Origin: Capnocytophaga sp. oral taxon 338 str. F0234
GTDB lineage: Bacteria; Bacteroidota; Bacteroidia; Flavobacteriales; Flavobacteriaceae
NCBI RefSeq assembly: GCF_000192225.1
Contig: NZ_GL872413.1
Coordinates: forward strand, 80,848-144,847
Direction of reading: 5' to 3'
DNA length: 64,000 nucleotides
How positions within the stretch are numbered: position 1 is the first letter of the stretch; each line of letters starts with the position of its first letter. Below are positions 1-64,000 of the stretch, in pieces. Below the pieces are notes generated by a model. That model worked only from the letters and a program-made list of their open reading frames with translations, was not told the DNA's origin and made no database searches. The translations under genes and the position numbers were made by a program.

Positions 1-1413
1 AAAAGTGAAAATAACCTTGCTTTTGGAAATCCTCCTGCTCCTAAACCTACTTTAGTATTAGAAGCCAATACTGCTACCGCAAGCCATTTTGAAGAAGGCA
101 GAAAGGCTAAAATCCATGGACTAATCACTGTCAAAGGAAGTAGTACTTACTTCAAGTTCAAGGATGGTACTGAAATCCAAATTTACACAGATAATTTTAA
201 CAATATCTCTCAGGGGACAAAGGACAAACTCAAACAAGAAGGTTATGAGCTTACTGCCACTGGTACGTTCAGAACAAAGGGAACCGTCAAACGCTTAGTA
301 TATGAAAGTAAAAATGACCTTGCTTTTGGAAATCCTCCTGCTCCTAAACCTACTTTAGTATTAGAAGCCAATACTGCTACCGCAAGCCATTTTGAAGAAG
401 GCAGAAAGGCTAAAATCCATGGACTAATCACTGTCAAAGGAAGTAGTACTTACTTCAAGTTCAAGGATGGTACTGAAATCCAAATTTACACAGATAATTT
501 TAACAATATCTCTCAGGGGATAAAGGACAAACTCGCCACAGAAGATTATGAACTTACCGCCACTGGTACGTTCAGAACAAAGGGAACCATCAAACGCTTA
601 GTATATGAAAGTGAAAATGACCTTGCTTTTGGAAATCCTCCTGCTCCTAAACCTACCTTAGAAATAGAAGCTAGTACTGCCACCATAAACCAATTTGAGG
701 AAAATAGAGAGGCTAAAATACATGGAAATATTACAGTTAAGAATGGGAATTCTTATTTCAAATTCCAGGACGGCACGCTAATACAGATCTTTGCATATAA
801 ATCAGTAAAAGAGGCTTTCTCTGCCGAAGAAAAGAAAAAATTCACCACTGAAGGGCAGGAACTTACCGTAACAGGTACTTTTGTAACCTACAATGGTATA
901 AAGGAAATCAAAGTTACTAAAAAGGAAAATGTAATATTTGGAAATACTCCTACTCCTACCCCTCCTACTCAAGGAAACATTTTTGATTTTGAAGATCTTC
1001 CTACGGGAACTGCAAGTTATACTGAGACAGGTACCCTCAATGGAGCGGATGGAGTTACTCTAAAATATGTAGCTCGTACAGATGTAGACAAATATGGAAT
1101 TCAAGGCAAAGGACTCATTTTATTCAATAAAAAACCTAGTAATAATACTTATATAGAAATCACTTTCCCAAAAGGAGTAAAGGATTTCTCTTTTGAGTAC
1201 AGAGAAGCTTTTGGAAAAGGCAATAGACATTTTGTCATTTATGAAGGAGAGGAAGGAAACTCTAAAAAATTAGATGAAAAAACATTTAAAAACATCTCAA
1301 CAAAGGAAACCTATTCAAAGACTCTCAACAAAAGTGGTAGCTACACCCTTACTATCAAACCTGCTCAAGGGAGTAAACAATTTGTAATAGATAATATCAA
1401 GTGGACAAAATAA
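1..1413 (+). CDS. Surface/secreted protein with tandem OB-fold-like repeats (3' part only)
   Basis: The frame is open from the first base to TAA at 1411-1413, so the start lies outside the window. The protein has near-identical units of about 101 residues, then a diverged unit (about bases 658-955), each with a pattern KIHGxIT...YFKFxDGTxIQI...LTxTGTF. This beta-rich pattern resembles OB-fold domains of secreted Bacteroidota proteins. Units are joined by Pro-rich linkers (GNPPAPKP, then GNTPTPTPPT). The last 145 residues (from NIFDFEDLPTG) form a separate beta-sandwich-like domain ending in a VIDNIKW motif, typical of carbohydrate- or adhesion-type modules on secreted proteins. Secretion is inferred because the N terminus is missing. 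No enzymatic motif is visible. Function unknown; an adhesin or ligand-binding surface protein is most plausible. Confidence 0.85.
   Translation, partial: KSENNLAFGNPPAPKPTLVLEANTATASHFEEGRKAKIHGLITVKGSSTYFKFKDGTEIQIYTDNFNNISQGTKDKLKQEGYELTATGTFRTKGTVKRLVYESKNDLAFGNPPAPKPTLVLEANTATASHFEEGRKAKIHGLITVKGSSTYFKFKDGTEIQIYTDNFNNISQGIKDKLATEDYELTATGTFRTKGTIKRLVYESENDLAFGNPPAPKPTLEIEASTATINQFEENREAKIHGNITVKNGNSYFKFQDGTLIQIFAYKSVKEAFSAEEKKKFTTEGQELTVTGTFVTYNGIKEIKVTKKENVIFGNTPTPTPPTQGNIFDFEDLPTGTASYTETGTLNGADGVTLKYVARTDVDKYGIQGKGLILFNKKPSNNTYIEITFPKGVKDFSFEYREAFGKGNRHFVIYEGEEGNSKKLDEKTFKNISTKETYSKTLNKSGSYTLTIKPAQGSKQFVIDNIKWTK
15..657 (+). repeat. Tandem 303-bp in-frame coding repeat
   Basis: The word CCTTGCTTTTGGAAATCCTC recurs at 15, 318 and 621, giving an exact 303-bp period (101 codons). 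Units 15-317 and 318-620 are almost identical, with clustered changes near the end of each (for example around 235-245 and 535-550). A third unit starts at 621 and diverges after about 657. High identity at the DNA level suggests recent duplication or ongoing homogenisation. Confidence 0.93.
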
Positions 1414-1443
1414 TTTTCTTATACTTAAGAAAATAGCTAATAT

Positions 1444-1485
1444 AATAGGGATGAATCTGTTTCTCATCCCTATTGTGTTTTTATA
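1444..1485 (+). terminator. Rho-independent terminator
   Basis: An 11-bp perfect stem AATAGGGATGA / TCATCCCTATT (1444-1454 and 1464-1474) with a 9-nt loop is followed by a T-rich tail. It lies 30 bp after the stop of the repeat protein. Confidence 0.85.
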
Positions 1486-1523
1486 ATCTTTTATAAAAAT
1501 CTTCTTATTTTCAAAAATAATTG

Positions 1524-1531
1524 TATCTTTG
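1524..1531 (+). promoter_or_regulatory. Bacteroidota -7 element (TATCTTTG)
   Basis: TATCTTTG matches the TAnnTTTG consensus and sits 31 bp before the porin start, downstream of the terminator, so the porin unit probably starts here. Confidence 0.7.
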
Positions 1532-1562
1532 TCAGCACTAAACACATCAAATTATAACTGAT

Positions 1563-2816
1563 ATGAAAAAAATCTTTTTCTTATTAACTTTTTTCCCCTC
1601 TCTGATATGGGGTCAGGAAGTTCTACGTCGCAACCTTAGTGAAGATGGGGAAACCTATATTAAGGCAAGCGTAGCAACTACTTTTTGGGCAAGATATTAC
1701 AATGCCAATCCGAATACTACAATCAATGGAACCTCTGTAAGTCGTGTTACAGATATATCTCTTAGGCGATTACGAATAGGATTACAAGGACAAATCACTC
1801 CTAAACTATTCTTTTATGGTCTCTTTGGAGGGAATAACTATAATTTCAACAGTAATAAAACTGATCGAATTGGTATTCTTGACCTTTATGCAGAGTACCA
1901 GTTTATCCCTGAGTTTAGCATAGGAGCAGGAAAATTCGGTTGGGGTAGTAGCCGAAATAGTATGCGAGGTAGTGGTAGTATGATGGGCTTAGACTCTCCT
2001 AGCTTTGCCTTATTCACCGTTAATATGAATGATGATAATGCCCGAAATTGGGGAGGTTTTGCTAAAGGACAAATTCAAAACCTTAGCTACGTTCTTACTA
2101 TTAAGAACCCTTTAACAACAACTATAGCCGAAAAAGAAGGTGTGGTAGGTTATGCCAAAAGGGCTCCTTACAAGCAATATTCTGCTCATTTGAAATATGA
2201 CTTTTGGGAACGTGAAAGTAACAAAACTCCCTATACAACAGGTACATACATTGGAGCAAAAAAGGTATTGAACCTTTCAGTAGGAGGGGTATATCAAAAA
2301 GAAATGATGTCCGAACTACAGGGAGGGCATCCTAAGTATTATGATTATAAGAATTTCTCTACTGAAATATTTCTCGATACACCTCTTTCTGAGAAAAATA
2401 ACGCCCTTACCCTCAATTTGGGCTACTATCATACTGATTTTGGTAGAGATTATGTAAGAAATGTAGGGAACAATAATGTAGCAGGAGTTTCCTCTCAAGA
2501 ATACTTTAATGGTGGAGGTACAGCCTACCCCATGATAGGTACTGGAAATACTTTCTTTTTCTTAGGAGGATATCTCTTTGGAAAATGTGAACAATTCACA
2601 ACTCGTATACAGCCTAACCTAAGCATTCAATATTCCAAATTCAATGGACTTAAAGATGCCATGATAGCCTATGAGTTAGGAGCCAACCTCTTCTTCAAAG
2701 GACATAGTAACAAACTCAGCTTCTGTTACCAGAACCGTCCCATTTATAACCAACAGAAGGAGGTAAGTTCTCGCAAAGGCGCCTTTATCATACAATATCA
2801 TATTCAACTTAAATAA
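1563..2816 (+). CDS. Outer-membrane porin, beta-barrel
   Basis: 417 residues. Residues 1-17 are a signal peptide (MKKIFFLLTFFPSLIWG, cleavage before QEV). The mature part alternates hydrophobic and polar residues with many aromatic girdle positions (for example FFYGLFGGNNYNF, IQPNLSIQYSKF) and ends in a strand with terminal hydrophobics (FIIQYHIQLK), as outer-membrane barrels do. It resembles the phosphate-selective or generic porin family common in Flavobacteriia; the substrate cannot be read from the sequence. A promoter lies 31 bp upstream. The dehydrogenase gene follows after only 9 bp, so the two may be co-transcribed, although no functional link is obvious. Confidence 0.82.
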   Translation: MKKIFFLLTFFPSLIWGQEVLRRNLSEDGETYIKASVATTFWARYYNANPNTTINGTSVSRVTDISLRRLRIGLQGQITPKLFFYGLFGGNNYNFNSNKTDRIGILDLYAEYQFIPEFSIGAGKFGWGSSRNSMRGSGSMMGLDSPSFALFTVNMNDDNARNWGGFAKGQIQNLSYVLTIKNPLTTTIAEKEGVVGYAKRAPYKQYSAHLKYDFWERESNKTPYTTGTYIGAKKVLNLSVGGVYQKEMMSELQGGHPKYYDYKNFSTEIFLDTPLSEKNNALTLNLGYYHTDFGRDYVRNVGNNNVAGVSSQEYFNGGGTAYPMIGTGNTFFFLGGYLFGKCEQFTTRIQPNLSIQYSKFNGLKDAMIAYELGANLFFKGHSNKLSFCYQNRPIYNQQKEVSSRKGAFIIQYHIQLK

Positions 2817-2825
2817 AGATCAAAG

Positions 2826-3758
2826 ATGAAAGCTGTCCTCTTAGATAGAAATACGCTCTCAGAACAACTGCACCTTACTGTTCCTAAAGGAGTTACTCAA
2901 TGGGTTATTCATGAAAGCACCTCGGATGAGGAGATTCTCTCTCATCTAGAAGGAGCAGATATAGCTATAACTAACAAAGTAAAAATAAAGCGAAAACACT
3001 TAGAAAAGTTACCTTTTCTTAAGCTTATTCAACTTACGGCTACTGGCACAGATAATATTGACATAATAGCTGCTAAGGAGTTAGGTATAGAAGTGAAGAA
3101 CGTAGTTGGTTATTCTACTGAAAGTGTAGCAGAACATTTTTTCATGCTCTTACTTTCCTGTATGCGAGGACTCAAGCCCTACCATACAGCAGTGGAAACA
3201 GGGGCTTGGCAGTCCGATGGGCGCTTTTGCCTTACCGAACCCTCCATCTTAGACCTACATACTCGCACCTTAGGGGTCATTGGAGTAGGTAATATAGGCA
3301 AAGCCATTACTCAGCGAGCTAAAGCCTTCGGCATGCATGTACTCTGGGCAGAGCATCAAGGTAGAATACCTCGTAATGATGACTATACTGCATTTGATGA
3401 TGTGCTTGCTCAAAGTGATATTATTTCCTTAAATTGTCCTCTTACCAAAGAGACCCAACACTTAATAAGTTCTCATACCATCATTAAAATGAATAAAAAA
3501 CCCTTGATCATCAATGTAGCACGAGGTGCTGTGGTAGACCCACAAGCAATATATAATGCCTTACAAGCAGGGAAAATCTTAGGTTTTGCCTCTGATGTAT
3601 TTGAACAAGAGCCTCCCAGTAAAGAAGACCCTTTATTAAAGCTTGCACAGCATCCTAGAGTGCTTCTTACCCCACATGTAGCTTGGGCAAGTGAATATGC
3701 ACTAGACAAACTTTGGACAAAAGTAAAATCTCAAATAGAGGATTTTATCAATGATTAA
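2826..3758 (+). CDS. D-2-hydroxyacid dehydrogenase (glycerate dehydrogenase-like)
   Basis: 310 residues, a typical length for the NAD-dependent D-isomer 2-hydroxyacid dehydrogenases, which reduce 2-keto acids such as hydroxypyruvate in the cytosol. The Rossmann motif GVGNIG is at residues 153-158. The catalytic triad is visible as Arg233 (in VARGAVV), Glu262 (in FEQEPP) and His284 (in TPHVAW). The substrate-binding N-terminal domain has the usual TATGTDNID segment at 71-79. Glycerate dehydrogenase (HprA) is the closest assignment, but substrate cannot be settled from motifs. The gene follows the porin after 9 bp. Confidence 0.87.
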   Translation: MKAVLLDRNTLSEQLHLTVPKGVTQWVIHESTSDEEILSHLEGADIAITNKVKIKRKHLEKLPFLKLIQLTATGTDNIDIIAAKELGIEVKNVVGYSTESVAEHFFMLLLSCMRGLKPYHTAVETGAWQSDGRFCLTEPSILDLHTRTLGVIGVGNIGKAITQRAKAFGMHVLWAEHQGRIPRNDDYTAFDDVLAQSDIISLNCPLTKETQHLISSHTIIKMNKKPLIINVARGAVVDPQAIYNALQAGKILGFASDVFEQEPPSKEDPLLKLAQHPRVLLTPHVAWASEYALDKLWTKVKSQIEDFIND

Positions 3759-3828
3759 AACGACTATATTTTACTTTTATAGAAATAATCTCTATTCATA
3801 ATATCATAACTGTCACCAAAATAAGAGA

Positions 3829-5049
3829 ATGAAGAAACGAGTAGTCATTACAGGAATGGGAATTTACTCCTGCATTGGCACTTCCTTAGAGGAGGTAAGA
3901 GATTCCCTATACCGAGGAAAATCTGGGATCATATATGCCCCTGAGCGTAAGGAATTTGGGTATCGCTCTGCTCTTACAGGGAATGTTCCTCTCCCTCAAC
4001 TAAAGGGATTATTAGGGCGCAGAGAACGCATCTCTATGGGAGAAGAAAGTGAGTTTGCCTACATGGCTACTCTTGAAGCTCTAAGAACAGCTCAAATAGA
4101 ACTTGACTTCCTTAAAACTCATGAGGTGGGTATCCTTTATGGTAATGACAGTGTAGCTGAGTCCATCATATTAACTAATGATAGAATACGGGAGAAGAAA
4201 GATACTACCCTTGTAGGCTCAGGAGCTGTATTTCGTACGATGAACTCTACAGTTACTATGAACCTTTCCACTCTCTTTAGCCTTACAGGGATAAATATGA
4301 GTATCAGTGCTGCCTGTGCCAGCGGTTCTCATGCTATAGGCTTAGGTTTCCTACTTCTACAAACTGGAATGCAAGAAATGATACTCTGCGGAGGAGCGCA
4401 GGAAACGAATAAGTATAGTATGGGGAGTTTTGATGGTTTGGGTGTTTTCTCCACTCGAGAATCAGAACCTACCAAAGCCTCCCGTCCTTTTGATGCAGGA
4501 CGTGATGGATTAGTGCCCAGTGGAGGAGCTGCTACTTTGGTTTTAGAGACTTATGAAAGTGCCTTGAAACGTGGAGCCAATATACTTGCAGAAATAGTAG
4601 GTTATGGCTTTTCTTCCAATGGAGAACATATCTCTACTCCAAACGTCATGGGACCTTCTCAAGCTATGGAGCGAGCCCTGCTCAATGCTTCCTATAAAGC
4701 TTCCCAAATTGATTACATTAATGCCCATGCTACCTCTACTCCCATTGGTGATGCCAATGAGGCAAAAGCTATCTATCAGATATTTGGAAGTAAAATTCCT
4801 GTAAGCTCTACCAAATCCATGACAGGGCATGAATGTTGGATGGCAGGAGCTAGCGAGATTATTTATTCCGTACTAATGATGCAAAATAACTTTATAGCTC
4901 CTAATATCAATATTGAAACTCTCGATGAGGATTCCAAAAAGCTCCGTATCATTACTCAGACTGAAAATCAAACAATTAATGCTTTCCTTTCCAATTCCTT
5001 TGGATTTGGAGGAACTAATTCTGCCCTTGTAGTGAAAAAATTTGAGTAA
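3829..5049 (+). CDS. fabB: Beta-ketoacyl-ACP synthase I-like (FabB family)
   Basis: 406 residues, full length for KAS I/II. It condenses malonyl-ACP with acyl-ACP in fatty acid elongation. The active site is Cys163 (SAACASG), His300 (NAHATSTPIGD), Lys329 (STKSMTGH) and His334. The C-terminal SNSFGFGGTN motif is intact. Segments such as EIVGYGFSSNG and IAPNINIETLDE match the FabB branch better than FabF. The 70-bp gap before it has only a weak promoter-like stretch. The gene stands apart from any acyl carrier protein or other fab genes in the window, so a role in a specialised polyketide-type pathway (for example aryl polyene synthesis) cannot be excluded. Confidence 0.85.
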   Translation: MKKRVVITGMGIYSCIGTSLEEVRDSLYRGKSGIIYAPERKEFGYRSALTGNVPLPQLKGLLGRRERISMGEESEFAYMATLEALRTAQIELDFLKTHEVGILYGNDSVAESIILTNDRIREKKDTTLVGSGAVFRTMNSTVTMNLSTLFSLTGINMSISAACASGSHAIGLGFLLLQTGMQEMILCGGAQETNKYSMGSFDGLGVFSTRESEPTKASRPFDAGRDGLVPSGGAATLVLETYESALKRGANILAEIVGYGFSSNGEHISTPNVMGPSQAMERALLNASYKASQIDYINAHATSTPIGDANEAKAIYQIFGSKIPVSSTKSMTGHECWMAGASEIIYSVLMMQNNFIAPNINIETLDEDSKKLRIITQTENQTINAFLSNSFGFGGTNSALVVKKFE

Positions 5050-5135
5050 CAAAGAATAAATATATTGGTTAAATATTTCTTTTAAGATAGAGAATAATAA
5101 TTTCTATTGATATTGATTTATTACAGATTAATTCG

Positions 5136-5143
5136 TACCTTTG
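5136..5143 (+). promoter_or_regulatory. -7 element TACCTTTG before the aldolase
   Basis: A perfect TAnnTTTG match 65 bp before the aldolase start, with a TTG triplet about 20 bp further upstream at 5113-5115. Confidence 0.75.
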
Positions 5144-5208
5144 TCTCATCTTATAACTCATAGCACATTGGCAGATCATCCAATTGGCTAATTAAATATT
5201 TACTTATT

Positions 5209-6096
5209 ATGAAAGAAAAAATAGAAAAAATGAGAAACGGCAAAGGCTTTATTGCTGCCCTTGATCAAAGTGGGGGAAGTACTCCTAAAGCTCTAAGACT
5301 CTATGGAGTAGATGAAAGCGCTTACAAGAACGATGCCGAGATGTTTGACCTTATCCACAAGATGCGTACTCGCATTATCAAAAGTCCAGCCTTCAATGAT
5401 AGCAAAATCCTTGGAGCTATCCTCTTTGAACAAACTATGGATAATAAGATTGATGGCAAATATACTGCTGAATACTTATGGGAAGAAAAACATATTCTAC
5501 CTTTCCTAAAAGTAGATAAAGGTTTAGTGGATTTGGATGCTGATGGAGTACAACTCATGAAACCTATCACTAATCTCACTGACTTACTCAAAAGAGCTAA
5601 TGAGCACCATGTATTCGGCACCAAGATGCGCTCAGTAATAAAGAAAGCCTCTAAGCCAGGAATTGCAAGAATTGTGGCACAACAGTTTGAAATAGCTGAC
5701 CAAATTATTGCTGCAGAACTTATTCCTATCATTGAACCTGAGGTAGATATTAATATTCCTGATAAGGCAGAGGCAGAGACAATCTTAAGAGAAGAAATCC
5801 TTAAACACTTGGATAAACTTCCTGCTTCCTCCAATGTAATGCTTAAGCTTACCCTACCTACTGTAGAAAATTTCTACGAACCTCTCACTAAACATCCAAG
5901 AGTTGTCCGTGTAGTAGCCCTTTCAGGAGGTTATTCTCGTGAAAAAGCTAATGAAATCCTTGCTAAGAATCATGGAGTGATTGCTAGCTTCTCTCGTGCA
6001 CTCTCTGAGGGGTTATCTGCCCAACAATCCGATAGTGAATTCAATAAAACCTTAGCAAGTTCTATTGAAAGTATCTATGAAGCATCTATTAAATAG
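5209..6096 (+). CDS. fda: Class I fructose-bisphosphate aldolase
   Basis: 295 residues, the length of the short bacterial class I aldolases. The protein cleaves fructose 1,6-bisphosphate to DHAP and glyceraldehyde 3-phosphate through a Schiff base, without metal. The N-terminal signature [17 protein letters not shown] is intact, and Lys213 (in MLKLTLPT) is the likely Schiff-base lysine. IIEPEVDI and [13 protein letters not shown] complete the barrel motifs. It is a single-gene unit with its own promoter at 5136 and a strong terminator at 6134. Confidence 0.93.
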
Positions 6097-6133
6097 TGAA
6101 TAGCCAGAAAAAAGATTAATCATACTACTCTAC

Positions 6134-6169
6134 AAAAAGAGGCTACCCCTTTTCGGATAGCCTCTTTTT
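6134..6169 (+). terminator. Terminator, AGAGGCT hairpin type
   Basis: A 12-bp stem AAAAAGAGGCTA / TAGCCTCTTTTT (6134-6145 and 6158-6169). The A and T tracts at its ends let it work in both directions, for the aldolase and for the convergent ligA. Confidence 0.9.
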
Positions 6170-6221
6170 CTCTAGAGAATATATTTTTAATTGCTATACT
6201 TAAGAGAACCAGAAACTTTTC

Positions 6222-8599
<2,378 letters not shown>

Positions 8600-8980
8600 C
8601 TATTTCACTGCAACGCAGGAAATTTCCACAGCAACTCCTTTAGGGAGCTTAGCTACTTGATAAGTTTCACGAGCTGGAGCTCCTTCTGCTTGGAAATAAG
8701 CTCCGTAGAGTTCATTTACCTTACCAAAATTGTTAAGGTCATCCAAGAGAATGGTAGTCTTTACCACATGGTCAAAACTATAGCCTGCTTGCTGTAAGAT
8801 GGCTTTAATATTTTCCATTACTTGGTTGGTTTGTGGCTCAATGCCTCCTTGTACTACTTCTCCTGTTTTAGGATCAATAGGAATTTGTCCAGACACATAA
8901 AGTGTGTCACCTGCTAAGATGGCTTGGCTATAAGGGCCAATAGGTGCAGGCGCATTTGAAGAAAGAATTACTTTTTTCAT
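8600..8980 (-). CDS. ridA: RidA family enamine/imine deaminase
   Basis: 126 residues, the full length of the YjgF/YER057c/UK114 family. It hydrolyses reactive 2-aminoacrylate and related enamines released by PLP enzymes such as threonine dehydratase. The conserved [11 protein letters not shown] segment is at 31-41, and Arg104 (in PARETYQV) is the residue that binds the substrate carboxylate. It forms a trimer in the cytosol in known members. It lies 63 bp downstream of lptD on the same strand, an arrangement recalled from other Flavobacteriia. An ilvA gene, its usual metabolic partner, is elsewhere in the window at 54.9 kb. Confidence 0.95.
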
Positions 8981-9043
8981 GTTAAAATAGTATTTAATTT
9001 AAATTTTAGTCGTCCTTAATTAATCACTTTATATCAAGAGTTA

Positions 9044-11788
9044 TTACTGAAGCACTCTATCAGGTGATTTGTTTTTCTCCCACTTAAGATCGGAGAGCAT
9101 TGATGCTTTTATTCCAATAAAGAAATACCATGAATTTCTATCTCCAAAGGGCGTAAAGCTAAAGGACATACGAAAGCTATTGAGGTCTCGCTCAAAACGT
9201 ATCTGCGTATAGGTTACTCCCTTATCCTTAAAATCATACCCTGAAGAGGCGCCAACACGCCATTTGGGAGTTAAATCCACATTTCCTGACACCATAAGAG
9301 AATTGGTAGAGATCATAGGATTTCGGTTGGTATTGGAATAAGAAAGTGAATAGGCAAGAGTGATGTCCCATGGCATAGAAGCATAATAATGTCGTTGTTT
9401 TTCTTCTTTCTCTTTATCTTCAGGATCATCTTCCTTCATAGGCTTACTCAGGTCTGTATTCATTGCCGAACCAAAAAGGTCATCTGCACGTCCTCCTGAT
9501 TGAGTATTGTCTGTATTTTTCCCTTTTTTAAAGTTCCTACTGGAAAAAGCATAATTTAGAGTCATATTTGCATTGGTCAAGCGAAATAAACTCCCTCCAT
9601 TATTAATATTAAACTTGTCCATCTGAACTCCATTTGCATCAATGGCATAGGGGTTAAAAGTAGCACCAAAATTCACTCCTAACTTATTGTCAAAAAGTTG
9701 AGTACCTCCTGTCATATTCAAAGGAGAGAATTGCTTACGCACTAAATCATAGCTTGAAGAGAAGTTTAGGCTATTAAGAAGCATTACTTTTTTACTTTCT
9801 GTTTCAAGAGAGTCCTTTGCTGCAGTACGTACCTTTGCTTCAAAGGTATTACTCAAGGAGAAACTCATAGAACTAGATTCATTCCTTCCAGGAGCTCCAT
9901 ATAATCCCCCTTCAAAGCGGCTATAATCACGTTTCGTTCCGAAAGCATCAGCCACATAGTAAGTATAATAATTATCAAAGGAAGGTGTATACCCATAACT
10001 AACCGAGGGTCGCATCACGTGGCGGATAGCTTGTATTTTCTTATCTTTTCCAAAGTCAAAAGTCCCATAAATGGTCGTCCCCATCCCTACCCCAAAATTA
10101 TATGTATGGTACCGAGCAAATCCATTTATAGTATCCTTAGCTACCTTTCCTGTAATATCGTTATAATTATGATATTTTACAGTCTTAAACTGCCAAGTTT
10201 CATTCAAAGAGGTGTTCAAGGAAAAGCTTATAAACTTCAGTACTTTAAAGTTTGTACTGATAGGGATACTGTGACGGAACCCTGTTTGCGCCTTAGCGAA
10301 CATTTGGGAAGAGAAAAATTCTTTATCGGTAGTATTATAACGATTATCTCCCTGTAGGCTATAGTTAAAATTGATATTCTGTATCAACCCTTTCTTAGGC
10401 ATTCCTTGTTTCACGAAAGGATAAATACGTTCCATACTCACCCGCATAGCAGGTAAGGTCATCTGAATACTTTGTGTATTAGTATTTTGTGAGTGAGATG
10501 CTGTAAGAGACAAGTTCACAGAGGGATACGAAGGAAATGTTCTTGAATAGGAAATAGAAGAAGAAAGGGTATTGTTCAAGAAGTTTGCTGAATTCTGTTG
10601 ATTATATGAATTGCGATAATAAGTGGAGCTCCCTAAGTTCACCGAAGCTGAGAAAGAAGAAAGAGGACTGGACTTGCTATCCTGTGAATGAGACCACTGT
10701 ATGTTATAAATAGAATTACGACTATAATCAGGGAAGCCACGTTGGCTATGAATAAGGTTTTCATAACGTAGGTTAAAACTTCCACTGTACTTATAACGCT
10801 TACGATAGGTAGAAGCTGCACGGATTCCATAACTGCCATTGGTATAATAATCCCCTGTAAGAGACAAATCTAGATAATCTGAAATCACAAAATAATAACC
10901 TCCATTCTGCAGATAATACCCCCTATCATTTACCTCTCCAAAGGTAGGGAAAAGGAGTCCTGAAGTACGTGAGTCCGTCATGGGATAATAAGCAAAAGGG
11001 AGTGCAATAGGAGTAGGTACGTCGGAGATATACATATTACTAAACCCTGCTACTATTTTCTTTTTAGGAACAAACTTAGCTTTACGTAAGCGAATATAAT
11101 AATCAGGGTCGGAGAGATCTTCTGCCGTAGTCACCATCCCTTCCTTGAGAAAATAAGTGGAGTCATTTTCTTTTTTAATTACTTGTGCGCGTATCTTATT
11201 TTCATCCTGAGTTGTATAAGCATTCCGTATAACAGCTCTTTTTGTTACATAATTGAACCTGATGGAATCAGGCTCTATGAGTTGTTCTCCTTGCTTGAAT
11301 ACAGGAGCTTGTGTGAGTTCTCCTAAACTATCCTTTATCCTCCCCGCATAGGCTTCTCGTTTTTCGTAATTAATCACACTGATTCCTGCTTTAAGGTCTG
11401 TATCCGTATAGGTAATTTGTGTTTGGTCATAAAGAGTAATCTCTTTCTTGGGGCGATTGATAATCACACAATCCTTGGCATGATAACGAACTATATCAGT
11501 CAGCATAGAAGGAGATTTACGCAAACTATCCTCCTTACCTACGGGAGGCGCTAAACTGTCTTTTAAAGAGGGGTGAGATAAAGTATCCTTTTTGATGGAT
11601 TCTTCTTTAGAAGAAATTCGTAACTGTGCAGGTTTGTCCTTGATAATGGTATCTGATATTGAACTTTCTAACAAGCAGGAAAAAGAATGCTCTTGTGGCT
11701 TATCAACTACTAATTTCCTTTGAGCAGAAAGTCCCACAAAGCATACAATAATGCCTATAAGTATAGTATATTTTTTATTAATTTGCAA
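9044..11788 (-). CDS. lptD: LPS-assembly protein LptD (Bacteroidota type)
   Basis: 914 residues. LptD is the outer-membrane barrel that inserts lipopolysaccharide into the outer leaflet. A signal peptide covers about 1-22 (hydrophobic ILIGIIVCFVGLSAQ). Residues about 100-270 form the OstA/LptA-like beta-jellyroll (DCVIINRPKKEITLYDQ, IRAQVIKKENDSTYFLKEG). The remainder is a long barrel rich in Tyr, Asn and Ser, with PFAYYPMTDSRTSGLLFPTFG at the junction, a hallmark of the family. The first in-frame start is TTG (11786-11788), directly before the signal peptide; no ATG fits. The gene is divergent from the amidase gene. Confidence 0.88.
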   Translation of the reverse strand: MQINKKYTILIGIIVCFVGLSAQRKLVVDKPQEHSFSCLLESSISDTIIKDKPAQLRISSKEESIKKDTLSHPSLKDSLAPPVGKEDSLRKSPSMLTDIVRYHAKDCVIINRPKKEITLYDQTQITYTDTDLKAGISVINYEKREAYAGRIKDSLGELTQAPVFKQGEQLIEPDSIRFNYVTKRAVIRNAYTTQDENKIRAQVIKKENDSTYFLKEGMVTTAEDLSDPDYYIRLRKAKFVPKKKIVAGFSNMYISDVPTPIALPFAYYPMTDSRTSGLLFPTFGEVNDRGYYLQNGGYYFVISDYLDLSLTGDYYTNGSYGIRAASTYRKRYKYSGSFNLRYENLIHSQRGFPDYSRNSIYNIQWSHSQDSKSSPLSSFSASVNLGSSTYYRNSYNQQNSANFLNNTLSSSISYSRTFPSYPSVNLSLTASHSQNTNTQSIQMTLPAMRVSMERIYPFVKQGMPKKGLIQNINFNYSLQGDNRYNTTDKEFFSSQMFAKAQTGFRHSIPISTNFKVLKFISFSLNTSLNETWQFKTVKYHNYNDITGKVAKDTINGFARYHTYNFGVGMGTTIYGTFDFGKDKKIQAIRHVMRPSVSYGYTPSFDNYYTYYVADAFGTKRDYSRFEGGLYGAPGRNESSSMSFSLSNTFEAKVRTAAKDSLETESKKVMLLNSLNFSSSYDLVRKQFSPLNMTGGTQLFDNKLGVNFGATFNPYAIDANGVQMDKFNINNGGSLFRLTNANMTLNYAFSSRNFKKGKNTDNTQSGGRADDLFGSAMNTDLSKPMKEDDPEDKEKEEKQRHYYASMPWDITLAYSLSYSNTNRNPMISTNSLMVSGNVDLTPKWRVGASSGYDFKDKGVTYTQIRFERDLNSFRMSFSFTPFGDRNSWYFFIGIKASMLSDLKWEKNKSPDRVLQ

Positions 11789-11827
11789 AATATAAGCAAG
11801 TACCTATGAAAGTTCAACATTTTTTTT

Positions 11828-11835
11828 TACCTTTG
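11828..11835 (+). promoter_or_regulatory. -7 element TACCTTTG before the amidase
   Basis: A perfect TAnnTTTG match in the lptD-amidase divergent gap. It implies a leader of about 125 nt for the amidase mRNA. Confidence 0.6.
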
Positions 11836-11965
11836 CATTTTGAGAATCAAAGATTTAAGCAATAGGTAAAAACTTTATTTTCAGAGGTCAAACTTACGGA
11901 TATTTTTCGTATCACAAAAGAGGTAAGCAAAGATTCTGATTGTTTTTAAAGAAATTTTATAATTG

Positions 11966-12988
11966 ATGAGATATTTTTATTATATTTTTTTATTTTTCTT
12001 CCTCTCAGCATCAGCACAAACAGAACGATTCAAAATTGTCTTAGATGCTGGTCATGGGGGGAAAGACCCTGGCAAAGTTCATAGAAAAATATATGAAAAA
12101 GATATAGTATTAAAGATTGTCCTTTTGGTAGGTAAAGAACTTGAAAAGAATCCTTTATATAAAGTCACCTATACACGCAAGGATGATCGGTTTATTGAAC
12201 TTTATGAACGAGGTGCTATTGCCAACAAAGCAAAGGCTGACTTATTTATTTCCGTACATTGTAATTCCTCTCCTAACAAAGAAGCTCATGGTTCAGAGTC
12301 CTATGTATTGGGATTACATGCTAATGACCTCAATTTTGAAGTAGCTAAAGAGGAGAACCAAGTAATCTACTTAGAGAAGGACTATAAAGAGAAATATGCC
12401 GGTTATGACATCAATTCGCCTGAGTCCTTCATAGGACTTTCTATCATGCAAGAAGAGTTCTTAGAGCAGAGCATCCAGATGGGTAAGCGTATTCAAAATG
12501 CCTTAGCCGAAAACCCTCTAAGCCGCGATCGAGGGGTAAAACAAGCTGGTTTTATCGTTCTACACCAGACCTATATGCCTTCTGTACTTATTGAAACAGG
12601 CTTCCTTAGTAACCAAGCAGAACGCGACTTCCTCAATTCCTCTGAAGGGCAACAGCAAGTAGCTCAAGGTATTGTAAAGGCTATCAACAACTATTATCAT
12701 TGGCTTAAGAACAACAGCCTTTTGACCAAGGATTCTTCATCCACTGACAAAGGAGATACTTTCTACCGAGTACAAATAGCTACCAGTAATAAGAATTTGG
12801 ACGCAATACCCGCCAATTTTAAAGGTCTTAGCCCTATTTTTAAAGAAAAAATAGGAACTTCTTTCCGTTACTATTATGGGAGAGAGATAGATAAAAGAAA
12901 AATAGAGAATTTATTACAAATTGCTAAGAAAAAAGGCTTTACCGATGCCTTTATCGTTCCTTTTGTAGGAGGGAAGCGTTCCTTATAA
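11966..12988 (+). CDS. N-acetylmuramoyl-L-alanine amidase with SPOR-like C terminus
   Basis: 340 residues from ATG 11966; an in-frame TTG one codon earlier is less likely. It cleaves the bond between MurNAc and the stem peptide in the periplasm during cell separation. A signal peptide covers about 1-18 (hydrophobic, ending SASAQ). The Amidase_3 domain has zinc ligands His30 (DAGHGG), Glu44 (YEKD) and His98 (SVHCNS), and the catalytic Glu in LIETGFLSN. Residues about 255-335 (YRVQIATS...TDAFIVPF) look like a SPOR domain, which binds denuded glycan at septa. The phosphorylase gene follows after 35 bp. Confidence 0.92.
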   Translation: MRYFYYIFLFFFLSASAQTERFKIVLDAGHGGKDPGKVHRKIYEKDIVLKIVLLVGKELEKNPLYKVTYTRKDDRFIELYERGAIANKAKADLFISVHCNSSPNKEAHGSESYVLGLHANDLNFEVAKEENQVIYLEKDYKEKYAGYDINSPESFIGLSIMQEEFLEQSIQMGKRIQNALAENPLSRDRGVKQAGFIVLHQTYMPSVLIETGFLSNQAERDFLNSSEGQQQVAQGIVKAINNYYHWLKNNSLLTKDSSSTDKGDTFYRVQIATSNKNLDAIPANFKGLSPIFKEKIGTSFRYYYGREIDKRKIENLLQIAKKKGFTDAFIVPFVGGKRSL

Positions 12989-13023
12989 AGAATTCTCAAC
13001 AAGAAATTTTAATTAATAATATT

Positions 13024-13902
13024 ATGAAGATACAAAATTCTGAACTTATTCTCTCTGGAGAAGGTCGTATCTATCACCTTAACATTGGAAAAGAGAATAT
13101 TGCAAGCACTATTATCTTAGTAGGGGATCCAGAACGAGTTCCTGTGGTCTCTGCTCACTTTGATTCTGTAGAATTCACCGCACATAAGCGAGAGTTCGTC
13201 ACCCATACAGGTACTTTTCAAGGGAAACGTCTCTCAGTAGTCTCCACAGGTATTGGTACTGATAATATTGATATTGTCCTAAACGAAATAGATGCTTTAT
13301 TCAATATTGATTTGGAGAAAAGAGCTCCCAAAGAACAGATTACGCCATTGAAATTCATTCGCTTAGGAACATCTGGCTCTCTACAGGCTGAAATTCCTGT
13401 GGATAGCATTGTTCTCTCCGCTTATGGACTGGGAATGGATTGTCTTTTACATTCTTATAAAGATAGTCCTACAGTACGAGAAGCAGATATGGAAAAGAAT
13501 TTTATCACACATAGCCATTGGAATATGGATAAAGGGCATCCTTATATAGTAGCCTGTGGAGAGTTACTCTCTCAAAAGCTATACAGTCCTGAGATCTTTA
13601 AGGGAATTACAGGTACAGCTCCTGGTTTCTATGCCCCACAAGGGAGAAAACTGCGACTTACTCCTGAAGATGAGCACCTTAATGAAAAGCTACATAGCTT
13701 CTGCTATAATGGTTATAAAGTGACCAATATGGAAATGGAGACTGCTGCCATTTATGGCTTGTCTAAACTTTTAGGACATCAAGCCGTTTCCCTCAATGCC
13801 ATTATCGCCAATCGTCCTACAGGTACCTTTACCGCTGATACCAAAAAAGCTGTAGAAAAACTTATTGAATATGCTCTTCCTAAGATTGCAGCAAGTATCT
13901 GA
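13024..13902 (+). CDS. Nucleoside phosphorylase (uridine phosphorylase-like)
   Basis: 292 residues, of the PNP/UDP superfamily, which splits nucleosides with phosphate to base plus ribose 1-phosphate. The phosphate-binding GDPERV is near residue 38, GIGTDNIDIVLNE near 78, RLGTSGSL near 118, and the nucleoside-binding NMEMETAAIYGL near 240 is the uridine phosphorylase-type signature. Length is slightly above the E. coli Udp type. It is probably co-transcribed with the amidase and ends at a strong terminator. Base specificity is not certain. Confidence 0.88.
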   Translation: MKIQNSELILSGEGRIYHLNIGKENIASTIILVGDPERVPVVSAHFDSVEFTAHKREFVTHTGTFQGKRLSVVSTGIGTDNIDIVLNEIDALFNIDLEKRAPKEQITPLKFIRLGTSGSLQAEIPVDSIVLSAYGLGMDCLLHSYKDSPTVREADMEKNFITHSHWNMDKGHPYIVACGELLSQKLYSPEIFKGITGTAPGFYAPQGRKLRLTPEDEHLNEKLHSFCYNGYKVTNMEMETAAIYGLSKLLGHQAVSLNAIIANRPTGTFTADTKKAVEKLIEYALPKIAASI

Positions 13903-14323
13903 TGAGGGTTCCTATGTAATAAAATAAAAAAATCCTCACAAGTTTGTGAGGATTTTTTACTTAAAACTAACTGTTTTCTAATGAGGGTAAACAACTGATA
14001 TAAAAACACTAAAAAGAACATACTCATTAGAAAAGTGTAACGGAAATGAAATACTAAAAACATCCCTTTACAGATGGACTTTTACATCCAAACAACAACA
14101 CTGCAAAGGTATAAATTATTTTTTTAATATACAATATTTATTTTTAATTATTTTAAATAAGAATTTTTATTACTAGTTATCAAAACATTAAACAGATGAT
14201 TTTCATCTTATTTGTTTAAAACAGCTTTAACTTTCATAGGAATTAATTCCTTAATGGCATATTTTTTGTAAGGGAAAGACTCTTTTAATAGATAAGAAGT
14301 TTGAGAGAATCCTATTAACCTGT
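13903..14323. other. 421-bp intergenic region
   Basis: Contains the terminator at 13927, then AT-rich sequence without a convincing gene up to the FUSC start. A promoter for FUSC must be here. Only a spaced variant near 14262 (TATTTTTTG) resembles the -7 element, so no firm call is made. Confidence 0.55.
13927..13958 (+). terminator. Strong Rho-independent terminator
   Basis: A near-perfect hairpin with AAAAAATCCTCACAA on one side and TTGTGAGGATTTTTT on the other, 24 bp after the phosphorylase stop. Confidence 0.93.
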
Positions 14324-16588
14324 ATGAAACGAACTAATTTCTTAGAATTCTTCAAGAGTTATGCTTTTGTTATAGGCATCTTGAAATCCTTTGCTATTCT
14401 TTCTTGCTTATTCGCAGGCTGGCTTTTTAATAATCTTTCCGCCGGTCTCACTGCAGCTACTACTATTATCGTAATAGCTCCAAGTGATATTCCAGGAAAT
14501 AGAAAACATCACTTAGGAGGGATTGCCATTGCTACTCTTTTTGTGGTAATTAGTTCTATCACTATAAATTATGTCCATGCGTATGGTTCTCTTTGGCAAC
14601 TGCTACTAACCATGTCCATACTTATCTTCTGTGATGCTTATATTTCCTTATATGGTGCACGTGCAGCAATGGTCTCTATTGCAGGAATATTTACGATTAC
14701 GTTAGCCCTTGCTCGCCCTCTAACAGGGATAAGTATCCTATATAATGCCCTATATATTCTCATAGCAGGAATCTGGTATATTTTCTTAGTAAGAGTACTA
14801 ATGTGGATACGTCCTCGCCAATACAGTGAACAACTCCTTGCCAAATGTATGTCCCTTATGGCAAAGTACTTACATACACGAGCTGTTCTTATCAGTGATG
14901 TGAAAAACAGAGATGCCAATAAGCAAGTTCTTCTCTTCTTACAAACAGCCTTAAACGATCAGTATGAAAAACTGCGTGCTGTTCTTTTAGACTCTCGTTC
15001 CAAGTCAGGAAAGACAAATTACCTTCAACGACAATTTCTTATTTTCATTGAAATTGTTGATATTTTTGAACTTGCTATAGCAAATCCTATTCCTTATGAG
15101 AAAGTAGATAAATATGCCTCCAAAAATAGTGTTTTTCTTGAGAGATATACCAATTTCTTAGAGGAACTTTCTAATATTCTTCTTAAAATGGCTGATTACA
15201 TCGGAGAAAGAAAAAAAGAATCCTTTTCAATTAGTCTAAAGAGTTTGCTTAAAAAACAATTAGAATTTAAAGAATCCTACATTAGTGTCAGTCAAGAGGG
15301 AAGTTTCTCAGAGGAACAAACACTTTTAGAGAAGATGTACTATTATCTGGAGAAACAGACCCAGAACATCTATAATGTACAACAAATCTTCAATAATTAC
15401 TATACCCAAGAGGTGAGCTTCCGTGATGAAAAAAGTTATCGTAGGTTTGTCAGTAGTGATAACTATTCCATCAAGCGATTAGCAGATCACTTTTCTCTTC
15501 ATTCTTCCTTTTTTCGTCATGCCCTACGACTTTCTATTGTAACTGTCATTGGTTATCTAATAGGTCATGCTTTTGAAGTACAAAATCCTCACTGGATACT
15601 TTTTACAGTGTATGTGATTATGCGTCCTGGATATGGACTTACTCTTTCTCGTTCCAAGGACAGGGCTCTGGGAACACTTATTGGAGCTGGTATTGCCTTA
15701 GTTATTGTTTATATAAGTCAATATATATTTCATCTTAATTTTGATACTTATAAATACATCTATGCTACTATTATTCTCTTATGTATGCCTATGGGATATG
15801 GTCTTCTACAGGAGAATTTCAGTATGAGTGCTATCTTCCTCACTTTGTATATTGTATTAGTATATGCCCTCTTTGTCCCCGATGCTATGAGTGTGGTACA
15901 GTATCGAGTAGTAGATACTCTCATCGCCTTTGCCCTATCGGTAAGCGCTAATTATCTGCTTTTCCCTTCTTGGGAACATAAGAACTATAATTTACTTATA
16001 GTAAAAAGCCTAAAAGCTAATTTAGGTTATACTAACGAACTTATCAAGCGTACAGAGAACCCTGAAGTTACCACCGAATATAAGGTAGCACGTAAAAAAG
16101 CTTTCTTAGCTTTGGCTAACCTTAACGCAGGTCTACAGCGCATGTTACAAGAGCCTAAATCCCAGCAAAAGAACTATGCCATACGTAATGAGATTCAAGT
16201 ACTCCAACAGGATTTTCTATCCTGTGTAGCTACTCTCAGTACTCAACTAACAGAGAACTCTTCTGCACTTATAAATAGTCTCTTTGTAAGAGCTATCCAA
16301 GAAATTCAACATAAGCTCCAACACTGTGTTGAATTATTAGATGGGAAACTCAAACAGGAGGTTATCCCCTTCAACCCAAAAGTATTTGAAGAACTCAAAG
16401 AGAAAACCCTAGAATTATTCTCCAATACCGAAGGAAATTTTGCTGAAAAAAACTCTCAAGAGAATATTCGTCCTCAAGAGATGCTTTTCTTCACAGAGCA
16501 ACTCTCTTACTTAAGGGAGCTTACTGAAAATTTAGAACAGAATATTGAAAAAATGCTCTATAGCAAAGAGGCTATCCAAAAAGAATAG
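14324..16588 (+). CDS. FUSC family inner-membrane transporter (YccS/YhfK-like)
   Basis: 754 residues. The architecture is that of the FUSC/aromatic acid exporter-like family: an N-terminal block of about six membrane helices (about 10-155), a central cytoplasmic helical region (about 160-400), a second block of helices (about 405-545, with HWILFTVYVIMRPGYGLTLSRSKDRALGTLIGA, the conserved family motif), and a helical C-terminal tail. The repeated halves suggest an internal duplication, as in YccS. Substrates of the family are poorly known; aromatic acids and fusaric acid are examples. The last codons and stop lie inside the hairpin at 16567-16593. Confidence 0.88.
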   Translation: MKRTNFLEFFKSYAFVIGILKSFAILSCLFAGWLFNNLSAGLTAATTIIVIAPSDIPGNRKHHLGGIAIATLFVVISSITINYVHAYGSLWQLLLTMSILIFCDAYISLYGARAAMVSIAGIFTITLALARPLTGISILYNALYILIAGIWYIFLVRVLMWIRPRQYSEQLLAKCMSLMAKYLHTRAVLISDVKNRDANKQVLLFLQTALNDQYEKLRAVLLDSRSKSGKTNYLQRQFLIFIEIVDIFELAIANPIPYEKVDKYASKNSVFLERYTNFLEELSNILLKMADYIGERKKESFSISLKSLLKKQLEFKESYISVSQEGSFSEEQTLLEKMYYYLEKQTQNIYNVQQIFNNYYTQEVSFRDEKSYRRFVSSDNYSIKRLADHFSLHSSFFRHALRLSIVTVIGYLIGHAFEVQNPHWILFTVYVIMRPGYGLTLSRSKDRALGTLIGAGIALVIVYISQYIFHLNFDTYKYIYATIILLCMPMGYGLLQENFSMSAIFLTLYIVLVYALFVPDAMSVVQYRVVDTLIAFALSVSANYLLFPSWEHKNYNLLIVKSLKANLGYTNELIKRTENPEVTTEYKVARKKAFLALANLNAGLQRMLQEPKSQQKNYAIRNEIQVLQQDFLSCVATLSTQLTENSSALINSLFVRAIQEIQHKLQHCVELLDGKLKQEVIPFNPKVFEELKEKTLELFSNTEGNFAEKNSQENIRPQEMLFFTEQLSYLRELTENLEQNIEKMLYSKEAIQKE

Positions 16589-16593
16589 CCTCT
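16567..16593. terminator. Hairpin overlapping the FUSC stop codon
   Basis: A 9-bp stem AGAGGCTAT / ATAGCCTCT (16567-16575 and 16585-16593). The FUSC stop TAG (16586-16588) is part of the stem. It may also end the converging minus-strand transcript. The flanking T tract is weak in the plus direction. Confidence 0.6.
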
Positions 16594-16713
16594 ATAAAAG
16601 TTAACATTTCTATTTTTATAATTTTTATAGTCAAATTTCTTTAATTTCTGACCGATTTCTAAGAAAAAATTATATTACATATTGAATATCTATATAGCTC
16701 ATACTTCTACTGA

Positions 16714-17317
16714 TTAATCTTCTCCTATAATATAAAATTTACCTTCATCATCTCTTGTGGCAGAAATTTCATAATAGGAAATGGTTCTCTTTCTTCCTGA
16801 GTAAGTAGTAGAACCACTCTTCTTACGCATAGTTAAATTATAGACTACTTGCATTTTGCCATTCCATTTGACAATGGTCATATCGCGTACGTTGAAGCGA
16901 TTGAAATCCTTTAACTCTTCATTGTTTTCAAGGAATTTATAAAGCTCGGCCGCATCTTTTACCACCATATCGGTATCGATCTCTTCTACTTTGAAAAGGA
17001 GTTAAGTTATCACTAACAGAATCTTCTTGAGGGTTCTGTAGTTTGCCTATTTTCCAATAAGCCTGAGAGATATACTTACCCTCATTTTCAGGATCTTTGA
17101 AAACGGCAGTAAGTCCTTTGAAGGCATCTTCTAAGGGTTTTCCTGTGTGTAGGCTTATTTTGTAGAATTCTTTTCCCACAAAAGGTTGTTCTTTCGCCAG
17201 AATAGCTTTAGCTTCTTCTATTCCTGCTTTTTCTGTCATCTTGTTACCAAAGATAAAGCTACAAGAGGTAAGCACAAAGGTAAGTGCCATACCTAATAAA
17301 AGGGTGATTTTTTTCAT
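16714..17317 (-). pseudogene. Lipoprotein gene with a one-base frameshift
   Basis: The 5' frame (start 17317) encodes MKKITLLLGMALTFVLTSCSF, a lipoprotein signal with lipobox LTSC, and runs to about residue 108 (SDNLTPF) before continuing as an arginine-rich out-of-frame tail ending at 16937. The +1-shifted frame continues as FKVEEIDTDMVVKDAAELYK and stays open to 16714. A run of four T (minus strand; AAAA at 16994-16997 on plus) marks the junction. With three T the frames join into a protein of about 200 residues (TPFKVEEID...). A sequencing error, slippage-based switching or true inactivation are all possible. Function unknown. It is the last gene of the unit starting at 18488, directly after the 228-residue lipoprotein gene. 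Confidence 0.75.
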
Positions 17318-17318
17318 T

Positions 17319-18005
17319 TTATAATTTGATTGGTTTTTTAGTATCTATAAGTGTACCTTCAGCATCGAAGCGGAAAGTAGTTGTCTGGGCAGCCAGTACC
17401 ATGGGTTGGGTACGCACTTCTATCTCAAAGGCTTTCGTCTGGTGGTTACGGCTGATCTCCCAGCTCGTTACAAAGGCACTTTCCTCGGATTCTTGTAGTG
17501 CTTTCTTCAGGATGGAGGGAACCTTTTGTAAAAGAGGCTTGACATCGGAAAGGCGAAACAGTATGTCCTTATAGTCGTCATAGGTAGCCGCAGTCTCATC
17601 GTCTCGCTTGAGCACAAAGGCAGAGCTGCCTTCCTCTCCAAAGATACTGCGATCGCTGTCACAACGTATATAGAAGACCCGAAAAGCACTTGTCTCTACG
17701 TTGGTGAGTACCTTGACCAAAACCTTGGATTCCTTGGCTACTTCATCCAGATCCAAACGGAGCACGTTGGCACCTATGGCATAGAATTCAGCATCTTCGG
17801 CGGATTTGATTTTCCCTGTCTCGGTGAGTTCCTTTAGGATATCATCTATATATCGTGGATAGCTCTCCATATCCGTTCCTATGATCCCTTTGGTAAGGTC
17901 ATACTTAGCCGGTGGAAAAATGGCTTTTTTCCAAAGTCTGAGATATTCACAACTACTAAGGCTAAAAGCCAACACAGCCACTACTAAGAGGGTGAGTTTC
18001 TTCAT
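17319..18005 (-). CDS. Predicted lipoprotein, unknown function
   Basis: 228 residues. The N terminus (MKKLTLLVVAVLAFSLSSCEY) is a lipoprotein signal with Cys19 in the lipobox SLSSC. The mature protein is mixed alpha/beta with no recognised domain. The hydrophobic core VLVKVLTN, AFRVFYIRCD and the C-terminal AAQTTTFRFDAEGTLIDTKKPIKL suggest a beta-sheet ending. It sits between the 155-residue gene (15 bp upstream) and the frameshifted lipoprotein (1 bp downstream), so the three form one transcription unit. Both lipoproteins have similar signal sequences. I do not recognise a family. Confidence 0.75.
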   Translation of the reverse strand: MKKLTLLVVAVLAFSLSSCEYLRLWKKAIFPPAKYDLTKGIIGTDMESYPRYIDDILKELTETGKIKSAEDAEFYAIGANVLRLDLDEVAKESKVLVKVLTNVETSAFRVFYIRCDSDRSIFGEEGSSAFVLKRDDETAATYDDYKDILFRLSDVKPLLQKVPSILKKALQESEESAFVTSWEISRNHQTKAFEIEVRTQPMVLAAQTTTFRFDAEGTLIDTKKPIKL

Positions 18006-18020
18006 ATCAATAGCAGATTT

Positions 18021-18488
18021 TTATTTGTCTTTCTTCCAAAGGGCAGAGATACCTACATTTTGATCTTTCTGTTGTATAGGGTATTTGCTATTGATCGCCT
18101 CCAAGATGTCTCCGTCAAAATCCTTATTACTACCGTAAATGGTTTGGATAATCCATCGCCCGATCATCCCACCTTCGTTATAAAGCCCCTTGAGCCACCA
18201 CTTCATAGTGGTTCGGTCAAAGCCCAAGTAAGTATCCTCGCGAGACATATCGTCGGTCATAGGAGCATACTTTACAGTGATAAAAGTACGGTGGTAGGCA
18301 TTTTTCGCCACGAAGATACGATCCTCCGATGCCGAAGTCCCCAATACCTGTGAAGCTACATTGCCTTTCTTGAGAAACTCCACCTTGTACTTACTGCCTA
18401 ATTTCTCTTTGATTACCTCAAAGATATCTTGCAAAGGCACCTTACCTTCTAAGAAAGTAAGAGTAATGTTTTTGTCTAATAATCCCAT
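18021..18488 (-). CDS. Unrecognised soluble protein, first gene of a putative LytTR target operon
   Basis: 155 residues, no signal peptide or membrane segment, so probably cytoplasmic. It begins MGLLDKNITLTFLEGKVPLQD and is a mixed alpha/beta protein with a notable aromatic cluster (TTMKWWLKGLYNEGGMIGRWI). No known domain was recognised. It heads a three-gene unit with two lipoprotein genes. Its promoter at 18517 carries 9-bp direct repeats around a poly-G run, shared with the 179-residue gene at 19247, which suggests common regulation by the nearby LytTR protein. Confidence 0.72.
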   Translation of the reverse strand: MGLLDKNITLTFLEGKVPLQDIFEVIKEKLGSKYKVEFLKKGNVASQVLGTSASEDRIFVAKNAYHRTFITVKYAPMTDDMSREDTYLGFDRTTMKWWLKGLYNEGGMIGRWIIQTIYGSNKDFDGDILEAINSKYPIQQKDQNVGISALWKKDK

Positions 18489-18516
18489 AAATTTTACTTT
18501 TTTAAGTTTGTTAAGG

Positions 18517-18603
18517 CAAAATTAGATAATAATTCTCAATAAGTTAAAACAAATCAATATCCGCGGGGGGGTGAATATTCGCCTTTAAAATCGCTATATT
18601 CGC
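18517..18603 (-). promoter_or_regulatory. Promoter with three 9-bp direct repeats and a G7 run (putative LytTR operator A)
   Basis: On the minus strand the -7 element TAATTTTG is at 18517-18524, 28 bp before the start at 18488. Upstream are three copies of a 9-mer, written on the plus strand as AATATCCGC (18556-18564), AATATTCGC (18574-18582) and TATATTCGC (18595-18603). Periods are 18 and 21 bp. A run of seven G (18565-18571) lies between the first two. Two 9-bp direct repeats about 12 bp apart is the classical LytTR binding layout; the sequence itself differs from the published consensus, so the link to LytTR is inferred. Confidence 0.65.
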
Positions 18604-18659
18604 AAAAAAGAGGGGGTAGGAAGGTTTTTTACAATTACTGGCTGCATATGCTTACAACA

Positions 18660-18684
18660 AAGGCTGTCTTATCAGGACAGCCTT
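18660..18684 (-). terminator. Terminator-like hairpin after the 179-residue gene
   Basis: A stem AAGGCTGTC / GACAGCCTT (18660-18668 and 18676-18684) with a 7-nt loop, 23 bp beyond the stop of the minus-strand gene. It separates that gene from operator A. Confidence 0.75.
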
Positions 18685-18707
18685 ATATAAGGTTCAGTTA
18701 TGTAGTG

Positions 18708-19247
18708 TTATTTCATAGCTTGTATCATTGCCTTATGCTTATCATACTCAACTCCTGAGATGATTTTTACAGGAGTGATTCCTCTGAAATCCGAAGGAGA
18801 GAAATACTTCATCAGGAGTAAGTAGAATGCTTTTCCTGCTACGTCTTCATAGATGTAAAGCTGAAGCGGTTGGTTATCCTTAGCAGGAATATTGGCGAGT
18901 TCTCTGAAGTTTTCAGCTTCCAAAAAAGCAACTAAGTCCTTCTCGGTCGTAGCTGAGGAATCAAACTTCTTGATGCCTGCTTGTACAATCTTTGTCTGAG
19001 TTTGTTTGTTATAAAAATCAGATCCAAGCCATATGCTAAAACCTGTATATGCCATTCCTATTCCTGCAATAATGCGCCATATCCAGAGTTCTCCTGCGGG
19101 GGTGATTTCGGGATAAATCATTAAGGCAAGGAAGATGGCGAATAGGACACCATTAATGATTTTCTTAGAGGTATTTCCTTTGAGAACAAACTGCTCAGGA
19201 TGAGCTCTGAAGTAAGAAGGTAAATCCTGTGGAATTTCTTTATTCAT
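18708..19247 (-). CDS. Unknown membrane protein, putative LytTR target
   Basis: 179 residues. Two membrane helices (about 29-45, INGVLFAIFLALMIY, and 54-75, LWIWRIIAGIGMAYTGFSIWL) are followed by a soluble domain of about 100 residues with mixed alpha/beta character (KDNQPLQLYIYEDVAGKAFYLLLMKYF). No named family recognised. It is monocistronic, with its own promoter carrying operator B at 19274-19342 and a hairpin terminator at 18660. The matching promoter with the 18488 unit suggests both are switched together, perhaps in an envelope-related response. Confidence 0.75.
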   Translation of the reverse strand: MNKEIPQDLPSYFRAHPEQFVLKGNTSKKIINGVLFAIFLALMIYPEITPAGELWIWRIIAGIGMAYTGFSIWLGSDFYNKQTQTKIVQAGIKKFDSSATTEKDLVAFLEAENFRELANIPAKDNQPLQLYIYEDVAGKAFYLLLMKYFSPSDFRGITPVKIISGVEYDKHKAMIQAMK

Positions 19248-19273
19248 AAAATTTTAATTTAATTATAATAGTG

Positions 19274-19342
19274 CAAAATTAAAAAATAATTCCAAAAATA
19301 TCAAAAAGAATCAATATTCGCTGGGGGGGGGTAAATATTCGC
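19274..19342 (-). promoter_or_regulatory. Promoter with two 9-bp direct repeats and a G9 run (putative LytTR operator B)
   Basis: On the minus strand the -7 element TAATTTTG is at 19274-19281, 26 bp before the start at 19247. Two exact copies of AATATTCGC (plus strand) are at 19313-19321 and 19334-19342, separated by 12 bp that hold nine G (19323-19331). The first half-site is exactly 31 bp from the -7 element, the same as in operator A, and the sequence between is alignable, so the two promoters are homologous. The 9-12-9 layout fits LytTR family binding. Confidence 0.7.
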
Positions 19343-19373
19343 GGTTAAATTGGGAAAAACGATAATTGAAAAG

Positions 19374-19835
19374 CTATTCGCTTCCCATTAACCATTGTTG
19401 CACCTGCTCCCGACGACGTTCGGCTACAGGAATACGCTCACCTGTGATCAGTTCCAAGATGCCTTCTTTAAGATATTTCTTGATATAGTGGCTATTGACC
19501 AAATAGGACTGGTGGCAATGCACGAACTGTGAGGCAGGCAAAAGTTCTTCAAATGACTTGAGCACCTTGCTGACCAATATTTTTTCTCTTCCTTTAAGAA
19601 AAAAAGTTGTATAGCCCTTATCACTCTGTAAGTAGAGAATATTGGCTATAGGGATCAATTCTATACCCTCTGTTGTCTTTAGGGCAAGTCGCTCTATCTT
19701 TTGCTGTTGTATGTGATAGTTTTGGGCATACATCTGTACAAATGCTACCCACTGCTCCCTACACGCCCCCAGTGAATCTGAGGGCAATGTAGCGAAGAAT
19801 TGGTCTATTCTTTGGGTTATTTCTTTTGAAATCAT
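19374..19835 (-). CDS. Stand-alone LytTR DNA-binding regulator
   Basis: 153 residues. An N-terminal helical stretch (about 1-48) lacks the receiver-domain aspartates, so this is not a phosphorylated response regulator. Residues about 50-150 are a LytTR domain: GIELIPIANILYLQSDKGYTTFF, KSFEELLPASQFVHCHQSYLVN, and ERIPVAERRREQVQQWL, the usual recognition features. It starts 2 bp after the fhs stop and is probably co-transcribed with it. The nearby promoters at 19274 and 18517 carry direct repeats with LytTR-like spacing, making them the natural targets. What signal it senses is not visible. Confidence 0.9.
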   Translation of the reverse strand: MISKEITQRIDQFFATLPSDSLGACREQWVAFVQMYAQNYHIQQQKIERLALKTTEGIELIPIANILYLQSDKGYTTFFLKGREKILVSKVLKSFEELLPASQFVHCHQSYLVNSHYIKKYLKEGILELITGERIPVAERRREQVQQWLMGSE

Positions 19836-19837
19836 AA

Positions 19838-21514
19838 TTAACTAAGTCCTGTAATCACCCCTTGATCATCTATATCCATCCCTTCGGCAGCGGGAACACT
19901 CGGCAAACCTGGCATACGAACGGTATCTCCTAAGATTGGAATAAGAAAGCCTGCACCGGAGGCAAACTCAAATTCACGAACGGTTATTTCAAAGTCCGTA
20001 GGACGTGCAAGCTTCTTCTCATCATCGCTGAGTGATTTAGGGGTCTTTACCATACAAATAGGTAGTTTGTCAAAACCTAATTTGCGGATTTGCTTAAGTT
20101 GACTCAGGGCTTTAGTACTATAATTCACTCCTTTTGCTCCATATATATGAGTAGCTATAGTTTTTATTTTTTCCTCCACTGGAGTGGCATGATCATATAA
20201 AGGCGTAAAGTGACTCTCATTACTTTCAGCTATATCCACTACAGCATGAGCAAGTTCCTCAGTGCCTTTTCCTCCTTCACTAAAACCCCGGCTAACAACT
20301 GCCTTCACACCTCTTTCCTTACAAAAAGCTTGGATATAAGTAATTTCCTCCTGACTATCATGAGGAAAGTAGTTAATAGCTACCACCGCCTTAAGCCCAA
20401 AAAGCTGTATATTCTCTATATGTTTTTCTAAGTTAGTAATACCTCTTTTTACACATTCCAAATCAGGAGTATTATATTCCTCCTTCTTAGCTCCACCGTG
20501 GTGGCGCAATGCCCGTATGGTTGCTACAATAACCACTGCATTGGGGGCGAGGCCTGCGGAAGTACACTTAATATTAAGGAACTTCTCTGCTCCAAGATCT
20601 GCCCCAAAACCGGCTTCAGTGACTACATATTCTCCTAAGGAAAGTCCCATTTTGGTTGCTAATACCGTATTAGTACCTTGAGCAATGCTAGCAAAAGGTC
20701 CTCCATGTAAGATAGCTGGATTATTCTCAAGAGTCTGTACTAAGTTTGGCTTGATAGCTTCTTTGAGCAGCAATGCCATCGCCCCTACTACCTTGAGGTC
20801 ACGAGCAAAAACAGGGGAACCATCGTACTTTTTCCCTACATAGATGTTGCCTATACGGCGCTTAAGATCAGAAAAATTCTCTGCTAAGCACAGAATAGCC
20901 ATAATTTCAGAAGCAGGGGTAATATTGAATCCATCTTCACGAGGAATACCATGAGTAACCCCTCCCAAACCTACTACAATATGCCGCAAAGCACGATCAT
21001 TCATATCCATCACTCGCTTCCATACCACTGTACGAGGGTCTATCCCTATGGAATGTGTCTTACTCTGTAAGTTGTTATCAATTACCGCAGCTAAGAGATT
21101 ATTAGCGCGTTCAATAGCTGAAAAATCTCCTGTAAAATGTAAGTTGATATCCTCCATAGGCACTACCTGAGAATAACCTCCACCAGCAGCTCCCCCTTTG
21201 ATACCAAACACAGGTCCTAAAGAAGGTTCCCTTAACACAGCAATAGCTTTCTTGCCTATTCTGTTCAGTCCTTCGGTGAGTCCTATACTCACAGTTGTTT
21301 TACCTTCCCCAGCAGGAGTAGGAGTAATCGCTGTAACGAGCACCAACTTGTGTTGGGCTATCTTCTTTGGATCTATTAGGTGCAAGGGTAGCTTCGCCTT
21401 ATACTTTCCATAAGGGTCTATATCATCCTCTGATATATTTAGTTTCTTAGCTATCTCTTTGATAGACAACATATTCGAATGCTGTGCTATTTCAAGGTCG
21501 GTTGGAAAACTCAT
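19838..21514 (-). CDS. fhs: Formate-tetrahydrofolate ligase
   Basis: 558 residues, full length. It makes 10-formyl-THF from formate, THF and ATP for one-carbon metabolism. The nucleotide-binding loop TPTPAGEGKTT is at about 64-74, followed by the family signatures LREPSLGPVFGIKGGAAGGGYSQ (about 95-117) and the conserved VATIRALRHHGG. Promoter at 21534. The LytTR gene follows after 2 bp, so the regulator is expressed with a housekeeping enzyme. Confidence 0.97.
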   Translation of the reverse strand: MSFPTDLEIAQHSNMLSIKEIAKKLNISEDDIDPYGKYKAKLPLHLIDPKKIAQHKLVLVTAITPTPAGEGKTTVSIGLTEGLNRIGKKAIAVLREPSLGPVFGIKGGAAGGGYSQVVPMEDINLHFTGDFSAIERANNLLAAVIDNNLQSKTHSIGIDPRTVVWKRVMDMNDRALRHIVVGLGGVTHGIPREDGFNITPASEIMAILCLAENFSDLKRRIGNIYVGKKYDGSPVFARDLKVVGAMALLLKEAIKPNLVQTLENNPAILHGGPFASIAQGTNTVLATKMGLSLGEYVVTEAGFGADLGAEKFLNIKCTSAGLAPNAVVIVATIRALRHHGGAKKEEYNTPDLECVKRGITNLEKHIENIQLFGLKAVVAINYFPHDSQEEITYIQAFCKERGVKAVVSRGFSEGGKGTEELAHAVVDIAESNESHFTPLYDHATPVEEKIKTIATHIYGAKGVNYSTKALSQLKQIRKLGFDKLPICMVKTPKSLSDDEKKLARPTDFEITVREFEFASGAGFLIPILGDTVRMPGLPSVPAAEGMDIDDQGVITGLS

Positions 21515-21533
21515 AAAAATAAAATTGAAAGGA

Positions 21534-21541
21534 CAAAAATA
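21534..21541 (-). promoter_or_regulatory. -7 element TATTTTTG before fhs
   Basis: CAAAAATA on the plus strand reads TATTTTTG on the minus strand, 19 bp before the fhs ATG. Confidence 0.65.
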
Positions 21542-21716
21542 CGAAATTTAATGACAAATAACAAATTTAACACCTACAAATTAGATTAACAAAAGGTAAT
21601 TTTTTCTTTTGGGACTATCTGAACTTTGTTATTCTTTAGGATACGACAATATATGAGACAATTTGCCGATTTACCAAAGAGGTAATAAATCAAATAAAAA
21701 ATTAAAATTTCTGTTC

Positions 21717-21754
21717 TAACCATTTGGTTAATTCAAAAACTCGTTGTACCTTTG
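21717..21754 (+). promoter_or_regulatory. TetR promoter with palindromic operator
   Basis: The -7 element TACCTTTG is at 21747-21754. A palindrome TAACCATTTGGTTA (21717-21730; 6-bp arms, 2-bp centre) lies 16 bp upstream, over the expected -33 region. The same palindrome occurs at 22480-22493 before tolC, so it is most likely the operator of the TetR encoded next. Confidence 0.8.
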
Positions 21755-21776
21755 CCCTCGAAAATCAGAAGTAACG

Positions 21777-22391
21777 ATGAAGAAGACAAAAGATATAAGC
21801 ACCGAAGAACGCATCAAAGCCGCTGCCCGCAAAGTCTTTCATCAGAAAGGTTTTGCAGGTACACGTACTCGCGACATTGCCGAAGAAGCGGGTATCAACC
21901 ACGCGATGCTCAACTATTATTTCCGCAGTAAAGAAAAGCTCTTTGAAATGGTAATGATGGAAACAATGGCGCAATTCTTTAAAGGAGTAAACCTTATGCT
22001 GAATGACGAAAGTACCTCTCTCGATGAGAAAATAGACCTCATCGTCTCTAACTACGTCGATTTACTCCTCAAAGAACCCGAATTACCTACCTTTATACTC
22101 AATGAGGTGCGTCCTAACCCGCAAGCATTTGTAGAGCAAAACCCTATTAAAGAGGCACTTACTCACTCTGTGCTCACCCGTCAATATGCCGAAGCCGTAG
22201 CTCGTGGCGAAATCACAGAGCCTAACCTAATGCAAGCTATCCTAAACGTCATCGGGTTGGTGATATTTCCTTTCATTGCAAAACCTATCCTAACCTCAAT
22301 TGTCAACATACCCGAAGAACAGTACAAAGCCCTAATGCTCCAGCGTAAAACCCTTATCCCCCAATGGATTAAAGCAATACTATGGAAATAA
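21777..22391 (+). CDS. TetR family repressor of the exporter operon
   Basis: 204 residues from ATG 21777; a longer frame back to a TTG at 21744 would overlap the promoter. The N-terminal helix-turn-helix is typical: ERIKAAARKVFHQKG then GTRTRDIAEEAGINHAMLNYYF and SKEKLFEMV. The C-terminal ligand domain is unassigned and helical. It is followed by tolC and hlyD, like CecR (YbiH) before ybhGFSR in E. coli, with tolC added. Its operator is found before itself and before tolC, so autorepression and control of the pump are likely. GC is higher than in neighbouring core genes. Confidence 0.9.
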   Translation: MKKTKDISTEERIKAAARKVFHQKGFAGTRTRDIAEEAGINHAMLNYYFRSKEKLFEMVMMETMAQFFKGVNLMLNDESTSLDEKIDLIVSNYVDLLLKEPELPTFILNEVRPNPQAFVEQNPIKEALTHSVLTRQYAEAVARGEITEPNLMQAILNVIGLVIFPFIAKPILTSIVNIPEEQYKALMLQRKTLIPQWIKAILWK

Positions 22392-22479
22392 TAATACGAT
22401 TTCTCTTAAACAATTGTCTTTGCGGATTGTCCCCCTTCGGAGGAACGGAGGCTAAATAACATTTTTTTTATCTATACCC

Positions 22480-22493
22480 TAACCAAATGGTTA
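22480..22493 (+). promoter_or_regulatory. Second TetR operator, upstream of tolC
   Basis: TAACCAAATGGTTA has the same 6-bp arms as the palindrome at 21717 with the central TT replaced by AA, that is, the identical site on the other strand. It lies 117 bp before the tolC start. No clear -7 element was found between them. Confidence 0.78.
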
Positions 22494-22565
22494 AACTAAT
22501 TTATTAACACTATAATACCCCTAAAAGCCTTAATTCATCAGTCTTTTACTCTGTTTTATGGCTTG

Positions 22566-22588
22566 CCCCCTCTCCGAAAGAGAGGGGG
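22566..22588. repeat. REP-like palindrome
   Basis: A perfect 9-bp stem CCCCCTCTC / GAGAGGGGG with loop CGAAA, followed by GGGGGTGAGG. It sits 22 bp before tolC. It belongs with the related palindrome at 34304 and resembles the widespread CCCTCTCC...GGAGAGGG REP-type sequence. It could also affect tolC translation. Confidence 0.7.
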
Positions 22589-22610
22589 AACGGGGGTGAG
22601 GATTGCCACT

Positions 22611-23903
22611 ATGAAACACCTTATCCTAACACTCACCGCATCTATAGCCCTCACTCTCACCGCGCAAGCGCAGGCTATCCTTTCTTTGGAGGACTGCTAT
22701 CGTCTTACTCGTGAGAACTACCCTACCGTCAAAAAGCTCGATTTGGTAGCCAAAACCGAAGGCTATACCCTTGCCAATGCCAATCGTGCTTACCTCCCAC
22801 AGGTCTCTATCCTAGGGCAAGCCACTTACCAGTCGGAAGTAACCGACCTCTCTAAAACCATTGTAGGGGCACTCCCTCTGCCTCCTAACGTCTCTTTGCC
22901 TACTATCGACAAGGAGCAATACAAGGTCGTGGGCGAGGTAAGCCAACTCCTCTACGGGGGTGGTGCGATTCACAGTCAGAAGGCAGTCGCCAAAGCTCAA
23001 AGTGCTGTCCAAATGCAAGCCGTCGAAACCCAATTGTACACCCTAAAACAACGTGTAAGCAACCTATATTTTGGGGTGCTCCTCATCGATGCCCAGTTAT
23101 CGCAAAACCGCCTTAATATCGAAACGCTTGAGTCACAACTTAAGAAGGCGGAAGTAGCCCTAAAAAACGGTACGACCCTCCCCAGTAATGTAGACGAGCT
23201 TAAAGCTGAAATCCTCCGTGTAAGAATGCAAACCACCGAGTACGAAGCCACCCAAGCTACCTATTTGCAAATGCTGTCTACTTTCATAGGCAAAGAGCTC
23301 ACCAACGCTTCCCAGCTCGCACAGCCTGCGCCTCAATCCCAGTCTCAAACCCTAAGTACCGAAATTTTTCGTCCTGAACTCAAAGGATTTCAGCTACAGG
23401 AATCGTTGCTTAAAGCGCAAGAAAAACAGCTCAGTAGCGAATATATACCTAAGCTCAGTGCGTTTTTTCAAGGCGGTTACGGGCGTCCCACACTCAATAT
23501 GCTCAGCAACCAAGCGGATTTCTACTACATCACAGGGCTTCGTTTGCAGTGGAATTTAAGTCCACTATACAACCTGTCGAGCAAGAAACATATCCTACAC
23601 CTGAACCGAGAAAGTCTCACAGCCGACCGCCAAGCCTTCTTACTCAACACAAAACTCGAACTCACTCAGCAGTCCGAGCAACTCAAAAAGCTACAAAAGC
23701 TGATAGAACAAGATGAAGCATCGGTAACTTTGCGCCACTCTGTCGCTAAATCTGCTGAAGTCCAGTTAGACAACGGGGTTATCACCACTCACGAATACTT
23801 GCAGAAAGTCAATGCTTGGCATCTTGCCCAGCAAACACTTATCCTGCACCAAATACAACTCCTCCAAGCTCAAGAAAATCATCAATTAATTATAGGAAAA
23901 TGA
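22611..23903 (+). CDS. TolC family outer-membrane efflux protein
   Basis: 430 residues from ATG 22611; an in-frame extension upstream runs through the REP-like palindrome and is not plausible. A signal peptide covers about 1-20 (ILTLTASIALTLTAQAQA). The rest has the two-fold repeat of long coiled-coil helices and short barrel strands of TolC channels: LSLEDCYRLTRENYPTVKK and, in the second half, QQSEQLKKLQKLIEQDE and LDNGVITTHEYLQKVNAW. It forms the outer-membrane duct. Its stop overlaps the hlyD start by ATGA, so translation is coupled. Confidence 0.92.
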   Translation: MKHLILTLTASIALTLTAQAQAILSLEDCYRLTRENYPTVKKLDLVAKTEGYTLANANRAYLPQVSILGQATYQSEVTDLSKTIVGALPLPPNVSLPTIDKEQYKVVGEVSQLLYGGGAIHSQKAVAKAQSAVQMQAVETQLYTLKQRVSNLYFGVLLIDAQLSQNRLNIETLESQLKKAEVALKNGTTLPSNVDELKAEILRVRMQTTEYEATQATYLQMLSTFIGKELTNASQLAQPAPQSQSQTLSTEIFRPELKGFQLQESLLKAQEKQLSSEYIPKLSAFFQGGYGRPTLNMLSNQADFYYITGLRLQWNLSPLYNLSSKKHILHLNRESLTADRQAFLLNTKLELTQQSEQLKKLQKLIEQDEASVTLRHSVAKSAEVQLDNGVITTHEYLQKVNAWHLAQQTLILHQIQLLQAQENHQLIIGK

Positions 23904-24832
23904 AAAAGATAGCACTTATTACCACATTGATAGCTTTAATAGCTTGCAATAATAAGAACAAATTCGACGCTTCTGGCAACTTCGAAGCTGACGAAGTCAT
24001 TGTTTCTGCCCAACAGACAGGGCAACTTATCGACTACGATGTAGAAGAAGGCAAAACTCTTACCGAAGGTCAAAAGGTCGGTCAGATAAACGTCGCCCTC
24101 CTCAAGATACAGAAAGAGCAGGTGGAAGCCACTATTGCCTCACTCAAAGAGAAAACCCAAAACCCTGCCGACCAGGTGGCACTCATTCGTAGCCAACTCG
24201 AAGTACAGCGTGCACAACTCGCCCAACAGGAACGTGAGCTTACGCGTACGCAGAACTTAGTACGTGGTGGGGCTGCCACACAAAAGCAATTGGACGACCT
24301 CTCCGCCCTCATCGACCAGCTTCGCAAGCAGATAGCCGTAACCGAAAACCAACTCAAAGTGAGTCTGACCAATATCAACACGCAGAACCGCAACGTGCTC
24401 AGCCAAGAAGCTCCTCTGCAAAAGAATGCCGAAGCCGTTCAAGAGCAAATTAATCAGGGTGAAATTATCAACCCCATTGCGGGCACTGTGCTTACTAACT
24501 ACGCCCTAAAAGGAGAAATGCAGACGTTTGGAAAACCACTCTATAAGATTGCTAATACCGACGTACTAACCCTCAAAGCCTACATCACCGGTGACCAACT
24601 ATCCCAAATCAAATTAGGACAGCAAGTTACCGTGCGCACCGATGCCGGAAAAGGCGCATACCGCACCTATCAAGGCGAAATTATCTGGATATCCCAAAAG
24701 AGCGAGTTCACCCCCAAAACGATTCAAACAAAATCTGAACGCGCCAACCTCGTATACGCCATCAAGATAAAGGTTAAAAACGACAGCTTTTTAAAGATAG
24801 GAATGTACGGTGAAGTGCTGTTCAATGATTAA
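23900..24832 (+). CDS. HlyD/YbhG-like periplasmic adaptor lipoprotein
   Basis: 310 residues from ATG 23900. The N terminus MKKIALITTLIALIACNN carries a lipobox (LIAC), so it is anchored by lipid to the inner or outer membrane. Then come a biotinyl-lipoyl half (FEADEVIVSAQQTGQLIDYDVEEGKTLTEGQKVGQIN), a coiled-coil hairpin with many Gln residues (about 80-195), the second lipoyl half (INPIAGTVLTNYALKGEM) and a beta-barrel domain (QVTVRTDAGKGAYRTYQG). It links an ABC permease to TolC. Oddly, no permease follows; the fitting ABC genes begin at 31423. Confidence 0.92.
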   Translation: MKKIALITTLIALIACNNKNKFDASGNFEADEVIVSAQQTGQLIDYDVEEGKTLTEGQKVGQINVALLKIQKEQVEATIASLKEKTQNPADQVALIRSQLEVQRAQLAQQERELTRTQNLVRGGAATQKQLDDLSALIDQLRKQIAVTENQLKVSLTNINTQNRNVLSQEAPLQKNAEAVQEQINQGEIINPIAGTVLTNYALKGEMQTFGKPLYKIANTDVLTLKAYITGDQLSQIKLGQQVTVRTDAGKGAYRTYQGEIIWISQKSEFTPKTIQTKSERANLVYAIKIKVKNDSFLKIGMYGEVLFND

Positions 24833-24951
24833 TTGGTAAAAGGTGTTATTTGTTGTCCTTAAAAGAGATATTTTATATCCGAAAAATGTCTTCTTGAGTA
24901 TTCAGTATTAAAAATCTTTTGTAAAAGCATACAGTATTCGCAAAAAATCCC

Positions 24952-24959
24952 TACATTTG
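24952..24959 (+). promoter_or_regulatory. -7 element TACATTTG
   Basis: A perfect TAnnTTTG match 26 bp before the 167-residue gene. It shows that this gene starts a new transcript after hlyD. Confidence 0.75.
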
Positions 24960-24985
24960 TCCTATAATTTTTAATTTTTGAAGTT

Positions 24986-25489
24986 ATGCCGAAGAATTTG
25001 ATTAGTATGGAGGTTCCTGCTGAGACCCTCACTAAGCTTCAAGAGAAGCTAAAAGAACTTCGCGAGCTATTGGCTCCGTATTTGGTTACCCTTACGTTGG
25101 AAGACCGCAAGAGCCTGCCTAAGATGAGCGACAAAACATTGGCATTTGTTTCCAAAACGGCAGAGTATGTGAAATCTAATCCTAAACTTATCCCCCCGAT
25201 GATGGAAGCTGAAGAATTAGGTAAGGATTTCACCCTCAACCAATCGTTACAACCTGTGTACAACAGCCTCAAGCAGTTGGTCGACAACCTGTCGGACACA
25301 CTGATGCTCTCGGGACACGAGGCTTATGCACAGGCGTTGCTCTACTATGCGAGTGTTAAAATGGCTGCCAAACTCGGTGACCAAGATGCCAAATCCATTC
25401 AGGAAGATTTGGGCAAACGGTTCGCACTACAAGGCAGACGCTCCAAAGGCACTGACCCTGCCTCTAATGAGCCTACACCCACTCCGTAG
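24986..25489 (+). CDS. Unrecognised helical protein
   Basis: 167 residues, almost entirely alpha-helical by composition, with no signal or membrane segment. A leucine/lysine-rich start (TLTKLQEKLKELRELLAPYL) suggests a coiled coil, and the C-terminal 20 residues are a disordered Pro/Thr tail. GC and codon use resemble tolC-hlyD rather than the AT-rich pair that follows. It has its own promoter and a strong terminator at 25503, so it is monocistronic. Function unknown; small proteins of this kind are common and uncharacterised in Bacteroidota. Confidence 0.75.
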   Translation: MPKNLISMEVPAETLTKLQEKLKELRELLAPYLVTLTLEDRKSLPKMSDKTLAFVSKTAEYVKSNPKLIPPMMEAEELGKDFTLNQSLQPVYNSLKQLVDNLSDTLMLSGHEAYAQALLYYASVKMAAKLGDQDAKSIQEDLGKRFALQGRRSKGTDPASNEPTPTP

Positions 25490-25502
25490 GCAACTGACAG
25501 AT

Positions 25503-25545
25503 GTGAGCTATAAACTCAGTTTAGTTAGTTTATAGCTCACTTTTT
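25503..25545 (+). terminator. Strong Rho-independent terminator
   Basis: A perfect 14-bp stem GTGAGCTATAAACT / AGTTTATAGCTCAC (25503-25516 and 25527-25540) followed by five T. Confidence 0.93.
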
Positions 25546-25610
25546 GGATACAAAAATAGCACAAAATATAATCCAAAGTTAATTAATAAAAATTATAAAA
25601 TATTTAGATT

Positions 25611-26435
25611 ATGGGAATTTTAAAAATTGAAAAAGAAAATAGAGAGGATTCATACAAAGTATACATTACAGATAGCACAGAAAAATTAGTGGCTACTCTT
25701 TATTTAAAAAATGAGAAAGGGGAAGTAATACAAACAGCTACTGCTTCTCTTAATATTAAACATAAAGGAGTAGCTATTTATATTGCATTTCCAGATTATA
25801 AAGCAGACCCTGAGCTAGAAGTAAAAATTCCTTATTTTAAAAAGAAAATAAAAGCACCTAAAATACCTTCTGGGCACGCAGGAATTTTATTAATAACCAA
25901 TAGCGGAAAAACAGCCTATTATGAATTTGGAAGATATGCTCATTCTTGGGATAATACAAAAGGTTATGTCAGAAGAGTAGCTGTTCCTGATGTAAAATGG
26001 GATGGAAATGGAATAATAGATGTGAATGAATTAAATAAAGTATTCAAAATTCTTTCTAAAAAATCAGGACAAAATGGAAATATAAAAGGAGCTTATATTG
26101 AAACTAATTATATTAACAGAATGTTATCCTATGCTGAAAGAAAGCATATAGAAAGTGTCCCTGATAATATAAATGACCCTACTAAACATAAACAACATTC
26201 CAAAGGTTATGAGAATTTAGAAGGTGTAGAATACTCAGAAGATAGAGAGGAATATAGTTTTACAGCTAATAATTGTGGTACTTTTGCCTTAGAAGTAGTG
26301 AAAGCTGATGAGAATATTAGTGTTCCTTCATTAGTCATAAATACTTCTCCTAATAATATACAAGATGAATTAATAGAAGAAGGTCATAAAGATGTTTTTT
26401 ACAATTCAACAACAAATAAAACTACTATAAAATGA
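25611..26435 (+). CDS. Possible papain-fold (NlpC/P60-LRAT-like) toxin/effector
   Basis: 274 residues, very AT-rich. The N-terminal 75 residues form a beta-rich domain. Next is SGHAGILLITNSGKTAYYEFGRY (His89 and Glu105), and near the end NNCGTFALEVV (Cys222). A His followed much later by a Cys at a helix start is the order in circularly permuted NlpC/P60-LRAT papain-fold enzymes, which include peptidoglycan amidases, thioesterases and deamidases used as antibacterial effectors. The family assignment is from motif shape only. There is no Sec signal, as in type VI-delivered effectors, but no secretion genes are in the window. The next gene overlaps by 4 bp and encodes a membrane protein, a common immunity arrangement. 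Confidence 0.6.
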   Translation: MGILKIEKENREDSYKVYITDSTEKLVATLYLKNEKGEVIQTATASLNIKHKGVAIYIAFPDYKADPELEVKIPYFKKKIKAPKIPSGHAGILLITNSGKTAYYEFGRYAHSWDNTKGYVRRVAVPDVKWDGNGIIDVNELNKVFKILSKKSGQNGNIKGAYIETNYINRMLSYAERKHIESVPDNINDPTKHKQHSKGYENLEGVEYSEDREEYSFTANNCGTFALEVVKADENISVPSLVINTSPNNIQDELIEEGHKDVFYNSTTNKTTIK

Positions 26436-26764
26436 AAAGGAGGTTTCGATTATATTTTAGTATTTGGTGTTTATTATCGGTAGTTTTTGCTCCTATAATA
26501 ATAGGAACATATCTTTTTTATCAGGATTTTTACAACATAAATACCATAGAATTTATTTGTGGAATTATTTTTATCACTGCTTATGTATTATTCCCTTTGT
26601 TTTTTATATATCAAATATTCATCAGAGTAAAAAATAATGAGAAAACACTAGACTTTACTATTTCTATAATATCTATTGCAGTTATTCTTATTAGTATTTT
26701 ATTCTATATAGGCTTATATTGGTTAGTAGATAGAGCTATTAGTAATACTTATAGAAATATATAG
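26432..26764 (+). CDS. Small membrane protein, candidate immunity protein
   Basis: 110 residues with three membrane helices (about 8-28, 40-62 and 75-97), short charged loops and no known domain. Its ATG overlaps the stop of the papain-fold gene (ATGA), so the two are translationally coupled. The pair shares extreme AT content and stands between genes of much higher GC. A membrane immunity protein for a toxin that acts in the periplasm or at the membrane is an inference from this arrangement alone. Confidence 0.65.
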   Translation: MKRRFRLYFSIWCLLSVVFAPIIIGTYLFYQDFYNINTIEFICGIIFITAYVLFPLFFIYQIFIRVKNNEKTLDFTISIISIAVILISILFYIGLYWLVDRAISNTYRNI

Positions 26765-26901
26765 AAGTTTTAATATTATTTTAGAAGTCCAAAGGTCAAA
26801 TATCTGAGTCTGTAGGCAACAAAAGTTAGTTCAAAACAAACATCTATTAGTGAAAAGGTAACTAATGCAAGTTCATAGGTAATATCAGTCAGTAAAAAAC
26901 C

Positions 26902-26955
26902 AACACGAGTGAGTTCAAAAGTGAATTAGTTTAGTTCAGAGCTAACACGAGTGAG
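26902..26955. repeat. Degenerate intergenic repeats
   Basis: The 12-mer AACACGAGTGAG occurs at 26902-26913 and 26944-26955 (42-bp spacing). Around it, from 26790 on, are further words such as AGTTCA(A/G)A and TTAGTTCA. Similar words recur in the gaps at 28030-28110, 30287-30380 and 35470-35560. They look like remnants of a decayed REP-type or mobile repeat family. The 240-bp gap holds no gene. Confidence 0.5.
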
Positions 26956-27004
26956 CAGTCATCTTATTATTGGGATTGGAAAAACACATATTTATCAATA
27001 AATT

Positions 27005-27511
27005 ATGAACGAATTTATCAAAGCATTGCATTATGACAAAAAAGACCCACGCATACCGGAAGAATACGATTTTTTCGGTGCTTTGGTGGGCGAGTGGAAT
27101 ATCGAATGGGTAGACCATCTGGAAGCCGACGAACCCAGACGCGTAAAAGGTGAATGGATTTTCTCTTGGGTGTTGGAAGGTACGGCGATACAAGATGTTT
27201 TTATTGTCCCCTCACGCTCGGAGCGTTTGCAAAACAAACAGCCCGATGCCGAGTACGGCACCACGCTACGTATATTCAACCCCCGAAGCTCGACGTGGGA
27301 TATTTTCTACGGTTGCAGGGGCGAGGCTATCCGTCTGACAGCTCGCAGGGCAGACGATGAGATTATTCTGACAGAAAATACTACCGAAGAGATGAGATAT
27401 GTATTCTCCGAGATAACATCTACTTCCTTCAAATGGCGAAAAGAGCTCAAAAACGCATCGGGTAAATGGTACGTGATTGCCAAAGTAATGGCACAGAGAA
27501 CAAAAGAGTAA
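27005..27511 (+). CDS. DUF1579-like lipocalin-fold protein
   Basis: 168 residues without signal peptide. The pattern LVGEWNIEW near residue 28, then GEWIFSWVLEGTAIQDVFIVP, GTTLRIFNPRSSTWDIFYGC and a C-terminal FKWRKELKNASGKWYVIAKVMAQR is typical of small DUF1579-type beta-barrel (lipocalin-like) proteins, whose ligands are unknown. GC is higher than in the toxin-like pair just upstream. A small membrane protein gene of similar composition follows after 94 bp. Confidence 0.75.
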   Translation: MNEFIKALHYDKKDPRIPEEYDFFGALVGEWNIEWVDHLEADEPRRVKGEWIFSWVLEGTAIQDVFIVPSRSERLQNKQPDAEYGTTLRIFNPRSSTWDIFYGCRGEAIRLTARRADDEIILTENTTEEMRYVFSEITSTSFKWRKELKNASGKWYVIAKVMAQRTKE

Positions 27512-27605
27512 TTTAAAACTTTGGTCGGAATTCTATACCCCGATATAAGTTCCAAAATAAAACAAATGATTTTAGAAATTAAATTAGTAACAATTATAAA
27601 AAAAT

Positions 27606-28004
27606 ATGATACGTAATTATTTTTACCTTGTAGTGGGAGTATTTTGCTTACTCTCTGCCGTTACTCACGAGATAAACGGCTTTGCAACTGTTTTCCCTGC
27701 CTTGTCAAACACAAATATTGATGCTGAAAGTAGGGTAACATTCAATTATCTTTGGCATATCATAGCCACCGAAAACGTAGTAATGGGTATCGCTTTAGTG
27801 TTGATGGCACTGCGCAAGAACGACAATGCAGGCAAGTTTATAGCTCTCTTTGTAATGGCTTTACTAGTGGTGCGTTGGGCAAGTATCGCTTTTAGTACCT
27901 TAACTGCCAATTGGGCTAACTTTACCAAAATACTTCCTGAAAGTGCTATAATGTGGGCGCTTATACTTCTATTGTGGTTAGGTGCAAGAAAAAAAGAACA
28001 ATAA
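27606..28004 (+). CDS. Small four-helix membrane protein, unknown
   Basis: 132 residues with four predicted membrane helices (about 4-24, 48-68, 74-95, 110-128) and a short Lys-rich C terminus (ARKKEQ). No motif points to a function. It follows the DUF1579-like gene in the same direction and may be co-transcribed with it. Confidence 0.75.
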   Translation: MIRNYFYLVVGVFCLLSAVTHEINGFATVFPALSNTNIDAESRVTFNYLWHIIATENVVMGIALVLMALRKNDNAGKFIALFVMALLVVRWASIAFSTLTANWANFTKILPESAIMWALILLLWLGARKKEQ

Positions 28005-28206
28005 AAAAGACAAAAATATGAACATCAGAGCCATCACTCCCATATAAGTTCGGAGGTTAAATATTGGAGCTCATAGGTTGAATTTCGAAGCTAACTTCTC
28101 TCACATTTAATGCTAATTATTTTAGACGATGAATAGAATTAATTATCTACTCGAGAAGAATTCAATCTCTTACTCTGTCACAATCATAATTAAAATATCA
28201 AGCAAT

Positions 28207-28818
28207 ATGAAACGTTATTATATATGCATTGTCATCTTTTTGGTCTCTGTATGTGGGATAGCACAAACTGTAGACAGTATTAGGAATATACGAGAATTTG
28301 ACGAGTTCGAAAAATATACCCACTTGGCAAAAGACAGTCTTGCCATTCAAAACATTGTAGAGCATCAGAAGTTTCGTTATTCGGCAAGACACCTTACCGT
28401 AGAGAAAGGAGAGAAGGGAGAAGCTGAGGTTACGCATAGACTTTTGATGTGGTCGCTTTCGTCGGTATTATGGCAGAATAAAATATCGGTTCGCAACCCA
28501 CAAGCAGATTATTGCCTGACGAATTTTTACGTGTATACCAATACGGAACTTTTTTTCGATCACATCATCAACGTGTATGTATTATCTCCGTTCTCGTCTG
28601 TCAATAAGTCGTTAATGAAGTTTGTACACTCTCTAAAGGATAAAGATTATATAGTATTCAACCCCATAATGAAAATGTCGCACGTTTGTTATATGTTTTG
28701 GTACGAAGAAAAACTCATAATGATACTTGTTCCCTGTCGTATAATCTCTTTTGCAAAAGATGTAGACGATAAGATTGTAGAAGTGGCAAAAGAAGCGTTG
28801 GAGCGTTATTATAAGTAA
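28207..28818 (+). CDS. Secreted/periplasmic protein, unknown
   Basis: 203 residues from ATG 28207; an in-frame ATG at 28129 would place 26 polar residues before the signal peptide and is less likely. The signal peptide is MKRYYICIVIFLVSVCGIAQ (1-20). The mature protein is mixed alpha/beta with aromatic-rich segments (ADYCLTNFYVYTNTELFF, VCYMFWYEEKLIMILVPC). No known domain. It is part of a run of unrelated small plus-strand genes between the two halves of the exporter system. Confidence 0.7.
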   Translation: MKRYYICIVIFLVSVCGIAQTVDSIRNIREFDEFEKYTHLAKDSLAIQNIVEHQKFRYSARHLTVEKGEKGEAEVTHRLLMWSLSSVLWQNKISVRNPQADYCLTNFYVYTNTELFFDHIINVYVLSPFSSVNKSLMKFVHSLKDKDYIVFNPIMKMSHVCYMFWYEEKLIMILVPCRIISFAKDVDDKIVEVAKEALERYYK

Positions 28819-28876
28819 TTCAATAAAAATTAAGTAACACACAAAATCAGTAATAAAAACTAATTATACCTACAAG

Positions 28877-29410
28877 ATGAAGTTAAAACTAATAGAAAGA
28901 ATAAAGCTTACAGAAGAGCTCGTAGACCGAGAACACTTTTTCTCTGTGGGCTATTGCGAAGCAATCGAAACCCATTTGATGAAAGTATTTGTAAGTTGGG
29001 TAGCAGGCTATGAACGCTTTTATCGCATAAGTGCCGACGATTACGCTTTGTTTGAAGAAGACCGACCTGCATTCTACGAATTGTACAAAAACGAGCTCGG
29101 TGAGGATAACGAATGCTTTACTCAGAAGTTTATGGGGGCGCAAGCTCTACGAGATTACGACGGTCGTAAGAACTTTCAGATGTGTTATTCCTCAAAGGAA
29201 ATAAACCCTTCTGGGCATTATGCTTATTGCAACGGAGTACTATATATTCAAATCCTCTGGGACAAAGGCACGGTATATGTACCTCCTTTCCAAAAAGTAA
29301 AAACCCTTAACGGCGAGTGGGACTATCCCTTGCGAAAAGATTGTTACATAGAAAAAGACCCCGAAGGCAAAGACCTCTGCTTTTGCCTCAAAAGCAATCT
29401 CATAAACTAA
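28877..29410 (+). CDS. Unrecognised cytoplasmic protein
   Basis: 177 residues, rich in aromatic and acidic residues, with no signal or membrane segment and six Cys. Segments such as MKVFVSWVAGYERFYRISADDYALFEED and KGTVYVPPFQKVKTLNGEWDYPL give no clear family match. Its size, acidity and neighbours resemble orphan immunity-type proteins often found near polymorphic toxins, but that is speculation. Codon use is intermediate in GC. Confidence 0.7.
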   Translation: MKLKLIERIKLTEELVDREHFFSVGYCEAIETHLMKVFVSWVAGYERFYRISADDYALFEEDRPAFYELYKNELGEDNECFTQKFMGAQALRDYDGRKNFQMCYSSKEINPSGHYAYCNGVLYIQILWDKGTVYVPPFQKVKTLNGEWDYPLRKDCYIEKDPEGKDLCFCLKSNLIN

Positions 29411-29443
29411 CCTGTAAACAGCAGCATTATAATAGTAAAAAAG

Positions 29444-30286
29444 ATGAACGCACTAAAACAAGTAATAAAAGAATTAAATTTTACAGAAGACTTTCAGAAA
29501 TTGATTCTTCATCAAATTAAGATACCTATCTTAGATACTTATAATCCTGTTTGGGAATATTGGTATCCTCACCCGCCTTGTTTAATACCTTTGTTCTTAG
29601 GTACAGGAGCAGAATATACCGGCTTATTACACCATTTTTTCTGCGACAGAAAACAAATATTTGTAGATGATTCGCTGGAATGGAGTTATTTTAGCGAGAG
29701 GGCAAGCAATGAAAAACAATTTGTTACTCTGATGATTTTGGATATGTTAGAAATTGAAGAAGAGCTTACTGAGGAAATTGAACAATTTTGCAAAGACATT
29801 CATTACAGTGAAGATGATTTACAAAAGATAGTTACTTATTGGGACGAATACGGTTATGGCAAGGAACACACAAGTCCACTGGTATATTTTACCGATAGGG
29901 AAACTATAATACCTTTCGGTGATATAGAAAGAAGTGGATATGAAGGAGACTTTCCTGCCTCTATGAATCATATCGATACAGCGCTGTGTTATAATGCTTG
30001 TAACTTTGAAATAGAGGATATAAATCGTATAACAGACCTAAAAAATATCCCCAATTGGCTTAGAGAAGATACCGATAAAAAAGCATTGTTCTATAATTAT
30101 CTATCCCAAAACAATCTAAAAGAAGCGTGGTTTTCCCTAAACAGCAAGGGTTGGAAGCTGAAAGATGTAGCCGAAGCACTTATGCAATTAAGGGATAAAA
30201 CAAATGATAAACTGTTTCACCAGATAGCCGATTACTGGGTTTACACGTATGAACTCTCGGATTGTGATGAAACAGAGGAATATTAA
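29444..30286 (+). CDS. Unrecognised acidic protein (SUKH/immunity-like character)
   Basis: 280 residues, strongly acidic, ending DCDETEEY. Beginning MNALKQVIKELNFTEDFQKLILHQIKIP, it then shows PPCLIPLFLGTGAEYTGLLHHFFCDRK, reminiscent of the loops of SMI1/KNR4 (SUKH) immunity proteins, but the match is not strong. The C-terminal part (about 205-280) is helical. It follows the previous gene by 33 bp, so they may be one unit. No catalytic motif seen. Confidence 0.68.
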   Translation: MNALKQVIKELNFTEDFQKLILHQIKIPILDTYNPVWEYWYPHPPCLIPLFLGTGAEYTGLLHHFFCDRKQIFVDDSLEWSYFSERASNEKQFVTLMILDMLEIEEELTEEIEQFCKDIHYSEDDLQKIVTYWDEYGYGKEHTSPLVYFTDRETIIPFGDIERSGYEGDFPASMNHIDTALCYNACNFEIEDINRITDLKNIPNWLREDTDKKALFYNYLSQNNLKEAWFSLNSKGWKLKDVAEALMQLRDKTNDKLFHQIADYWVYTYELSDCDETEEY

Positions 30287-30434
30287 GAGCTAACTTTATT
30301 AGCATATTAAGTATATGATAAGTATAAAGAATCTCCCTCGCTGACGCGAGCCTGTAGCTCGTGCCTATTAAGAATAAAGCTTGTAACTCATACTCTTAGC
30401 ACATTTTTTGTAGCTTACTAACAAATACAACCCT

Positions 30435-30992
30435 ATGTTAAAGAAATACGACAAAGTAATAGCAACGATTTTCGCCCTGCTTACCATAGTTTTTATAGTA
30501 GTCTTTCTCACTAATGACTCCTTTTTTGAGTGGACTTTTGTGCGACATCACAATATATTGAGCTGGTATATGCGCCCGCTCTTTATCGTGCCTATGGTGT
30601 ATTTTGCTTTGAGAAAATCGTATGCAGGAGTGTCATTGAGTATCTTTTGCCTATTTACCAGTATGTTTTGGTTCTCCGTTCCACAACAAACCGATCCTAA
30701 GGTGCTCAGCTTCTTAGCTTACGAAATGGACTACCTCAAAGGTGCGTGGGACGCAAAAAAGATACTTTTCTCGCTAACAATACCGCTCTTTTTCTATCTG
30801 CTGATAGTCTCAGCGTGGAAGAGAAAATGGCGCTTATTGCTCTACACCATAGTGTTAGCAGCGCTTTTAAAACTGTTATGGAGCGTGGTGAGCAGTGGTG
30901 CAAGCGGTTGGTCAGTAGCCAAACCCGCTCTTGTAGGACTGGTAATATGCGTAGTATTTATTTTGATAACAAGAAGAAACAATAAAAAATAA
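30435..30992 (+). CDS. Multi-pass membrane protein, unknown
   Basis: 185 residues with about five membrane helices (about 8-28, 44-60, 66-82, 109-128, 134-178 as one or two) and a basic C terminus (TRRNNKK). No known family recognised. It converges on the SMR gene, with only 8 bp between the stops. Confidence 0.72.
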   Translation: MLKKYDKVIATIFALLTIVFIVVFLTNDSFFEWTFVRHHNILSWYMRPLFIVPMVYFALRKSYAGVSLSIFCLFTSMFWFSVPQQTDPKVLSFLAYEMDYLKGAWDAKKILFSLTIPLFFYLLIVSAWKRKWRLLLYTIVLAALLKLLWSVVSSGASGWSVAKPALVGLVICVVFILITRRNNKK

Positions 30993-31000
30993 GGGGAAAA

Positions 31001-31330
31001 TCAGTGTCCATTTGCCTTTGAAAAGAGGTTAATTACGACTACGCCAGCGATGATAAGCAGGGAACCCAATACAAAAGGCAAGTCTATTTTATTTTTGAAA
31101 ACAAGAATACTCACGATGGCTGTCAGTACAATTCCTACTCCCGACCAGATAGCGTAGGCTACCCCCAGCGGAATATTCTTGAGGGCTAAGGATAAAAAAT
31201 AAAAACAAATGCCATAAGACAACAGTGAGCCTACGGCAAATAACCACTTGGAAAATCCTTCCGATTTACCTAAAAGAGCAGTAGCTAAGACCTCTAAAAC
31301 AATCGCTAAAGTGAGATATAAGTAATGCAT
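31001..31330 (-). CDS. Small multidrug resistance (SMR) efflux protein
   Basis: 109 residues from ATG 31330 (a longer frame to 31366 crosses the -7 element). It has four membrane helices. The catalytic glutamate is in the first helix (AIVLEVLATALLGKSEGF), followed by the SMR signatures GICFYFLSLALKNIPLGVAYAIWSGVG and the last helix LIIAGVVVINL. SMR proteins are dual-topology proton antiporters for cationic drugs or guanidinium. Which subtype (EmrE-like or Gdx-like) cannot be told with certainty; the AYAIWSGVG motif favours the drug-exporting Qac/EmrE branch. Confidence 0.93.
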   Translation of the reverse strand: MHYLYLTLAIVLEVLATALLGKSEGFSKWLFAVGSLLSYGICFYFLSLALKNIPLGVAYAIWSGVGIVLTAIVSILVFKNKIDLPFVLGSLLIIAGVVVINLFSKANGH

Positions 31331-31355
31331 ATAAGTATAGTATCTAAATTCGTAG

Positions 31356-31363
31356 CAAAAGTA
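31356..31363 (-). promoter_or_regulatory. -7 element TACTTTTG before the SMR gene
   Basis: CAAAAGTA on plus; reads TACTTTTG on minus, 25 bp before ATG 31330. It fixes the SMR start choice. Confidence 0.75.
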
Positions 31364-31422
31364 CAACCTTTTTTAACAATAGAAAACAAAACAGCCTGTG
31401 TGGCTCACACCTAATTAATAAA

Positions 31423-32370
31423 ATGACAAGCATAAGTATACATAATCTCAGCAAGTCCTACGGCGATACCCAAGCTGTGCAGTACCTTTCTTTAGAAGTC
31501 GAGAAAGGCGAACTCTTTGGGCTCATAGGTCCCGATGGGGCAGGCAAAACCACCGTCTTTCGTATGCTCACCACCCTCCTCTTGCCTGATGAGGGAACAG
31601 CAAGCATCGAGGGCTGGGATATCGTCAAAGATTATAAGGAAATCCGCAAGCATGTGGGCTATATGCCTGGGCGCTTCTCTCTGTACCAAGATCTCACTGT
31701 CGAGGAAAACCTCACCTTCTTCGCCACAGTATTCGGCACTACTATTGCCGAAAATTACGACCTTATCAAAGATATTTACGAGCAGATAAAGCCGTTCAGC
31801 AACCGTCGCGCAGGCAAGCTCTCAGGGGGAATGAAACAGAAGTTAGCCCTTTGTTGCGCCCTCATTCACAAGCCCAAAGTCCTTTTGTTAGACGAGCCCA
31901 CCACGGGGGTAGATGTAGTTTCGCGCAAAGAATTCTGGCAGATGCTCGCTCGGCTGAAGGCGCAAGGCATTAGCATACTGGTTTCCACCCCTTATATGGA
32001 CGAAGCTAGCTTATGCGACCGTATAGCCTTATTCCAAAATGGCAAGGTGCTATCCACCAGTACCCCCGAGCAAATCATCGCCCAGTACCCCACCGCACTC
32101 TATGCTGTCAAGGCGTCCAATCTGTATGCACTGCTCCAGCACCTGCGCAATCATCCCAACATTGATAGCTGTTACCCCTTTGGCGAGTACCTACACGTTA
32201 CTCTCAAGGAAAACACCAACATCCCCATATTCGAGCAACAGCTGAAAACCACCCTCCCCCACCTCGAATGGAAAGTCATTACCCCCACCATCGAGGATAG
32301 TTTTATCCGCCTAATGGAGGGTAATGTAGGGGCGAATGGCAATTCGCCCTTACCTAATATCGGTAATTGA
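31423..32370 (+). CDS. ABC-2 exporter ATP-binding protein 1 (YbhF-like)
   Basis: 315 residues. Walker A GPDGAGKTT (about 35-43), Q-loop region, signature LSGGMKQK (about 133), Walker B LLLDEPTTGVD (about 150-160) and H-loop replaced by a Pro-Tyr (STPYMDE). Residues 225-300 are an extra C-terminal domain of the YbhF/DrrA type. The last residues after FIRLMEG are encoded by a REP palindrome at 32326 and are probably not functional. It starts a four-gene unit with a second ATPase and two permeases. TolC and HlyD that fit it lie at 22.6-24.8 kb. Confidence 0.9.
   Translation: MTSISIHNLSKSYGDTQAVQYLSLEVEKGELFGLIGPDGAGKTTVFRMLTTLLLPDEGTASIEGWDIVKDYKEIRKHVGYMPGRFSLYQDLTVEENLTFFATVFGTTIAENYDLIKDIYEQIKPFSNRRAGKLSGGMKQKLALCCALIHKPKVLLLDEPTTGVDVVSRKEFWQMLARLKAQGISILVSTPYMDEASLCDRIALFQNGKVLSTSTPEQIIAQYPTALYAVKASNLYALLQHLRNHPNIDSCYPFGEYLHVTLKENTNIPIFEQQLKTTLPHLEWKVITPTIEDSFIRLMEGNVGANGNSPLPNIGN
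32326..32349. repeat. REP-like palindrome inside a coding 3' end
   Basis: A 24-bp element with an 8-bp stem GGGCGAAT / ATTCGCCC and loop GGCA, preceded by GTAG. An identical 24-bp copy is at 33137-33160. This copy encodes the tail of the first ATPase. Confidence 0.85.
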
Positions 32371-32397
32371 CAAATTGACAAATCGGCAAATTAACAA

Positions 32398-33132
32398 ATG
32401 AACGCAATCCACTGTCATAACCTAACAAAGCAATTCGGCGATTTCAAAGCCGTGAACAACATTTCCCTTACCGTTGAAAAAGGCGAAATCTTCGGCTTCC
32501 TCGGTGCCAATGGCGCGGGGAAAACCACCGCTATACGCATCTTCTGCGGACTCTCCTACCCTACCTCGGGCGAGGCTACCGTAGCAGGCTTCGATGTCTA
32601 CCGCGAGCAAGAGCAGATAAAGAAACACATCGGCTATATGAGTCAGAAGTTTTCGCTCTACGACAACCTCACCGTGCAGGAAAACATCACCTTCTACGGA
32701 GGCGTCTATGGCTTAAGCCGAAGGGAAATCAAAACCCGCAGTACCCAGCTTATCGCCAAACTTGGCTTGGAGGCTGAAGCCAACAAACTCGTAGGTTCGC
32801 TACCTCTGGGCTGGAAACAGAAGCTCGCCTTCTCAGTGGCTATCTTCCACCGTCCCGAAATCGTATTCCTCGACGAGCCTACTGGTGGCGTAGACCCCAT
32901 AACGCGCCGTCAGTTCTGGGATATGATATACGAAGCCTCAGCGCAGGGCATTACTGTATTCGTTACCACCCACTATATGGACGAAGCCGAATACTGTCAC
33001 CGCATCAGCATAATGGTAGATGGCAAAGTGGAAGCAATGGATACGCCCACCCGCCTTAAATCACAGTTTAATACCAATTCAATGGACGAGGTGTTCTACC
33101 AGCTCGCCCGTAAAGCAAAACGTAATGAATAA
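32398..33132 (+). CDS. ABC-2 exporter ATP-binding protein 2
   Basis: 244 residues, a single nucleotide-binding domain. Walker A GANGAGKTT (about 35-43), Q-loop YMSQKFSLY, signature-like LPLGWKQK (a diverged LSGGQ, about 136), Walker B VFLDEPTGGVD (about 157-167) and H-loop TTHYMDEAEYC. The weakened signature suggests an asymmetric partner of the first ATPase; in E. coli YbhF the two domains are fused in one chain. A start at 32398 gives a 27-bp gap after the first ATPase. Confidence 0.92.
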   Translation: MNAIHCHNLTKQFGDFKAVNNISLTVEKGEIFGFLGANGAGKTTAIRIFCGLSYPTSGEATVAGFDVYREQEQIKKHIGYMSQKFSLYDNLTVQENITFYGGVYGLSRREIKTRSTQLIAKLGLEAEANKLVGSLPLGWKQKLAFSVAIFHRPEIVFLDEPTGGVDPITRRQFWDMIYEASAQGITVFVTTHYMDEAEYCHRISIMVDGKVEAMDTPTRLKSQFNTNSMDEVFYQLARKAKRNE

Positions 33133-33136
33133 CCCC

Positions 33137-33160
33137 GTAGGGGCGAATGGCAATTCGCCC
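33137..33160. repeat. REP-like palindrome, second copy
   Basis: Identical over 24 bp to 32326-32349. It lies between the stop of ATPase 2 and the start of permease 1. Confidence 0.88.
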
Positions 33161-33170
33161 ACCTATTAAT

Positions 33171-34277
33171 ATGAAACAGCTCATCGCCTTTATACGCAAG
33201 GAATTCTATCACGTATTCCGCGACCGTCGCACGCTATTGATACTCTTTGGTATCCCCATAGCGCAGATTATCCTTTTCGGTCAAGCCCTCAGCAGCGAGG
33301 TCAAGAATATTGGTATCGCTGTATTAGATGAGGCTAACAATACCTATAGCCAAGAAATCACACACCGCTTGCAGTCAAGTCCGTATTTTAAGCTGAAAGA
33401 CCCTATGCTTCGTTACGATCAAGTAGAAGACCAATTCAAGCGTGGCACCATAAAAGCTGCGCTCATCTTCCCTCCCGATTTCGGCAAAGACCTCTACACC
33501 CCCAGTGGTACCTCGCTACAACTCATCACCGATGGGAGCGACCCCAATACGGCTAAAACGGTGCAAAACTACTTCTCGGCTATGGTAGCAAGCTATCAGC
33601 AAGAGCTGAACCCTGCTGTACAACTACCCTACCAGATAACCGTTGAAAACCGAATGCTGTACAACGAGGAGCAGAATGGCTCTATGAACTTCGTCCCTGG
33701 GGTGATTGCACTCGTCTTTATGATAGTGAGCACAGCTCTCACCTCGGTAGCGGTGGTGCGTGAAAAAGAGTTGGGTACTATGGAAATCCTTTTGGTATCG
33801 CCTTTCAAACCTATAATGATACTCATTGCTAAAGCCGTGCCTTACCTTATTCTCTCGCTCATCAACTTCACTGTAATACTCCTGCTATCGGTCTATATGC
33901 TTGATGTCCCGATACGTGGCAATCTGCTGTTGCTTTACGCCGAAAGCACCTTATTTATTATCATTTGTTTGTCGTTGGGGCTACTCATATCCACCGTTAC
34001 TGCTTCACAGCAAACGGCTATGCTCATCGCTATGATGGGAATGATGCTCCCCACGGCATTCTTTACCGGCTTTATGTTCCCCATAGAGAATATGCCTCTT
34101 ATCTTTCAGGGAATATCCAAAGTCTTCCCCTCAAGTTATTACTACAGTATCGTGAAGAAAGTAATGCTCAAAGGGTTGGATTTCACTTACGTATGGAAAG
34201 AAACGCTGATATTAATAGCAATGGCAGTGGTATTCTTAAGCCTTGCAATGAAGAAGTTTAAAATACGATTACAATAA
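33171..34277 (+). CDS. ABC-2 exporter permease 1 (YbhS/YbhR-like)
   Basis: 368 residues from ATG 33171 (an upstream in-frame start would begin inside the REP element). One N-terminal helix (about 22-42), a large extracytoplasmic domain (about 45-170), then five helices in the C-terminal half starting at FVPGVIALVFMIVSTALTSVAVVREKELGTMEILLVSPF, the ABC-2 signature, with EKELGTMEILLVSPF as the coupling helix. A NGSMNFVPG motif precedes it. It pairs with permease 2. Confidence 0.92.
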   Translation: MKQLIAFIRKEFYHVFRDRRTLLILFGIPIAQIILFGQALSSEVKNIGIAVLDEANNTYSQEITHRLQSSPYFKLKDPMLRYDQVEDQFKRGTIKAALIFPPDFGKDLYTPSGTSLQLITDGSDPNTAKTVQNYFSAMVASYQQELNPAVQLPYQITVENRMLYNEEQNGSMNFVPGVIALVFMIVSTALTSVAVVREKELGTMEILLVSPFKPIMILIAKAVPYLILSLINFTVILLLSVYMLDVPIRGNLLLLYAESTLFIIICLSLGLLISTVTASQQTAMLIAMMGMMLPTAFFTGFMFPIENMPLIFQGISKVFPSSYYYSIVKKVMLKGLDFTYVWKETLILIAMAVVFLSLAMKKFKIRLQ

Positions 34278-34303
34278 TCCCCCAACCCACCAAACGGACT
34301 ACT

Positions 34304-34322
34304 CCCTCTCCTTTGGAGAGGG
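34304..34322. repeat. REP-like palindrome (CCCTCTCC type)
   Basis: An 8-bp stem CCCTCTCC / GGAGAGGG with loop TTT, followed by CTGGGGAGAGG. Related to 22566-22588. It lies between the two permease genes. Confidence 0.75.
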
Positions 34323-34350
34323 CTGGGGAGAGGATTTAAATATAAAAGAA

Positions 34351-35469
34351 ATGAAAGTATTAAGCTTTATACTACAAAAAGAATTTAAACAGATATTCCG
34401 AGATAAGACGATCTTGGCAATGATGTTTGTGGCACCTATCTTCCAACTGATTATATTGCCCTTAGTTGCCAATTTTGATGTGAAGAACATCAACCTCGTT
34501 TATATCGACCACGACCAAAGTACCTATTCTCACCAACTGATACAGAAGATTACTGCGTCAGGGTACTTTAAACTCGTAAAGGCTCCTTTCTCTTACAAAG
34601 AAGGCATCACCCTAATAGAAGACGGCAAAGCTGATGTAGTTTTAGAAGTCCCCGAAAGTTTTGAGCGTAATCTCATACGAGAAGGAAAGCAGACACTTGG
34701 TCTCTCTATCGATGCGATTAATGGGAGCAAGTCGTCTTTAGGAGGAGCGTATTTGCTTTCGGTAATACGCGACTTCAACACTCAGCTCGATGTAAATGTA
34801 AAAGCACCCCAACACATAGGTAATGTAGCCAAAATTGGGGTGGAGAGCACCCATTGGTACAACCCTTATATGCAATATACGCGCTACATTGTTCCGGGCA
34901 TTTTGGCTATATTGCTCACCATTATCGGGGGATTTCTCTCTGCTTTGAATGTAGTCAAAGAAAAGGAAATCGGCACTATCGAGCAGATTAATGTAACGCC
35001 TATCAAGAAGTGGCAGTTTATATTAGGAAAGCTTATACCCTTTTTAGTAGTAGGGTTAATCCTCTTCACCTTGGGGCTCACCGTGATGTATGTAGTCTAT
35101 GGTATCTTCCCCGCAGGAAATCTACTCACCTTGTATTCCTTTGCCACAATGTATCTCATTGCGATTCTCGGCTTCGGACTCCTCGTTTCCACTTATGCCG
35201 ATTCACAGTTACAGGCTATGTTTATCGCCTATTTCTTTATAATGATCTTCCTTTTGATGAGCGGTTTTCTCACCAGTGTAGACAGTATGCCGGCGTGGAG
35301 CCGACAGGTGAGCAATGCTATTCCAGTAACCCATTTTGTGAATGCTGTCCGCTTAATTGTGCTCAAAGGCAGTAGTTTTGAGCAGTTACACATAGAGTTT
35401 TTGTATCTTGTAGGATTCGCTGTGCTACTTAATAGTTGGGCTATTTGGAATTATAAGAAGACAAGCTAG
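34351..35469 (+). CDS. ABC-2 exporter permease 2 (YbhR-like)
   Basis: 372 residues with the same layout as permease 1: N-terminal helix (about 22-42), outer domain (about 45-170), then five helices from YIVPGILAILLTIIGGFLSALNVVKEKEIGTIEQINVTP, with the coupling segment EKEIGTIEQINVTP. It is the last gene of the four-gene unit and is likely to form a heterodimer with permease 1. With HlyD and TolC it would make a tripartite exporter. The substrate is unknown; in E. coli the homologous system handles antibiotics such as cefoperazone. Confidence 0.92.
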   Translation: MKVLSFILQKEFKQIFRDKTILAMMFVAPIFQLIILPLVANFDVKNINLVYIDHDQSTYSHQLIQKITASGYFKLVKAPFSYKEGITLIEDGKADVVLEVPESFERNLIREGKQTLGLSIDAINGSKSSLGGAYLLSVIRDFNTQLDVNVKAPQHIGNVAKIGVESTHWYNPYMQYTRYIVPGILAILLTIIGGFLSALNVVKEKEIGTIEQINVTPIKKWQFILGKLIPFLVVGLILFTLGLTVMYVVYGIFPAGNLLTLYSFATMYLIAILGFGLLVSTYADSQLQAMFIAYFFIMIFLLMSGFLTSVDSMPAWSRQVSNAIPVTHFVNAVRLIVLKGSSFEQLHIEFLYLVGFAVLLNSWAIWNYKKTS

Positions 35470-35684
35470 GAGCGAGCCATACAGGTAATTAGTGGTCAGC
35501 GAGTATGAGGCATTATGGGTAACCCTAAGGAGATAAGCCCTCTGAGTTTATAGTTTTTCCATAAGCCTGTGGCATAAGCAAAGGAAGGCAAGTAAACTGC
35601 CTTAGATACTATTTGCAACTTAGATGATTGAACTGGCAGTGGATTGATAATTGAAAATATATTAAGGAAATTTTATTTTTTTTG

Positions 35685-35692
35685 TATTTTTG
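35685..35692 (+). promoter_or_regulatory. -7 element TATTTTTG
   Basis: TAnnTTTG match 30 bp before ATG 35723 of the DUF262 gene. Confidence 0.65.
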
Positions 35693-35722
35693 TCTTTATC
35701 TTTTTTAATTACTTATAACAAT

Positions 35723-36730
35723 ATGGAATTTAATATCAAAGGAGTATTAGATATTAAGGGTTGTTTTTTTGTCCCTGACTACCAGCGAGGATATCGTTGG
35801 AGAGAGGAAGAGGTTAAACAACTGCTTGATGATATCTATGAAAATGGAGAAAAAAATTATTATCTTCAACCTATTGTAGTGAGAAGAAAAGGAGGGAATT
35901 ACGAACTCATAGATGGGCAGCAACGACTTACAACAATCTATTTGATACTTAGTTGTATCAAAGAAATATTGCCCAAAACTCCCATTAACTACCAGATTAC
36001 TTATGAAACCCGACAGGAAACCTATGATTTTCTTCGTGAAATTGATTTAGGTAGAAAGAATGAAAATATTGATTTCTTTAGAACGCTCTTTGATAAAGAT
36101 TTACTTTTAGTAAGTAAAGCATTACTCACTTATGGAGATTATAGTCAAACATATAATGACAAACGCTATAGGCTTATAGCAAGTCATAACTATAGGACTT
36201 GGCAAGAAATGCTACACCCTTCTCAACATAGGAAAGAGTTTGAGAAAACTAAAGATATAATAGCACAATTGTTAGCAGAACTTAATGGTGATATTAGCAT
36301 AGAAAATCTCGAGAATTGTATTCAATCCTATCTAAATAATGAGAGCACACCTAAGGACTGGCGCTACTATTTTATCAAATATGGATCTATTCTTTGGTAT
36401 GCTGAGAATGGCTTATATTACCAAGAAGAACAATGATTACAACCCTATGATATAGGAGTGTTGCGAAAGAACTCTTTCAGAGGGTTTCATTGGAATGCTA
36501 TCTTGATAGCTATTTATAAGGAATCATCAGATGAAGATGGATTATCTTTAGATAGCTGGGGAAAACCACTTGCCTTGAAAGGAGGGTTTGCTCTTAAAAA
36601 CACGAATAATACATTAGTATTTACAAAAAACGAAGAAGTAATTCATACTGAAATTATTCCTCAAACTTCCAAAGGGGTTGATCTCATTGACCGTGTAGAG
36701 AAAGCATTAGATCTTATTAGGACATTCTAA
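35723..36730 (+). pseudogene. DUF262 (GmrSD-type) gene, interrupted by a stop and internally shortened
   Basis: The start at ATG 35723 gives MEFNIKGVLDIKGCFFVPDYQRGYRW, the N terminus of DUF262 proteins, and the signature ELIDGQQRLTTIYLIL follows (nucleotide-binding ParB-like fold). Full-length DUF262 proteins are usually about 550-700 residues; here only about 120 residues of the conserved domain remain before less conserved sequence. A TGA at 36434-36436 interrupts the frame, which stays open afterwards (LQPYDIGVLRKNSFRGFHWNAIL) to 36728-36730. Together this points to a decayed restriction or antiphage gene. A function for the 237-residue first part cannot be excluded. Confidence 0.72.
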
Positions 36731-36975
36731 GATAAAGAACTATAAAAAAGAATAGAGAGGCTGTCTAATAAATATTAGCTCCCCTAATCATTAATGGCAT
36801 TATTTTTGTGGCAGAATTATTATATTAAGTGAAATGAACAAATCATCACTAATACATAATACAAATATCGTTTTTCCCTTAGAAGCTAATCTGTTTAACA
36901 AAACAGTTACCTATTGAATACAAGTAAAAAGCATACAATACAGATTATAAAGCCTATATAAACATCCAAAAAGCA

Positions 36976-37632
36976 ATGATTACAAAATTTTTTCTTTTAG
37001 GTTTTTCATTACTTCTTACTGCTTGCCCAAAATCACAAGATGCAGAAAAAAAAGCAACTCAGATAGACACTCAAAATGTGAAAAAGGAAAATCACTCTAT
37101 AAATGATTTTTATTTTACAGAGGGAATATACAAATATACTTCCCTTGGCATAGCTTGCAAAGAGGGAAACTTAGAGAAAGTAAAACAACTTCTCTTGCAA
37201 GGGGCAAATAAAGAAGAAGTAAAACAGGATGAATATCTAATATATGATGCACTTTTTGTTGCCATTGAGAACAACCATCTCCCTATAGTGTCCTATTTAG
37301 TGGAAAATAATGCAGAAATCAACAAACCATATACAGAAGACTTACTTACTCCTCTTGCATTGGCTTGTAGGATGAATAATGAAAAAATCATTTCTTATTT
37401 GTTGAAAAAAGGGGCTTATGTAGATGGCATGCAAAGTTCCCTAACAGATTACAAAGAAATTCCCTTACTAATTGCCATTGAGAATAATAATTTTCAAATA
37501 GCAAAATTGTTATTAGAAGCAGGAGCAAATATAAATCTGCTAGATAATAATGGAACTCCTATAAAAAATATACTTATGCGAAAGAAAGGAAAGGAATGGG
37601 AAGAACTCATAAGCACAGTTATTAGAAAATAG
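36976..37632 (+). CDS. Ankyrin-repeat lipoprotein
   Basis: 218 residues. The signal MITKFFLLGFSLLLTACPK carries a lipobox (LTAC). Four ankyrin repeats follow from about residue 53: LGIACKEGNLEKVKQLLLQGA, ALFVAIENNHLPIVSYLVENNA, PLALACRMNNEKIISYLLKKGA and LLIAIENNNFQIAKLLLEAGA. Ankyrin repeats bind proteins; secreted single-domain members in bacteria often serve as toxin inhibitors or envelope stress factors, though nothing here decides it. AT-rich, like the DUF262 remnant upstream. A membrane protein gene follows after 35 bp. Confidence 0.88.
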   Translation: MITKFFLLGFSLLLTACPKSQDAEKKATQIDTQNVKKENHSINDFYFTEGIYKYTSLGIACKEGNLEKVKQLLLQGANKEEVKQDEYLIYDALFVAIENNHLPIVSYLVENNAEINKPYTEDLLTPLALACRMNNEKIISYLLKKGAYVDGMQSSLTDYKEIPLLIAIENNNFQIAKLLLEAGANINLLDNNGTPIKNILMRKKGKEWEELISTVIRK

Positions 37633-37667
37633 TCGCCCATCAACTTAAGATTAAAAATTAAACATTC

Positions 37668-39011
37668 ATGAAAAAGTACTTCTTACCTTCTGTAATCTGG
37701 GTGCAGATTACAGTTTTGATCGTTACTTTGTTACTTGTAGTAGGGGTCTATTGGCTTGATTCTTTCCTTTGGGGAGTATTGCGTGTAGAGCCGTTTACAG
37801 CTGTAACTAAGGTTGTGAACCCGCCTTTTTTCTCCTTCTTAGACGAATGCATTGGTCATCGCTTCCACTATTCCATCATTGCGGCCTTCCTCACAGGAGT
37901 ATTGCTCATAGGAATAAGTATGCTCATAGGGGCTGCTGTGGCTGGAATATGTCAACTACTCAGGAGAAAACCATTGCCCTTAGCTCCATGGATGAAGGAT
38001 ATCCTCCTCTTTGAGGGAGTTTTCTTAGGCGTCTTGGCTATAGGAGCACTCTTTTGGATGCTCTTTACCTCTTTTGATGATGCCCGAGACAGGGACAATT
38101 CCAGTTATATGTTCTTTGCCTTGCTACCCATAACTGTCCTACTGTTCCTCTTAGGGCGCTTTCTCAGCAGAAAAGGGCATCGGCTCTTGGGTATGAGCCT
38201 CTTAGGTCTCTTTGGCATTGCCTTATCTTACGGACTGGGGGTGAGTATCTATCTCTATTTCAGGGGAGAACTTAATACTGATTATGACTATTATGATATC
38301 CTGTACCGCTCCTCAGCCCAAGTGGTTGATAAGAGTAATTATGACCAAGATATTATTGACTATGCACGTGAAGAACACAAATACGAGCCTTCTGAAACCA
38401 CTCCCGAAGAAGGAAAAGCCCCTGAGTGGGATTTTGCGGCTTTCAATCAGGATTCCTTGCAGAAAATGCTCAAAAATAAAATCTACAAAAGAGTAGATGA
38501 TCTTCAGGGATTCCTCAAAGAGGGAAGCGATCTCTACCCCATAGAATCCTATGGTGAGGATAACCTATGCAGAAAGCATCCTACACTCTGTCACCTCCAG
38601 CGCTACATAGGCAGAGACAACCAAAAGTTATTAACCTTTTGGCACTACTTCGGTGATAGTGTAATGGAGACGATGTATCAAAACGGCCAGTTAGGAGAAA
38701 ATACCTATATGCACCGTACGCTCAATGGCCAAATAGCTGACCTATTGAATGTCTATGAGTTACAAGGGGACAATAAACAGCTCTATGAGGATATTCTTGA
38801 GGTGATGAACCAGTCCTCCTATATAGAAGACCATATAAAGGGGCTTAAAAAGGTATTCAAGGAATACGATATCCCCGAGTTTGAAAGAGACTTAGCCGAT
38901 AGCAATAGCCCCAGTGATGGGTATGTCCGTTGGGTTTATACCTTTTGGGCACGGCGCTTTGACGAAGGCAACACACAGGCAGCACTTGCCATACTTAGTA
39001 CGATGAGATAG
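37668..39011 (+). CDS. Large membrane protein, unknown
   Basis: 447 residues. About five membrane helices (about 9-31, 68-97, 113-136, 146-165, 173-196) occupy the first half. The remainder is a soluble, acidic helical domain of about 245 residues (ELQGDNKQLYEDILEVMNQ and similar), probably cytoplasmic or periplasmic. No named family recognised. It lies 35 bp after the ankyrin lipoprotein and ends at a strong terminator, so the two form one unit and may act together at the envelope. Confidence 0.75.
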   Translation: MKKYFLPSVIWVQITVLIVTLLLVVGVYWLDSFLWGVLRVEPFTAVTKVVNPPFFSFLDECIGHRFHYSIIAAFLTGVLLIGISMLIGAAVAGICQLLRRKPLPLAPWMKDILLFEGVFLGVLAIGALFWMLFTSFDDARDRDNSSYMFFALLPITVLLFLLGRFLSRKGHRLLGMSLLGLFGIALSYGLGVSIYLYFRGELNTDYDYYDILYRSSAQVVDKSNYDQDIIDYAREEHKYEPSETTPEEGKAPEWDFAAFNQDSLQKMLKNKIYKRVDDLQGFLKEGSDLYPIESYGEDNLCRKHPTLCHLQRYIGRDNQKLLTFWHYFGDSVMETMYQNGQLGENTYMHRTLNGQIADLLNVYELQGDNKQLYEDILEVMNQSSYIEDHIKGLKKVFKEYDIPEFERDLADSNSPSDGYVRWVYTFWARRFDEGNTQAALAILSTMR

Positions 39012-39069
39012 TCAATGACAAGATAGGATTAATGATTGTAAAACTCTCTTTTGTCTTTTGGACATTATG

Positions 39070-39104
39070 AAAAGAGGCTCTCCTTTTTCGGAGAGCCTCT
39101 TTTT
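39070..39104 (+). terminator. Strong terminator, AGAGGCT hairpin type
   Basis: A 14-bp stem AAAAGAGGCTCTCC / GGAGAGCCTCTTTT (39070-39083 and 39090-39103). A and T tracts on both sides allow bidirectional use with convergent gdhA. Confidence 0.93.
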
Positions 39105-39130
39105 ATTAACCATTAAAATCACTAATCATA

Positions 39131-40471
39131 TTAAATGATTCCTTGTTCAAGCATTGCAGTGGCTACTTTCATAAATCCAGCAATATTCGCTCCTTTTACA
39201 TAATTAATATAGCCCTTTTCTTGACCATATTTAAGACATGCATTATGGATAGATTCCATGATTTGGTGTAGTTTTGCATCTACTTCCTCAGAAGTCCAAG
39301 CAAGATGTGCTGCATTTTGGGTCATTTCCAATCCTGAAGTGGCTACCCCCCCTGCATTGACAGCTTTACCAGGAGCAAAAGGCAATTTAGCGTCTTGGAA
39401 AGTCTTAATAGCTTCAGGAGTACATCCCATATTGGATACTTCTGCTACCAACTGCACTCCATTCTTAATAAGAGTCTTAGCATCATTTTCATCCAATTCA
39501 TTTTGGAAAGCACAAGGAAGAGCTATATCACAAGGGATAACCCATGCTTTTTTACCTTTGGTAAACTTACTTTCTTTAGAGAATTGTTTAGCGAAAGGTT
39601 CTACAATATTCTTATTAGAAGCACGAAGTTCCAATAGATAATCTATCATTTCCTGAGTCATTCCATTAGGTACTTCCACACAGCCATCAGGGCCGGAGAG
39701 TCCAATCACCTTAGCTCCCAATTGAGTTGCCTTTTGAGAAGCTCCCCACGCTACATTACCAAACCCAGAAACTACTACGCGCTGTCCTTTAATAGATTTT
39801 TTAAGTTTTTTAAGCATGTGGTCAACAAAATAAAGAGCACCATAACCCGTTGCTTCAGGACGAATTAAAGAACCTCCCCAATTGATACCTTTACCGGTAA
39901 GCACTCCTGTATTGTATTCATGTGCCAATTTTTTGTATATACCATACATGTAGCCTATTTCACGACCACCAACACCCACATCCCCTGCAGGTACATCAGT
40001 ATCAGGTCCTATATATTTCCATAATTCAAGCATAAATGCTTGGCAAAAGCGCATAATTTCAGCATCAGACTTGCCTGTTGGGTCAAAATCAGAGCCTCCT
40101 TTAGCCCCTCCCATAGGAAGTGTAGTAAGAGCATTCTTAAATGTTTGTTCAAAGCCCAAGAACTTAAGCATAGAAGGGTTCACTGCCTTATGGAAGCGAA
40201 TACCTCCTTTGTAAGGTCCTATAGCAGCATTGAATTGTACACGGTAGCCAAGGTTGGATTGTACTTCTCCTTTATCATCCACCCAATCCACACGGAAAGT
40301 ATGAATACGGTCAGGTTCTACAATACGTTCAATGATTTTTGCCTTAGCAAATTCAGGGTGTTGGTTATAGACCTCCTGTACGGATTCCAACACTTCATGT
40401 ACAGCCTGTAGGTACTCTTTTTCCCCAGGGTGTTTCGCCTCCAAAGAGGTCATAATTTTCTTTACGTCCAT
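39131..40471 (-). CDS. gdhA: NADP-type glutamate dehydrogenase
   Basis: 446 residues from ATG 40471 (MDVKKIMTSLEAKHPG); an upstream TTG gives four more residues. It interconverts glutamate with 2-oxoglutarate and ammonium. The hexameric-type N-terminal domain has GGIRFHKAVNPSMLKFLGFEQTFKNALT, with catalytic Lys in PMGGAKGGSDFDP. The dinucleotide-binding VVSGFGNVAWGA and the LVAEVSNMGCTPEA segment follow. Length and the VGVGGREIGYMYGIYK motif fit the bacterial NADP-specific class. Promoter at 40558. Main ammonium assimilation enzyme in many Bacteroidota. Confidence 0.96.
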   Translation of the reverse strand: MDVKKIMTSLEAKHPGEKEYLQAVHEVLESVQEVYNQHPEFAKAKIIERIVEPDRIHTFRVDWVDDKGEVQSNLGYRVQFNAAIGPYKGGIRFHKAVNPSMLKFLGFEQTFKNALTTLPMGGAKGGSDFDPTGKSDAEIMRFCQAFMLELWKYIGPDTDVPAGDVGVGGREIGYMYGIYKKLAHEYNTGVLTGKGINWGGSLIRPEATGYGALYFVDHMLKKLKKSIKGQRVVVSGFGNVAWGASQKATQLGAKVIGLSGPDGCVEVPNGMTQEMIDYLLELRASNKNIVEPFAKQFSKESKFTKGKKAWVIPCDIALPCAFQNELDENDAKTLIKNGVQLVAEVSNMGCTPEAIKTFQDAKLPFAPGKAVNAGGVATSGLEMTQNAAHLAWTSEEVDAKLHQIMESIHNACLKYGQEKGYINYVKGANIAGFMKVATAMLEQGII

Positions 40472-40557
40472 AGTAATAAACAATAAATTTAATATCTTTG
40501 TAACTATTTAATTATCATTCTTATTATACATTCGTTGAATGTATTGCAAATACCCTA

Positions 40558-40565
40558 CAAAGGTA
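40558..40565 (-). promoter_or_regulatory. -7 element TACCTTTG before gdhA
   Basis: CAAAGGTA on plus; a perfect match on minus, giving a leader of about 80 nt. Confidence 0.7.
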
Positions 40566-40709
40566 ATCATTTATATTCAAATACACAAATAAAAAAGAGT
40601 CTATTTTTCTCTTTTTATAGTTCTAACTAATAAAAATTCAACCCTATATCTGTATTATAATAGTGAGAGAATATTCCTTTAAAAGTCTCCATGACAAATT
40701 TCCTTCAAC

Positions 40710-41603
40710 TTAGACATAAGAGACCAACTCCAAAACAAGATAAGCGAAAGGAGAAGCAAAAATGAGACTATCTAACCTATCCAGTAACCCTCCATGCCCA
40801 GGAAGGATAGTGCCACTGTCCTTTTTGCCTGCTACTCGTTTGAATTTGGATTCTACTAGATCACCTAAAGTACCTGTGATTACAAGTACACTAGCGACTA
40901 TAAGCCATTTCCACAAATCTTTATTGCTATAGAGAGAAAGCCATGTGGCTACAAGCAAAGCCCCTATAAATCCTCCTACAAATCCTTCTACTGTCTTCTT
41001 AGGTGAGACAGAGGGGAAAAGTTTAGTGCGTCCCAAAAACCGTCCTGAAAGATAGGCAAAGCTATCACTTGCCCATATAATAGCTAATATTGCAATCATG
41101 GTATGCTGTGCTTCAGAGAAAGCTTCAGAGAATTGCCATTGTGAGATCTCCCAAAAAGTAAATGTAGAGGAGGAAACCGATGCTTCATAGTTATGAATTT
41201 CCATTTTGTAAATTAACGAAATAAAGAGACATCCCCCTCCTACGTACAGTAGGGATAGAAAGAATTTTTGGGTGTCATTATAGCTAATAGCTTCTTTTTT
41301 ATATAAATAGAATACCAAATATATATCCGTAGCAATTACTGCTAAAAGGAGTAGATAGATAAAGAAATTTCCATTGAATTCATTATTGGAGATCAAATAA
41401 TTAAAGCACCACCATAGTGCTAAGAACACTAAAAAAATAGCACTCCCTCTAAGGCGTATAAGCCTCTTGAATTCATACAAGCAAATAAGCCCAAAAATAA
41501 GAAACAGGAAACCAAAAGCCTCTGCATTAGAAAGCATGATAGCTGTAAGCAGTAGAAAGACATAAAGGATCCCTGTAATACTTCGCTTTAATAATTCATT
41601 CAT
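40710..41603 (-). CDS. cdsA: Phosphatidate cytidylyltransferase
   Basis: 297 residues, multi-pass inner-membrane enzyme that makes CDP-diacylglycerol from phosphatidate and CTP for phospholipid synthesis. At least seven hydrophobic helices are visible. The C-terminal signature is intact: SDSFAYLSGRFLGRTKLFPSVSPKKTVEG (about 180-208) and KRVAGKKDSGTILPGHGGLLDRLDSL (about 250-276), with the metal-binding acidic residues. Its ATG overlaps the stop of the LUD gene (ATGA), a conserved LUD-cdsA order in Flavobacteriia. Confidence 0.96.
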   Translation of the reverse strand: MNELLKRSITGILYVFLLLTAIMLSNAEAFGFLFLIFGLICLYEFKRLIRLRGSAIFLVFLALWWCFNYLISNNEFNGNFFIYLLLLAVIATDIYLVFYLYKKEAISYNDTQKFFLSLLYVGGGCLFISLIYKMEIHNYEASVSSSTFTFWEISQWQFSEAFSEAQHTMIAILAIIWASDSFAYLSGRFLGRTKLFPSVSPKKTVEGFVGGFIGALLVATWLSLYSNKDLWKWLIVASVLVITGTLGDLVESKFKRVAGKKDSGTILPGHGGLLDRLDSLIFASPFAYLVLELVSYV

Positions 41604-42205
41604 TCGTTAGAATTTAAGTCCTCTAAGAGGAGTAAGTAAGTAGTTCTGTAACAATTTTCATAAAAAATAGAGTCCTTCTCCTTGGGCTTAGTAAAGCTAC
41701 GAAGCGACCGAATGTTATTAGGTCGATCTCTATGAGTTTTCCTATTAAGCCCCCCCATAGCATCAATAAGAGAACCTACAATTTGACTAGTTTTAGCAAT
41801 AATAATAAGGGACGGAGGAAGTTCATCTAACCGCTTTTGTCCCAATTGTCTTGAGGAGAATAATACAGAGCCTTCATCGGCTACCAGATACTCACAATCT
41901 GTTAAAAAAAGTGTTGCTTGCTGGCTATCTCCTGTAAAATAGGAAGGATATTGTGAATAAAAGAGTTCTTCTAAATCTTCATTATGAGTAAAAATAGTAG
42001 CATTGGCATTATTCTCCAAAAGAATTTTTTGAAAAACTTCTTCCAATTCTTCTATGGAATCTATATAGAGAAAAATCCCCCCCTTCTCCTTAAAGTTCAT
42101 CACAAATGCTTCATCTATAGGAAGTTTAGAATATTTTTCTTTTCTACCAGAAGACATTTCCTGTCCCTTAGGAGTGCCTTTAAAGAGTTTTTCAAGCCAC
42201 TTCAT
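41600..42205 (-). CDS. LUD domain protein (LutC-like)
   Basis: 201 residues. The LUD domain covers most of the chain: FKEKGGIFLYIDSIEELEEVF, FLTDCEYLVADEGSVLFSSRQLGQKRLDELPPSLIIIAKTSQIV and the SLRSFTKPKEKD end. Related proteins take part in lactate utilisation, but this single small form next to cdsA is uncharacterised; in other Flavobacteriia the group is usually ftsH-LUD-cdsA, and ftsH is not present here. Translationally coupled to cdsA. Confidence 0.85.
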   Translation of the reverse strand: MKWLEKLFKGTPKGQEMSSGRKEKYSKLPIDEAFVMNFKEKGGIFLYIDSIEELEEVFQKILLENNANATIFTHNEDLEELFYSQYPSYFTGDSQQATLFLTDCEYLVADEGSVLFSSRQLGQKRLDELPPSLIIIAKTSQIVGSLIDAMGGLNRKTHRDRPNNIRSLRSFTKPKEKDSIFYENCYRTTYLLLLEDLNSNE

Positions 42206-42382
42206 TAATGCTTATTCTTGTATTACTTATGTGGGTGTAAAGATAAAAAAAAATACTGAAATGAGAGAACATATTCACTTATTTTTATTTTATGATTTTT
42301 AAAAACAAGATATATCTTTACAATAAAGTCAGAATTTGCACAAATAATATTATTCTTAAGAAAATATTTAAGGATACTTTCG

Positions 42383-42390
42383 TATTTTTG
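42383..42390 (+). promoter_or_regulatory. -7 element TATTTTTG before aroA
   Basis: TAnnTTTG match 27 bp before ATG 42418. It rules out a longer frame that starts at 42292. Confidence 0.78.
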
Positions 42391-42417
42391 CACTTTCTAA
42401 AATATAAAACACAATAC

Positions 42418-43635
42418 ATGAATCTTTTTCTAAAAAAAAGACACATAAAGAATCATCTTACTTTAAATATTGGAGGCTCAAAAAGTGAGACCAATCGCTT
42501 GCTTTTACTCCAATGCATCTTACCTTCTTTACAAGTAGAAAACGCTTCCTTTTCTAAGGATTCTTCCCTTATGTATGAAGGTCTACATAGTTCAAAGGAG
42601 ATTATAAATATAGGTGATGCAGGTACTGTAATGCGTTTTCTAACTGCCTATTATGCTATTTCAAAGCGCAAGGTAATCCTCACAGGCTCTGAACGTATGC
42701 AAGAACGTCCTATAGGTATATTAGTAGATGCTCTTCGCCAATTGGGAGCTTCTATTACTTACTTAGCGAGAGAAGGTTACCCTCCTCTACGCATTGAAGG
42801 GAAACCCTTATTAGGAGGAACTCTTACTATAAGAGCCGATATAAGCAGCCAATTTATCTCAGCTTTACTTATGATTGCTCCTACCTTTGTTAAAGGACTT
42901 TCCTTACATTTGGAAGGAGAGATTACCTCCTTTCCATACCTTAGAATGACCCTTTCTCTACTCAATGAATTAGGGATAGAGGCAACTTTTGAGGAACATA
43001 CTCTTGAGGTTCCTTATACTCCTACCATCAGCCCCAAAACTATTATAGTGGAACCTGATTGGAGCTCAGCTTCCTATTTCTATAGCTTGATAGCCCTTAG
43101 TGAAGTAGGCACGACTCTTTCTCTACTCCATTATAAGCAAGACAGCCTTCAGGGCGATCGTATTCTAGCAGATATTTATAAGACTTTTGGCGTAAAGACC
43201 CTATTCCTTGAAGATAGAATCCAACTTGTTAAGAAGAAAACAGAAATTCCTCCTATATTCTCCTATAATCTTATAGACACTCCAGATATTGCACAGACAA
43301 TCGCTGTTACTTGTTTTGGGTTAGGTGTAGAATGTTTCTTAAGTGGGTTGAAAACTCTTAATATCAAGGAGACAAACCGCCTAGTAGCTCTTAAGGAAGA
43401 ACTTACTAAACTCTCTGGGGAAGTGCAAATTTCTGATAGTGAGATCTGGGTAGCTCCCTGTACTGAGATAACTCCCAATATAGCTATTAACCCCCATAAT
43501 GACCACCGTATGGCAATGGCTTTTGCTCCTCTATGCCTAAAGGTACCTATCACCATTACAGAAACAAAAGTAGTAGAAAAGTCCTATCCTAATTTCTGGG
43601 AGGATTTTAAATATATTACTGAAGATGAAAATTAA
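42418..43635 (+). CDS. aroA: 3-phosphoshikimate 1-carboxyvinyltransferase (EPSP synthase)
   Basis: 405 residues from ATG 42418. It joins PEP to shikimate 3-phosphate in the chorismate pathway. The N-terminal GGSKSETNRLLLLQ motif, NIGDAGTVMRFLTAYYA (near 62), LTGSERMQERPIG (near 84), the substrate-binding SSQFISALLM, and the C-terminal KETNRLVALKEEL and HNDHRMAMAFAPL signatures are all intact. Slightly shorter than the proteobacterial enzyme. Single-gene unit with its own promoter; other aro genes are not in the window. Confidence 0.95.
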   Translation: MNLFLKKRHIKNHLTLNIGGSKSETNRLLLLQCILPSLQVENASFSKDSSLMYEGLHSSKEIINIGDAGTVMRFLTAYYAISKRKVILTGSERMQERPIGILVDALRQLGASITYLAREGYPPLRIEGKPLLGGTLTIRADISSQFISALLMIAPTFVKGLSLHLEGEITSFPYLRMTLSLLNELGIEATFEEHTLEVPYTPTISPKTIIVEPDWSSASYFYSLIALSEVGTTLSLLHYKQDSLQGDRILADIYKTFGVKTLFLEDRIQLVKKKTEIPPIFSYNLIDTPDIAQTIAVTCFGLGVECFLSGLKTLNIKETNRLVALKEELTKLSGEVQISDSEIWVAPCTEITPNIAINPHNDHRMAMAFAPLCLKVPITITETKVVEKSYPNFWEDFKYITEDEN

Positions 43636-43764
43636 AAGTGTCCGAACTCATACCTCCAACATTTTTTCATTTTACACCTAATTTCTTAGATATAACCATT
43701 CTGAGAGGTTCTCCTTCATCCTAAGGGATACTGGAATAAATTCATAAAAAATAGAAGATATCCC

Positions 43765-44808
43765 TTACTTAATTCTTATTTTTACATACTTCCGTTGTGA
43801 ATTTGCCCCTTCTGAGTCATAATAACATCCACTAGGATTCATAGAAGCATAAAGATAGCCTTTTTTACTAAAGAATATAGGTTCTTTCCCCCAGTCGTAG
43901 GGTAACCAATAGGAGATAATCGCTTCTACTTTAGTTTTTAATTTGAAAGTCGTTTTACCTACCATCTCATAGAGAGATATATAACCTACCCCATCCATTT
44001 CTTCCATATTAAGACACACAATATATTTACCATCAGGAGAGAGAAAAGGTTTGCCTATTAAGGAAGTTTTCTTTCCTGTATCCTTATCTATGAAGAAATA
44101 ATCTCCTGCTTCAAAATAAGAGCCACGAATCACATATTGGTTAAGCAGGTCCACCTTTCCTATATAATCATAAATAGCCATATCCATATCATCCTCTACG
44201 GATTCATCCTGAGGATCAATATCCTTAAGTTTCACCAATGTATCTTTACAAGGAAGAATAAGCATCTTATCTTTTTTAGTAATGGCAAGGGTATCCTCCG
44301 TAAGGAATACATATTTGTTTTTTAATTCTGTTAAATATTCTTCATGGGAGATAAGAGAGACAGAGAAGTATCGGGAGAAATTAGTAACTTCTTTATCCAT
44401 AGCATCTTTATCATTTTCTATAAGAAAAGTACTTGAGGCTTCTAATTCTTCTTTTGTTAAAATGATATCTTCATAATTTCCAGTATCCTCCTTGCGGACA
44501 AACCGAGTCTCATTATCCTCCACTTTATAAAAGTGTGCTGACTGGGCGGTTACGTTCAACCGATCTCCGAGATAATATACCCATTCCTTTTCTGTTTCTC
44601 CTTTAGGATCTTTATAATAATGAACTTCCTTTTTGATTATATATACATGCTTTCTAATTTCAGTAAAGATTTCCTCTTCCTCATCTTCTACACGTTCAGA
44701 AGTAGTTAACTCTTCTTTTTGCTCTTTGTTCTTGAAGAACTGACAATTGAATAAAAAGATACTTAAAAAGAATAGTAATAAAATGACCTTAACAGATTTA
44801 TATTTCAT
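43765..44808 (-). CDS. Predicted lipoprotein, unknown
   Basis: 347 residues. The signal ends in lipobox LFNC (Cys22, in FFLSIFLFNCQFF), followed by a charged, acidic linker (TTSERVEDEEEEIF). The next part (about 55-110) resembles an SH3-like domain (HVYIIKKEVHYYKDPKGETEKEWVYYLGDRLNV), and the rest is a beta-rich domain with propeller-like segments (KPFLSPDGKYIVCLNMEE). No catalytic motif. It lies 5 bp after the ABC ATPase gene in the same direction, so it may belong to that unit. Confidence 0.78.
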   Translation of the reverse strand: MKYKSVKVILLLFFLSIFLFNCQFFKNKEQKEELTTSERVEDEEEEIFTEIRKHVYIIKKEVHYYKDPKGETEKEWVYYLGDRLNVTAQSAHFYKVEDNETRFVRKEDTGNYEDIILTKEELEASSTFLIENDKDAMDKEVTNFSRYFSVSLISHEEYLTELKNKYVFLTEDTLAITKKDKMLILPCKDTLVKLKDIDPQDESVEDDMDMAIYDYIGKVDLLNQYVIRGSYFEAGDYFFIDKDTGKKTSLIGKPFLSPDGKYIVCLNMEEMDGVGYISLYEMVGKTTFKLKTKVEAIISYWLPYDWGKEPIFFSKKGYLYASMNPSGCYYDSEGANSQRKYVKIRIK

Positions 44809-44813
44809 TATAC

Positions 44814-45752
44814 TTAGGATTTATTATTTTCTTTTTGTATAGTCTGTATAAAAATATCACTTACAGAAGGGATTTGTTGTTTAAAGTGAGTTATTTTTCC
44901 TCTCTGGGAAAGATAATAAAGTAAGTCATTCGAGTTTTGCTGTGTAGAGAGTTCTACGAGCCATTTTTTTTCATTATGAATGGAAGGAAATTGTGCATCA
45001 GAAATCTTATACAAATGACTTAATTCCTCAAAGGAACTTCCTTGATTAGGGATAATACCTACTTCATATTTGTCCTCTTGAAATTGTCTTTTAATATTTC
45101 TAAGTTCACCGCTTAGAAGGAGCTTAGAGCGATTCAGTAAGGCAATGTAATCACAGAGACTTTCCACTGATTCCATGCGATGGGTGGAGAAAAGAATGGT
45201 ACTTCCTTCCTGTCGTAAATAAAGCACTTGCTCCTTAATAATCTCAGCATTGATGGGATCCAATCCACTAAAAACCTCATCAAAAATCAATAATTTAGGC
45301 TGATGTATTACAGTGGCTATAAACTGTACTTTTTGAGCCATTCCTTTAGAGAGTTCTTGGAGCTTTTTATGTTTCCAGTGAGGGATCTCCAAGCGGTTAA
45401 GCCAAAAATCCAATTGCTTATTTGCCTGCGATTTGCTAAGTCCTTTGAGCTGCCCTAAATAGAGGAGTTGTTCACCCACATTCATATTTCTATACAATCC
45501 TCTCTCCTCAGGCATATAACCTATTTGACTGATATGAGCAGGAGTCAGGGGTTCTCCTTCTATAAAGATCTCTCCCTTATCGGGAAAGATAATTTGATTA
45601 ATCATACGGATAAGAGTTGTTTTCCCTGCTCCATTGGGACCTAACAGCCCGAAGATACTTCCCCGGGGCACCTCTAAAGACACTTGAGAAAGAGCTACCT
45701 GTTTTCCGTAATTTTTTGTTAAACCATCTATTTTAAGAAGGATATCCTGCAT
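44814..45752 (-). CDS. ABC transporter ATP-binding protein (NatA/DUF4162-type)
   Basis: 312 residues. Walker A GPNGAGKTT (about 37-45), signature LSKGMAQK (about 133), Walker B LLIFDEVFSGLD (about 152-163) with Val instead of the usual Pro after DE, H-loop STHRME. The C-terminal 90 residues are a DUF4162-type extension. It resembles ATPases of the NatAB sodium export group. It follows gldA after 3 bp. No permease is adjacent in the window. Confidence 0.9.
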   Translation of the reverse strand: MQDILLKIDGLTKNYGKQVALSQVSLEVPRGSIFGLLGPNGAGKTTLIRMINQIIFPDKGEIFIEGEPLTPAHISQIGYMPEERGLYRNMNVGEQLLYLGQLKGLSKSQANKQLDFWLNRLEIPHWKHKKLQELSKGMAQKVQFIATVIHQPKLLIFDEVFSGLDPINAEIIKEQVLYLRQEGSTILFSTHRMESVESLCDYIALLNRSKLLLSGELRNIKRQFQEDKYEVGIIPNQGSSFEELSHLYKISDAQFPSIHNEKKWLVELSTQQNSNDLLYYLSQRGKITHFKQQIPSVSDIFIQTIQKENNKS

Positions 45753-45755
45753 GTT

Positions 45756-46652
45756 TTAATCGTTTTTGGTAAGTTCCGTAAAAAGTTGTTCCAAATCAGT
45801 ATGCTTATGGTTCATTTGTAGGATTTTTAATCCATTTTCTAAAGCAAAATCAAAGAGTTTAGACCTCATATCCTCCTGTGTATCAAAAGTTAGCGTAAAG
45901 AAAAATCCCTCATTATTGGTAATTGTTTTTATATGAGGTATCCGGCGTAGGAGTTGTTCTTCCACACGATAGTCAAAGAGAATTTCGATAGTTTGTTCCT
46001 TGTCCTGCAAATGCTTCATCTGCTCATCAAGGATAATTTTTCCTTTATGAAGAATAAGTACTCGTTGGCATACTGCCTGTATTTCCTGCATAATGTGAGA
46101 GGAGAGAAGTACCACTTTATCTTTCCCTAAATCCTTAATAATCTGTCGTATTTCAAGAATCTGCTGAGGGTCAAGTCCATTGGTAGGTTCGTCTAAGATT
46201 AATATATCTGGATCATGTAATAAGGTGGAGGCTAAGCCCACACGTTGGCGATATCCTTTGGAAAGGGTATATATTTTCTTATGTGCATGACTCTCTAAAG
46301 AAGTAAGTGCGATACAATCCTCAATGCGTGATTTGGGAGCATGATAAATATCCGCTACATATTGCAAATACTCCTTTATATACATATCTAAGTACAAAGG
46401 ATTATGTTCTGGCAAGTAACCAATATGTTTCTGTGCTTGTTCTCGCTGGGTAAGAATAGAGTATCCTAATATATTTACAGTTCCTTCATCAGGCAGAAGT
46501 GCTCCTGTCATCATTTTCATAGTAGTGGTTTTACCAGCTCCATTCAATCCTAAGAATCCTGTTACTTCTCCTTTATGAAGTTCAAAGGAGATATGATCCA
46601 CTACCTTCTGTGGAGGGTAACTCTTTGTCAAGTTCTCAACAATAACAGCCAT
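45756..46652 (-). CDS. gldA: GldA, gliding motility ABC transporter ATPase
   Basis: 298 residues. Walker A GLNGAGKTT (about 35-43), Q-loop followed by LPEHNPLYLDMYIKEYLQYVADIY, a stretch typical of GldA, signature LSKGYRQRVGLA (about 133-144), Walker B ILILDEPTNGLDP (about 153) and H-loop SSHIMQE. GldA works with GldF and GldG in gliding and type IX secretion-linked motility of Bacteroidota. GldF/GldG are not next to it here. Whether it is GldA or a paralogue needs a phylogeny. Confidence 0.87.
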   Translation of the reverse strand: MAVIVENLTKSYPPQKVVDHISFELHKGEVTGFLGLNGAGKTTTMKMMTGALLPDEGTVNILGYSILTQREQAQKHIGYLPEHNPLYLDMYIKEYLQYVADIYHAPKSRIEDCIALTSLESHAHKKIYTLSKGYRQRVGLASTLLHDPDILILDEPTNGLDPQQILEIRQIIKDLGKDKVVLLSSHIMQEIQAVCQRVLILHKGKIILDEQMKHLQDKEQTIEILFDYRVEEQLLRRIPHIKTITNNEGFFFTLTFDTQEDMRSKLFDFALENGLKILQMNHKHTDLEQLFTELTKND

Positions 46653-46662
46653 ATATTAAGTA

Positions 46663-46687
46663 CAAAAATAAAACAAGTGCAAATGTA
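46663..46687 (-). promoter_or_regulatory. Two candidate -7 elements before gldA
   Basis: On the minus strand TATTTTTG (46663-46670) and TACATTTG (46680-46687) both match TAnnTTTG. The second leaves a more usual leader of about 25-30 nt. Confidence 0.55.
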
Positions 46688-46770
46688 CGTAAAAAATAAT
46701 TGAAAAGAAAGCAGGTTGTTAAGAAAAAATGTTATAAATTTGTATCCTATACAATTCTTAAGAAAAGGAA

Positions 46771-47460
46771 ATGACAAAAAGAAGAGAATTTCAAGAAAAT
46801 CAAGCACTTAAGCAACATGATTCCTGGGGAATCTTTAAAATAATGAGTGAGTTTGTAACTGGTTATGAACGATTAAGTGAGATAGGTCCCTGTGTATCAG
46901 TATTTGGTTCAGCACGTATAAAGCCTGATAGTAAGTACTATAATTTAGCAACAGAAATAGCACAGCGTATTGTGGAAATGGGGTTTGGAATTATTACTGG
47001 AGGAGGCCCTGGAATTATGGAAGCTGCTAATAAAGGAGCTTATCAAGGAGAAGGAGCTTCAGTGGGGATTAACATAGAACTTCCCTTCGAACAACATGAT
47101 AATCCTTACATAGATCGAGATAAGAACTTGCGATTTAACTATTTCTTTGCCCGTAAAGTAATGTTTGTCCGCTACTCCCAAGCTTTTGTAGTTTTTCCCG
47201 GTGGTTTCGGCACTATGGATGAACTTTTCGAAGCAATTACCCTTATCCAGACTACCAAAATAGAGCCTTTCCCTATCATCTTAGTAGGTTCAGAATTTTG
47301 GAATGGACTCATCAATTGGATTAAAGAAGTACTCTTAGATAAGTTTGGCAATATTTCTGCTAAGGATATAGATATATTCAAAGTAGTAGATACCACCGAT
47401 GAGGTAGAGGAAATCATAGAGAAATTCTACCTAAAATATAGCCTTAAACCAAAGTTTTGA
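46771..47460 (+). CDS. LOG family Rossmann-fold protein (TIGR00730)
   Basis: 229 residues. The LOG signature GGGPGIMEAANKGA (near 75) and PGGFGTMDELFEA (near 147) are intact. Members hydrolyse cytokinin riboside monophosphates or other nucleotides (lysine decarboxylase was an old misassignment). A helical N-terminal extension of about 45 residues is typical of this longer bacterial subtype. In bacteria the role is nucleotide salvage. -7-like element TAAATTTG at 46735-46742, 28 bp before the start. The DUF3137 gene follows after 30 bp. Confidence 0.9.
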   Translation: MTKRREFQENQALKQHDSWGIFKIMSEFVTGYERLSEIGPCVSVFGSARIKPDSKYYNLATEIAQRIVEMGFGIITGGGPGIMEAANKGAYQGEGASVGINIELPFEQHDNPYIDRDKNLRFNYFFARKVMFVRYSQAFVVFPGGFGTMDELFEAITLIQTTKIEPFPIILVGSEFWNGLINWIKEVLLDKFGNISAKDIDIFKVVDTTDEVEEIIEKFYLKYSLKPKF

Positions 47461-47490
47461 TTCATCTTTATATTTTTAAAAACAATCATT

Positions 47491-49056
47491 ATGACCCTAA
47501 CAGAAGCTAAAGAATATGTACTCTATGAAGCAAGCAGAGAAAAAAGAATCACCCTACGCAACCTTATTATAGTGATTATTTTATTGATCGTTGCTATATG
47601 CTTAGTTGTGAAATATCTACTACCTTTACTCTCTCAGCAAGCGAGTGAAGCCCCTTCGTATGTGAAATGGCTCCTCCCCATTGCATTACTAATTTCGGTA
47701 AGCTACCCTCTTATAAAAGTTTGGAAAATTCTCAAAAGAAAAGAACAGATAGAGGAAGCCTTTTCCCTTATTGGACAAGGAGAGGAATGCCGTATTATTA
47801 ATGAAGCAGATGACTACCTTACTGTAATTCCTTTTGGGAAACGTTCTCGGTTAAACCTTGACCCTATTGCATACTTAAATATTGTTGTTAAGAACAAAAC
47901 ATACGTCCTTCCTATGCATTATCGTTCAGGTAGTGCTGAACTCAAGCGAGTAATTACAGGAGCGGATGAGGGAGCATACAAAGAGGTTATGCATGAACTC
48001 TATCACAAGGATGAATCCTTTGGTATAGAGAATCCAAAGATATCAACCCAGGAAACAATTATCCTTAAACCTATCTCCGAGTTCCGTACCTATGCTAAGG
48101 ACACATTCGGAACAATGCTCACTTCCATGGAAAAAGGACGTAACACTAATAAGAATATGTTTGTAGTACAGGTGATTATCGCTTTTGCTTTCATTGCTGT
48201 AATGATTTTCTTAGGAATTACTGGCAGGTTAAGCTTCTCTAATGGACAAAGTGTACTTTACTTTGTATTAGGATTCGTGATCATTACCTTCCTATATAGC
48301 TTCGGGATGTCCCGTTATGCTAAGAAAAAACTAGAAGGAACTGAGGACTATACCCAATTAAAAAAGAATATTTTTGGAAAATTGGTACATTATATTAGTC
48401 CTGATTTTCAGTATATAGAGAATGGGCATATAGGGATAGGAGACCTGCTATCCTCCTATCTTTTTCGTCAAGAACGATATAACGTAACAGGAGGAGATCA
48501 AATTGTAGGTTGGTATAATGGAATTCCTTTTCAATCCTGTAACCTTACTGTCACTTTTCGTCCTACCATACGTGGAGAGAAAGAACCTGATGATGTAGCT
48601 TTCTATGGGAATTACTTTGTAGCACGTTCACCCAAAACCTTTGAACACCCGATTATAATTCATCCTGTAAAAAGCTTTTTTGGGACTATCAATGATAATG
48701 AAATTAGGACTTATCTCAATCAAGGAGGAGAGAGAATTCGATTGGAAGACCCTGAGTTTCAAAAACTATTCGAGGTATACTGCGACGATCAGATCACAGC
48801 TCGTTATGTGCTAACACCTGCATTCATGGAACGCCTCAAAAAACTTAATGAGCGTTATAAAGGGCAAGTATATATCGCTATTAATTCCGATAATATAGTC
48901 ATTGCTACCAATCGAGGAAATATACTCTCCAAAGCAAACTATTCTCCCGCAGCAATGCTCTTCCAAAAGATAAACCTTGCTTTTGTAGAAGATGTATATG
49001 AAGAACTTATAGAACAGTTACAGATGATAGATACCCTTGAATTAAACAGAAAATAA
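47491..49056 (+). CDS. DUF3137 membrane protein, LemA partner
   Basis: 521 residues. Two pairs of membrane helices (about 24-44 and 57-75; then about 225-248 and 256-278) are separated by soluble parts. The C-terminal region contains the DUF3137 signature: RIRLEDPEFQKLFEVYCDDQITARYVLTPAFMERL (about 410-445). DUF3137 proteins regularly occur next to LemA, and both are thought to act in the envelope, though no mechanism is known. LemA follows after 12 bp, an operon by spacing. Confidence 0.88.
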   Translation: MTLTEAKEYVLYEASREKRITLRNLIIVIILLIVAICLVVKYLLPLLSQQASEAPSYVKWLLPIALLISVSYPLIKVWKILKRKEQIEEAFSLIGQGEECRIINEADDYLTVIPFGKRSRLNLDPIAYLNIVVKNKTYVLPMHYRSGSAELKRVITGADEGAYKEVMHELYHKDESFGIENPKISTQETIILKPISEFRTYAKDTFGTMLTSMEKGRNTNKNMFVVQVIIAFAFIAVMIFLGITGRLSFSNGQSVLYFVLGFVIITFLYSFGMSRYAKKKLEGTEDYTQLKKNIFGKLVHYISPDFQYIENGHIGIGDLLSSYLFRQERYNVTGGDQIVGWYNGIPFQSCNLTVTFRPTIRGEKEPDDVAFYGNYFVARSPKTFEHPIIIHPVKSFFGTINDNEIRTYLNQGGERIRLEDPEFQKLFEVYCDDQITARYVLTPAFMERLKKLNERYKGQVYIAINSDNIVIATNRGNILSKANYSPAAMLFQKINLAFVEDVYEELIEQLQMIDTLELNRK

Positions 49057-49068
49057 ATCGTAAAAACA

Positions 49069-49620
49069 ATGATAACATATATTTTAGTAGCTGTGAGCAT
49101 ACTCTTGCTCATTTATATAGTAATAGCTTTCAATAGGCTCTCCAAGCGTCGTAACCAGATAGAGAATGCTATTTCTTCTTTGGATTCACTCTTTATCCAA
49201 CGAGCAGATCTAATTCCTAACCTTATCACTACCACTAAGGAGTATATGAACTACGAACAGGAGACAATAGCTCAAATCACCCAATTGCGTACACCTGTAG
49301 TAACAGATAAGGAGAATCCCTACTTACAATCAGAAGAGGGAGATAAAACCCTTATGAACATTATGGCACGAGCAGAATCCTATCCTGAACTAAAGGCAAG
49401 TGCACAGTTTGTCCAACTACAACGAGCCTTCACTGAGTGTGAGGAACAACTCTCCGCAGGCAGGCGTTACCTAAGTGCATCTATTACGGATTATAATGAT
49501 GCTATGATCACTTTCCCGTCCAATGTAATAGCTGCTATTTTTGGATTTTCTAAGTATCAATGGCAATATGCAACTGCAAAACAACGCACTGCAGTAGATG
49601 CCAAAGAATTATTTAGATAG
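49069..49620 (+). CDS. lemA: LemA family protein
   Basis: 183 residues with one N-terminal membrane helix (about 2-21) and a long four-helix bundle, as in LemA. Family motifs: NRLSKRRNQIENAISSLDSLFIQRADLIPNLI (about 22-53), YNDAMITFPSNVIAAIFGF (about 140-158). LemA proteins are membrane-anchored with unknown activity and are often linked to DUF3137, as here. Its last 8 bp overlap the convergent hemN gene. Confidence 0.92.
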   Translation: MITYILVAVSILLLIYIVIAFNRLSKRRNQIENAISSLDSLFIQRADLIPNLITTTKEYMNYEQETIAQITQLRTPVVTDKENPYLQSEEGDKTLMNIMARAESYPELKASAQFVQLQRAFTECEEQLSAGRRYLSASITDYNDAMITFPSNVIAAIFGFSKYQWQYATAKQRTAVDAKELFR

Positions 49621-50977
49621 TCATACTGAAAATACGGGTAGTGGGCACATTACGCTGTAAGCGCAAATCAAATGCCATGCAGATATTCCTAACAAAAGGT
49701 TTGCCTGCATCTGTAATCTCTATAGCATTATCAAGGATATGAATAAGTCCGTCTTTTTCCATCTCAAGAAGACGGTCTTTTACTTCTTCTGCCTCTGGAA
49801 ATTGCAAAGATTTGTCCTCCCATGAGGTATAGAACTGACACATAAGGTTGAGGATGTGTCGTCGTAGAATAAGGTCCTCCTCGGAGAGGATATGTCCACG
49901 ATAAACAGGTATTCTATCCTGAGTAAGTACCTGTTCATATTCTTTTATAGTCTTCACATTTTGAGAAAAGCCATACCAACTATCACTGATGGCAGAGATT
50001 CCTAATCCTATCATTAACTGAGTTTTGGAGGCAGTATACCCCATGAAGTTACGATGTAAGGTTCCATTGACAAAGGATTCATACATCTGGTCTGAGGGCA
50101 AGGCGAAATGATCCATACCAATCTCTATATAGCCATTGTCCAAGAGTTGTTCTTTGCCAATCTCATATAAATGTCGTTTTTGGTCAGCTGTAGGCAGATC
50201 ATTCTCATCAAAGCCACGCTGTCCTGTTCCTTTTATCCAAGGCACATGAGCATAGCTATAGAAAGAAATACGATCAGGGCGCAGGCGATTTGTACATTCA
50301 ATTGTATGACGCACATCTGTTTCTTCTTGGAAAGGAAGCCCAAAAATAAGGTCATGGCTAATGGAAGTATAACCTAATGCTCGTGCCTGAAGCGTTACAC
50401 GTTCCACATTCTCAAAAGGTTGGATTCGGTGGATAGCTCTTTGTACTATAGGAGAATAATCCTGCACCCCATAGCTTACTCGAGTAAAACCTAAGCGGTA
50501 AAGCGTCTCCAAATGCTGGTAGGTAGTATTATTAGGGTGCCCTTCAAAACTAAACTGAAAGTCAGAGGTTCTGGTAGCTTTTTCAAAGATTTTTTCAATA
50601 AGATATTGTAAGTGTTCAGCAGAAAAGAAAGTAGGTGTCCCCCCTCCTAAGTGAATTTCCTTAACAAGAGGCTTACCAGGGAAAGTATTCAAATACAGTT
50701 GCCATTCCTTAAGTATATTTTCAATATAAGGAGCTTCCATTTCATGACGCTTAGTAATATGTTTATGACAACCACAGAAGGTACAAAGACTCTCACAAAA
50801 AGGCAGGTGAATATATAAGCTAATTCCCTGAGAGGCATTGCTCTGAGAAAAAGAAGTTTGTACAGAAGCAACCCATTTCTCGTAAGAAAAAGAAGAATTC
50901 TCCCAATAGGGAACTGTGGGATAACTGGTATAACGCGGACCAGGGACATTATATTTTTGAAATAGTGACCGTATCAT
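49613..50977 (-). CDS. hemN: Oxygen-independent coproporphyrinogen III oxidase
   Basis: 454 residues. A radical SAM enzyme that decarboxylates coproporphyrinogen III to protoporphyrinogen IX without oxygen. Motifs: PRYTSYPTVPYW at the N terminus, and the Fe-S cluster CxxxCxFCxC (Cys61, Cys65, Cys68, Cys70 in the stretch CESLCTFCGC). GGGTPTFFSAEHLQYL and the C-terminal HRNFMGYTASKTQ tail are HemN-specific and argue against HemW. It converges on lemA with an 8-bp overlap. Confidence 0.94.
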   Translation of the reverse strand: MIRSLFQKYNVPGPRYTSYPTVPYWENSSFSYEKWVASVQTSFSQSNASQGISLYIHLPFCESLCTFCGCHKHITKRHEMEAPYIENILKEWQLYLNTFPGKPLVKEIHLGGGTPTFFSAEHLQYLIEKIFEKATRTSDFQFSFEGHPNNTTYQHLETLYRLGFTRVSYGVQDYSPIVQRAIHRIQPFENVERVTLQARALGYTSISHDLIFGLPFQEETDVRHTIECTNRLRPDRISFYSYAHVPWIKGTGQRGFDENDLPTADQKRHLYEIGKEQLLDNGYIEIGMDHFALPSDQMYESFVNGTLHRNFMGYTASKTQLMIGLGISAISDSWYGFSQNVKTIKEYEQVLTQDRIPVYRGHILSEEDLILRRHILNLMCQFYTSWEDKSLQFPEAEEVKDRLLEMEKDGLIHILDNAIEITDAGKPFVRNICMAFDLRLQRNVPTTRIFSMTI

Positions 50978-51111
50978 AATTATTTATCAGTGTGCAAAGG
51001 TAAATCAATTTCTTTAGATGGCAAAATTTGTTCTCAATCAGCATTGAAAAAATCCTGTACTCCTATAGAAAAAATCTATCAAAAAAAACATTATTCTTTC
51101 AATTATTTTTG

Positions 51112-51119
51112 TACCTTTG
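51112..51119 (+). promoter_or_regulatory. -7 element TACCTTTG before trxA
   Basis: Perfect TAnnTTTG match 29 bp before ATG 51149. Confidence 0.82.
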
Positions 51120-51148
51120 CAATCATTAATCTTAAAAGTTATAAAGAT

Positions 51149-51466
51149 ATGGCATTACAAATAACTGACGCTTCTTTTGACGAAGTAGTTTTAAAGAGTG
51201 ACAAACCTGTATTGGTGGATTTTTGGGCTACTTGGTGTGGTCCTTGCCGTATGCTTGGTCCTGTGATAGAAGAGGTTGCCAAGGAATATGAAGGAAAAGT
51301 AGTTGTAGGTAAGGTAGATGTGGATAGCAACCAAGAGTTTGCTGCCAAATATGGGGTGAGAAATATTCCTACTGTATTGGTATTCAAGAATGGAGAAGTA
51401 GTAGGGCGCCAAGTGGGGGTCGCTCCTAAGAAAACCTATACCGATGCTTTGGACTCTCTTTTGTAA
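51149..51466 (+). CDS. trxA: Thioredoxin
   Basis: 105 residues from ATG 51149; the open frame extends upstream to 50990 but would cover the promoter. Classical cytosolic thioredoxin with the redox motif WCGPC (Cys30 and Cys33), FWATWCGPCR, cis-Pro segment RNIPTVLVFKNGE and no signal peptide. It supplies reducing power to reductases, for example ribonucleotide reductase. Monocistronic between its promoter and the hairpin at 51483. Confidence 0.97.
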   Translation: MALQITDASFDEVVLKSDKPVLVDFWATWCGPCRMLGPVIEEVAKEYEGKVVVGKVDVDSNQEFAAKYGVRNIPTVLVFKNGEVVGRQVGVAPKKTYTDALDSLL

Positions 51467-51482
51467 AATTTTAATTTATTAG

Positions 51483-51519
51483 AAGGTAATTTCAGCCAGT
51501 GAAATTACCTTTCTTTTTC
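51483..51519 (+). terminator. Rho-independent terminator after trxA
   Basis: An 11-bp stem AAGGTAATTTC / GAAATTACCTT (51483-51493 and 51501-51511) followed by TCTTTTTCTT. Confidence 0.92.
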
Positions 51520-51539
51520 TTCAAGAAATCACAAACATT

Positions 51540-52169
51540 ATGGATATTGCAAAATACATTGATTATACACTACTAAAAGCAACTGCCACCTTTTCAGATA
51601 TTGAAAAACTCTGCCAAGAGGCTAAGCATTATGGATTCTTTTCTGTATGTGTTAATAGTGGTTATGTTCCCTTCGCTAAGGAACTGTTAAAAGATACTGA
51701 TATAAAAGTATGTACCGTAGTAGGTTTCCCTTTAGGAGCAATGAGTACTCCTGCAAAATTATATGAAACCTCACAAGCCCTAAAAGAAGGGGCGGATGAG
51801 ATAGATATGGTCATGAATATTGGCTATTTCAAGTCTGGGCAACAGGGGAAAGTATTGGAGGAGATTCGCCAGCTAAAACAGGAAGTAGGAGAGCGTGTGC
51901 TGAAGGTTATCTTAGAGACCTGCTACCTCACTGATGAGGAAAAGCGCATTGCCTGCCAACTCTCCATAGAAGCAGGAGCTGATTTTGTAAAAACCTCTAC
52001 GGGATTTGGCTCAGGAGGGGCTACCCTAAGTGATGTACGACTCATGAAGGAAGTCGTTGGAGAAAGTGCTAAAGTGAAAGCCTCTGGAGGTATTCGTGAC
52101 AGAGAAACAGCCTTACAGTATATAGCTCTTGGAGTAAGCCGTATTGGTGCTTCAGCTATATTGGTGTAA
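51540..52169 (+). CDS. deoC: Deoxyribose-phosphate aldolase
   Basis: 209 residues, of the short DeoC type. It cleaves 2-deoxyribose 5-phosphate to acetaldehyde and glyceraldehyde 3-phosphate in nucleoside catabolism. The Schiff-base Lys151 lies in DFVKTSTGFG, the second active-site lysine in VKASGGIRD, and CVNSGYVPF with GFPLGAMSTPAK are typical. Single gene between two terminators. Confidence 0.97.
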   Translation: MDIAKYIDYTLLKATATFSDIEKLCQEAKHYGFFSVCVNSGYVPFAKELLKDTDIKVCTVVGFPLGAMSTPAKLYETSQALKEGADEIDMVMNIGYFKSGQQGKVLEEIRQLKQEVGERVLKVILETCYLTDEEKRIACQLSIEAGADFVKTSTGFGSGGATLSDVRLMKEVVGESAKVKASGGIRDRETALQYIALGVSRIGASAILV

Positions 52170-52177
52170 AAAAATAG

Positions 52178-52208
52178 AAACCGCCCCTTATGTAGGACGG
52201 TTTTTATT
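52178..52208 (+). terminator. Rho-independent terminator after deoC
   Basis: An AAACCGcCC / GGaCGGTTT stem with one mismatch, loop about 8 nt, and a T tract from 52201. It also faces the 3' end of the tmRNA on the other strand. Confidence 0.8.
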
Positions 52209-52216
52209 TTAATCTG

Positions 52217-52617
52217 TGGAGTCGGAGAGATTCGAACTCTCGTCCAAACAAGTAACCACAAGGCTTTCTACACGCTTAGTTTCCATTTGATTTTCGTGAT
52301 ATTGCTGAGCGGAAACACCCCACAATCTCCTTATCTTCTATAAGAGCTGAACCTACCAAAAGAAGCCATTGGTAAGTCCCATGTTGATTTTAATGGTGCC
52401 TCTTAAGTGACGAGCCATCAACAAGGGCTTTCAGAGACATCTCGCTTCCCTACTTAGTAGGGACTTAGCCAGAAATCCTACTATCATTCAGATTAGGCAG
52501 CAAGAGCGTAGTTATCTTCGCCATTTAAAGTGTTGAAACAGAGATTAACGAGCATTAGTCTCATAGCTCGACGTGCTTACTTCATGCTTAGGCTTGCTGT
52601 CAAAACCAGTCGACCCC
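52217..52617 (-). ncRNA. ssrA: Transfer-messenger RNA (tmRNA)
   Basis: About 401 nt. The 5' end GGGGUCG (52611-52617) pairs with CGACUCC (52218-52224), giving the acceptor stem with one G-U pair. The 5' part continues as ACTGGTTTTGACAGC, the conserved tmRNA start. The T arm TTCGAATCTC near the 3' end is intact. CCA is not encoded (CAG follows the discriminator A). The tag reading frame (about 52485-52530) encodes NGEDNYALAA then a TAA stop, ending in the protease-recognised ALAA. It rescues ribosomes stalled on broken mRNAs. Confidence 0.95.
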
Positions 52618-52636
52618 TTTACAAAGTAATTTGGGG

Positions 52637-52644
52637 CAAAAGTA
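52637..52644 (-). promoter_or_regulatory. -7 element TACTTTTG before ssrA
   Basis: CAAAAGTA on plus. It lies 19 bp before the mature 5' end of the tmRNA. Confidence 0.78.
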
Positions 52645-52966
52645 CAGTTTCTTTCTTAAAGAATCTACTTTTTAACATATTATAACATTAAATACTACTT
52701 CGCTTTCTCCTTACTTGCTTATAGGCGCCCCTTTGAAGAGGAACCTCTTAAGGTAGTTGTTTTTCGATTACGCTGATAACTGACTAAATCCTAATCTGAA
52801 GTAATTTTACAAATATTTTCATATTTAGGGAATAATGATGTATATTTGCCCTGTATTGTGGACAAGAAAATAGTTTACAAAGACAGAGAGATAGTGAGAC
52901 TCTTTTTACCAATCTTATTTCTCCTTAACTGTCAACTGTCCTCTTTATCTATTAACCTTAATCATT
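52645..52966. other. 322-bp intergenic region
   Basis: Divergent between ssrA and the ABC permease gene. It contains a small interrupted palindrome at 52730-52753 (CCTT..AAGAGG / CCTCTT..AAGG) and the -7 element at 52841. No gene found. Confidence 0.6.
52841..52848 (+). promoter_or_regulatory. -7 element TATATTTG
   Basis: TAnnTTTG match 118 bp before the permease start, so the mRNA would have a leader of about 110 nt. Confidence 0.6.
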
Positions 52967-53884
52967 ATGTCGCTCTATTTAGTCTATATCTATTACCGAA
53001 GACTTTTCGCTAAAGGAGACATCCTAACTATAACCATCCTCGTAGTGATTCTGGGAGGATCCCTTTATACTTTATATCAGCACTATAATTCATGGAGTTG
53101 GGTATTAGCTCTTTTCCTCCTCTCCACCTTTTCCCATCACAATAGCAGGGAAGACCTGCTCTTACTAAAGCGTCATCCTCAGTATAGAAGGATTCTTATA
53201 GGAGAGTATCTTATAGAAAATCTACCTTTTATACTTCTCCCAGTGTATAAGAGTGATTTTCTTGTGGCAGCAGGCTATCTTTTCGGAATCATTGTTATCG
53301 CCTTTCTCCCTCAGAGAAGCCTTACTTTGTCCTATCCTTTCTCTCTTGCTGATCCTCTGTGGCATAGCACTTTTCGTAAATACAAACTCTTATTCTTTCT
53401 TCCTATCATTATAGGGCTTATTATTATTGCATCGGTATACAAAAATCCCAATTTAGCTCTTTTTGCCTTAATTGCTACAGGTTTCGTATGCTGTGTACCT
53501 TACTTTGAGAGAGAATACCCTGCCCATATGAGTATAGCTGCCCAGCGAGGAGGAGATTATCTACACTATCAATTGATAACAGGAAGTAAAAATGCGATAC
53601 TATTCTTTTGCCCTATCTGGCTAACTTATCTTATTGCTTTTGGTACAGATAATGTTATGGTACTTCCTATATGCTTAGGGTTTCCTATAGTGGGTGGCAT
53701 CACCAAATATGCTTTTTTTACCCATCCTCTCGCTCAATCCCTTGCCATGGTAACCATCTTCTTTGGGGTACTGTATATCCTCCCCTTGTTAGTCCTTCCT
53801 TACCTTTATTACAAAGCCATCCAGAATATTCAAAGCTATCAGTATGTTACAGATAAATCTTCAGGAAAAGAAATACCAAAATAA
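52967..53884 (+). CDS. Membrane protein, probable ABC permease subunit
   Basis: 305 residues, about seven to eight membrane helices (for example ILTITILVVILGGSLYTLY, FLVAAGYLFGIIVIAFL, LLFFLPIIIGLIIIASVY, SLAMVTIFFGVLYILPLLVLPYLYY). There is no classical ABC-2 signature, and it is not a recognised family. Its function is inferred from the ATPase gene that overlaps its last 41 bp in another frame. The arrangement resembles compact exporters such as those for bacteriocins or lipids. Confidence 0.75.
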   Translation: MSLYLVYIYYRRLFAKGDILTITILVVILGGSLYTLYQHYNSWSWVLALFLLSTFSHHNSREDLLLLKRHPQYRRILIGEYLIENLPFILLPVYKSDFLVAAGYLFGIIVIAFLPQRSLTLSYPFSLADPLWHSTFRKYKLLFFLPIIIGLIIIASVYKNPNLALFALIATGFVCCVPYFEREYPAHMSIAAQRGGDYLHYQLITGSKNAILFFCPIWLTYLIAFGTDNVMVLPICLGFPIVGGITKYAFFTHPLAQSLAMVTIFFGVLYILPLLVLPYLYYKAIQNIQSYQYVTDKSSGKEIPK

Positions 53885-54476
53885 GCAAGTTCTTGGTTGT
53901 ATCCAGCTCTCCTTGAGTAAAGTAGGGCTCTATGGCGTAGTCGGAGCTAATGGTGCAGGGAAAACAACCTTTTTCAAGTGTCTTAGTGGGTTGGAACCTT
54001 ATAAGGGAACTACCTTCTATAATGAAAAGGTACTTTCTTCTGACCAAGTTGCTTTCTCTCCTACAGAACCCTACTTGTATGATTATCTCACTGTAGGGGA
54101 GTTTTATACTTTTTACAGTAAGCTCTTAGGAATATCCCCAGCTAAAGAGTATGTCTTTGATATAGATAAAAATATGATTATCAAGAATCTATCCACAGGT
54201 ATGCGCAAGAAGGTGTATTACAATGCTCTACTACAAAAGCCTTATATTCTTTATATCTTTGATGAACCCTTTAATGGTTTGGATGTAATATCTGCCCTAC
54301 ATATCAAACAGTTACTCTATACTTTAGCACAAACCCACATTGTATTTGTAGCATCTCACCTATTGGAAACCCTACGAAATTGTGAGAGAATATATCTGCT
54401 ACAGGGTGGAACATTCCAAGCCTTTGAATCTCATGAAATAGCTGTTATAGAAGAACTTTTAAGAAAATCACAATAA
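53844..54476 (+). CDS. Small ABC transporter ATP-binding protein
   Basis: 210 residues, a minimal nucleotide-binding domain. Walker A GANGAGKTT (about 34-42), an unusual weak Q-loop (FSPTEPYLYDYL), signature LSTGMRKK (about 116), Walker B LYIFDEPFNGLD (about 135-146), H-loop ASHLLE. It overlaps the permease gene by 41 bp, so translation is coupled. No adaptor or outer-membrane gene is nearby. Substrate unknown. Confidence 0.9.
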   Translation: MLQINLQEKKYQNKQVLGCIQLSLSKVGLYGVVGANGAGKTTFFKCLSGLEPYKGTTFYNEKVLSSDQVAFSPTEPYLYDYLTVGEFYTFYSKLLGISPAKEYVFDIDKNMIIKNLSTGMRKKVYYNALLQKPYILYIFDEPFNGLDVISALHIKQLLYTLAQTHIVFVASHLLETLRNCERIYLLQGGTFQAFESHEIAVIEELLRKSQ

Positions 54477-54865
54477 TACATTTCAATAACAAGAATGGGT
54501 TAAAAATATTCTTGAAAAATTCACAAAAATGACCTCTTGCACTTTGGAATTATTTGATGAAAGCTCCCTCTATTTATAGTCTTTTTTTTATTATTTTATT
54601 TTGGATTTCCCACTGATTACTCATATCTGAACAAATTACACTCCTTAACAATTATTTTCTAACTATTTTAATAACTATTTAAATCCAATTTTGAAGTAAA
54701 AATATCTACAAAAAAACCAATGAATATCTTTTAAAAATGCTTTTTTTAAAAATCTAATTCTTCTTATATAAAATGATTAATTATCAATAATTAATCATTA
54801 TTTTTCGTATCTTTGCAAGGGTTTTTTCCTATCTTTTTTGTAAAAATACTTTTAAAAATTCATAT
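54477..54865. other. 389-bp AT-rich intergenic region before ilvA
   Basis: Extremely AT-rich, no open frame of note. It contains the 12-bp-arm palindrome at 54772 and the ilvA -7 element at 54808. Confidence 0.65.
54772..54815 (+). promoter_or_regulatory. ilvA promoter with an extended palindrome
   Basis: Palindrome AATGATTAATTA-TCAA-TAATTAATCATT (54772-54799; 12-bp arms, 4-nt centre) ends 8 bp before the -7 element TATCTTTG (54808-54815). Its place over the spacer and -33 region suggests a repressor or activator site rather than a terminator, as there is no T tract. Confidence 0.65.
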
Positions 54866-56068
54866 ATGCATACTTTAGAAGATTTCATCTCTGCAAGAGA
54901 ACATTTGTCACAAGTTCTTTTGAACACCAAGCTCATTTACAGTCCTATTTTTTCGGAAGAATCCGGAAATAAAGTATTCATAAAGCCTGAGAATCTACAA
55001 AAAACAGGCTCTTTCAAAATACGAGGTGCCTACAACAAAATTCTAAAACTTACTCCAGAGGAGAAGAAAAGAGGGGTCATCGCTTCTTCTGCAGGAAATC
55101 ATGCACAAGGAGTAGCTTATGCTGCTAAAGAATTAGGTATAAAGGCTGTTATCGTTATGCCTCAAACCACTCCCCTTATAAAGGTAGAATCTACCAAAAA
55201 ATATGGCGCTGAAGTAGTTCTATACGGAGATGTCTATGATGATGCTTATAAAAAAGCCAAAGAATTAGAAGCACAAAAGGGCTATGTTTTTGTACATCCT
55301 TTTAATGATGAAGATGTATTAGAGGGGCAGGGAACTATTGCCTTAGAAATCTTAGAAGAGGCTCCTGATACTGATATTATCCTAGTGCCCATAGGAGGAG
55401 GGGGACTTATCTCTGGTATAGCTTGTGCTGCTAAACTCATAAAACCCTCTATCCGAATCATAGGGGTGGAACCTAGTGGAGCAGCTTCTGCCTTAGAGGC
55501 AATTAAAGAAAATAAAGTAGTAGAGCTCCCTGAAGCCAATACCATCGCTGATGGTACTGCTGTAAAAAGAATTGGAGATATTAATTTTGAATATATCAAA
55601 GAATATATTGATGAGATTATTACCATATCCGATTATGAGTTGATGGAAGCCTTTCTCCTATTGGTGGAAAAACATAAAATCATTGCTGAAAATTCCGGTA
55701 TTTTACCCGTAGCAGCTCTTAAAAAATTACATCAAAAAAATAAAAAAGTAGTCCCTGTAGTAAGCGGTGGTAATATAGATGTGCTTATGATTTCTTCCAT
55801 GATTAACAAAGGACTTGTTAGCCGAGATAGAATCTTTAACTTCTCCGTAGGTATTCAGGACAGACCTGGTGAATTGACCAAAATTACTCAAATTATTGCC
55901 CAAGAAGGTGCCAATATAGTAAAACTGGCTCATAACCAATTCAAAAATCTTTCCAGATTCCGTGATATAGAAGTACTTGTTACAGTGGAAACAAATGGAT
56001 CCGCTCATGTACAAAGACTCATAAAAGCTTTCAAAGAGAAGAATTACGAAATTACCCCTACCAAATAA
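54866..56068 (+). CDS. ilvA: Threonine ammonia-lyase with ACT domain
   Basis: 400 residues. PLP enzyme that makes 2-oxobutyrate from threonine for isoleucine synthesis. PLP lysine Lys51 in TGSFKIRGA, SSAGNHAQGVA (near 74), PLP-phosphate loop GGGGLISG (near 181), and a C-terminal ACT-like domain from about 325 (FSVGIQDRPGELTKITQIIA). It is shorter than E. coli IlvA (514) and has one ACT domain, like the TdcB/IlvA type of many anaerobes. The palindromic promoter suggests specific control. RidA, which removes its reactive by-product, is encoded at 8.6 kb. Confidence 0.94.
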   Translation: MHTLEDFISAREHLSQVLLNTKLIYSPIFSEESGNKVFIKPENLQKTGSFKIRGAYNKILKLTPEEKKRGVIASSAGNHAQGVAYAAKELGIKAVIVMPQTTPLIKVESTKKYGAEVVLYGDVYDDAYKKAKELEAQKGYVFVHPFNDEDVLEGQGTIALEILEEAPDTDIILVPIGGGGLISGIACAAKLIKPSIRIIGVEPSGAASALEAIKENKVVELPEANTIADGTAVKRIGDINFEYIKEYIDEIITISDYELMEAFLLLVEKHKIIAENSGILPVAALKKLHQKNKKVVPVVSGGNIDVLMISSMINKGLVSRDRIFNFSVGIQDRPGELTKITQIIAQEGANIVKLAHNQFKNLSRFRDIEVLVTVETNGSAHVQRLIKAFKEKNYEITPTK

Positions 56069-56240
56069 TACCTTTTTAAGGGGATGGACACTTCTCATCA
56101 CTATTTTCCTTGACAACACTTTTAAAATGTTGTACTTTTGCTGAGTAAAAAATGAAAATAAACAAGTAACTAAAAAATATCTGTAAAAATTTATTATCTA
56201 AAAATTTATTTCTTTTTTATTTGCAAATGAAAGAATTTTG

Positions 56241-56248
56241 TATATTTG
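56241..56248 (+). promoter_or_regulatory. -7 element TATATTTG before thrA
   Basis: TAnnTTTG match with TTTG (-33 type) at 56219-56222, about 18 bp upstream. Confidence 0.72.
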
Positions 56249-56315
56249 CACCTTTAAACAAAGTAAAAAAACATAAAACTTTATTATCACTTTATAATCC
56301 TGAAAAACTAAGTTT

Positions 56316-58733
56316 ATGCAAATACTCAAATTCGGAGGAAAATCCCTCGCTAATGGAGAAGGGCTCAGAACTGTACTCTCTATCATCACTGGAAAAGTAG
56401 GTCAAAGACAACCTATTGCAGTGGTTGTTTCTGCACGTGATAAAGCTACTGACCAGTTAGAGGCTATGCTAGAAAAAGCAAGCCAAGGGGGGGACATATC
56501 TGCTGATTTTCAAGCTTTCAAAGAGTACCAGACTGCTGGGGAGGATATTGACTTCTCTGAGGAATTTTCTATTCTCCAAAAGATCTTTGATGGCGTTTTC
56601 CTTCTTGGGAATTATAATGATAAAATAAAAGATAATACTTTAGCACAAGGCGAAGTCCTTTCCGCTAAGTTCATCACCCACCTCCTTACAAAGCAAGGTA
56701 TTAAGGCAGAGTTTGTGGATAGTAGGCATTTCTATACTACCGATAGTTTCTTTGGCAATGCCCAACTCATAGAGGACACCTCCCGTAGGAATACCATTCA
56801 GTATTTCACTCAAATCTCCTCAGAGGTAGTGCCTATAGTAACTGGTTTTATTGCTGCCAATGTACATGGTCAGACTACGACTCTTGGACGTAATGGTAGT
56901 AATTATTCTGCTTCCCTACTTGCTAATTTTTTGGATGCTGAGGAGCTACAGAACTATACCCATGTGGATGGTATCTTCACGGCTAATCCTGAATTGGTTC
57001 CTGATGCTAAAATTATCCAACAACTCTCCTTTGAGGAAGCTAATGAATTGGCTAACTTTGGCACCTCAATCCTACATGCCAAAACCATCATTCCTCTCCT
57101 AGAGAAGAAGATTCCCCTGCGTATTCTCAATACCTTTAAAGCTCAGGAACAAGGAACCCTTATTTGCGAGGAGGGCACTTCCACAGGGGGAATTCGCGCT
57201 ATTTCCGTATTGGAAGATTATGCCTTGGTGATCTTAGAAGGACGAGGACTCCTGGGTAAGGTAGGGGTAGATGCTCGTATCTTCCGCTCTCTTGCCGATG
57301 CAAAAATTAGTGTAAGCATTATCTCTCAAGGTTCTTCTGAGCGAGGTATTGGTTTTTTAGTTGCCAATAAGGAGGCACAAAAAGCAAAACAAGCTCTTGA
57401 AAAAGAGTTCGAGACCGATGTATATAACCAGGATGTTAGTAAGGTTCGTGTGGTGGAAGATGTAGGAGTTATTTCCATTGTAGGACAGAACTTAGCCGAT
57501 TTTGACAAACCTTATAATGCTCTCATTCGCAACCAAATAACCCCTCTTTTGATTAATAATTCTGCTACGGGGAAAAATGTAAGTGTAGTTATTTACAAGA
57601 AGGACTTACCTAAAGCGGTAAATGTCATTCACGGAGAAATCTTTGAAATCTCCAAACGCATTAATTTAGCTATTTTCGGACGTGGAACAGTAGGGAATAC
57701 TCTTATTGAACAGATATTTGAGGCGCGTACCGATATCCTCAAGCGTAGAAATATCAATCTACAAATCATTGCTATAGCCAGCTCCAAGGAGCTCTTATTT
57801 AATCACAGAGGAATAACTCCAAAGCAATACGCCTTTTTCACAGAACAAGCACACCCGTATGCTTTCAATCAATTCATCACTTTGGTTCAGCAACATCATT
57901 TAGAAAACCTTATTGCCATTGATGTAACTGCCAGCAAAACATTCGTGGAGCACTATCTATCCTTAGTGAAAAATGGCTTTGATTTAGTCTCTGCCAACAA
58001 AATTGCAAATACTATTGATTACACTTTCTATAAAAAGCTACGAGAAACCCTTGCCCAATACAAGAAACAGTACCTATATGAAACTAATGTGGGCGCTGGG
58101 TTACCTCTTATTGATACCATTAAGCTCCTTCATCATTCTGGAGAGAATATCACCCGTATAAAAGGTATTTTCTCTGGTACTTTAAGTTTCCTGTTCAATA
58201 CCTATTCTGCAAGTAATGCTCCTTTTAGCCAGATTCTCCAAAGAGCTATTGACAGTGGTTATACTGAACCTGATCCTCGGGAAGACCTCTGTGGTAACGA
58301 TGTCGGTCGTAAGCTTTTGATTTTAGCTCGTGAATTGGATTTGGAGAATGAATTCTCTGAGGTCTCTATTGAGAATCTTATCCCTGAGACACTTCGCTCA
58401 GGAAGTCGTGAGGAGTTCCTCTCTCGCTTACAGGAATTTGACCCTATCTATCAAAAAATTAAGGACAATGCTCCCAAAGGTACTGTCTTACGTTATGTTG
58501 GAGATCTTCATGGAGATCTTTCACAGACCCAAACAGCTCACCTTAATGTACAGTTGGTTTCTGTTCCCGAAAACAGCGCCTTAGGGCAGGTCAAAGGAGC
58601 CGATTCTATCTTTGAAATCTATACTGAATCCTATGGAGAAAACCCCATTGTAATACAAGGAGCAGGTGCTGGTGCTGCCGTTACTGCTCGCGGTGTGTTT
58701 GGAGATATTCTCAGAATTATTGGTAACAAATAA
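56316..58733 (+). CDS. thrA: Bifunctional aspartokinase/homoserine dehydrogenase
   Basis: 805 residues, full length for the fusion. The N-terminal kinase (1 to about 290; KFGGKSLANGEG start, TTLGRNGSNYSASLLANFLDA) phosphorylates aspartate. Two ACT domains (about 300-440; GLLGKVGVDARIFRSLADAKISVSIISQGSSERGIGF) bind the feedback inhibitor, probably threonine. The homoserine dehydrogenase (about 450-805) has the Rossmann motif FGRGTVGNT and TNVGAGLPLIDTIK, SGTLSFLFNTY. Located 247 bp after ilvA, both supply isoleucine precursors. The kinase motif FGGKS is complete. Confidence 0.96.
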   Translation: MQILKFGGKSLANGEGLRTVLSIITGKVGQRQPIAVVVSARDKATDQLEAMLEKASQGGDISADFQAFKEYQTAGEDIDFSEEFSILQKIFDGVFLLGNYNDKIKDNTLAQGEVLSAKFITHLLTKQGIKAEFVDSRHFYTTDSFFGNAQLIEDTSRRNTIQYFTQISSEVVPIVTGFIAANVHGQTTTLGRNGSNYSASLLANFLDAEELQNYTHVDGIFTANPELVPDAKIIQQLSFEEANELANFGTSILHAKTIIPLLEKKIPLRILNTFKAQEQGTLICEEGTSTGGIRAISVLEDYALVILEGRGLLGKVGVDARIFRSLADAKISVSIISQGSSERGIGFLVANKEAQKAKQALEKEFETDVYNQDVSKVRVVEDVGVISIVGQNLADFDKPYNALIRNQITPLLINNSATGKNVSVVIYKKDLPKAVNVIHGEIFEISKRINLAIFGRGTVGNTLIEQIFEARTDILKRRNINLQIIAIASSKELLFNHRGITPKQYAFFTEQAHPYAFNQFITLVQQHHLENLIAIDVTASKTFVEHYLSLVKNGFDLVSANKIANTIDYTFYKKLRETLAQYKKQYLYETNVGAGLPLIDTIKLLHHSGENITRIKGIFSGTLSFLFNTYSASNAPFSQILQRAIDSGYTEPDPREDLCGNDVGRKLLILARELDLENEFSEVSIENLIPETLRSGSREEFLSRLQEFDPIYQKIKDNAPKGTVLRYVGDLHGDLSQTQTAHLNVQLVSVPENSALGQVKGADSIFEIYTESYGENPIVIQGAGAGAAVTARGVFGDILRIIGNK

Positions 58734-58743
58734 ATATACTTTT

Positions 58744-59082
58744 ATGCATATCCACAAAAAAGACCTTATCGCTACCATTCGCCTTAGTGGAGAGGAGATT
58801 AACTTGGAAACTGCCAACCTCCTACTAAAGGATCCTACCTTGCGTCCTTACCACATCGTTATCAACCTCAGTGAGGTAGAACACTTGGAAGAAGAAGAAC
58901 TTGATGCTCTTTTCTACCTCAGTGAAATGTTCCGGAGCGAAACAGAACACTCCTTTGTAGTGGTCTCCCCTCTTTATGACCCTGATACCTTTCCTGAGGA
59001 ACTTGTCGCCTGCCCTACCCTACAGGAAGCTTTGGACATCATTGAAATGGAGGATATAGAAAGAGATCTTTTCAAAGATTAA
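58744..59082 (+). CDS. Small STAS-like domain protein
   Basis: 112 residues from ATG 58744; a longer in-frame start lies inside thrA. The pattern RLSGEEINLETANLL then VINLSEVEHLEEEELDALFYLSEMF and SFVVVSPLYDPD fits a STAS fold (anti-sigma factor antagonist-like), though the usual phosphorylated Ser is not obvious (VEHLEEE). It starts 10 bp after thrA and is probably co-transcribed. Role unknown; regulatory partner such as an anti-sigma factor is not in the window. Confidence 0.72.
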   Translation: MHIHKKDLIATIRLSGEEINLETANLLLKDPTLRPYHIVINLSEVEHLEEEELDALFYLSEMFRSETEHSFVVVSPLYDPDTFPEELVACPTLQEALDIIEMEDIERDLFKD

Positions 59083-59272
59083 TTCATTATGAGAAATTAT
59101 CCTCTCCTATTAGCTGACAAGAATTTTACATACGCGGTAGAGATCGGTACAAATTCTTATATTATCTTACTATTTTATGCTGCCTTAAACTTAAGAAACC
59201 CATTGAGACAAAGGACAAAGAATATATAAGAAAAAAGCAAACCAAAAACTCATTTTTAAACGAAAAAAAACT

Positions 59273-59280
59273 TATTTTTG
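59273..59280 (+). promoter_or_regulatory. -7 element TATTTTTG before miaB
   Basis: TAnnTTTG match 23 bp before ATG 59304. Confidence 0.78.
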
Positions 59281-59303
59281 CACCCTTAAACAATGACTGA
59301 TTG

Positions 59304-60749
59304 ATGGAAAAAGTAATCGATGAAACACGGCAGGGTGCTCCCCTTACCCTTGAAAGCGATACTAAAAATACACGTAAGCTCTATATAGAAAGCTATGGCT
59401 GTCAGATGAATTTCTCTGATAGTGAAATCGTTGCCTCTATTCTTCACAAGGAAGGGTTCAATACTACTGATAAGCTCCATGAAGCGGATTTAATACTGAT
59501 TAATACCTGTTCGGTCAGGGAGAAAGCAGAACAAACCATCCGTAAGCGCCTTGAGCAGTTCAATACTGTAAAACGACATAAGCCTGCTATGAGGGTTGGA
59601 GTACTAGGATGCATGGCTGAACGACTCAAACATAAGTTCTTGGAAGAGGAACATATTGTGGACTTAGTAGTAGGACCTGACGCTTATAAGGATTTACCTA
59701 ACCTCCTGACAGAAGTAGACAATGGTCGTGATGCAGTAAATGTGCAGCTCTCTAAGGATGAAACGTATGCAGACATTTCCCCTATTCGCCTCAATAGCAA
59801 TGGAGTAACCGCTTTTGTCTCCATTACTAGGGGTTGTGATAATATGTGTACTTTCTGTATTGTTCCTTTTACCCGTGGTAGAGAGCGTAGCCGAGACCCT
59901 CATTCAATCATTAATGAAATAGCTGAATTACAACAGCGTGGTTATAAAGAAATTACTTTGCTTGGACAAAATGTGGATAGCTACCTATGGTATGGGGGTG
60001 GACTAAAGAAAGATTTTGAAAAGGCTTCTGACATCCAAAAAGTTACTGCTGTGAATTTTGCTAAACTCTTGGATATAGTTGCTTCTGAATTTCCCAAAAT
60101 GCGTATCCGCTTTTCCACTTCCAATCCTCAAGATATGACTTTGGACGTAATTGATACTATGGCAAAGCATCACAATATCTGTAAGTATATACACCTACCT
60201 GTACAGAGTGGCAGCAATCGTATTCTCAAGGCAATGAACCGCTTACATACTCGTGAGGAATATTTTGCTCTTATTGATGGAATTCGTGAGCGCATTCCTG
60301 ATTGTGCTATCTCTCAGGATATGATTACTGGATTTCCTACCGAGACCGAAGAAGATCATCAAGATACTCTTTCCCTGATGGAGTATGTCAAATATGATTT
60401 TGGATTTATGTTTGCCTACTCCGAACGCCCTGGCACCTTGGCAGCCCGTAAAATCCTGGACGATGTACCCGAAGAAGTAAAAAAACGTCGCCTTGCAGAA
60501 ATTATTGACCTCCAACAAAAACACAGCCACTACCGTACCCAAGCCCAAGTGGGCAAAACCGTAGAGGTGCTCATAGAGGGCAATTCCAAGAAATCCGACC
60601 AAGAGTGGATGGGGCGCAACACCCAGAATACAGTGGTCGTATTCCCGAAGGAACAATATAAGGTAGGCGATTTTGTCAATGTAAAAATAACCAATTGTAC
60701 CTCCACCACTCTCATAGGGGAAGCGGTGGGGTATAGCGATATGAACTAA
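59304..60749 (+). CDS. miaB: tRNA-2-methylthio-N6-dimethylallyladenosine synthase
   Basis: 481 residues from ATG 59304; a TTG one codon upstream is not needed. It adds a methylthio group to i6A37 of tRNA. Three Cys of the auxiliary cluster are in [17 protein letters not shown] and LGCMAER; the radical SAM cluster is in [22 protein letters not shown]. The central domain, [15 protein letters not shown], and the C-terminal TRAM domain ([10 protein letters not shown]...NTVVVFP) are complete. GC rises in the last about 300 bp, a possible recombination patch. Confidence 0.96.
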
Positions 60750-60760
60750 TACGTAATCCT

Positions 60761-61255
60761 ATGACAACAAAACTGATACACCCCTATTTCGGTACCTTAG
60801 ACACTTGCTCTGTGGAAGGTGTAAGCCAAGATGATTCTTATGATGTTCTTTGGGAACAAGAGATTCCTTACAAAGACAGTATTATCTGGATATCTTTCTG
60901 GTTTTACAAAGGAGATAACCTCTTAAAAGAGCGCTTAGATGCTTTTGAATCTTTTATAAAGAACCTACCCAAGAGAGAAGAGCAAGCACGAAAAGCCCTT
61001 ATACAATATCTGAAAGAGCACCCAGACTATTTCAATCACTTTAAGGAAAAAACAAAAAAGACTCCTTGTGATATCGAAACTTTCGTTGGTGAATTAGAGT
61101 TAGATATTATTGATTTTTGGTATCCCCAAGAGGAAGAGGCTGATGTAGATATGTACTTTGCACCTTATTATGGAGAAGATGTCGAAGAAGAGGAAGTCAT
61201 CTCTGTACAATTTGCCCTCTCAGGAGAAATTCTTTCTATAGATTGGGAGGAATAA
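60761..61255 (+). CDS. DUF2004-like acidic protein, unknown
   Basis: 164 residues, very acidic, without signal or membrane segment. It starts MTTKLIHPYFGTLDTCSVEG and ends SVQFALSGEILSIDWEE, a pattern like the DUF2004 group, members of which include immunity-type proteins in toxin loci. An acidic stretch (EEEADVDMYFAPYYGEDVEEEE) precedes the end. It follows miaB after 11 bp. Family match is by resemblance only. Confidence 0.68.
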   Translation: MTTKLIHPYFGTLDTCSVEGVSQDDSYDVLWEQEIPYKDSIIWISFWFYKGDNLLKERLDAFESFIKNLPKREEQARKALIQYLKEHPDYFNHFKEKTKKTPCDIETFVGELELDIIDFWYPQEEEADVDMYFAPYYGEDVEEEEVISVQFALSGEILSIDWEE

Positions 61256-61278
61256 TTTTTTTATATAAAGTTTTTTCA

Positions 61279-61286
61279 TATCTTTG
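61279..61286 (+). promoter_or_regulatory. -7 element TATCTTTG before the DUF2892 gene
   Basis: TAnnTTTG match 26 bp before the start. Confidence 0.75.
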
Positions 61287-61312
61287 CCTTTCAAATAAAA
61301 ACAGCTTTTCTT

Positions 61313-61528
61313 ATGGACAGGAATATAGGGAAAACTGATAAGCGAGTACGCTTGTTATTCGTGCTTATTGTAGCTATTTTAGGGGAATTTAAGGTAATCT
61401 CCAATGATATTATAGCTTCCGTATTAGGAGCAATTTCTATTGTTCTAATTGTTACTATTATGCTAAATTTCTCTCCTATTTATAGACTTCTGAATATTAA
61501 TACCTATAAAAGAGAAAAGATAAGCTAA
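61313..61528 (+). CDS. Small membrane protein (DUF2892/YgaP-like)
   Basis: 71 residues, two membrane helices (about 12-28, LLFVLIVAILGEF, and 33-53, IIASVLGAISIVLIVTIML). The start MDRNIGKTDKRVR and the end FSPIYRLLNI(N) match the DUF2892 family, which is the C-terminal membrane part of YgaP-type proteins. The usual C (as in CPLY) is replaced by Ser (FSPIY). Function unknown. Own promoter and terminator. Confidence 0.87.
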   Translation: MDRNIGKTDKRVRLLFVLIVAILGEFKVISNDIIASVLGAISIVLIVTIMLNFSPIYRLLNINTYKREKIS

Positions 61529-61541
61529 AGTCCTCAGTCAA

Positions 61542-61576
61542 GAAAGGGGGACACTTCAAACAAGTATCCCCCTTTC
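61542..61576. terminator. Bidirectional-type terminator
   Basis: A 10-bp stem GAAAGGGGGA / TCCCCCTTTC (61542-61551 and 61567-61576), placed between convergent genes (DUF2892 and the methyltransferase). Confidence 0.85.
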
Positions 61577-61595
61577 CTGTCCCTGAATATTATTT

Positions 61596-62681
61596 TTAGT
61601 TCTTTTTACAAACAAAGATACTATGTCCCTTCCCTAAGTGGTCATATATTTTCTCTACTTTCAAACCGGCTTTTTCTATACATTCTATCATATCTTGTGA
61701 ATAGTACATCTTACTATTTCCATTTGCCATTACGGAGAAATAGAGGCTAATTTGAGTAAGGCAGTATGCTCCGGTTTCATGCTGTTGCCTATCCCAATAG
61801 CTCTCCAGTATATATAACCGAGTATCCTCGGTCATAGCATGGCAGGCACGCTCAAGAATATTAGTAGCTTCATCCGGGGAGAAACAATCCAGAAATTGGC
61901 TCATCCATATCACCTCAAATCCTTTGGGAAAAACCTCTTTCTTATCTAACAGATTAGCAGGGTATTCCTTAATACGCTCTGCTCCTTTTTTACCTTTTGT
62001 CGCTACACGCATAAGGGAAAGCTGTTGAGGTAAATCCATAATAGTAACCTCTACTTCAGGGTTATACCCTACACACTGAAGAGCCCAGCGTCCGGTATTC
62101 CCTCCCACATCCAATAGCTTTTTAACAGGAGTAGAAAAAACAATTTTTAATGCCTCCTTAAAAGAGTTATCGGAGTAATAATGGTCAAAGGCAAACCACT
62201 TTTCCTTAGCTTCCTGCGGAAGCTGAGAAAGTCCTTCGTAAATAGTATCCCAATCGCCAAATACCTTTAAGCCTTCTGGCTTACCTGTCAGCAGGGTTTC
62301 CTCCATATAGAAAAGCCCTTGATAACATACCTGATGAATGAATTCCATATTGATACGTACTGCCTCATCCTTCAAAAGAAACCAACCTGCCTTAGTAAGG
62401 AAGAACTTATCTTCTTGTACAATTACCGTTCCTATAGAAAGGGATGCTTCCAACAGTACCTGTATGGCATAGCCACTTAGCTGTGTTTGTTGAGCGAGTT
62501 CCTGTTGTGTCAGTCCTTCGGTATGTTCTGATAAGGCTTTTAAGATGCCAAACTTCACCATGAGCCGAGATACCTGAAAGGCTACAGGAGCAAAGGCAAG
62601 TTCATGAGCTAAGCGCTGTGCTCTGCTTGCCGAAAGTTGTTCCTTGGTATATTGTTTTTCTACAAGAGGGGATAATTTCAT
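61596..62681 (-). CDS. SAM-dependent methyltransferase (O-methyltransferase type)
   Basis: 361 residues. The N-terminal part (about 30-105) is a dimerisation winged helix (MVKFGILKALSEHTEGLTQQELAQQTQLSGYAIQVLL), the C-terminal part a class I methyltransferase with motif I LLDVGGNTGRWAL (about 190-202), VTIMDLPQQL and FLDCFSPDEATNIL. This is the layout of Methyltransf_2 family O-methyltransferases, which in Bacteroidota often lie near flexirubin or aryl-polyene genes; none is adjacent. The single gene has no visible operon partner, so its substrate is unknown. Confidence 0.87.
   Translation of the reverse strand: MKLSPLVEKQYTKEQLSASRAQRLAHELAFAPVAFQVSRLMVKFGILKALSEHTEGLTQQELAQQTQLSGYAIQVLLEASLSIGTVIVQEDKFFLTKAGWFLLKDEAVRINMEFIHQVCYQGLFYMEETLLTGKPEGLKVFGDWDTIYEGLSQLPQEAKEKWFAFDHYYSDNSFKEALKIVFSTPVKKLLDVGGNTGRWALQCVGYNPEVEVTIMDLPQQLSLMRVATKGKKGAERIKEYPANLLDKKEVFPKGFEVIWMSQFLDCFSPDEATNILERACHAMTEDTRLYILESYWDRQQHETGAYCLTQISLYFSVMANGNSKMYYSQDMIECIEKAGLKVEKIYDHLGKGHSIFVCKKN

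Positions 62682-64000
<1,319 letters not shown>

Follow-up and report, generated by a model that had tools for sequence, protein, structure and literature searches.

How could a LytTR regulator that carries no receiver domain control two neighbouring promoters whose direct repeats are held apart by runs of cytosine? The question is raised by a locus in the genome (2.55 Mb) of Capnocytophaga sp. oral taxon 338 str. F0234, and it is considered here within a stretch of 64,000 nucleotides, referred to throughout as the window, and across the genus and family. The preliminary description of this DNA had proposed a local LytTR regulon with two matching promoters and had missed the C-runs (C9 and C7) in the spacers of the repeats.

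The LytTR regulator and its lost partners

The locus reads along the minus strand in the order formate-tetrahydrofolate ligase (FTHFS), LytTR, operator B, memb, operator A, cyt and two lipoprotein-like genes. The LytTR gene (19374..19835, minus strand; ORF and Pfam) encodes a protein of 153 aa, of which residues 57-149 match the Pfam LytTR domain (PF04397) above the cut-off with an E-value of 1.1e-19. The protein also matches the solved chain 3d6w_A at 3.6e-10, and its DNA-binding domain places it in the LytTR family. The Pfam scan returned no match to a receiver domain in it, which bears out the earlier claim of a stand-alone regulator. The receiver and cognate kinase that mark a two-component system are both missing at the locus, where the gene directly upstream of LytTR is not a kinase but FTHFS (19838..21514, minus strand; ORF and Pfam). 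The LytTR gene starts 2 bp past the end of the FTHFS gene, and the two are probably co-transcribed.

Matches to the LytTR protein at an E-value of 1e-3 occur in 13 of the 20 genus genomes. In a genus tree built from 20 of 21 rows, six orthologs group in a single clade (100/99), to the exclusion of the two other LytTR groups that the genus has. In the window genome, Capnocytophaga sp. oral taxon 863 F0517 (taxon 863) and C. gingivalis ATCC 33624, the LytTR gene is preceded by FTHFS and memb is present. In G018, G011 and G004 memb is absent, and the ortholog is 245 aa long and lies immediately downstream of a 635-aa gene. Pfam finds a receiver and a LytTR domain in the 245-aa protein of G018 and His_kinase, plus TPR below the cut-off, in its 635-aa neighbour; the assignments of kinase and receiver in G011 and G004 follow from gene size, order and resemblance, Pfam having been applied to G018 only. 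The LytTR proteins of the window and of taxon 863 align to the C-terminal part only of the G018 regulator. At the locus itself, the signal input was therefore lost or replaced in the window lineage. The loss is evident only from the relatives and lay beyond the sequence on which the preliminary description was based.

Some further variation surrounds the regulator. In C. gingivalis the LytTR gene (L026 8001-8452) matches in two reading frames, and a frame of 130 aa keeps the LytTR part. Outside the genus, a search for relatives of cyt among 397 family genomes yielded, besides the window genome, only G153 (L097 7490-8358), which retains a homolog of cyt and a gene resembling a kinase, with a decayed regulator stretch lying between the two. 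The half-site core and the -7 motif described below were looked for in 1.1 kb of this G153 locus, and neither was found there.

Two operators with direct repeats

Operator B (19313-19342, minus strand) has the form GCGAATATT-N12-GCGAATATT, that is, two exact copies with a period of 21 bp (9-12-9). Its distal half-site GCGAATATT (19334..19342) is followed by a 12-bp spacer that reads TA-C9-A (19322..19333) and by the proximal half-site GCGAATATT (19313..19321), next to which stands GATT. The -7 element of the memb promoter, TAATTTTG (19274..19281, minus strand), lies 31 bp past the proximal half-site. Operator A, on the same strand, has the form GCGAATATA-N12-GCGAATATT-N9-GCGGATATT, with the starts spaced by 21 and 18 bp. 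It comprises a distal half-site GCGAATATA (18595..18603) at 21 bp from the middle one, the middle half-site GCGAATATT (18574..18582), a 9-bp spacer CA-C7 (18565..18573), which is 3 bp below the 12-bp standard, and a proximal half-site GCGGATATT (18556..18564), again followed by GATT. The -7 element of the cyt promoter, likewise TAATTTTG (18517..18524, minus strand), is also found 31 bp past the proximal half-site. Arithmetic at 10.5 bp per turn puts the 18-bp period of operator A roughly a quarter of a helical turn off register.

The repeats of the GCGAATATT type at 31 bp before both -7 boxes had been noted previously, and their coordinates and spacings are confirmed, as are the two exact copies 12 bp apart at operator B. 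The three copies given for operator A do have periods of 18 and 21 bp, but two of the three carry one mismatch that went unmentioned. LytTR-type operators are recognised by 9-bp direct repeats with a 12-bp (11-13) spacer upstream of a core promoter, and AgrA and ComE are LytTR response regulators with operators of that kind. The 9-12-9 layout holds for operator B and for the distal and middle half-sites of operator A, but not for the middle and proximal pair of operator A, which is separated by 9 bp; it holds as well for the relatives of these sites in five further genomes. Within the window, GCGAATATT with at most one mismatch occurs 29 times against 15.85 (sd 4.05) in shuffled sequence, and none of 100 shuffles reaches 29. 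Half-site pairs 20-23 bp apart, with at most two mismatches per half, number three in the window, and the best two are operators A and B.

The DUF3137 and LemA genes of the window (47491-49620) were considered as members of the regulon and rejected, there being no half-site pair at that place. DUF3137 and LemA-like genes adjoin the locus in taxon 863, C. gingivalis, G018 and G004 (confirmed by Pfam for G018 only) and are about 28 kb away here.

Conservation of the repeat in the genus

The pattern GCGAATATT-N12-GCGAATATTGA, with at most three mismatches, was searched in 20 Capnocytophaga genomes with the reversed pattern as control. There were 18 matches, of which 8 are at the orthologous LytTR locus, and the repeat with its 21-bp period is present at that locus in all six genomes that have the ortholog. 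The preliminary description had set in advance that repeats not conserved where the regulator and its neighbours are kept would speak against it; they are conserved. Away from the LytTR locus, 10 matches stand against 9 of the control, and a wider regulon is therefore not supported for a fixed 12-bp spacer and at most three mismatches, in line with the regulon being local, as originally suggested. In G011 the LytTR gene and the repeat sit on two contigs, and G018 served as the model for joining them: the LytTR gene is followed by a transposase-like stretch, and the operator opens another contig, with cyt after it as in G018.

All 7 operators have their proximal half-site 31 or 32 bp away from the TAnnTTTG box, and G004 has three half-sites in steps of 21 bp. 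The locus-specific repeat in all six genomes, together with the constant distance to the -7 box, supports the identification of the site as a putative conserved LytTR-type operator with the consensus NCGAATATTGA and a position fixed relative to the promoter. Such a fixed distance would fit an activator that touches RNA polymerase. The 12-bp spacers read TA-C9-A in the window, TA-C9-T in taxon 863, TACCCATCTCAC in C. gingivalis, TACCCAACTTCC in G018 and G011, and AAATAATAACTA in G004; the length is thus steady at 12 bp while the sequence varies.

Runs of cytosine in the spacers

The tract and its flanks in the window read GCGAATATTTA-Cn-GCGAATATTGA. A pattern of half-site, C-run and half-site has three matches in 2 of the 20 genomes, all at these operators, and none in the control; in viral contigs the C-run operator had no match. 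In the unmasked sequence of the window genome (parts are masked, one such stretch being noted), no C/G run reaches a length of 9 apart from the C9 of operator B. Ten C/G runs of at least 8 were counted in the same sequence, eight of them within stop-free frames of at least 300 codons; of the remaining two, one adjoins a masked stretch and the other is operator B. Taxon 863 has two C/G runs of at least 9, one being its operator. C. gingivalis and G004 have the operator without a C/G run of at least 6 in it. The FTHFS proteins of taxon 863 and C. gingivalis are 96.6% identical, and those of the two are 91.2 and 91.6% identical to that of the window species; as taxon 863 and C. gingivalis are thus mutually closest, the C-run either disappeared from C. 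gingivalis or arose on two occasions.

One mark of phase variation by simple-sequence repeats is a homopolymer placed where its length should alter expression. The operator runs answer to this by position and rarity only, the effect of spacer length being borrowed from another LytTR site (SilA). The lengths compared here come from one genome per species, with C7 and C9 belonging to two operators of one genome, and homopolymer lengths in assemblies may carry sequencing error.

A C9 tract of G015 that precedes GAATATAGATT (L080) was considered as an operator and set aside, as by eye it has no 21-bp upstream partner and its distance to the -7 box differs. About 19 of the 76 C/G runs of at least 9 in the genus have, by eye, flanks like TTGATTATCAATGnTTTA-C9-nnTACTTTTTTGG and lie in long stop-free frames (L070, L079, L081, L084, L089, L113, L115, L116, L120, L121, L128, L141, L144, L145, L148, L149, L153, L155 and L156); they may mark a repeated gene family whose coding sequence contains poly-C. 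Very long poly-C tracts are C21 at G011:C23:124420-124440 and C17 at G014:C34:2808-2824.

Target genes and their homopolymer promoters

The gene behind operator B, memb (18708..19247, minus strand; ORF, Pfam and hydropathy), encodes 179 aa with a hydrophobic N-terminal part. It had been described as a two-helix membrane protein; hydropathy gives one clear hydrophobic stretch, with 19-residue windows above 1.5 starting at residues 26-34, and the second helix is discerned by eye only. Behind operator A lie cyt (18021..18488, minus strand; ORF and Pfam), which encodes a predicted soluble protein of 155 aa, and two further genes of the operon on the same strand whose products were, as previously, judged lipoprotein-like by eye. 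One of these (17319..18005; ORF) encodes 228 aa. The other (16714..17317; ORFs) is split over two overlapping frames, 16937-17317 and 16714-16968; in taxon 863 it is one frame of 197 aa. No target gene reaches the cut-off of Pfam or NCBIfam (the small second piece of the split gene was left out), which agrees with the earlier remark that they belong to no recognised family.

Both genes are sparsely distributed. With the window genome counted in each figure, cyt is found in 5 of the 20 genus genomes and in 2 of the 397 family genomes; memb is found in 4 of the 20, and eight genomes altogether have cyt or memb. A C/G run of at least 7 is present in the promoter of cyt or memb, or of the operon, in six of these eight: C7 and C9 in the window, C9 in taxon 863, G8 in G018 and G011, G9 in G009, and G8 in G015. 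In the last four genomes the G-run stands immediately before the -7 box, and two of them, G009 and G015, are without a LytTR ortholog. The pattern G8-N4-9-TAnnTTTG gives 12 overlapping matches, which amount to 10 distinct sites, in 8 of the 20 genus genomes, none of them in the window genome, and its reversed form has no match. By position, four of these sites precede cyt or memb, three precede genes that appear by eye to be lipoprotein- or outer-membrane-like, two lack a clear gene and the last is within an open frame. The cyt and memb genes are hence repeatedly under homopolymer promoters of two layouts, one with a C-run in the operator and the other with poly-G beside the -7 box.

Poly-G core promoters are often preceded by TTTAAC repeats in steps of 11-12 bp, in the form TTTAACA...TTAACAAAT-Gn-TAAA-N4-TAnnTTTG (L162, L163, L164, L165, L166, L169, L171 and L172), and several of these loci are before lipoprotein- or outer-membrane-like genes. 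In G010 the run of a poly-G core promoter is G15.

A proposed slippage-prone spacing and the alternatives to it

The best reading of the locus, and one that we hold to be mildly probable, is that the spacing of half-sites within the LytTR operators is prone to slippage. The regulator, the conservation of the repeat, the -7 spacing and the C-runs with their rarity are observations of the present analysis, and the criticality of spacer length is taken from other LytTR sites. The stand-alone LytTR protein would be what remains of a response regulator of the receiver-LytTR form, and the kinase next to it would have been lost. It would bind, probably as a dimer, to NCGAATATT-N12-NCGAATATT repeats ending 31-32 bp upstream of the -7 box, and when bound it would activate memb and the operon of cyt and the lipoprotein-like genes. 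The C-run of the spacer may gain or lose bases through slippage, and the change in spacer length would shift the half-sites in or out of helical register, by which each promoter would be switched or tuned. Operator B (C9, 12 bp) would be in register and the promoter-proximal pair of operator A (C7, 9 bp) out of it, the upstream pair of operator A (21 bp) staying in register. Since this upstream pair is retained, operator A may not be off; it may work via that pair, or it may be decaying.

Published sites suggest that a spacer of this kind is sensitive. For example, one nucleotide inserted or deleted in the spacer of the SilA site is reported to have eliminated promoter activity (PMC2766830), and the 12-bp spacer is called crucial for dimeric binding of PlnC/PlnD (PMC2714321). 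Likewise, the Bordetella fimX promoter has C7 and C8 alleles among strains with a 3.8-fold difference in transcript (PMC1891110), so runs of such length do vary. It follows from the two lines of data that the C-run sits where slippage should matter. The repeats of LytTR Regulatory Systems (LRS) are mostly 12 bp apart, a minority of natural sites having 11 or 13 (PMC6193735); hence some regulators may tolerate a change of one base better than others. Against switching, C9 is equal in two species and G8 is equal in the close genomes G018 and G011, which a fixed spacer fits as well, and C. gingivalis and G004 keep the operator without any C/G run.

It is possible, if doubtful, that these are fixed, ordinary LytTR operators in which the C-run is a length-constrained filler or a shape-helping spacer selected at 12 bp, operator A being partly decayed or a three-site operator. 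The C9 is identical in two species despite 79% DNA identity of their FTHFS genes, 12 bp are kept without a long run in C. gingivalis, G018 and G011, and the 21-bp pair is retained at operator A. However, a mere filler would not need the longest C/G run of the genome, the two operators have two lengths, and four genomes without a run in the operator have C/G runs for the same target genes in the form of poly-G beside the -7 box. Binding of the repeats by another regulator, such as the second LytTR protein that does exist in the genome, with the neighbouring gene being incidental, is very improbable: the other two LytTR groups occur in genomes without repeats above the control, and 6 of 6 repeat-bearing genomes have this LytTR clade at the locus.

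A further account concerns the lost input and is compatible with slippage, so that the probabilities of the two overlap. It holds that the stand-alone LytTR protein is kept inactive by the adjacent memb, which replaced the lost histidine kinase, as in an LRS, a system made of a LytTR protein and a membrane inhibitor (PMC6193735). The stand-alone LytTR co-occurs with memb in 3 of 3 genomes, and the receiver-LytTR form has an upstream 635-aa kinase-type gene (a kinase by Pfam in G018 only) and no memb in 3 of 3. As in an LRS, a receiver-less LytTR lies beside a membrane protein lacking enzymatic domains, the membrane nature of memb being predicted from its one hydrophobic stretch, and the one-carbon enzyme next door recalls the link of BrsRM to purines in a heading of the same source (PMC6193735). 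Yet we regard this account as rather unlikely. The direct repeats upstream of the LytTR operon that go with positive autoregulation of an LRS are missing, as no match to GCGAATATT with at most one mismatch occurs in 19647-23436, before the LytTR gene; the operator lies instead between LytTR and memb. Moreover, memb has no match to DUF3021 or DUF2154, and G015 carries memb without a LytTR ortholog.

Relation to known regulatory systems

The operators of PlnC/PlnD and SilA resemble those described here: they too lie close upstream of a core promoter and consist of direct repeats of 9 or 10 bp spaced by 11 or 12 bp, and in them the length of the spacer is critical. The operators of LytTR response regulators differ from the present ones, in which the half-site is NCGAATATT, the regulator is receiver-less and the spacer is a C-run in two species. 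The LRS (HdrRM, BrsRM, and LRS-like operons of Bacteroides), share with this locus a receiver-less LytTR whose neighbour is a small membrane protein, as well as direct repeats ahead of a promoter (PMC6193735). In contrast to them, no repeat precedes the LytTR gene here, the membrane protein is without LRS domains, and the repeat precedes the gene of the membrane protein.

For a variable tract within a promoter, the closest of the precedents compared here are nadA/NadR of Neisseria and fim of Bordetella. The tract of nadA is made of TAAA units. This tract separates operators of a single regulator, and regulation changes with the number of repeats (PMC2791445); there, distinct repressor operators flank the tract, whereas here the homopolymer parts the halves of a single bipartite site, the protein bound would be an activator, and the effect would be on half-site phasing. 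Similarly, Bordetella fim carries a poly-C stretch upstream of its promoter, and transcription depends on how long that stretch is (PMC1891110), but that run sets the distance from the activator region to the -10 element, while the run in the window parts the half-sites and the distance to the -7 box is fixed. Among the matches listed from the open-licence literature, none dealt with a phase-variable LytTR site or with homopolymer switches of Capnocytophaga.

Significance for Capnocytophaga

If the slippage reading is true, phase variation would act on the phasing of half-sites inside one transcription-factor site, with a clean rule by which a 12-bp spacer is on and other lengths are off or weaker. 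The wider proposition, which we consider a little less probable than its opposite, is that a two-component system was rebuilt as a stochastic switch: the receiver and kinase would have been lost, the C-run would set the binding of the LytTR dimer for each promoter, and a poly-G switch in the core promoter would serve elsewhere in the genus. The locus flags a gene set of oral Capnocytophaga that is repeatedly under homopolymer promoters and, if the proposed switching is true, hints at a route by which a signalling pathway may degenerate into random switching.
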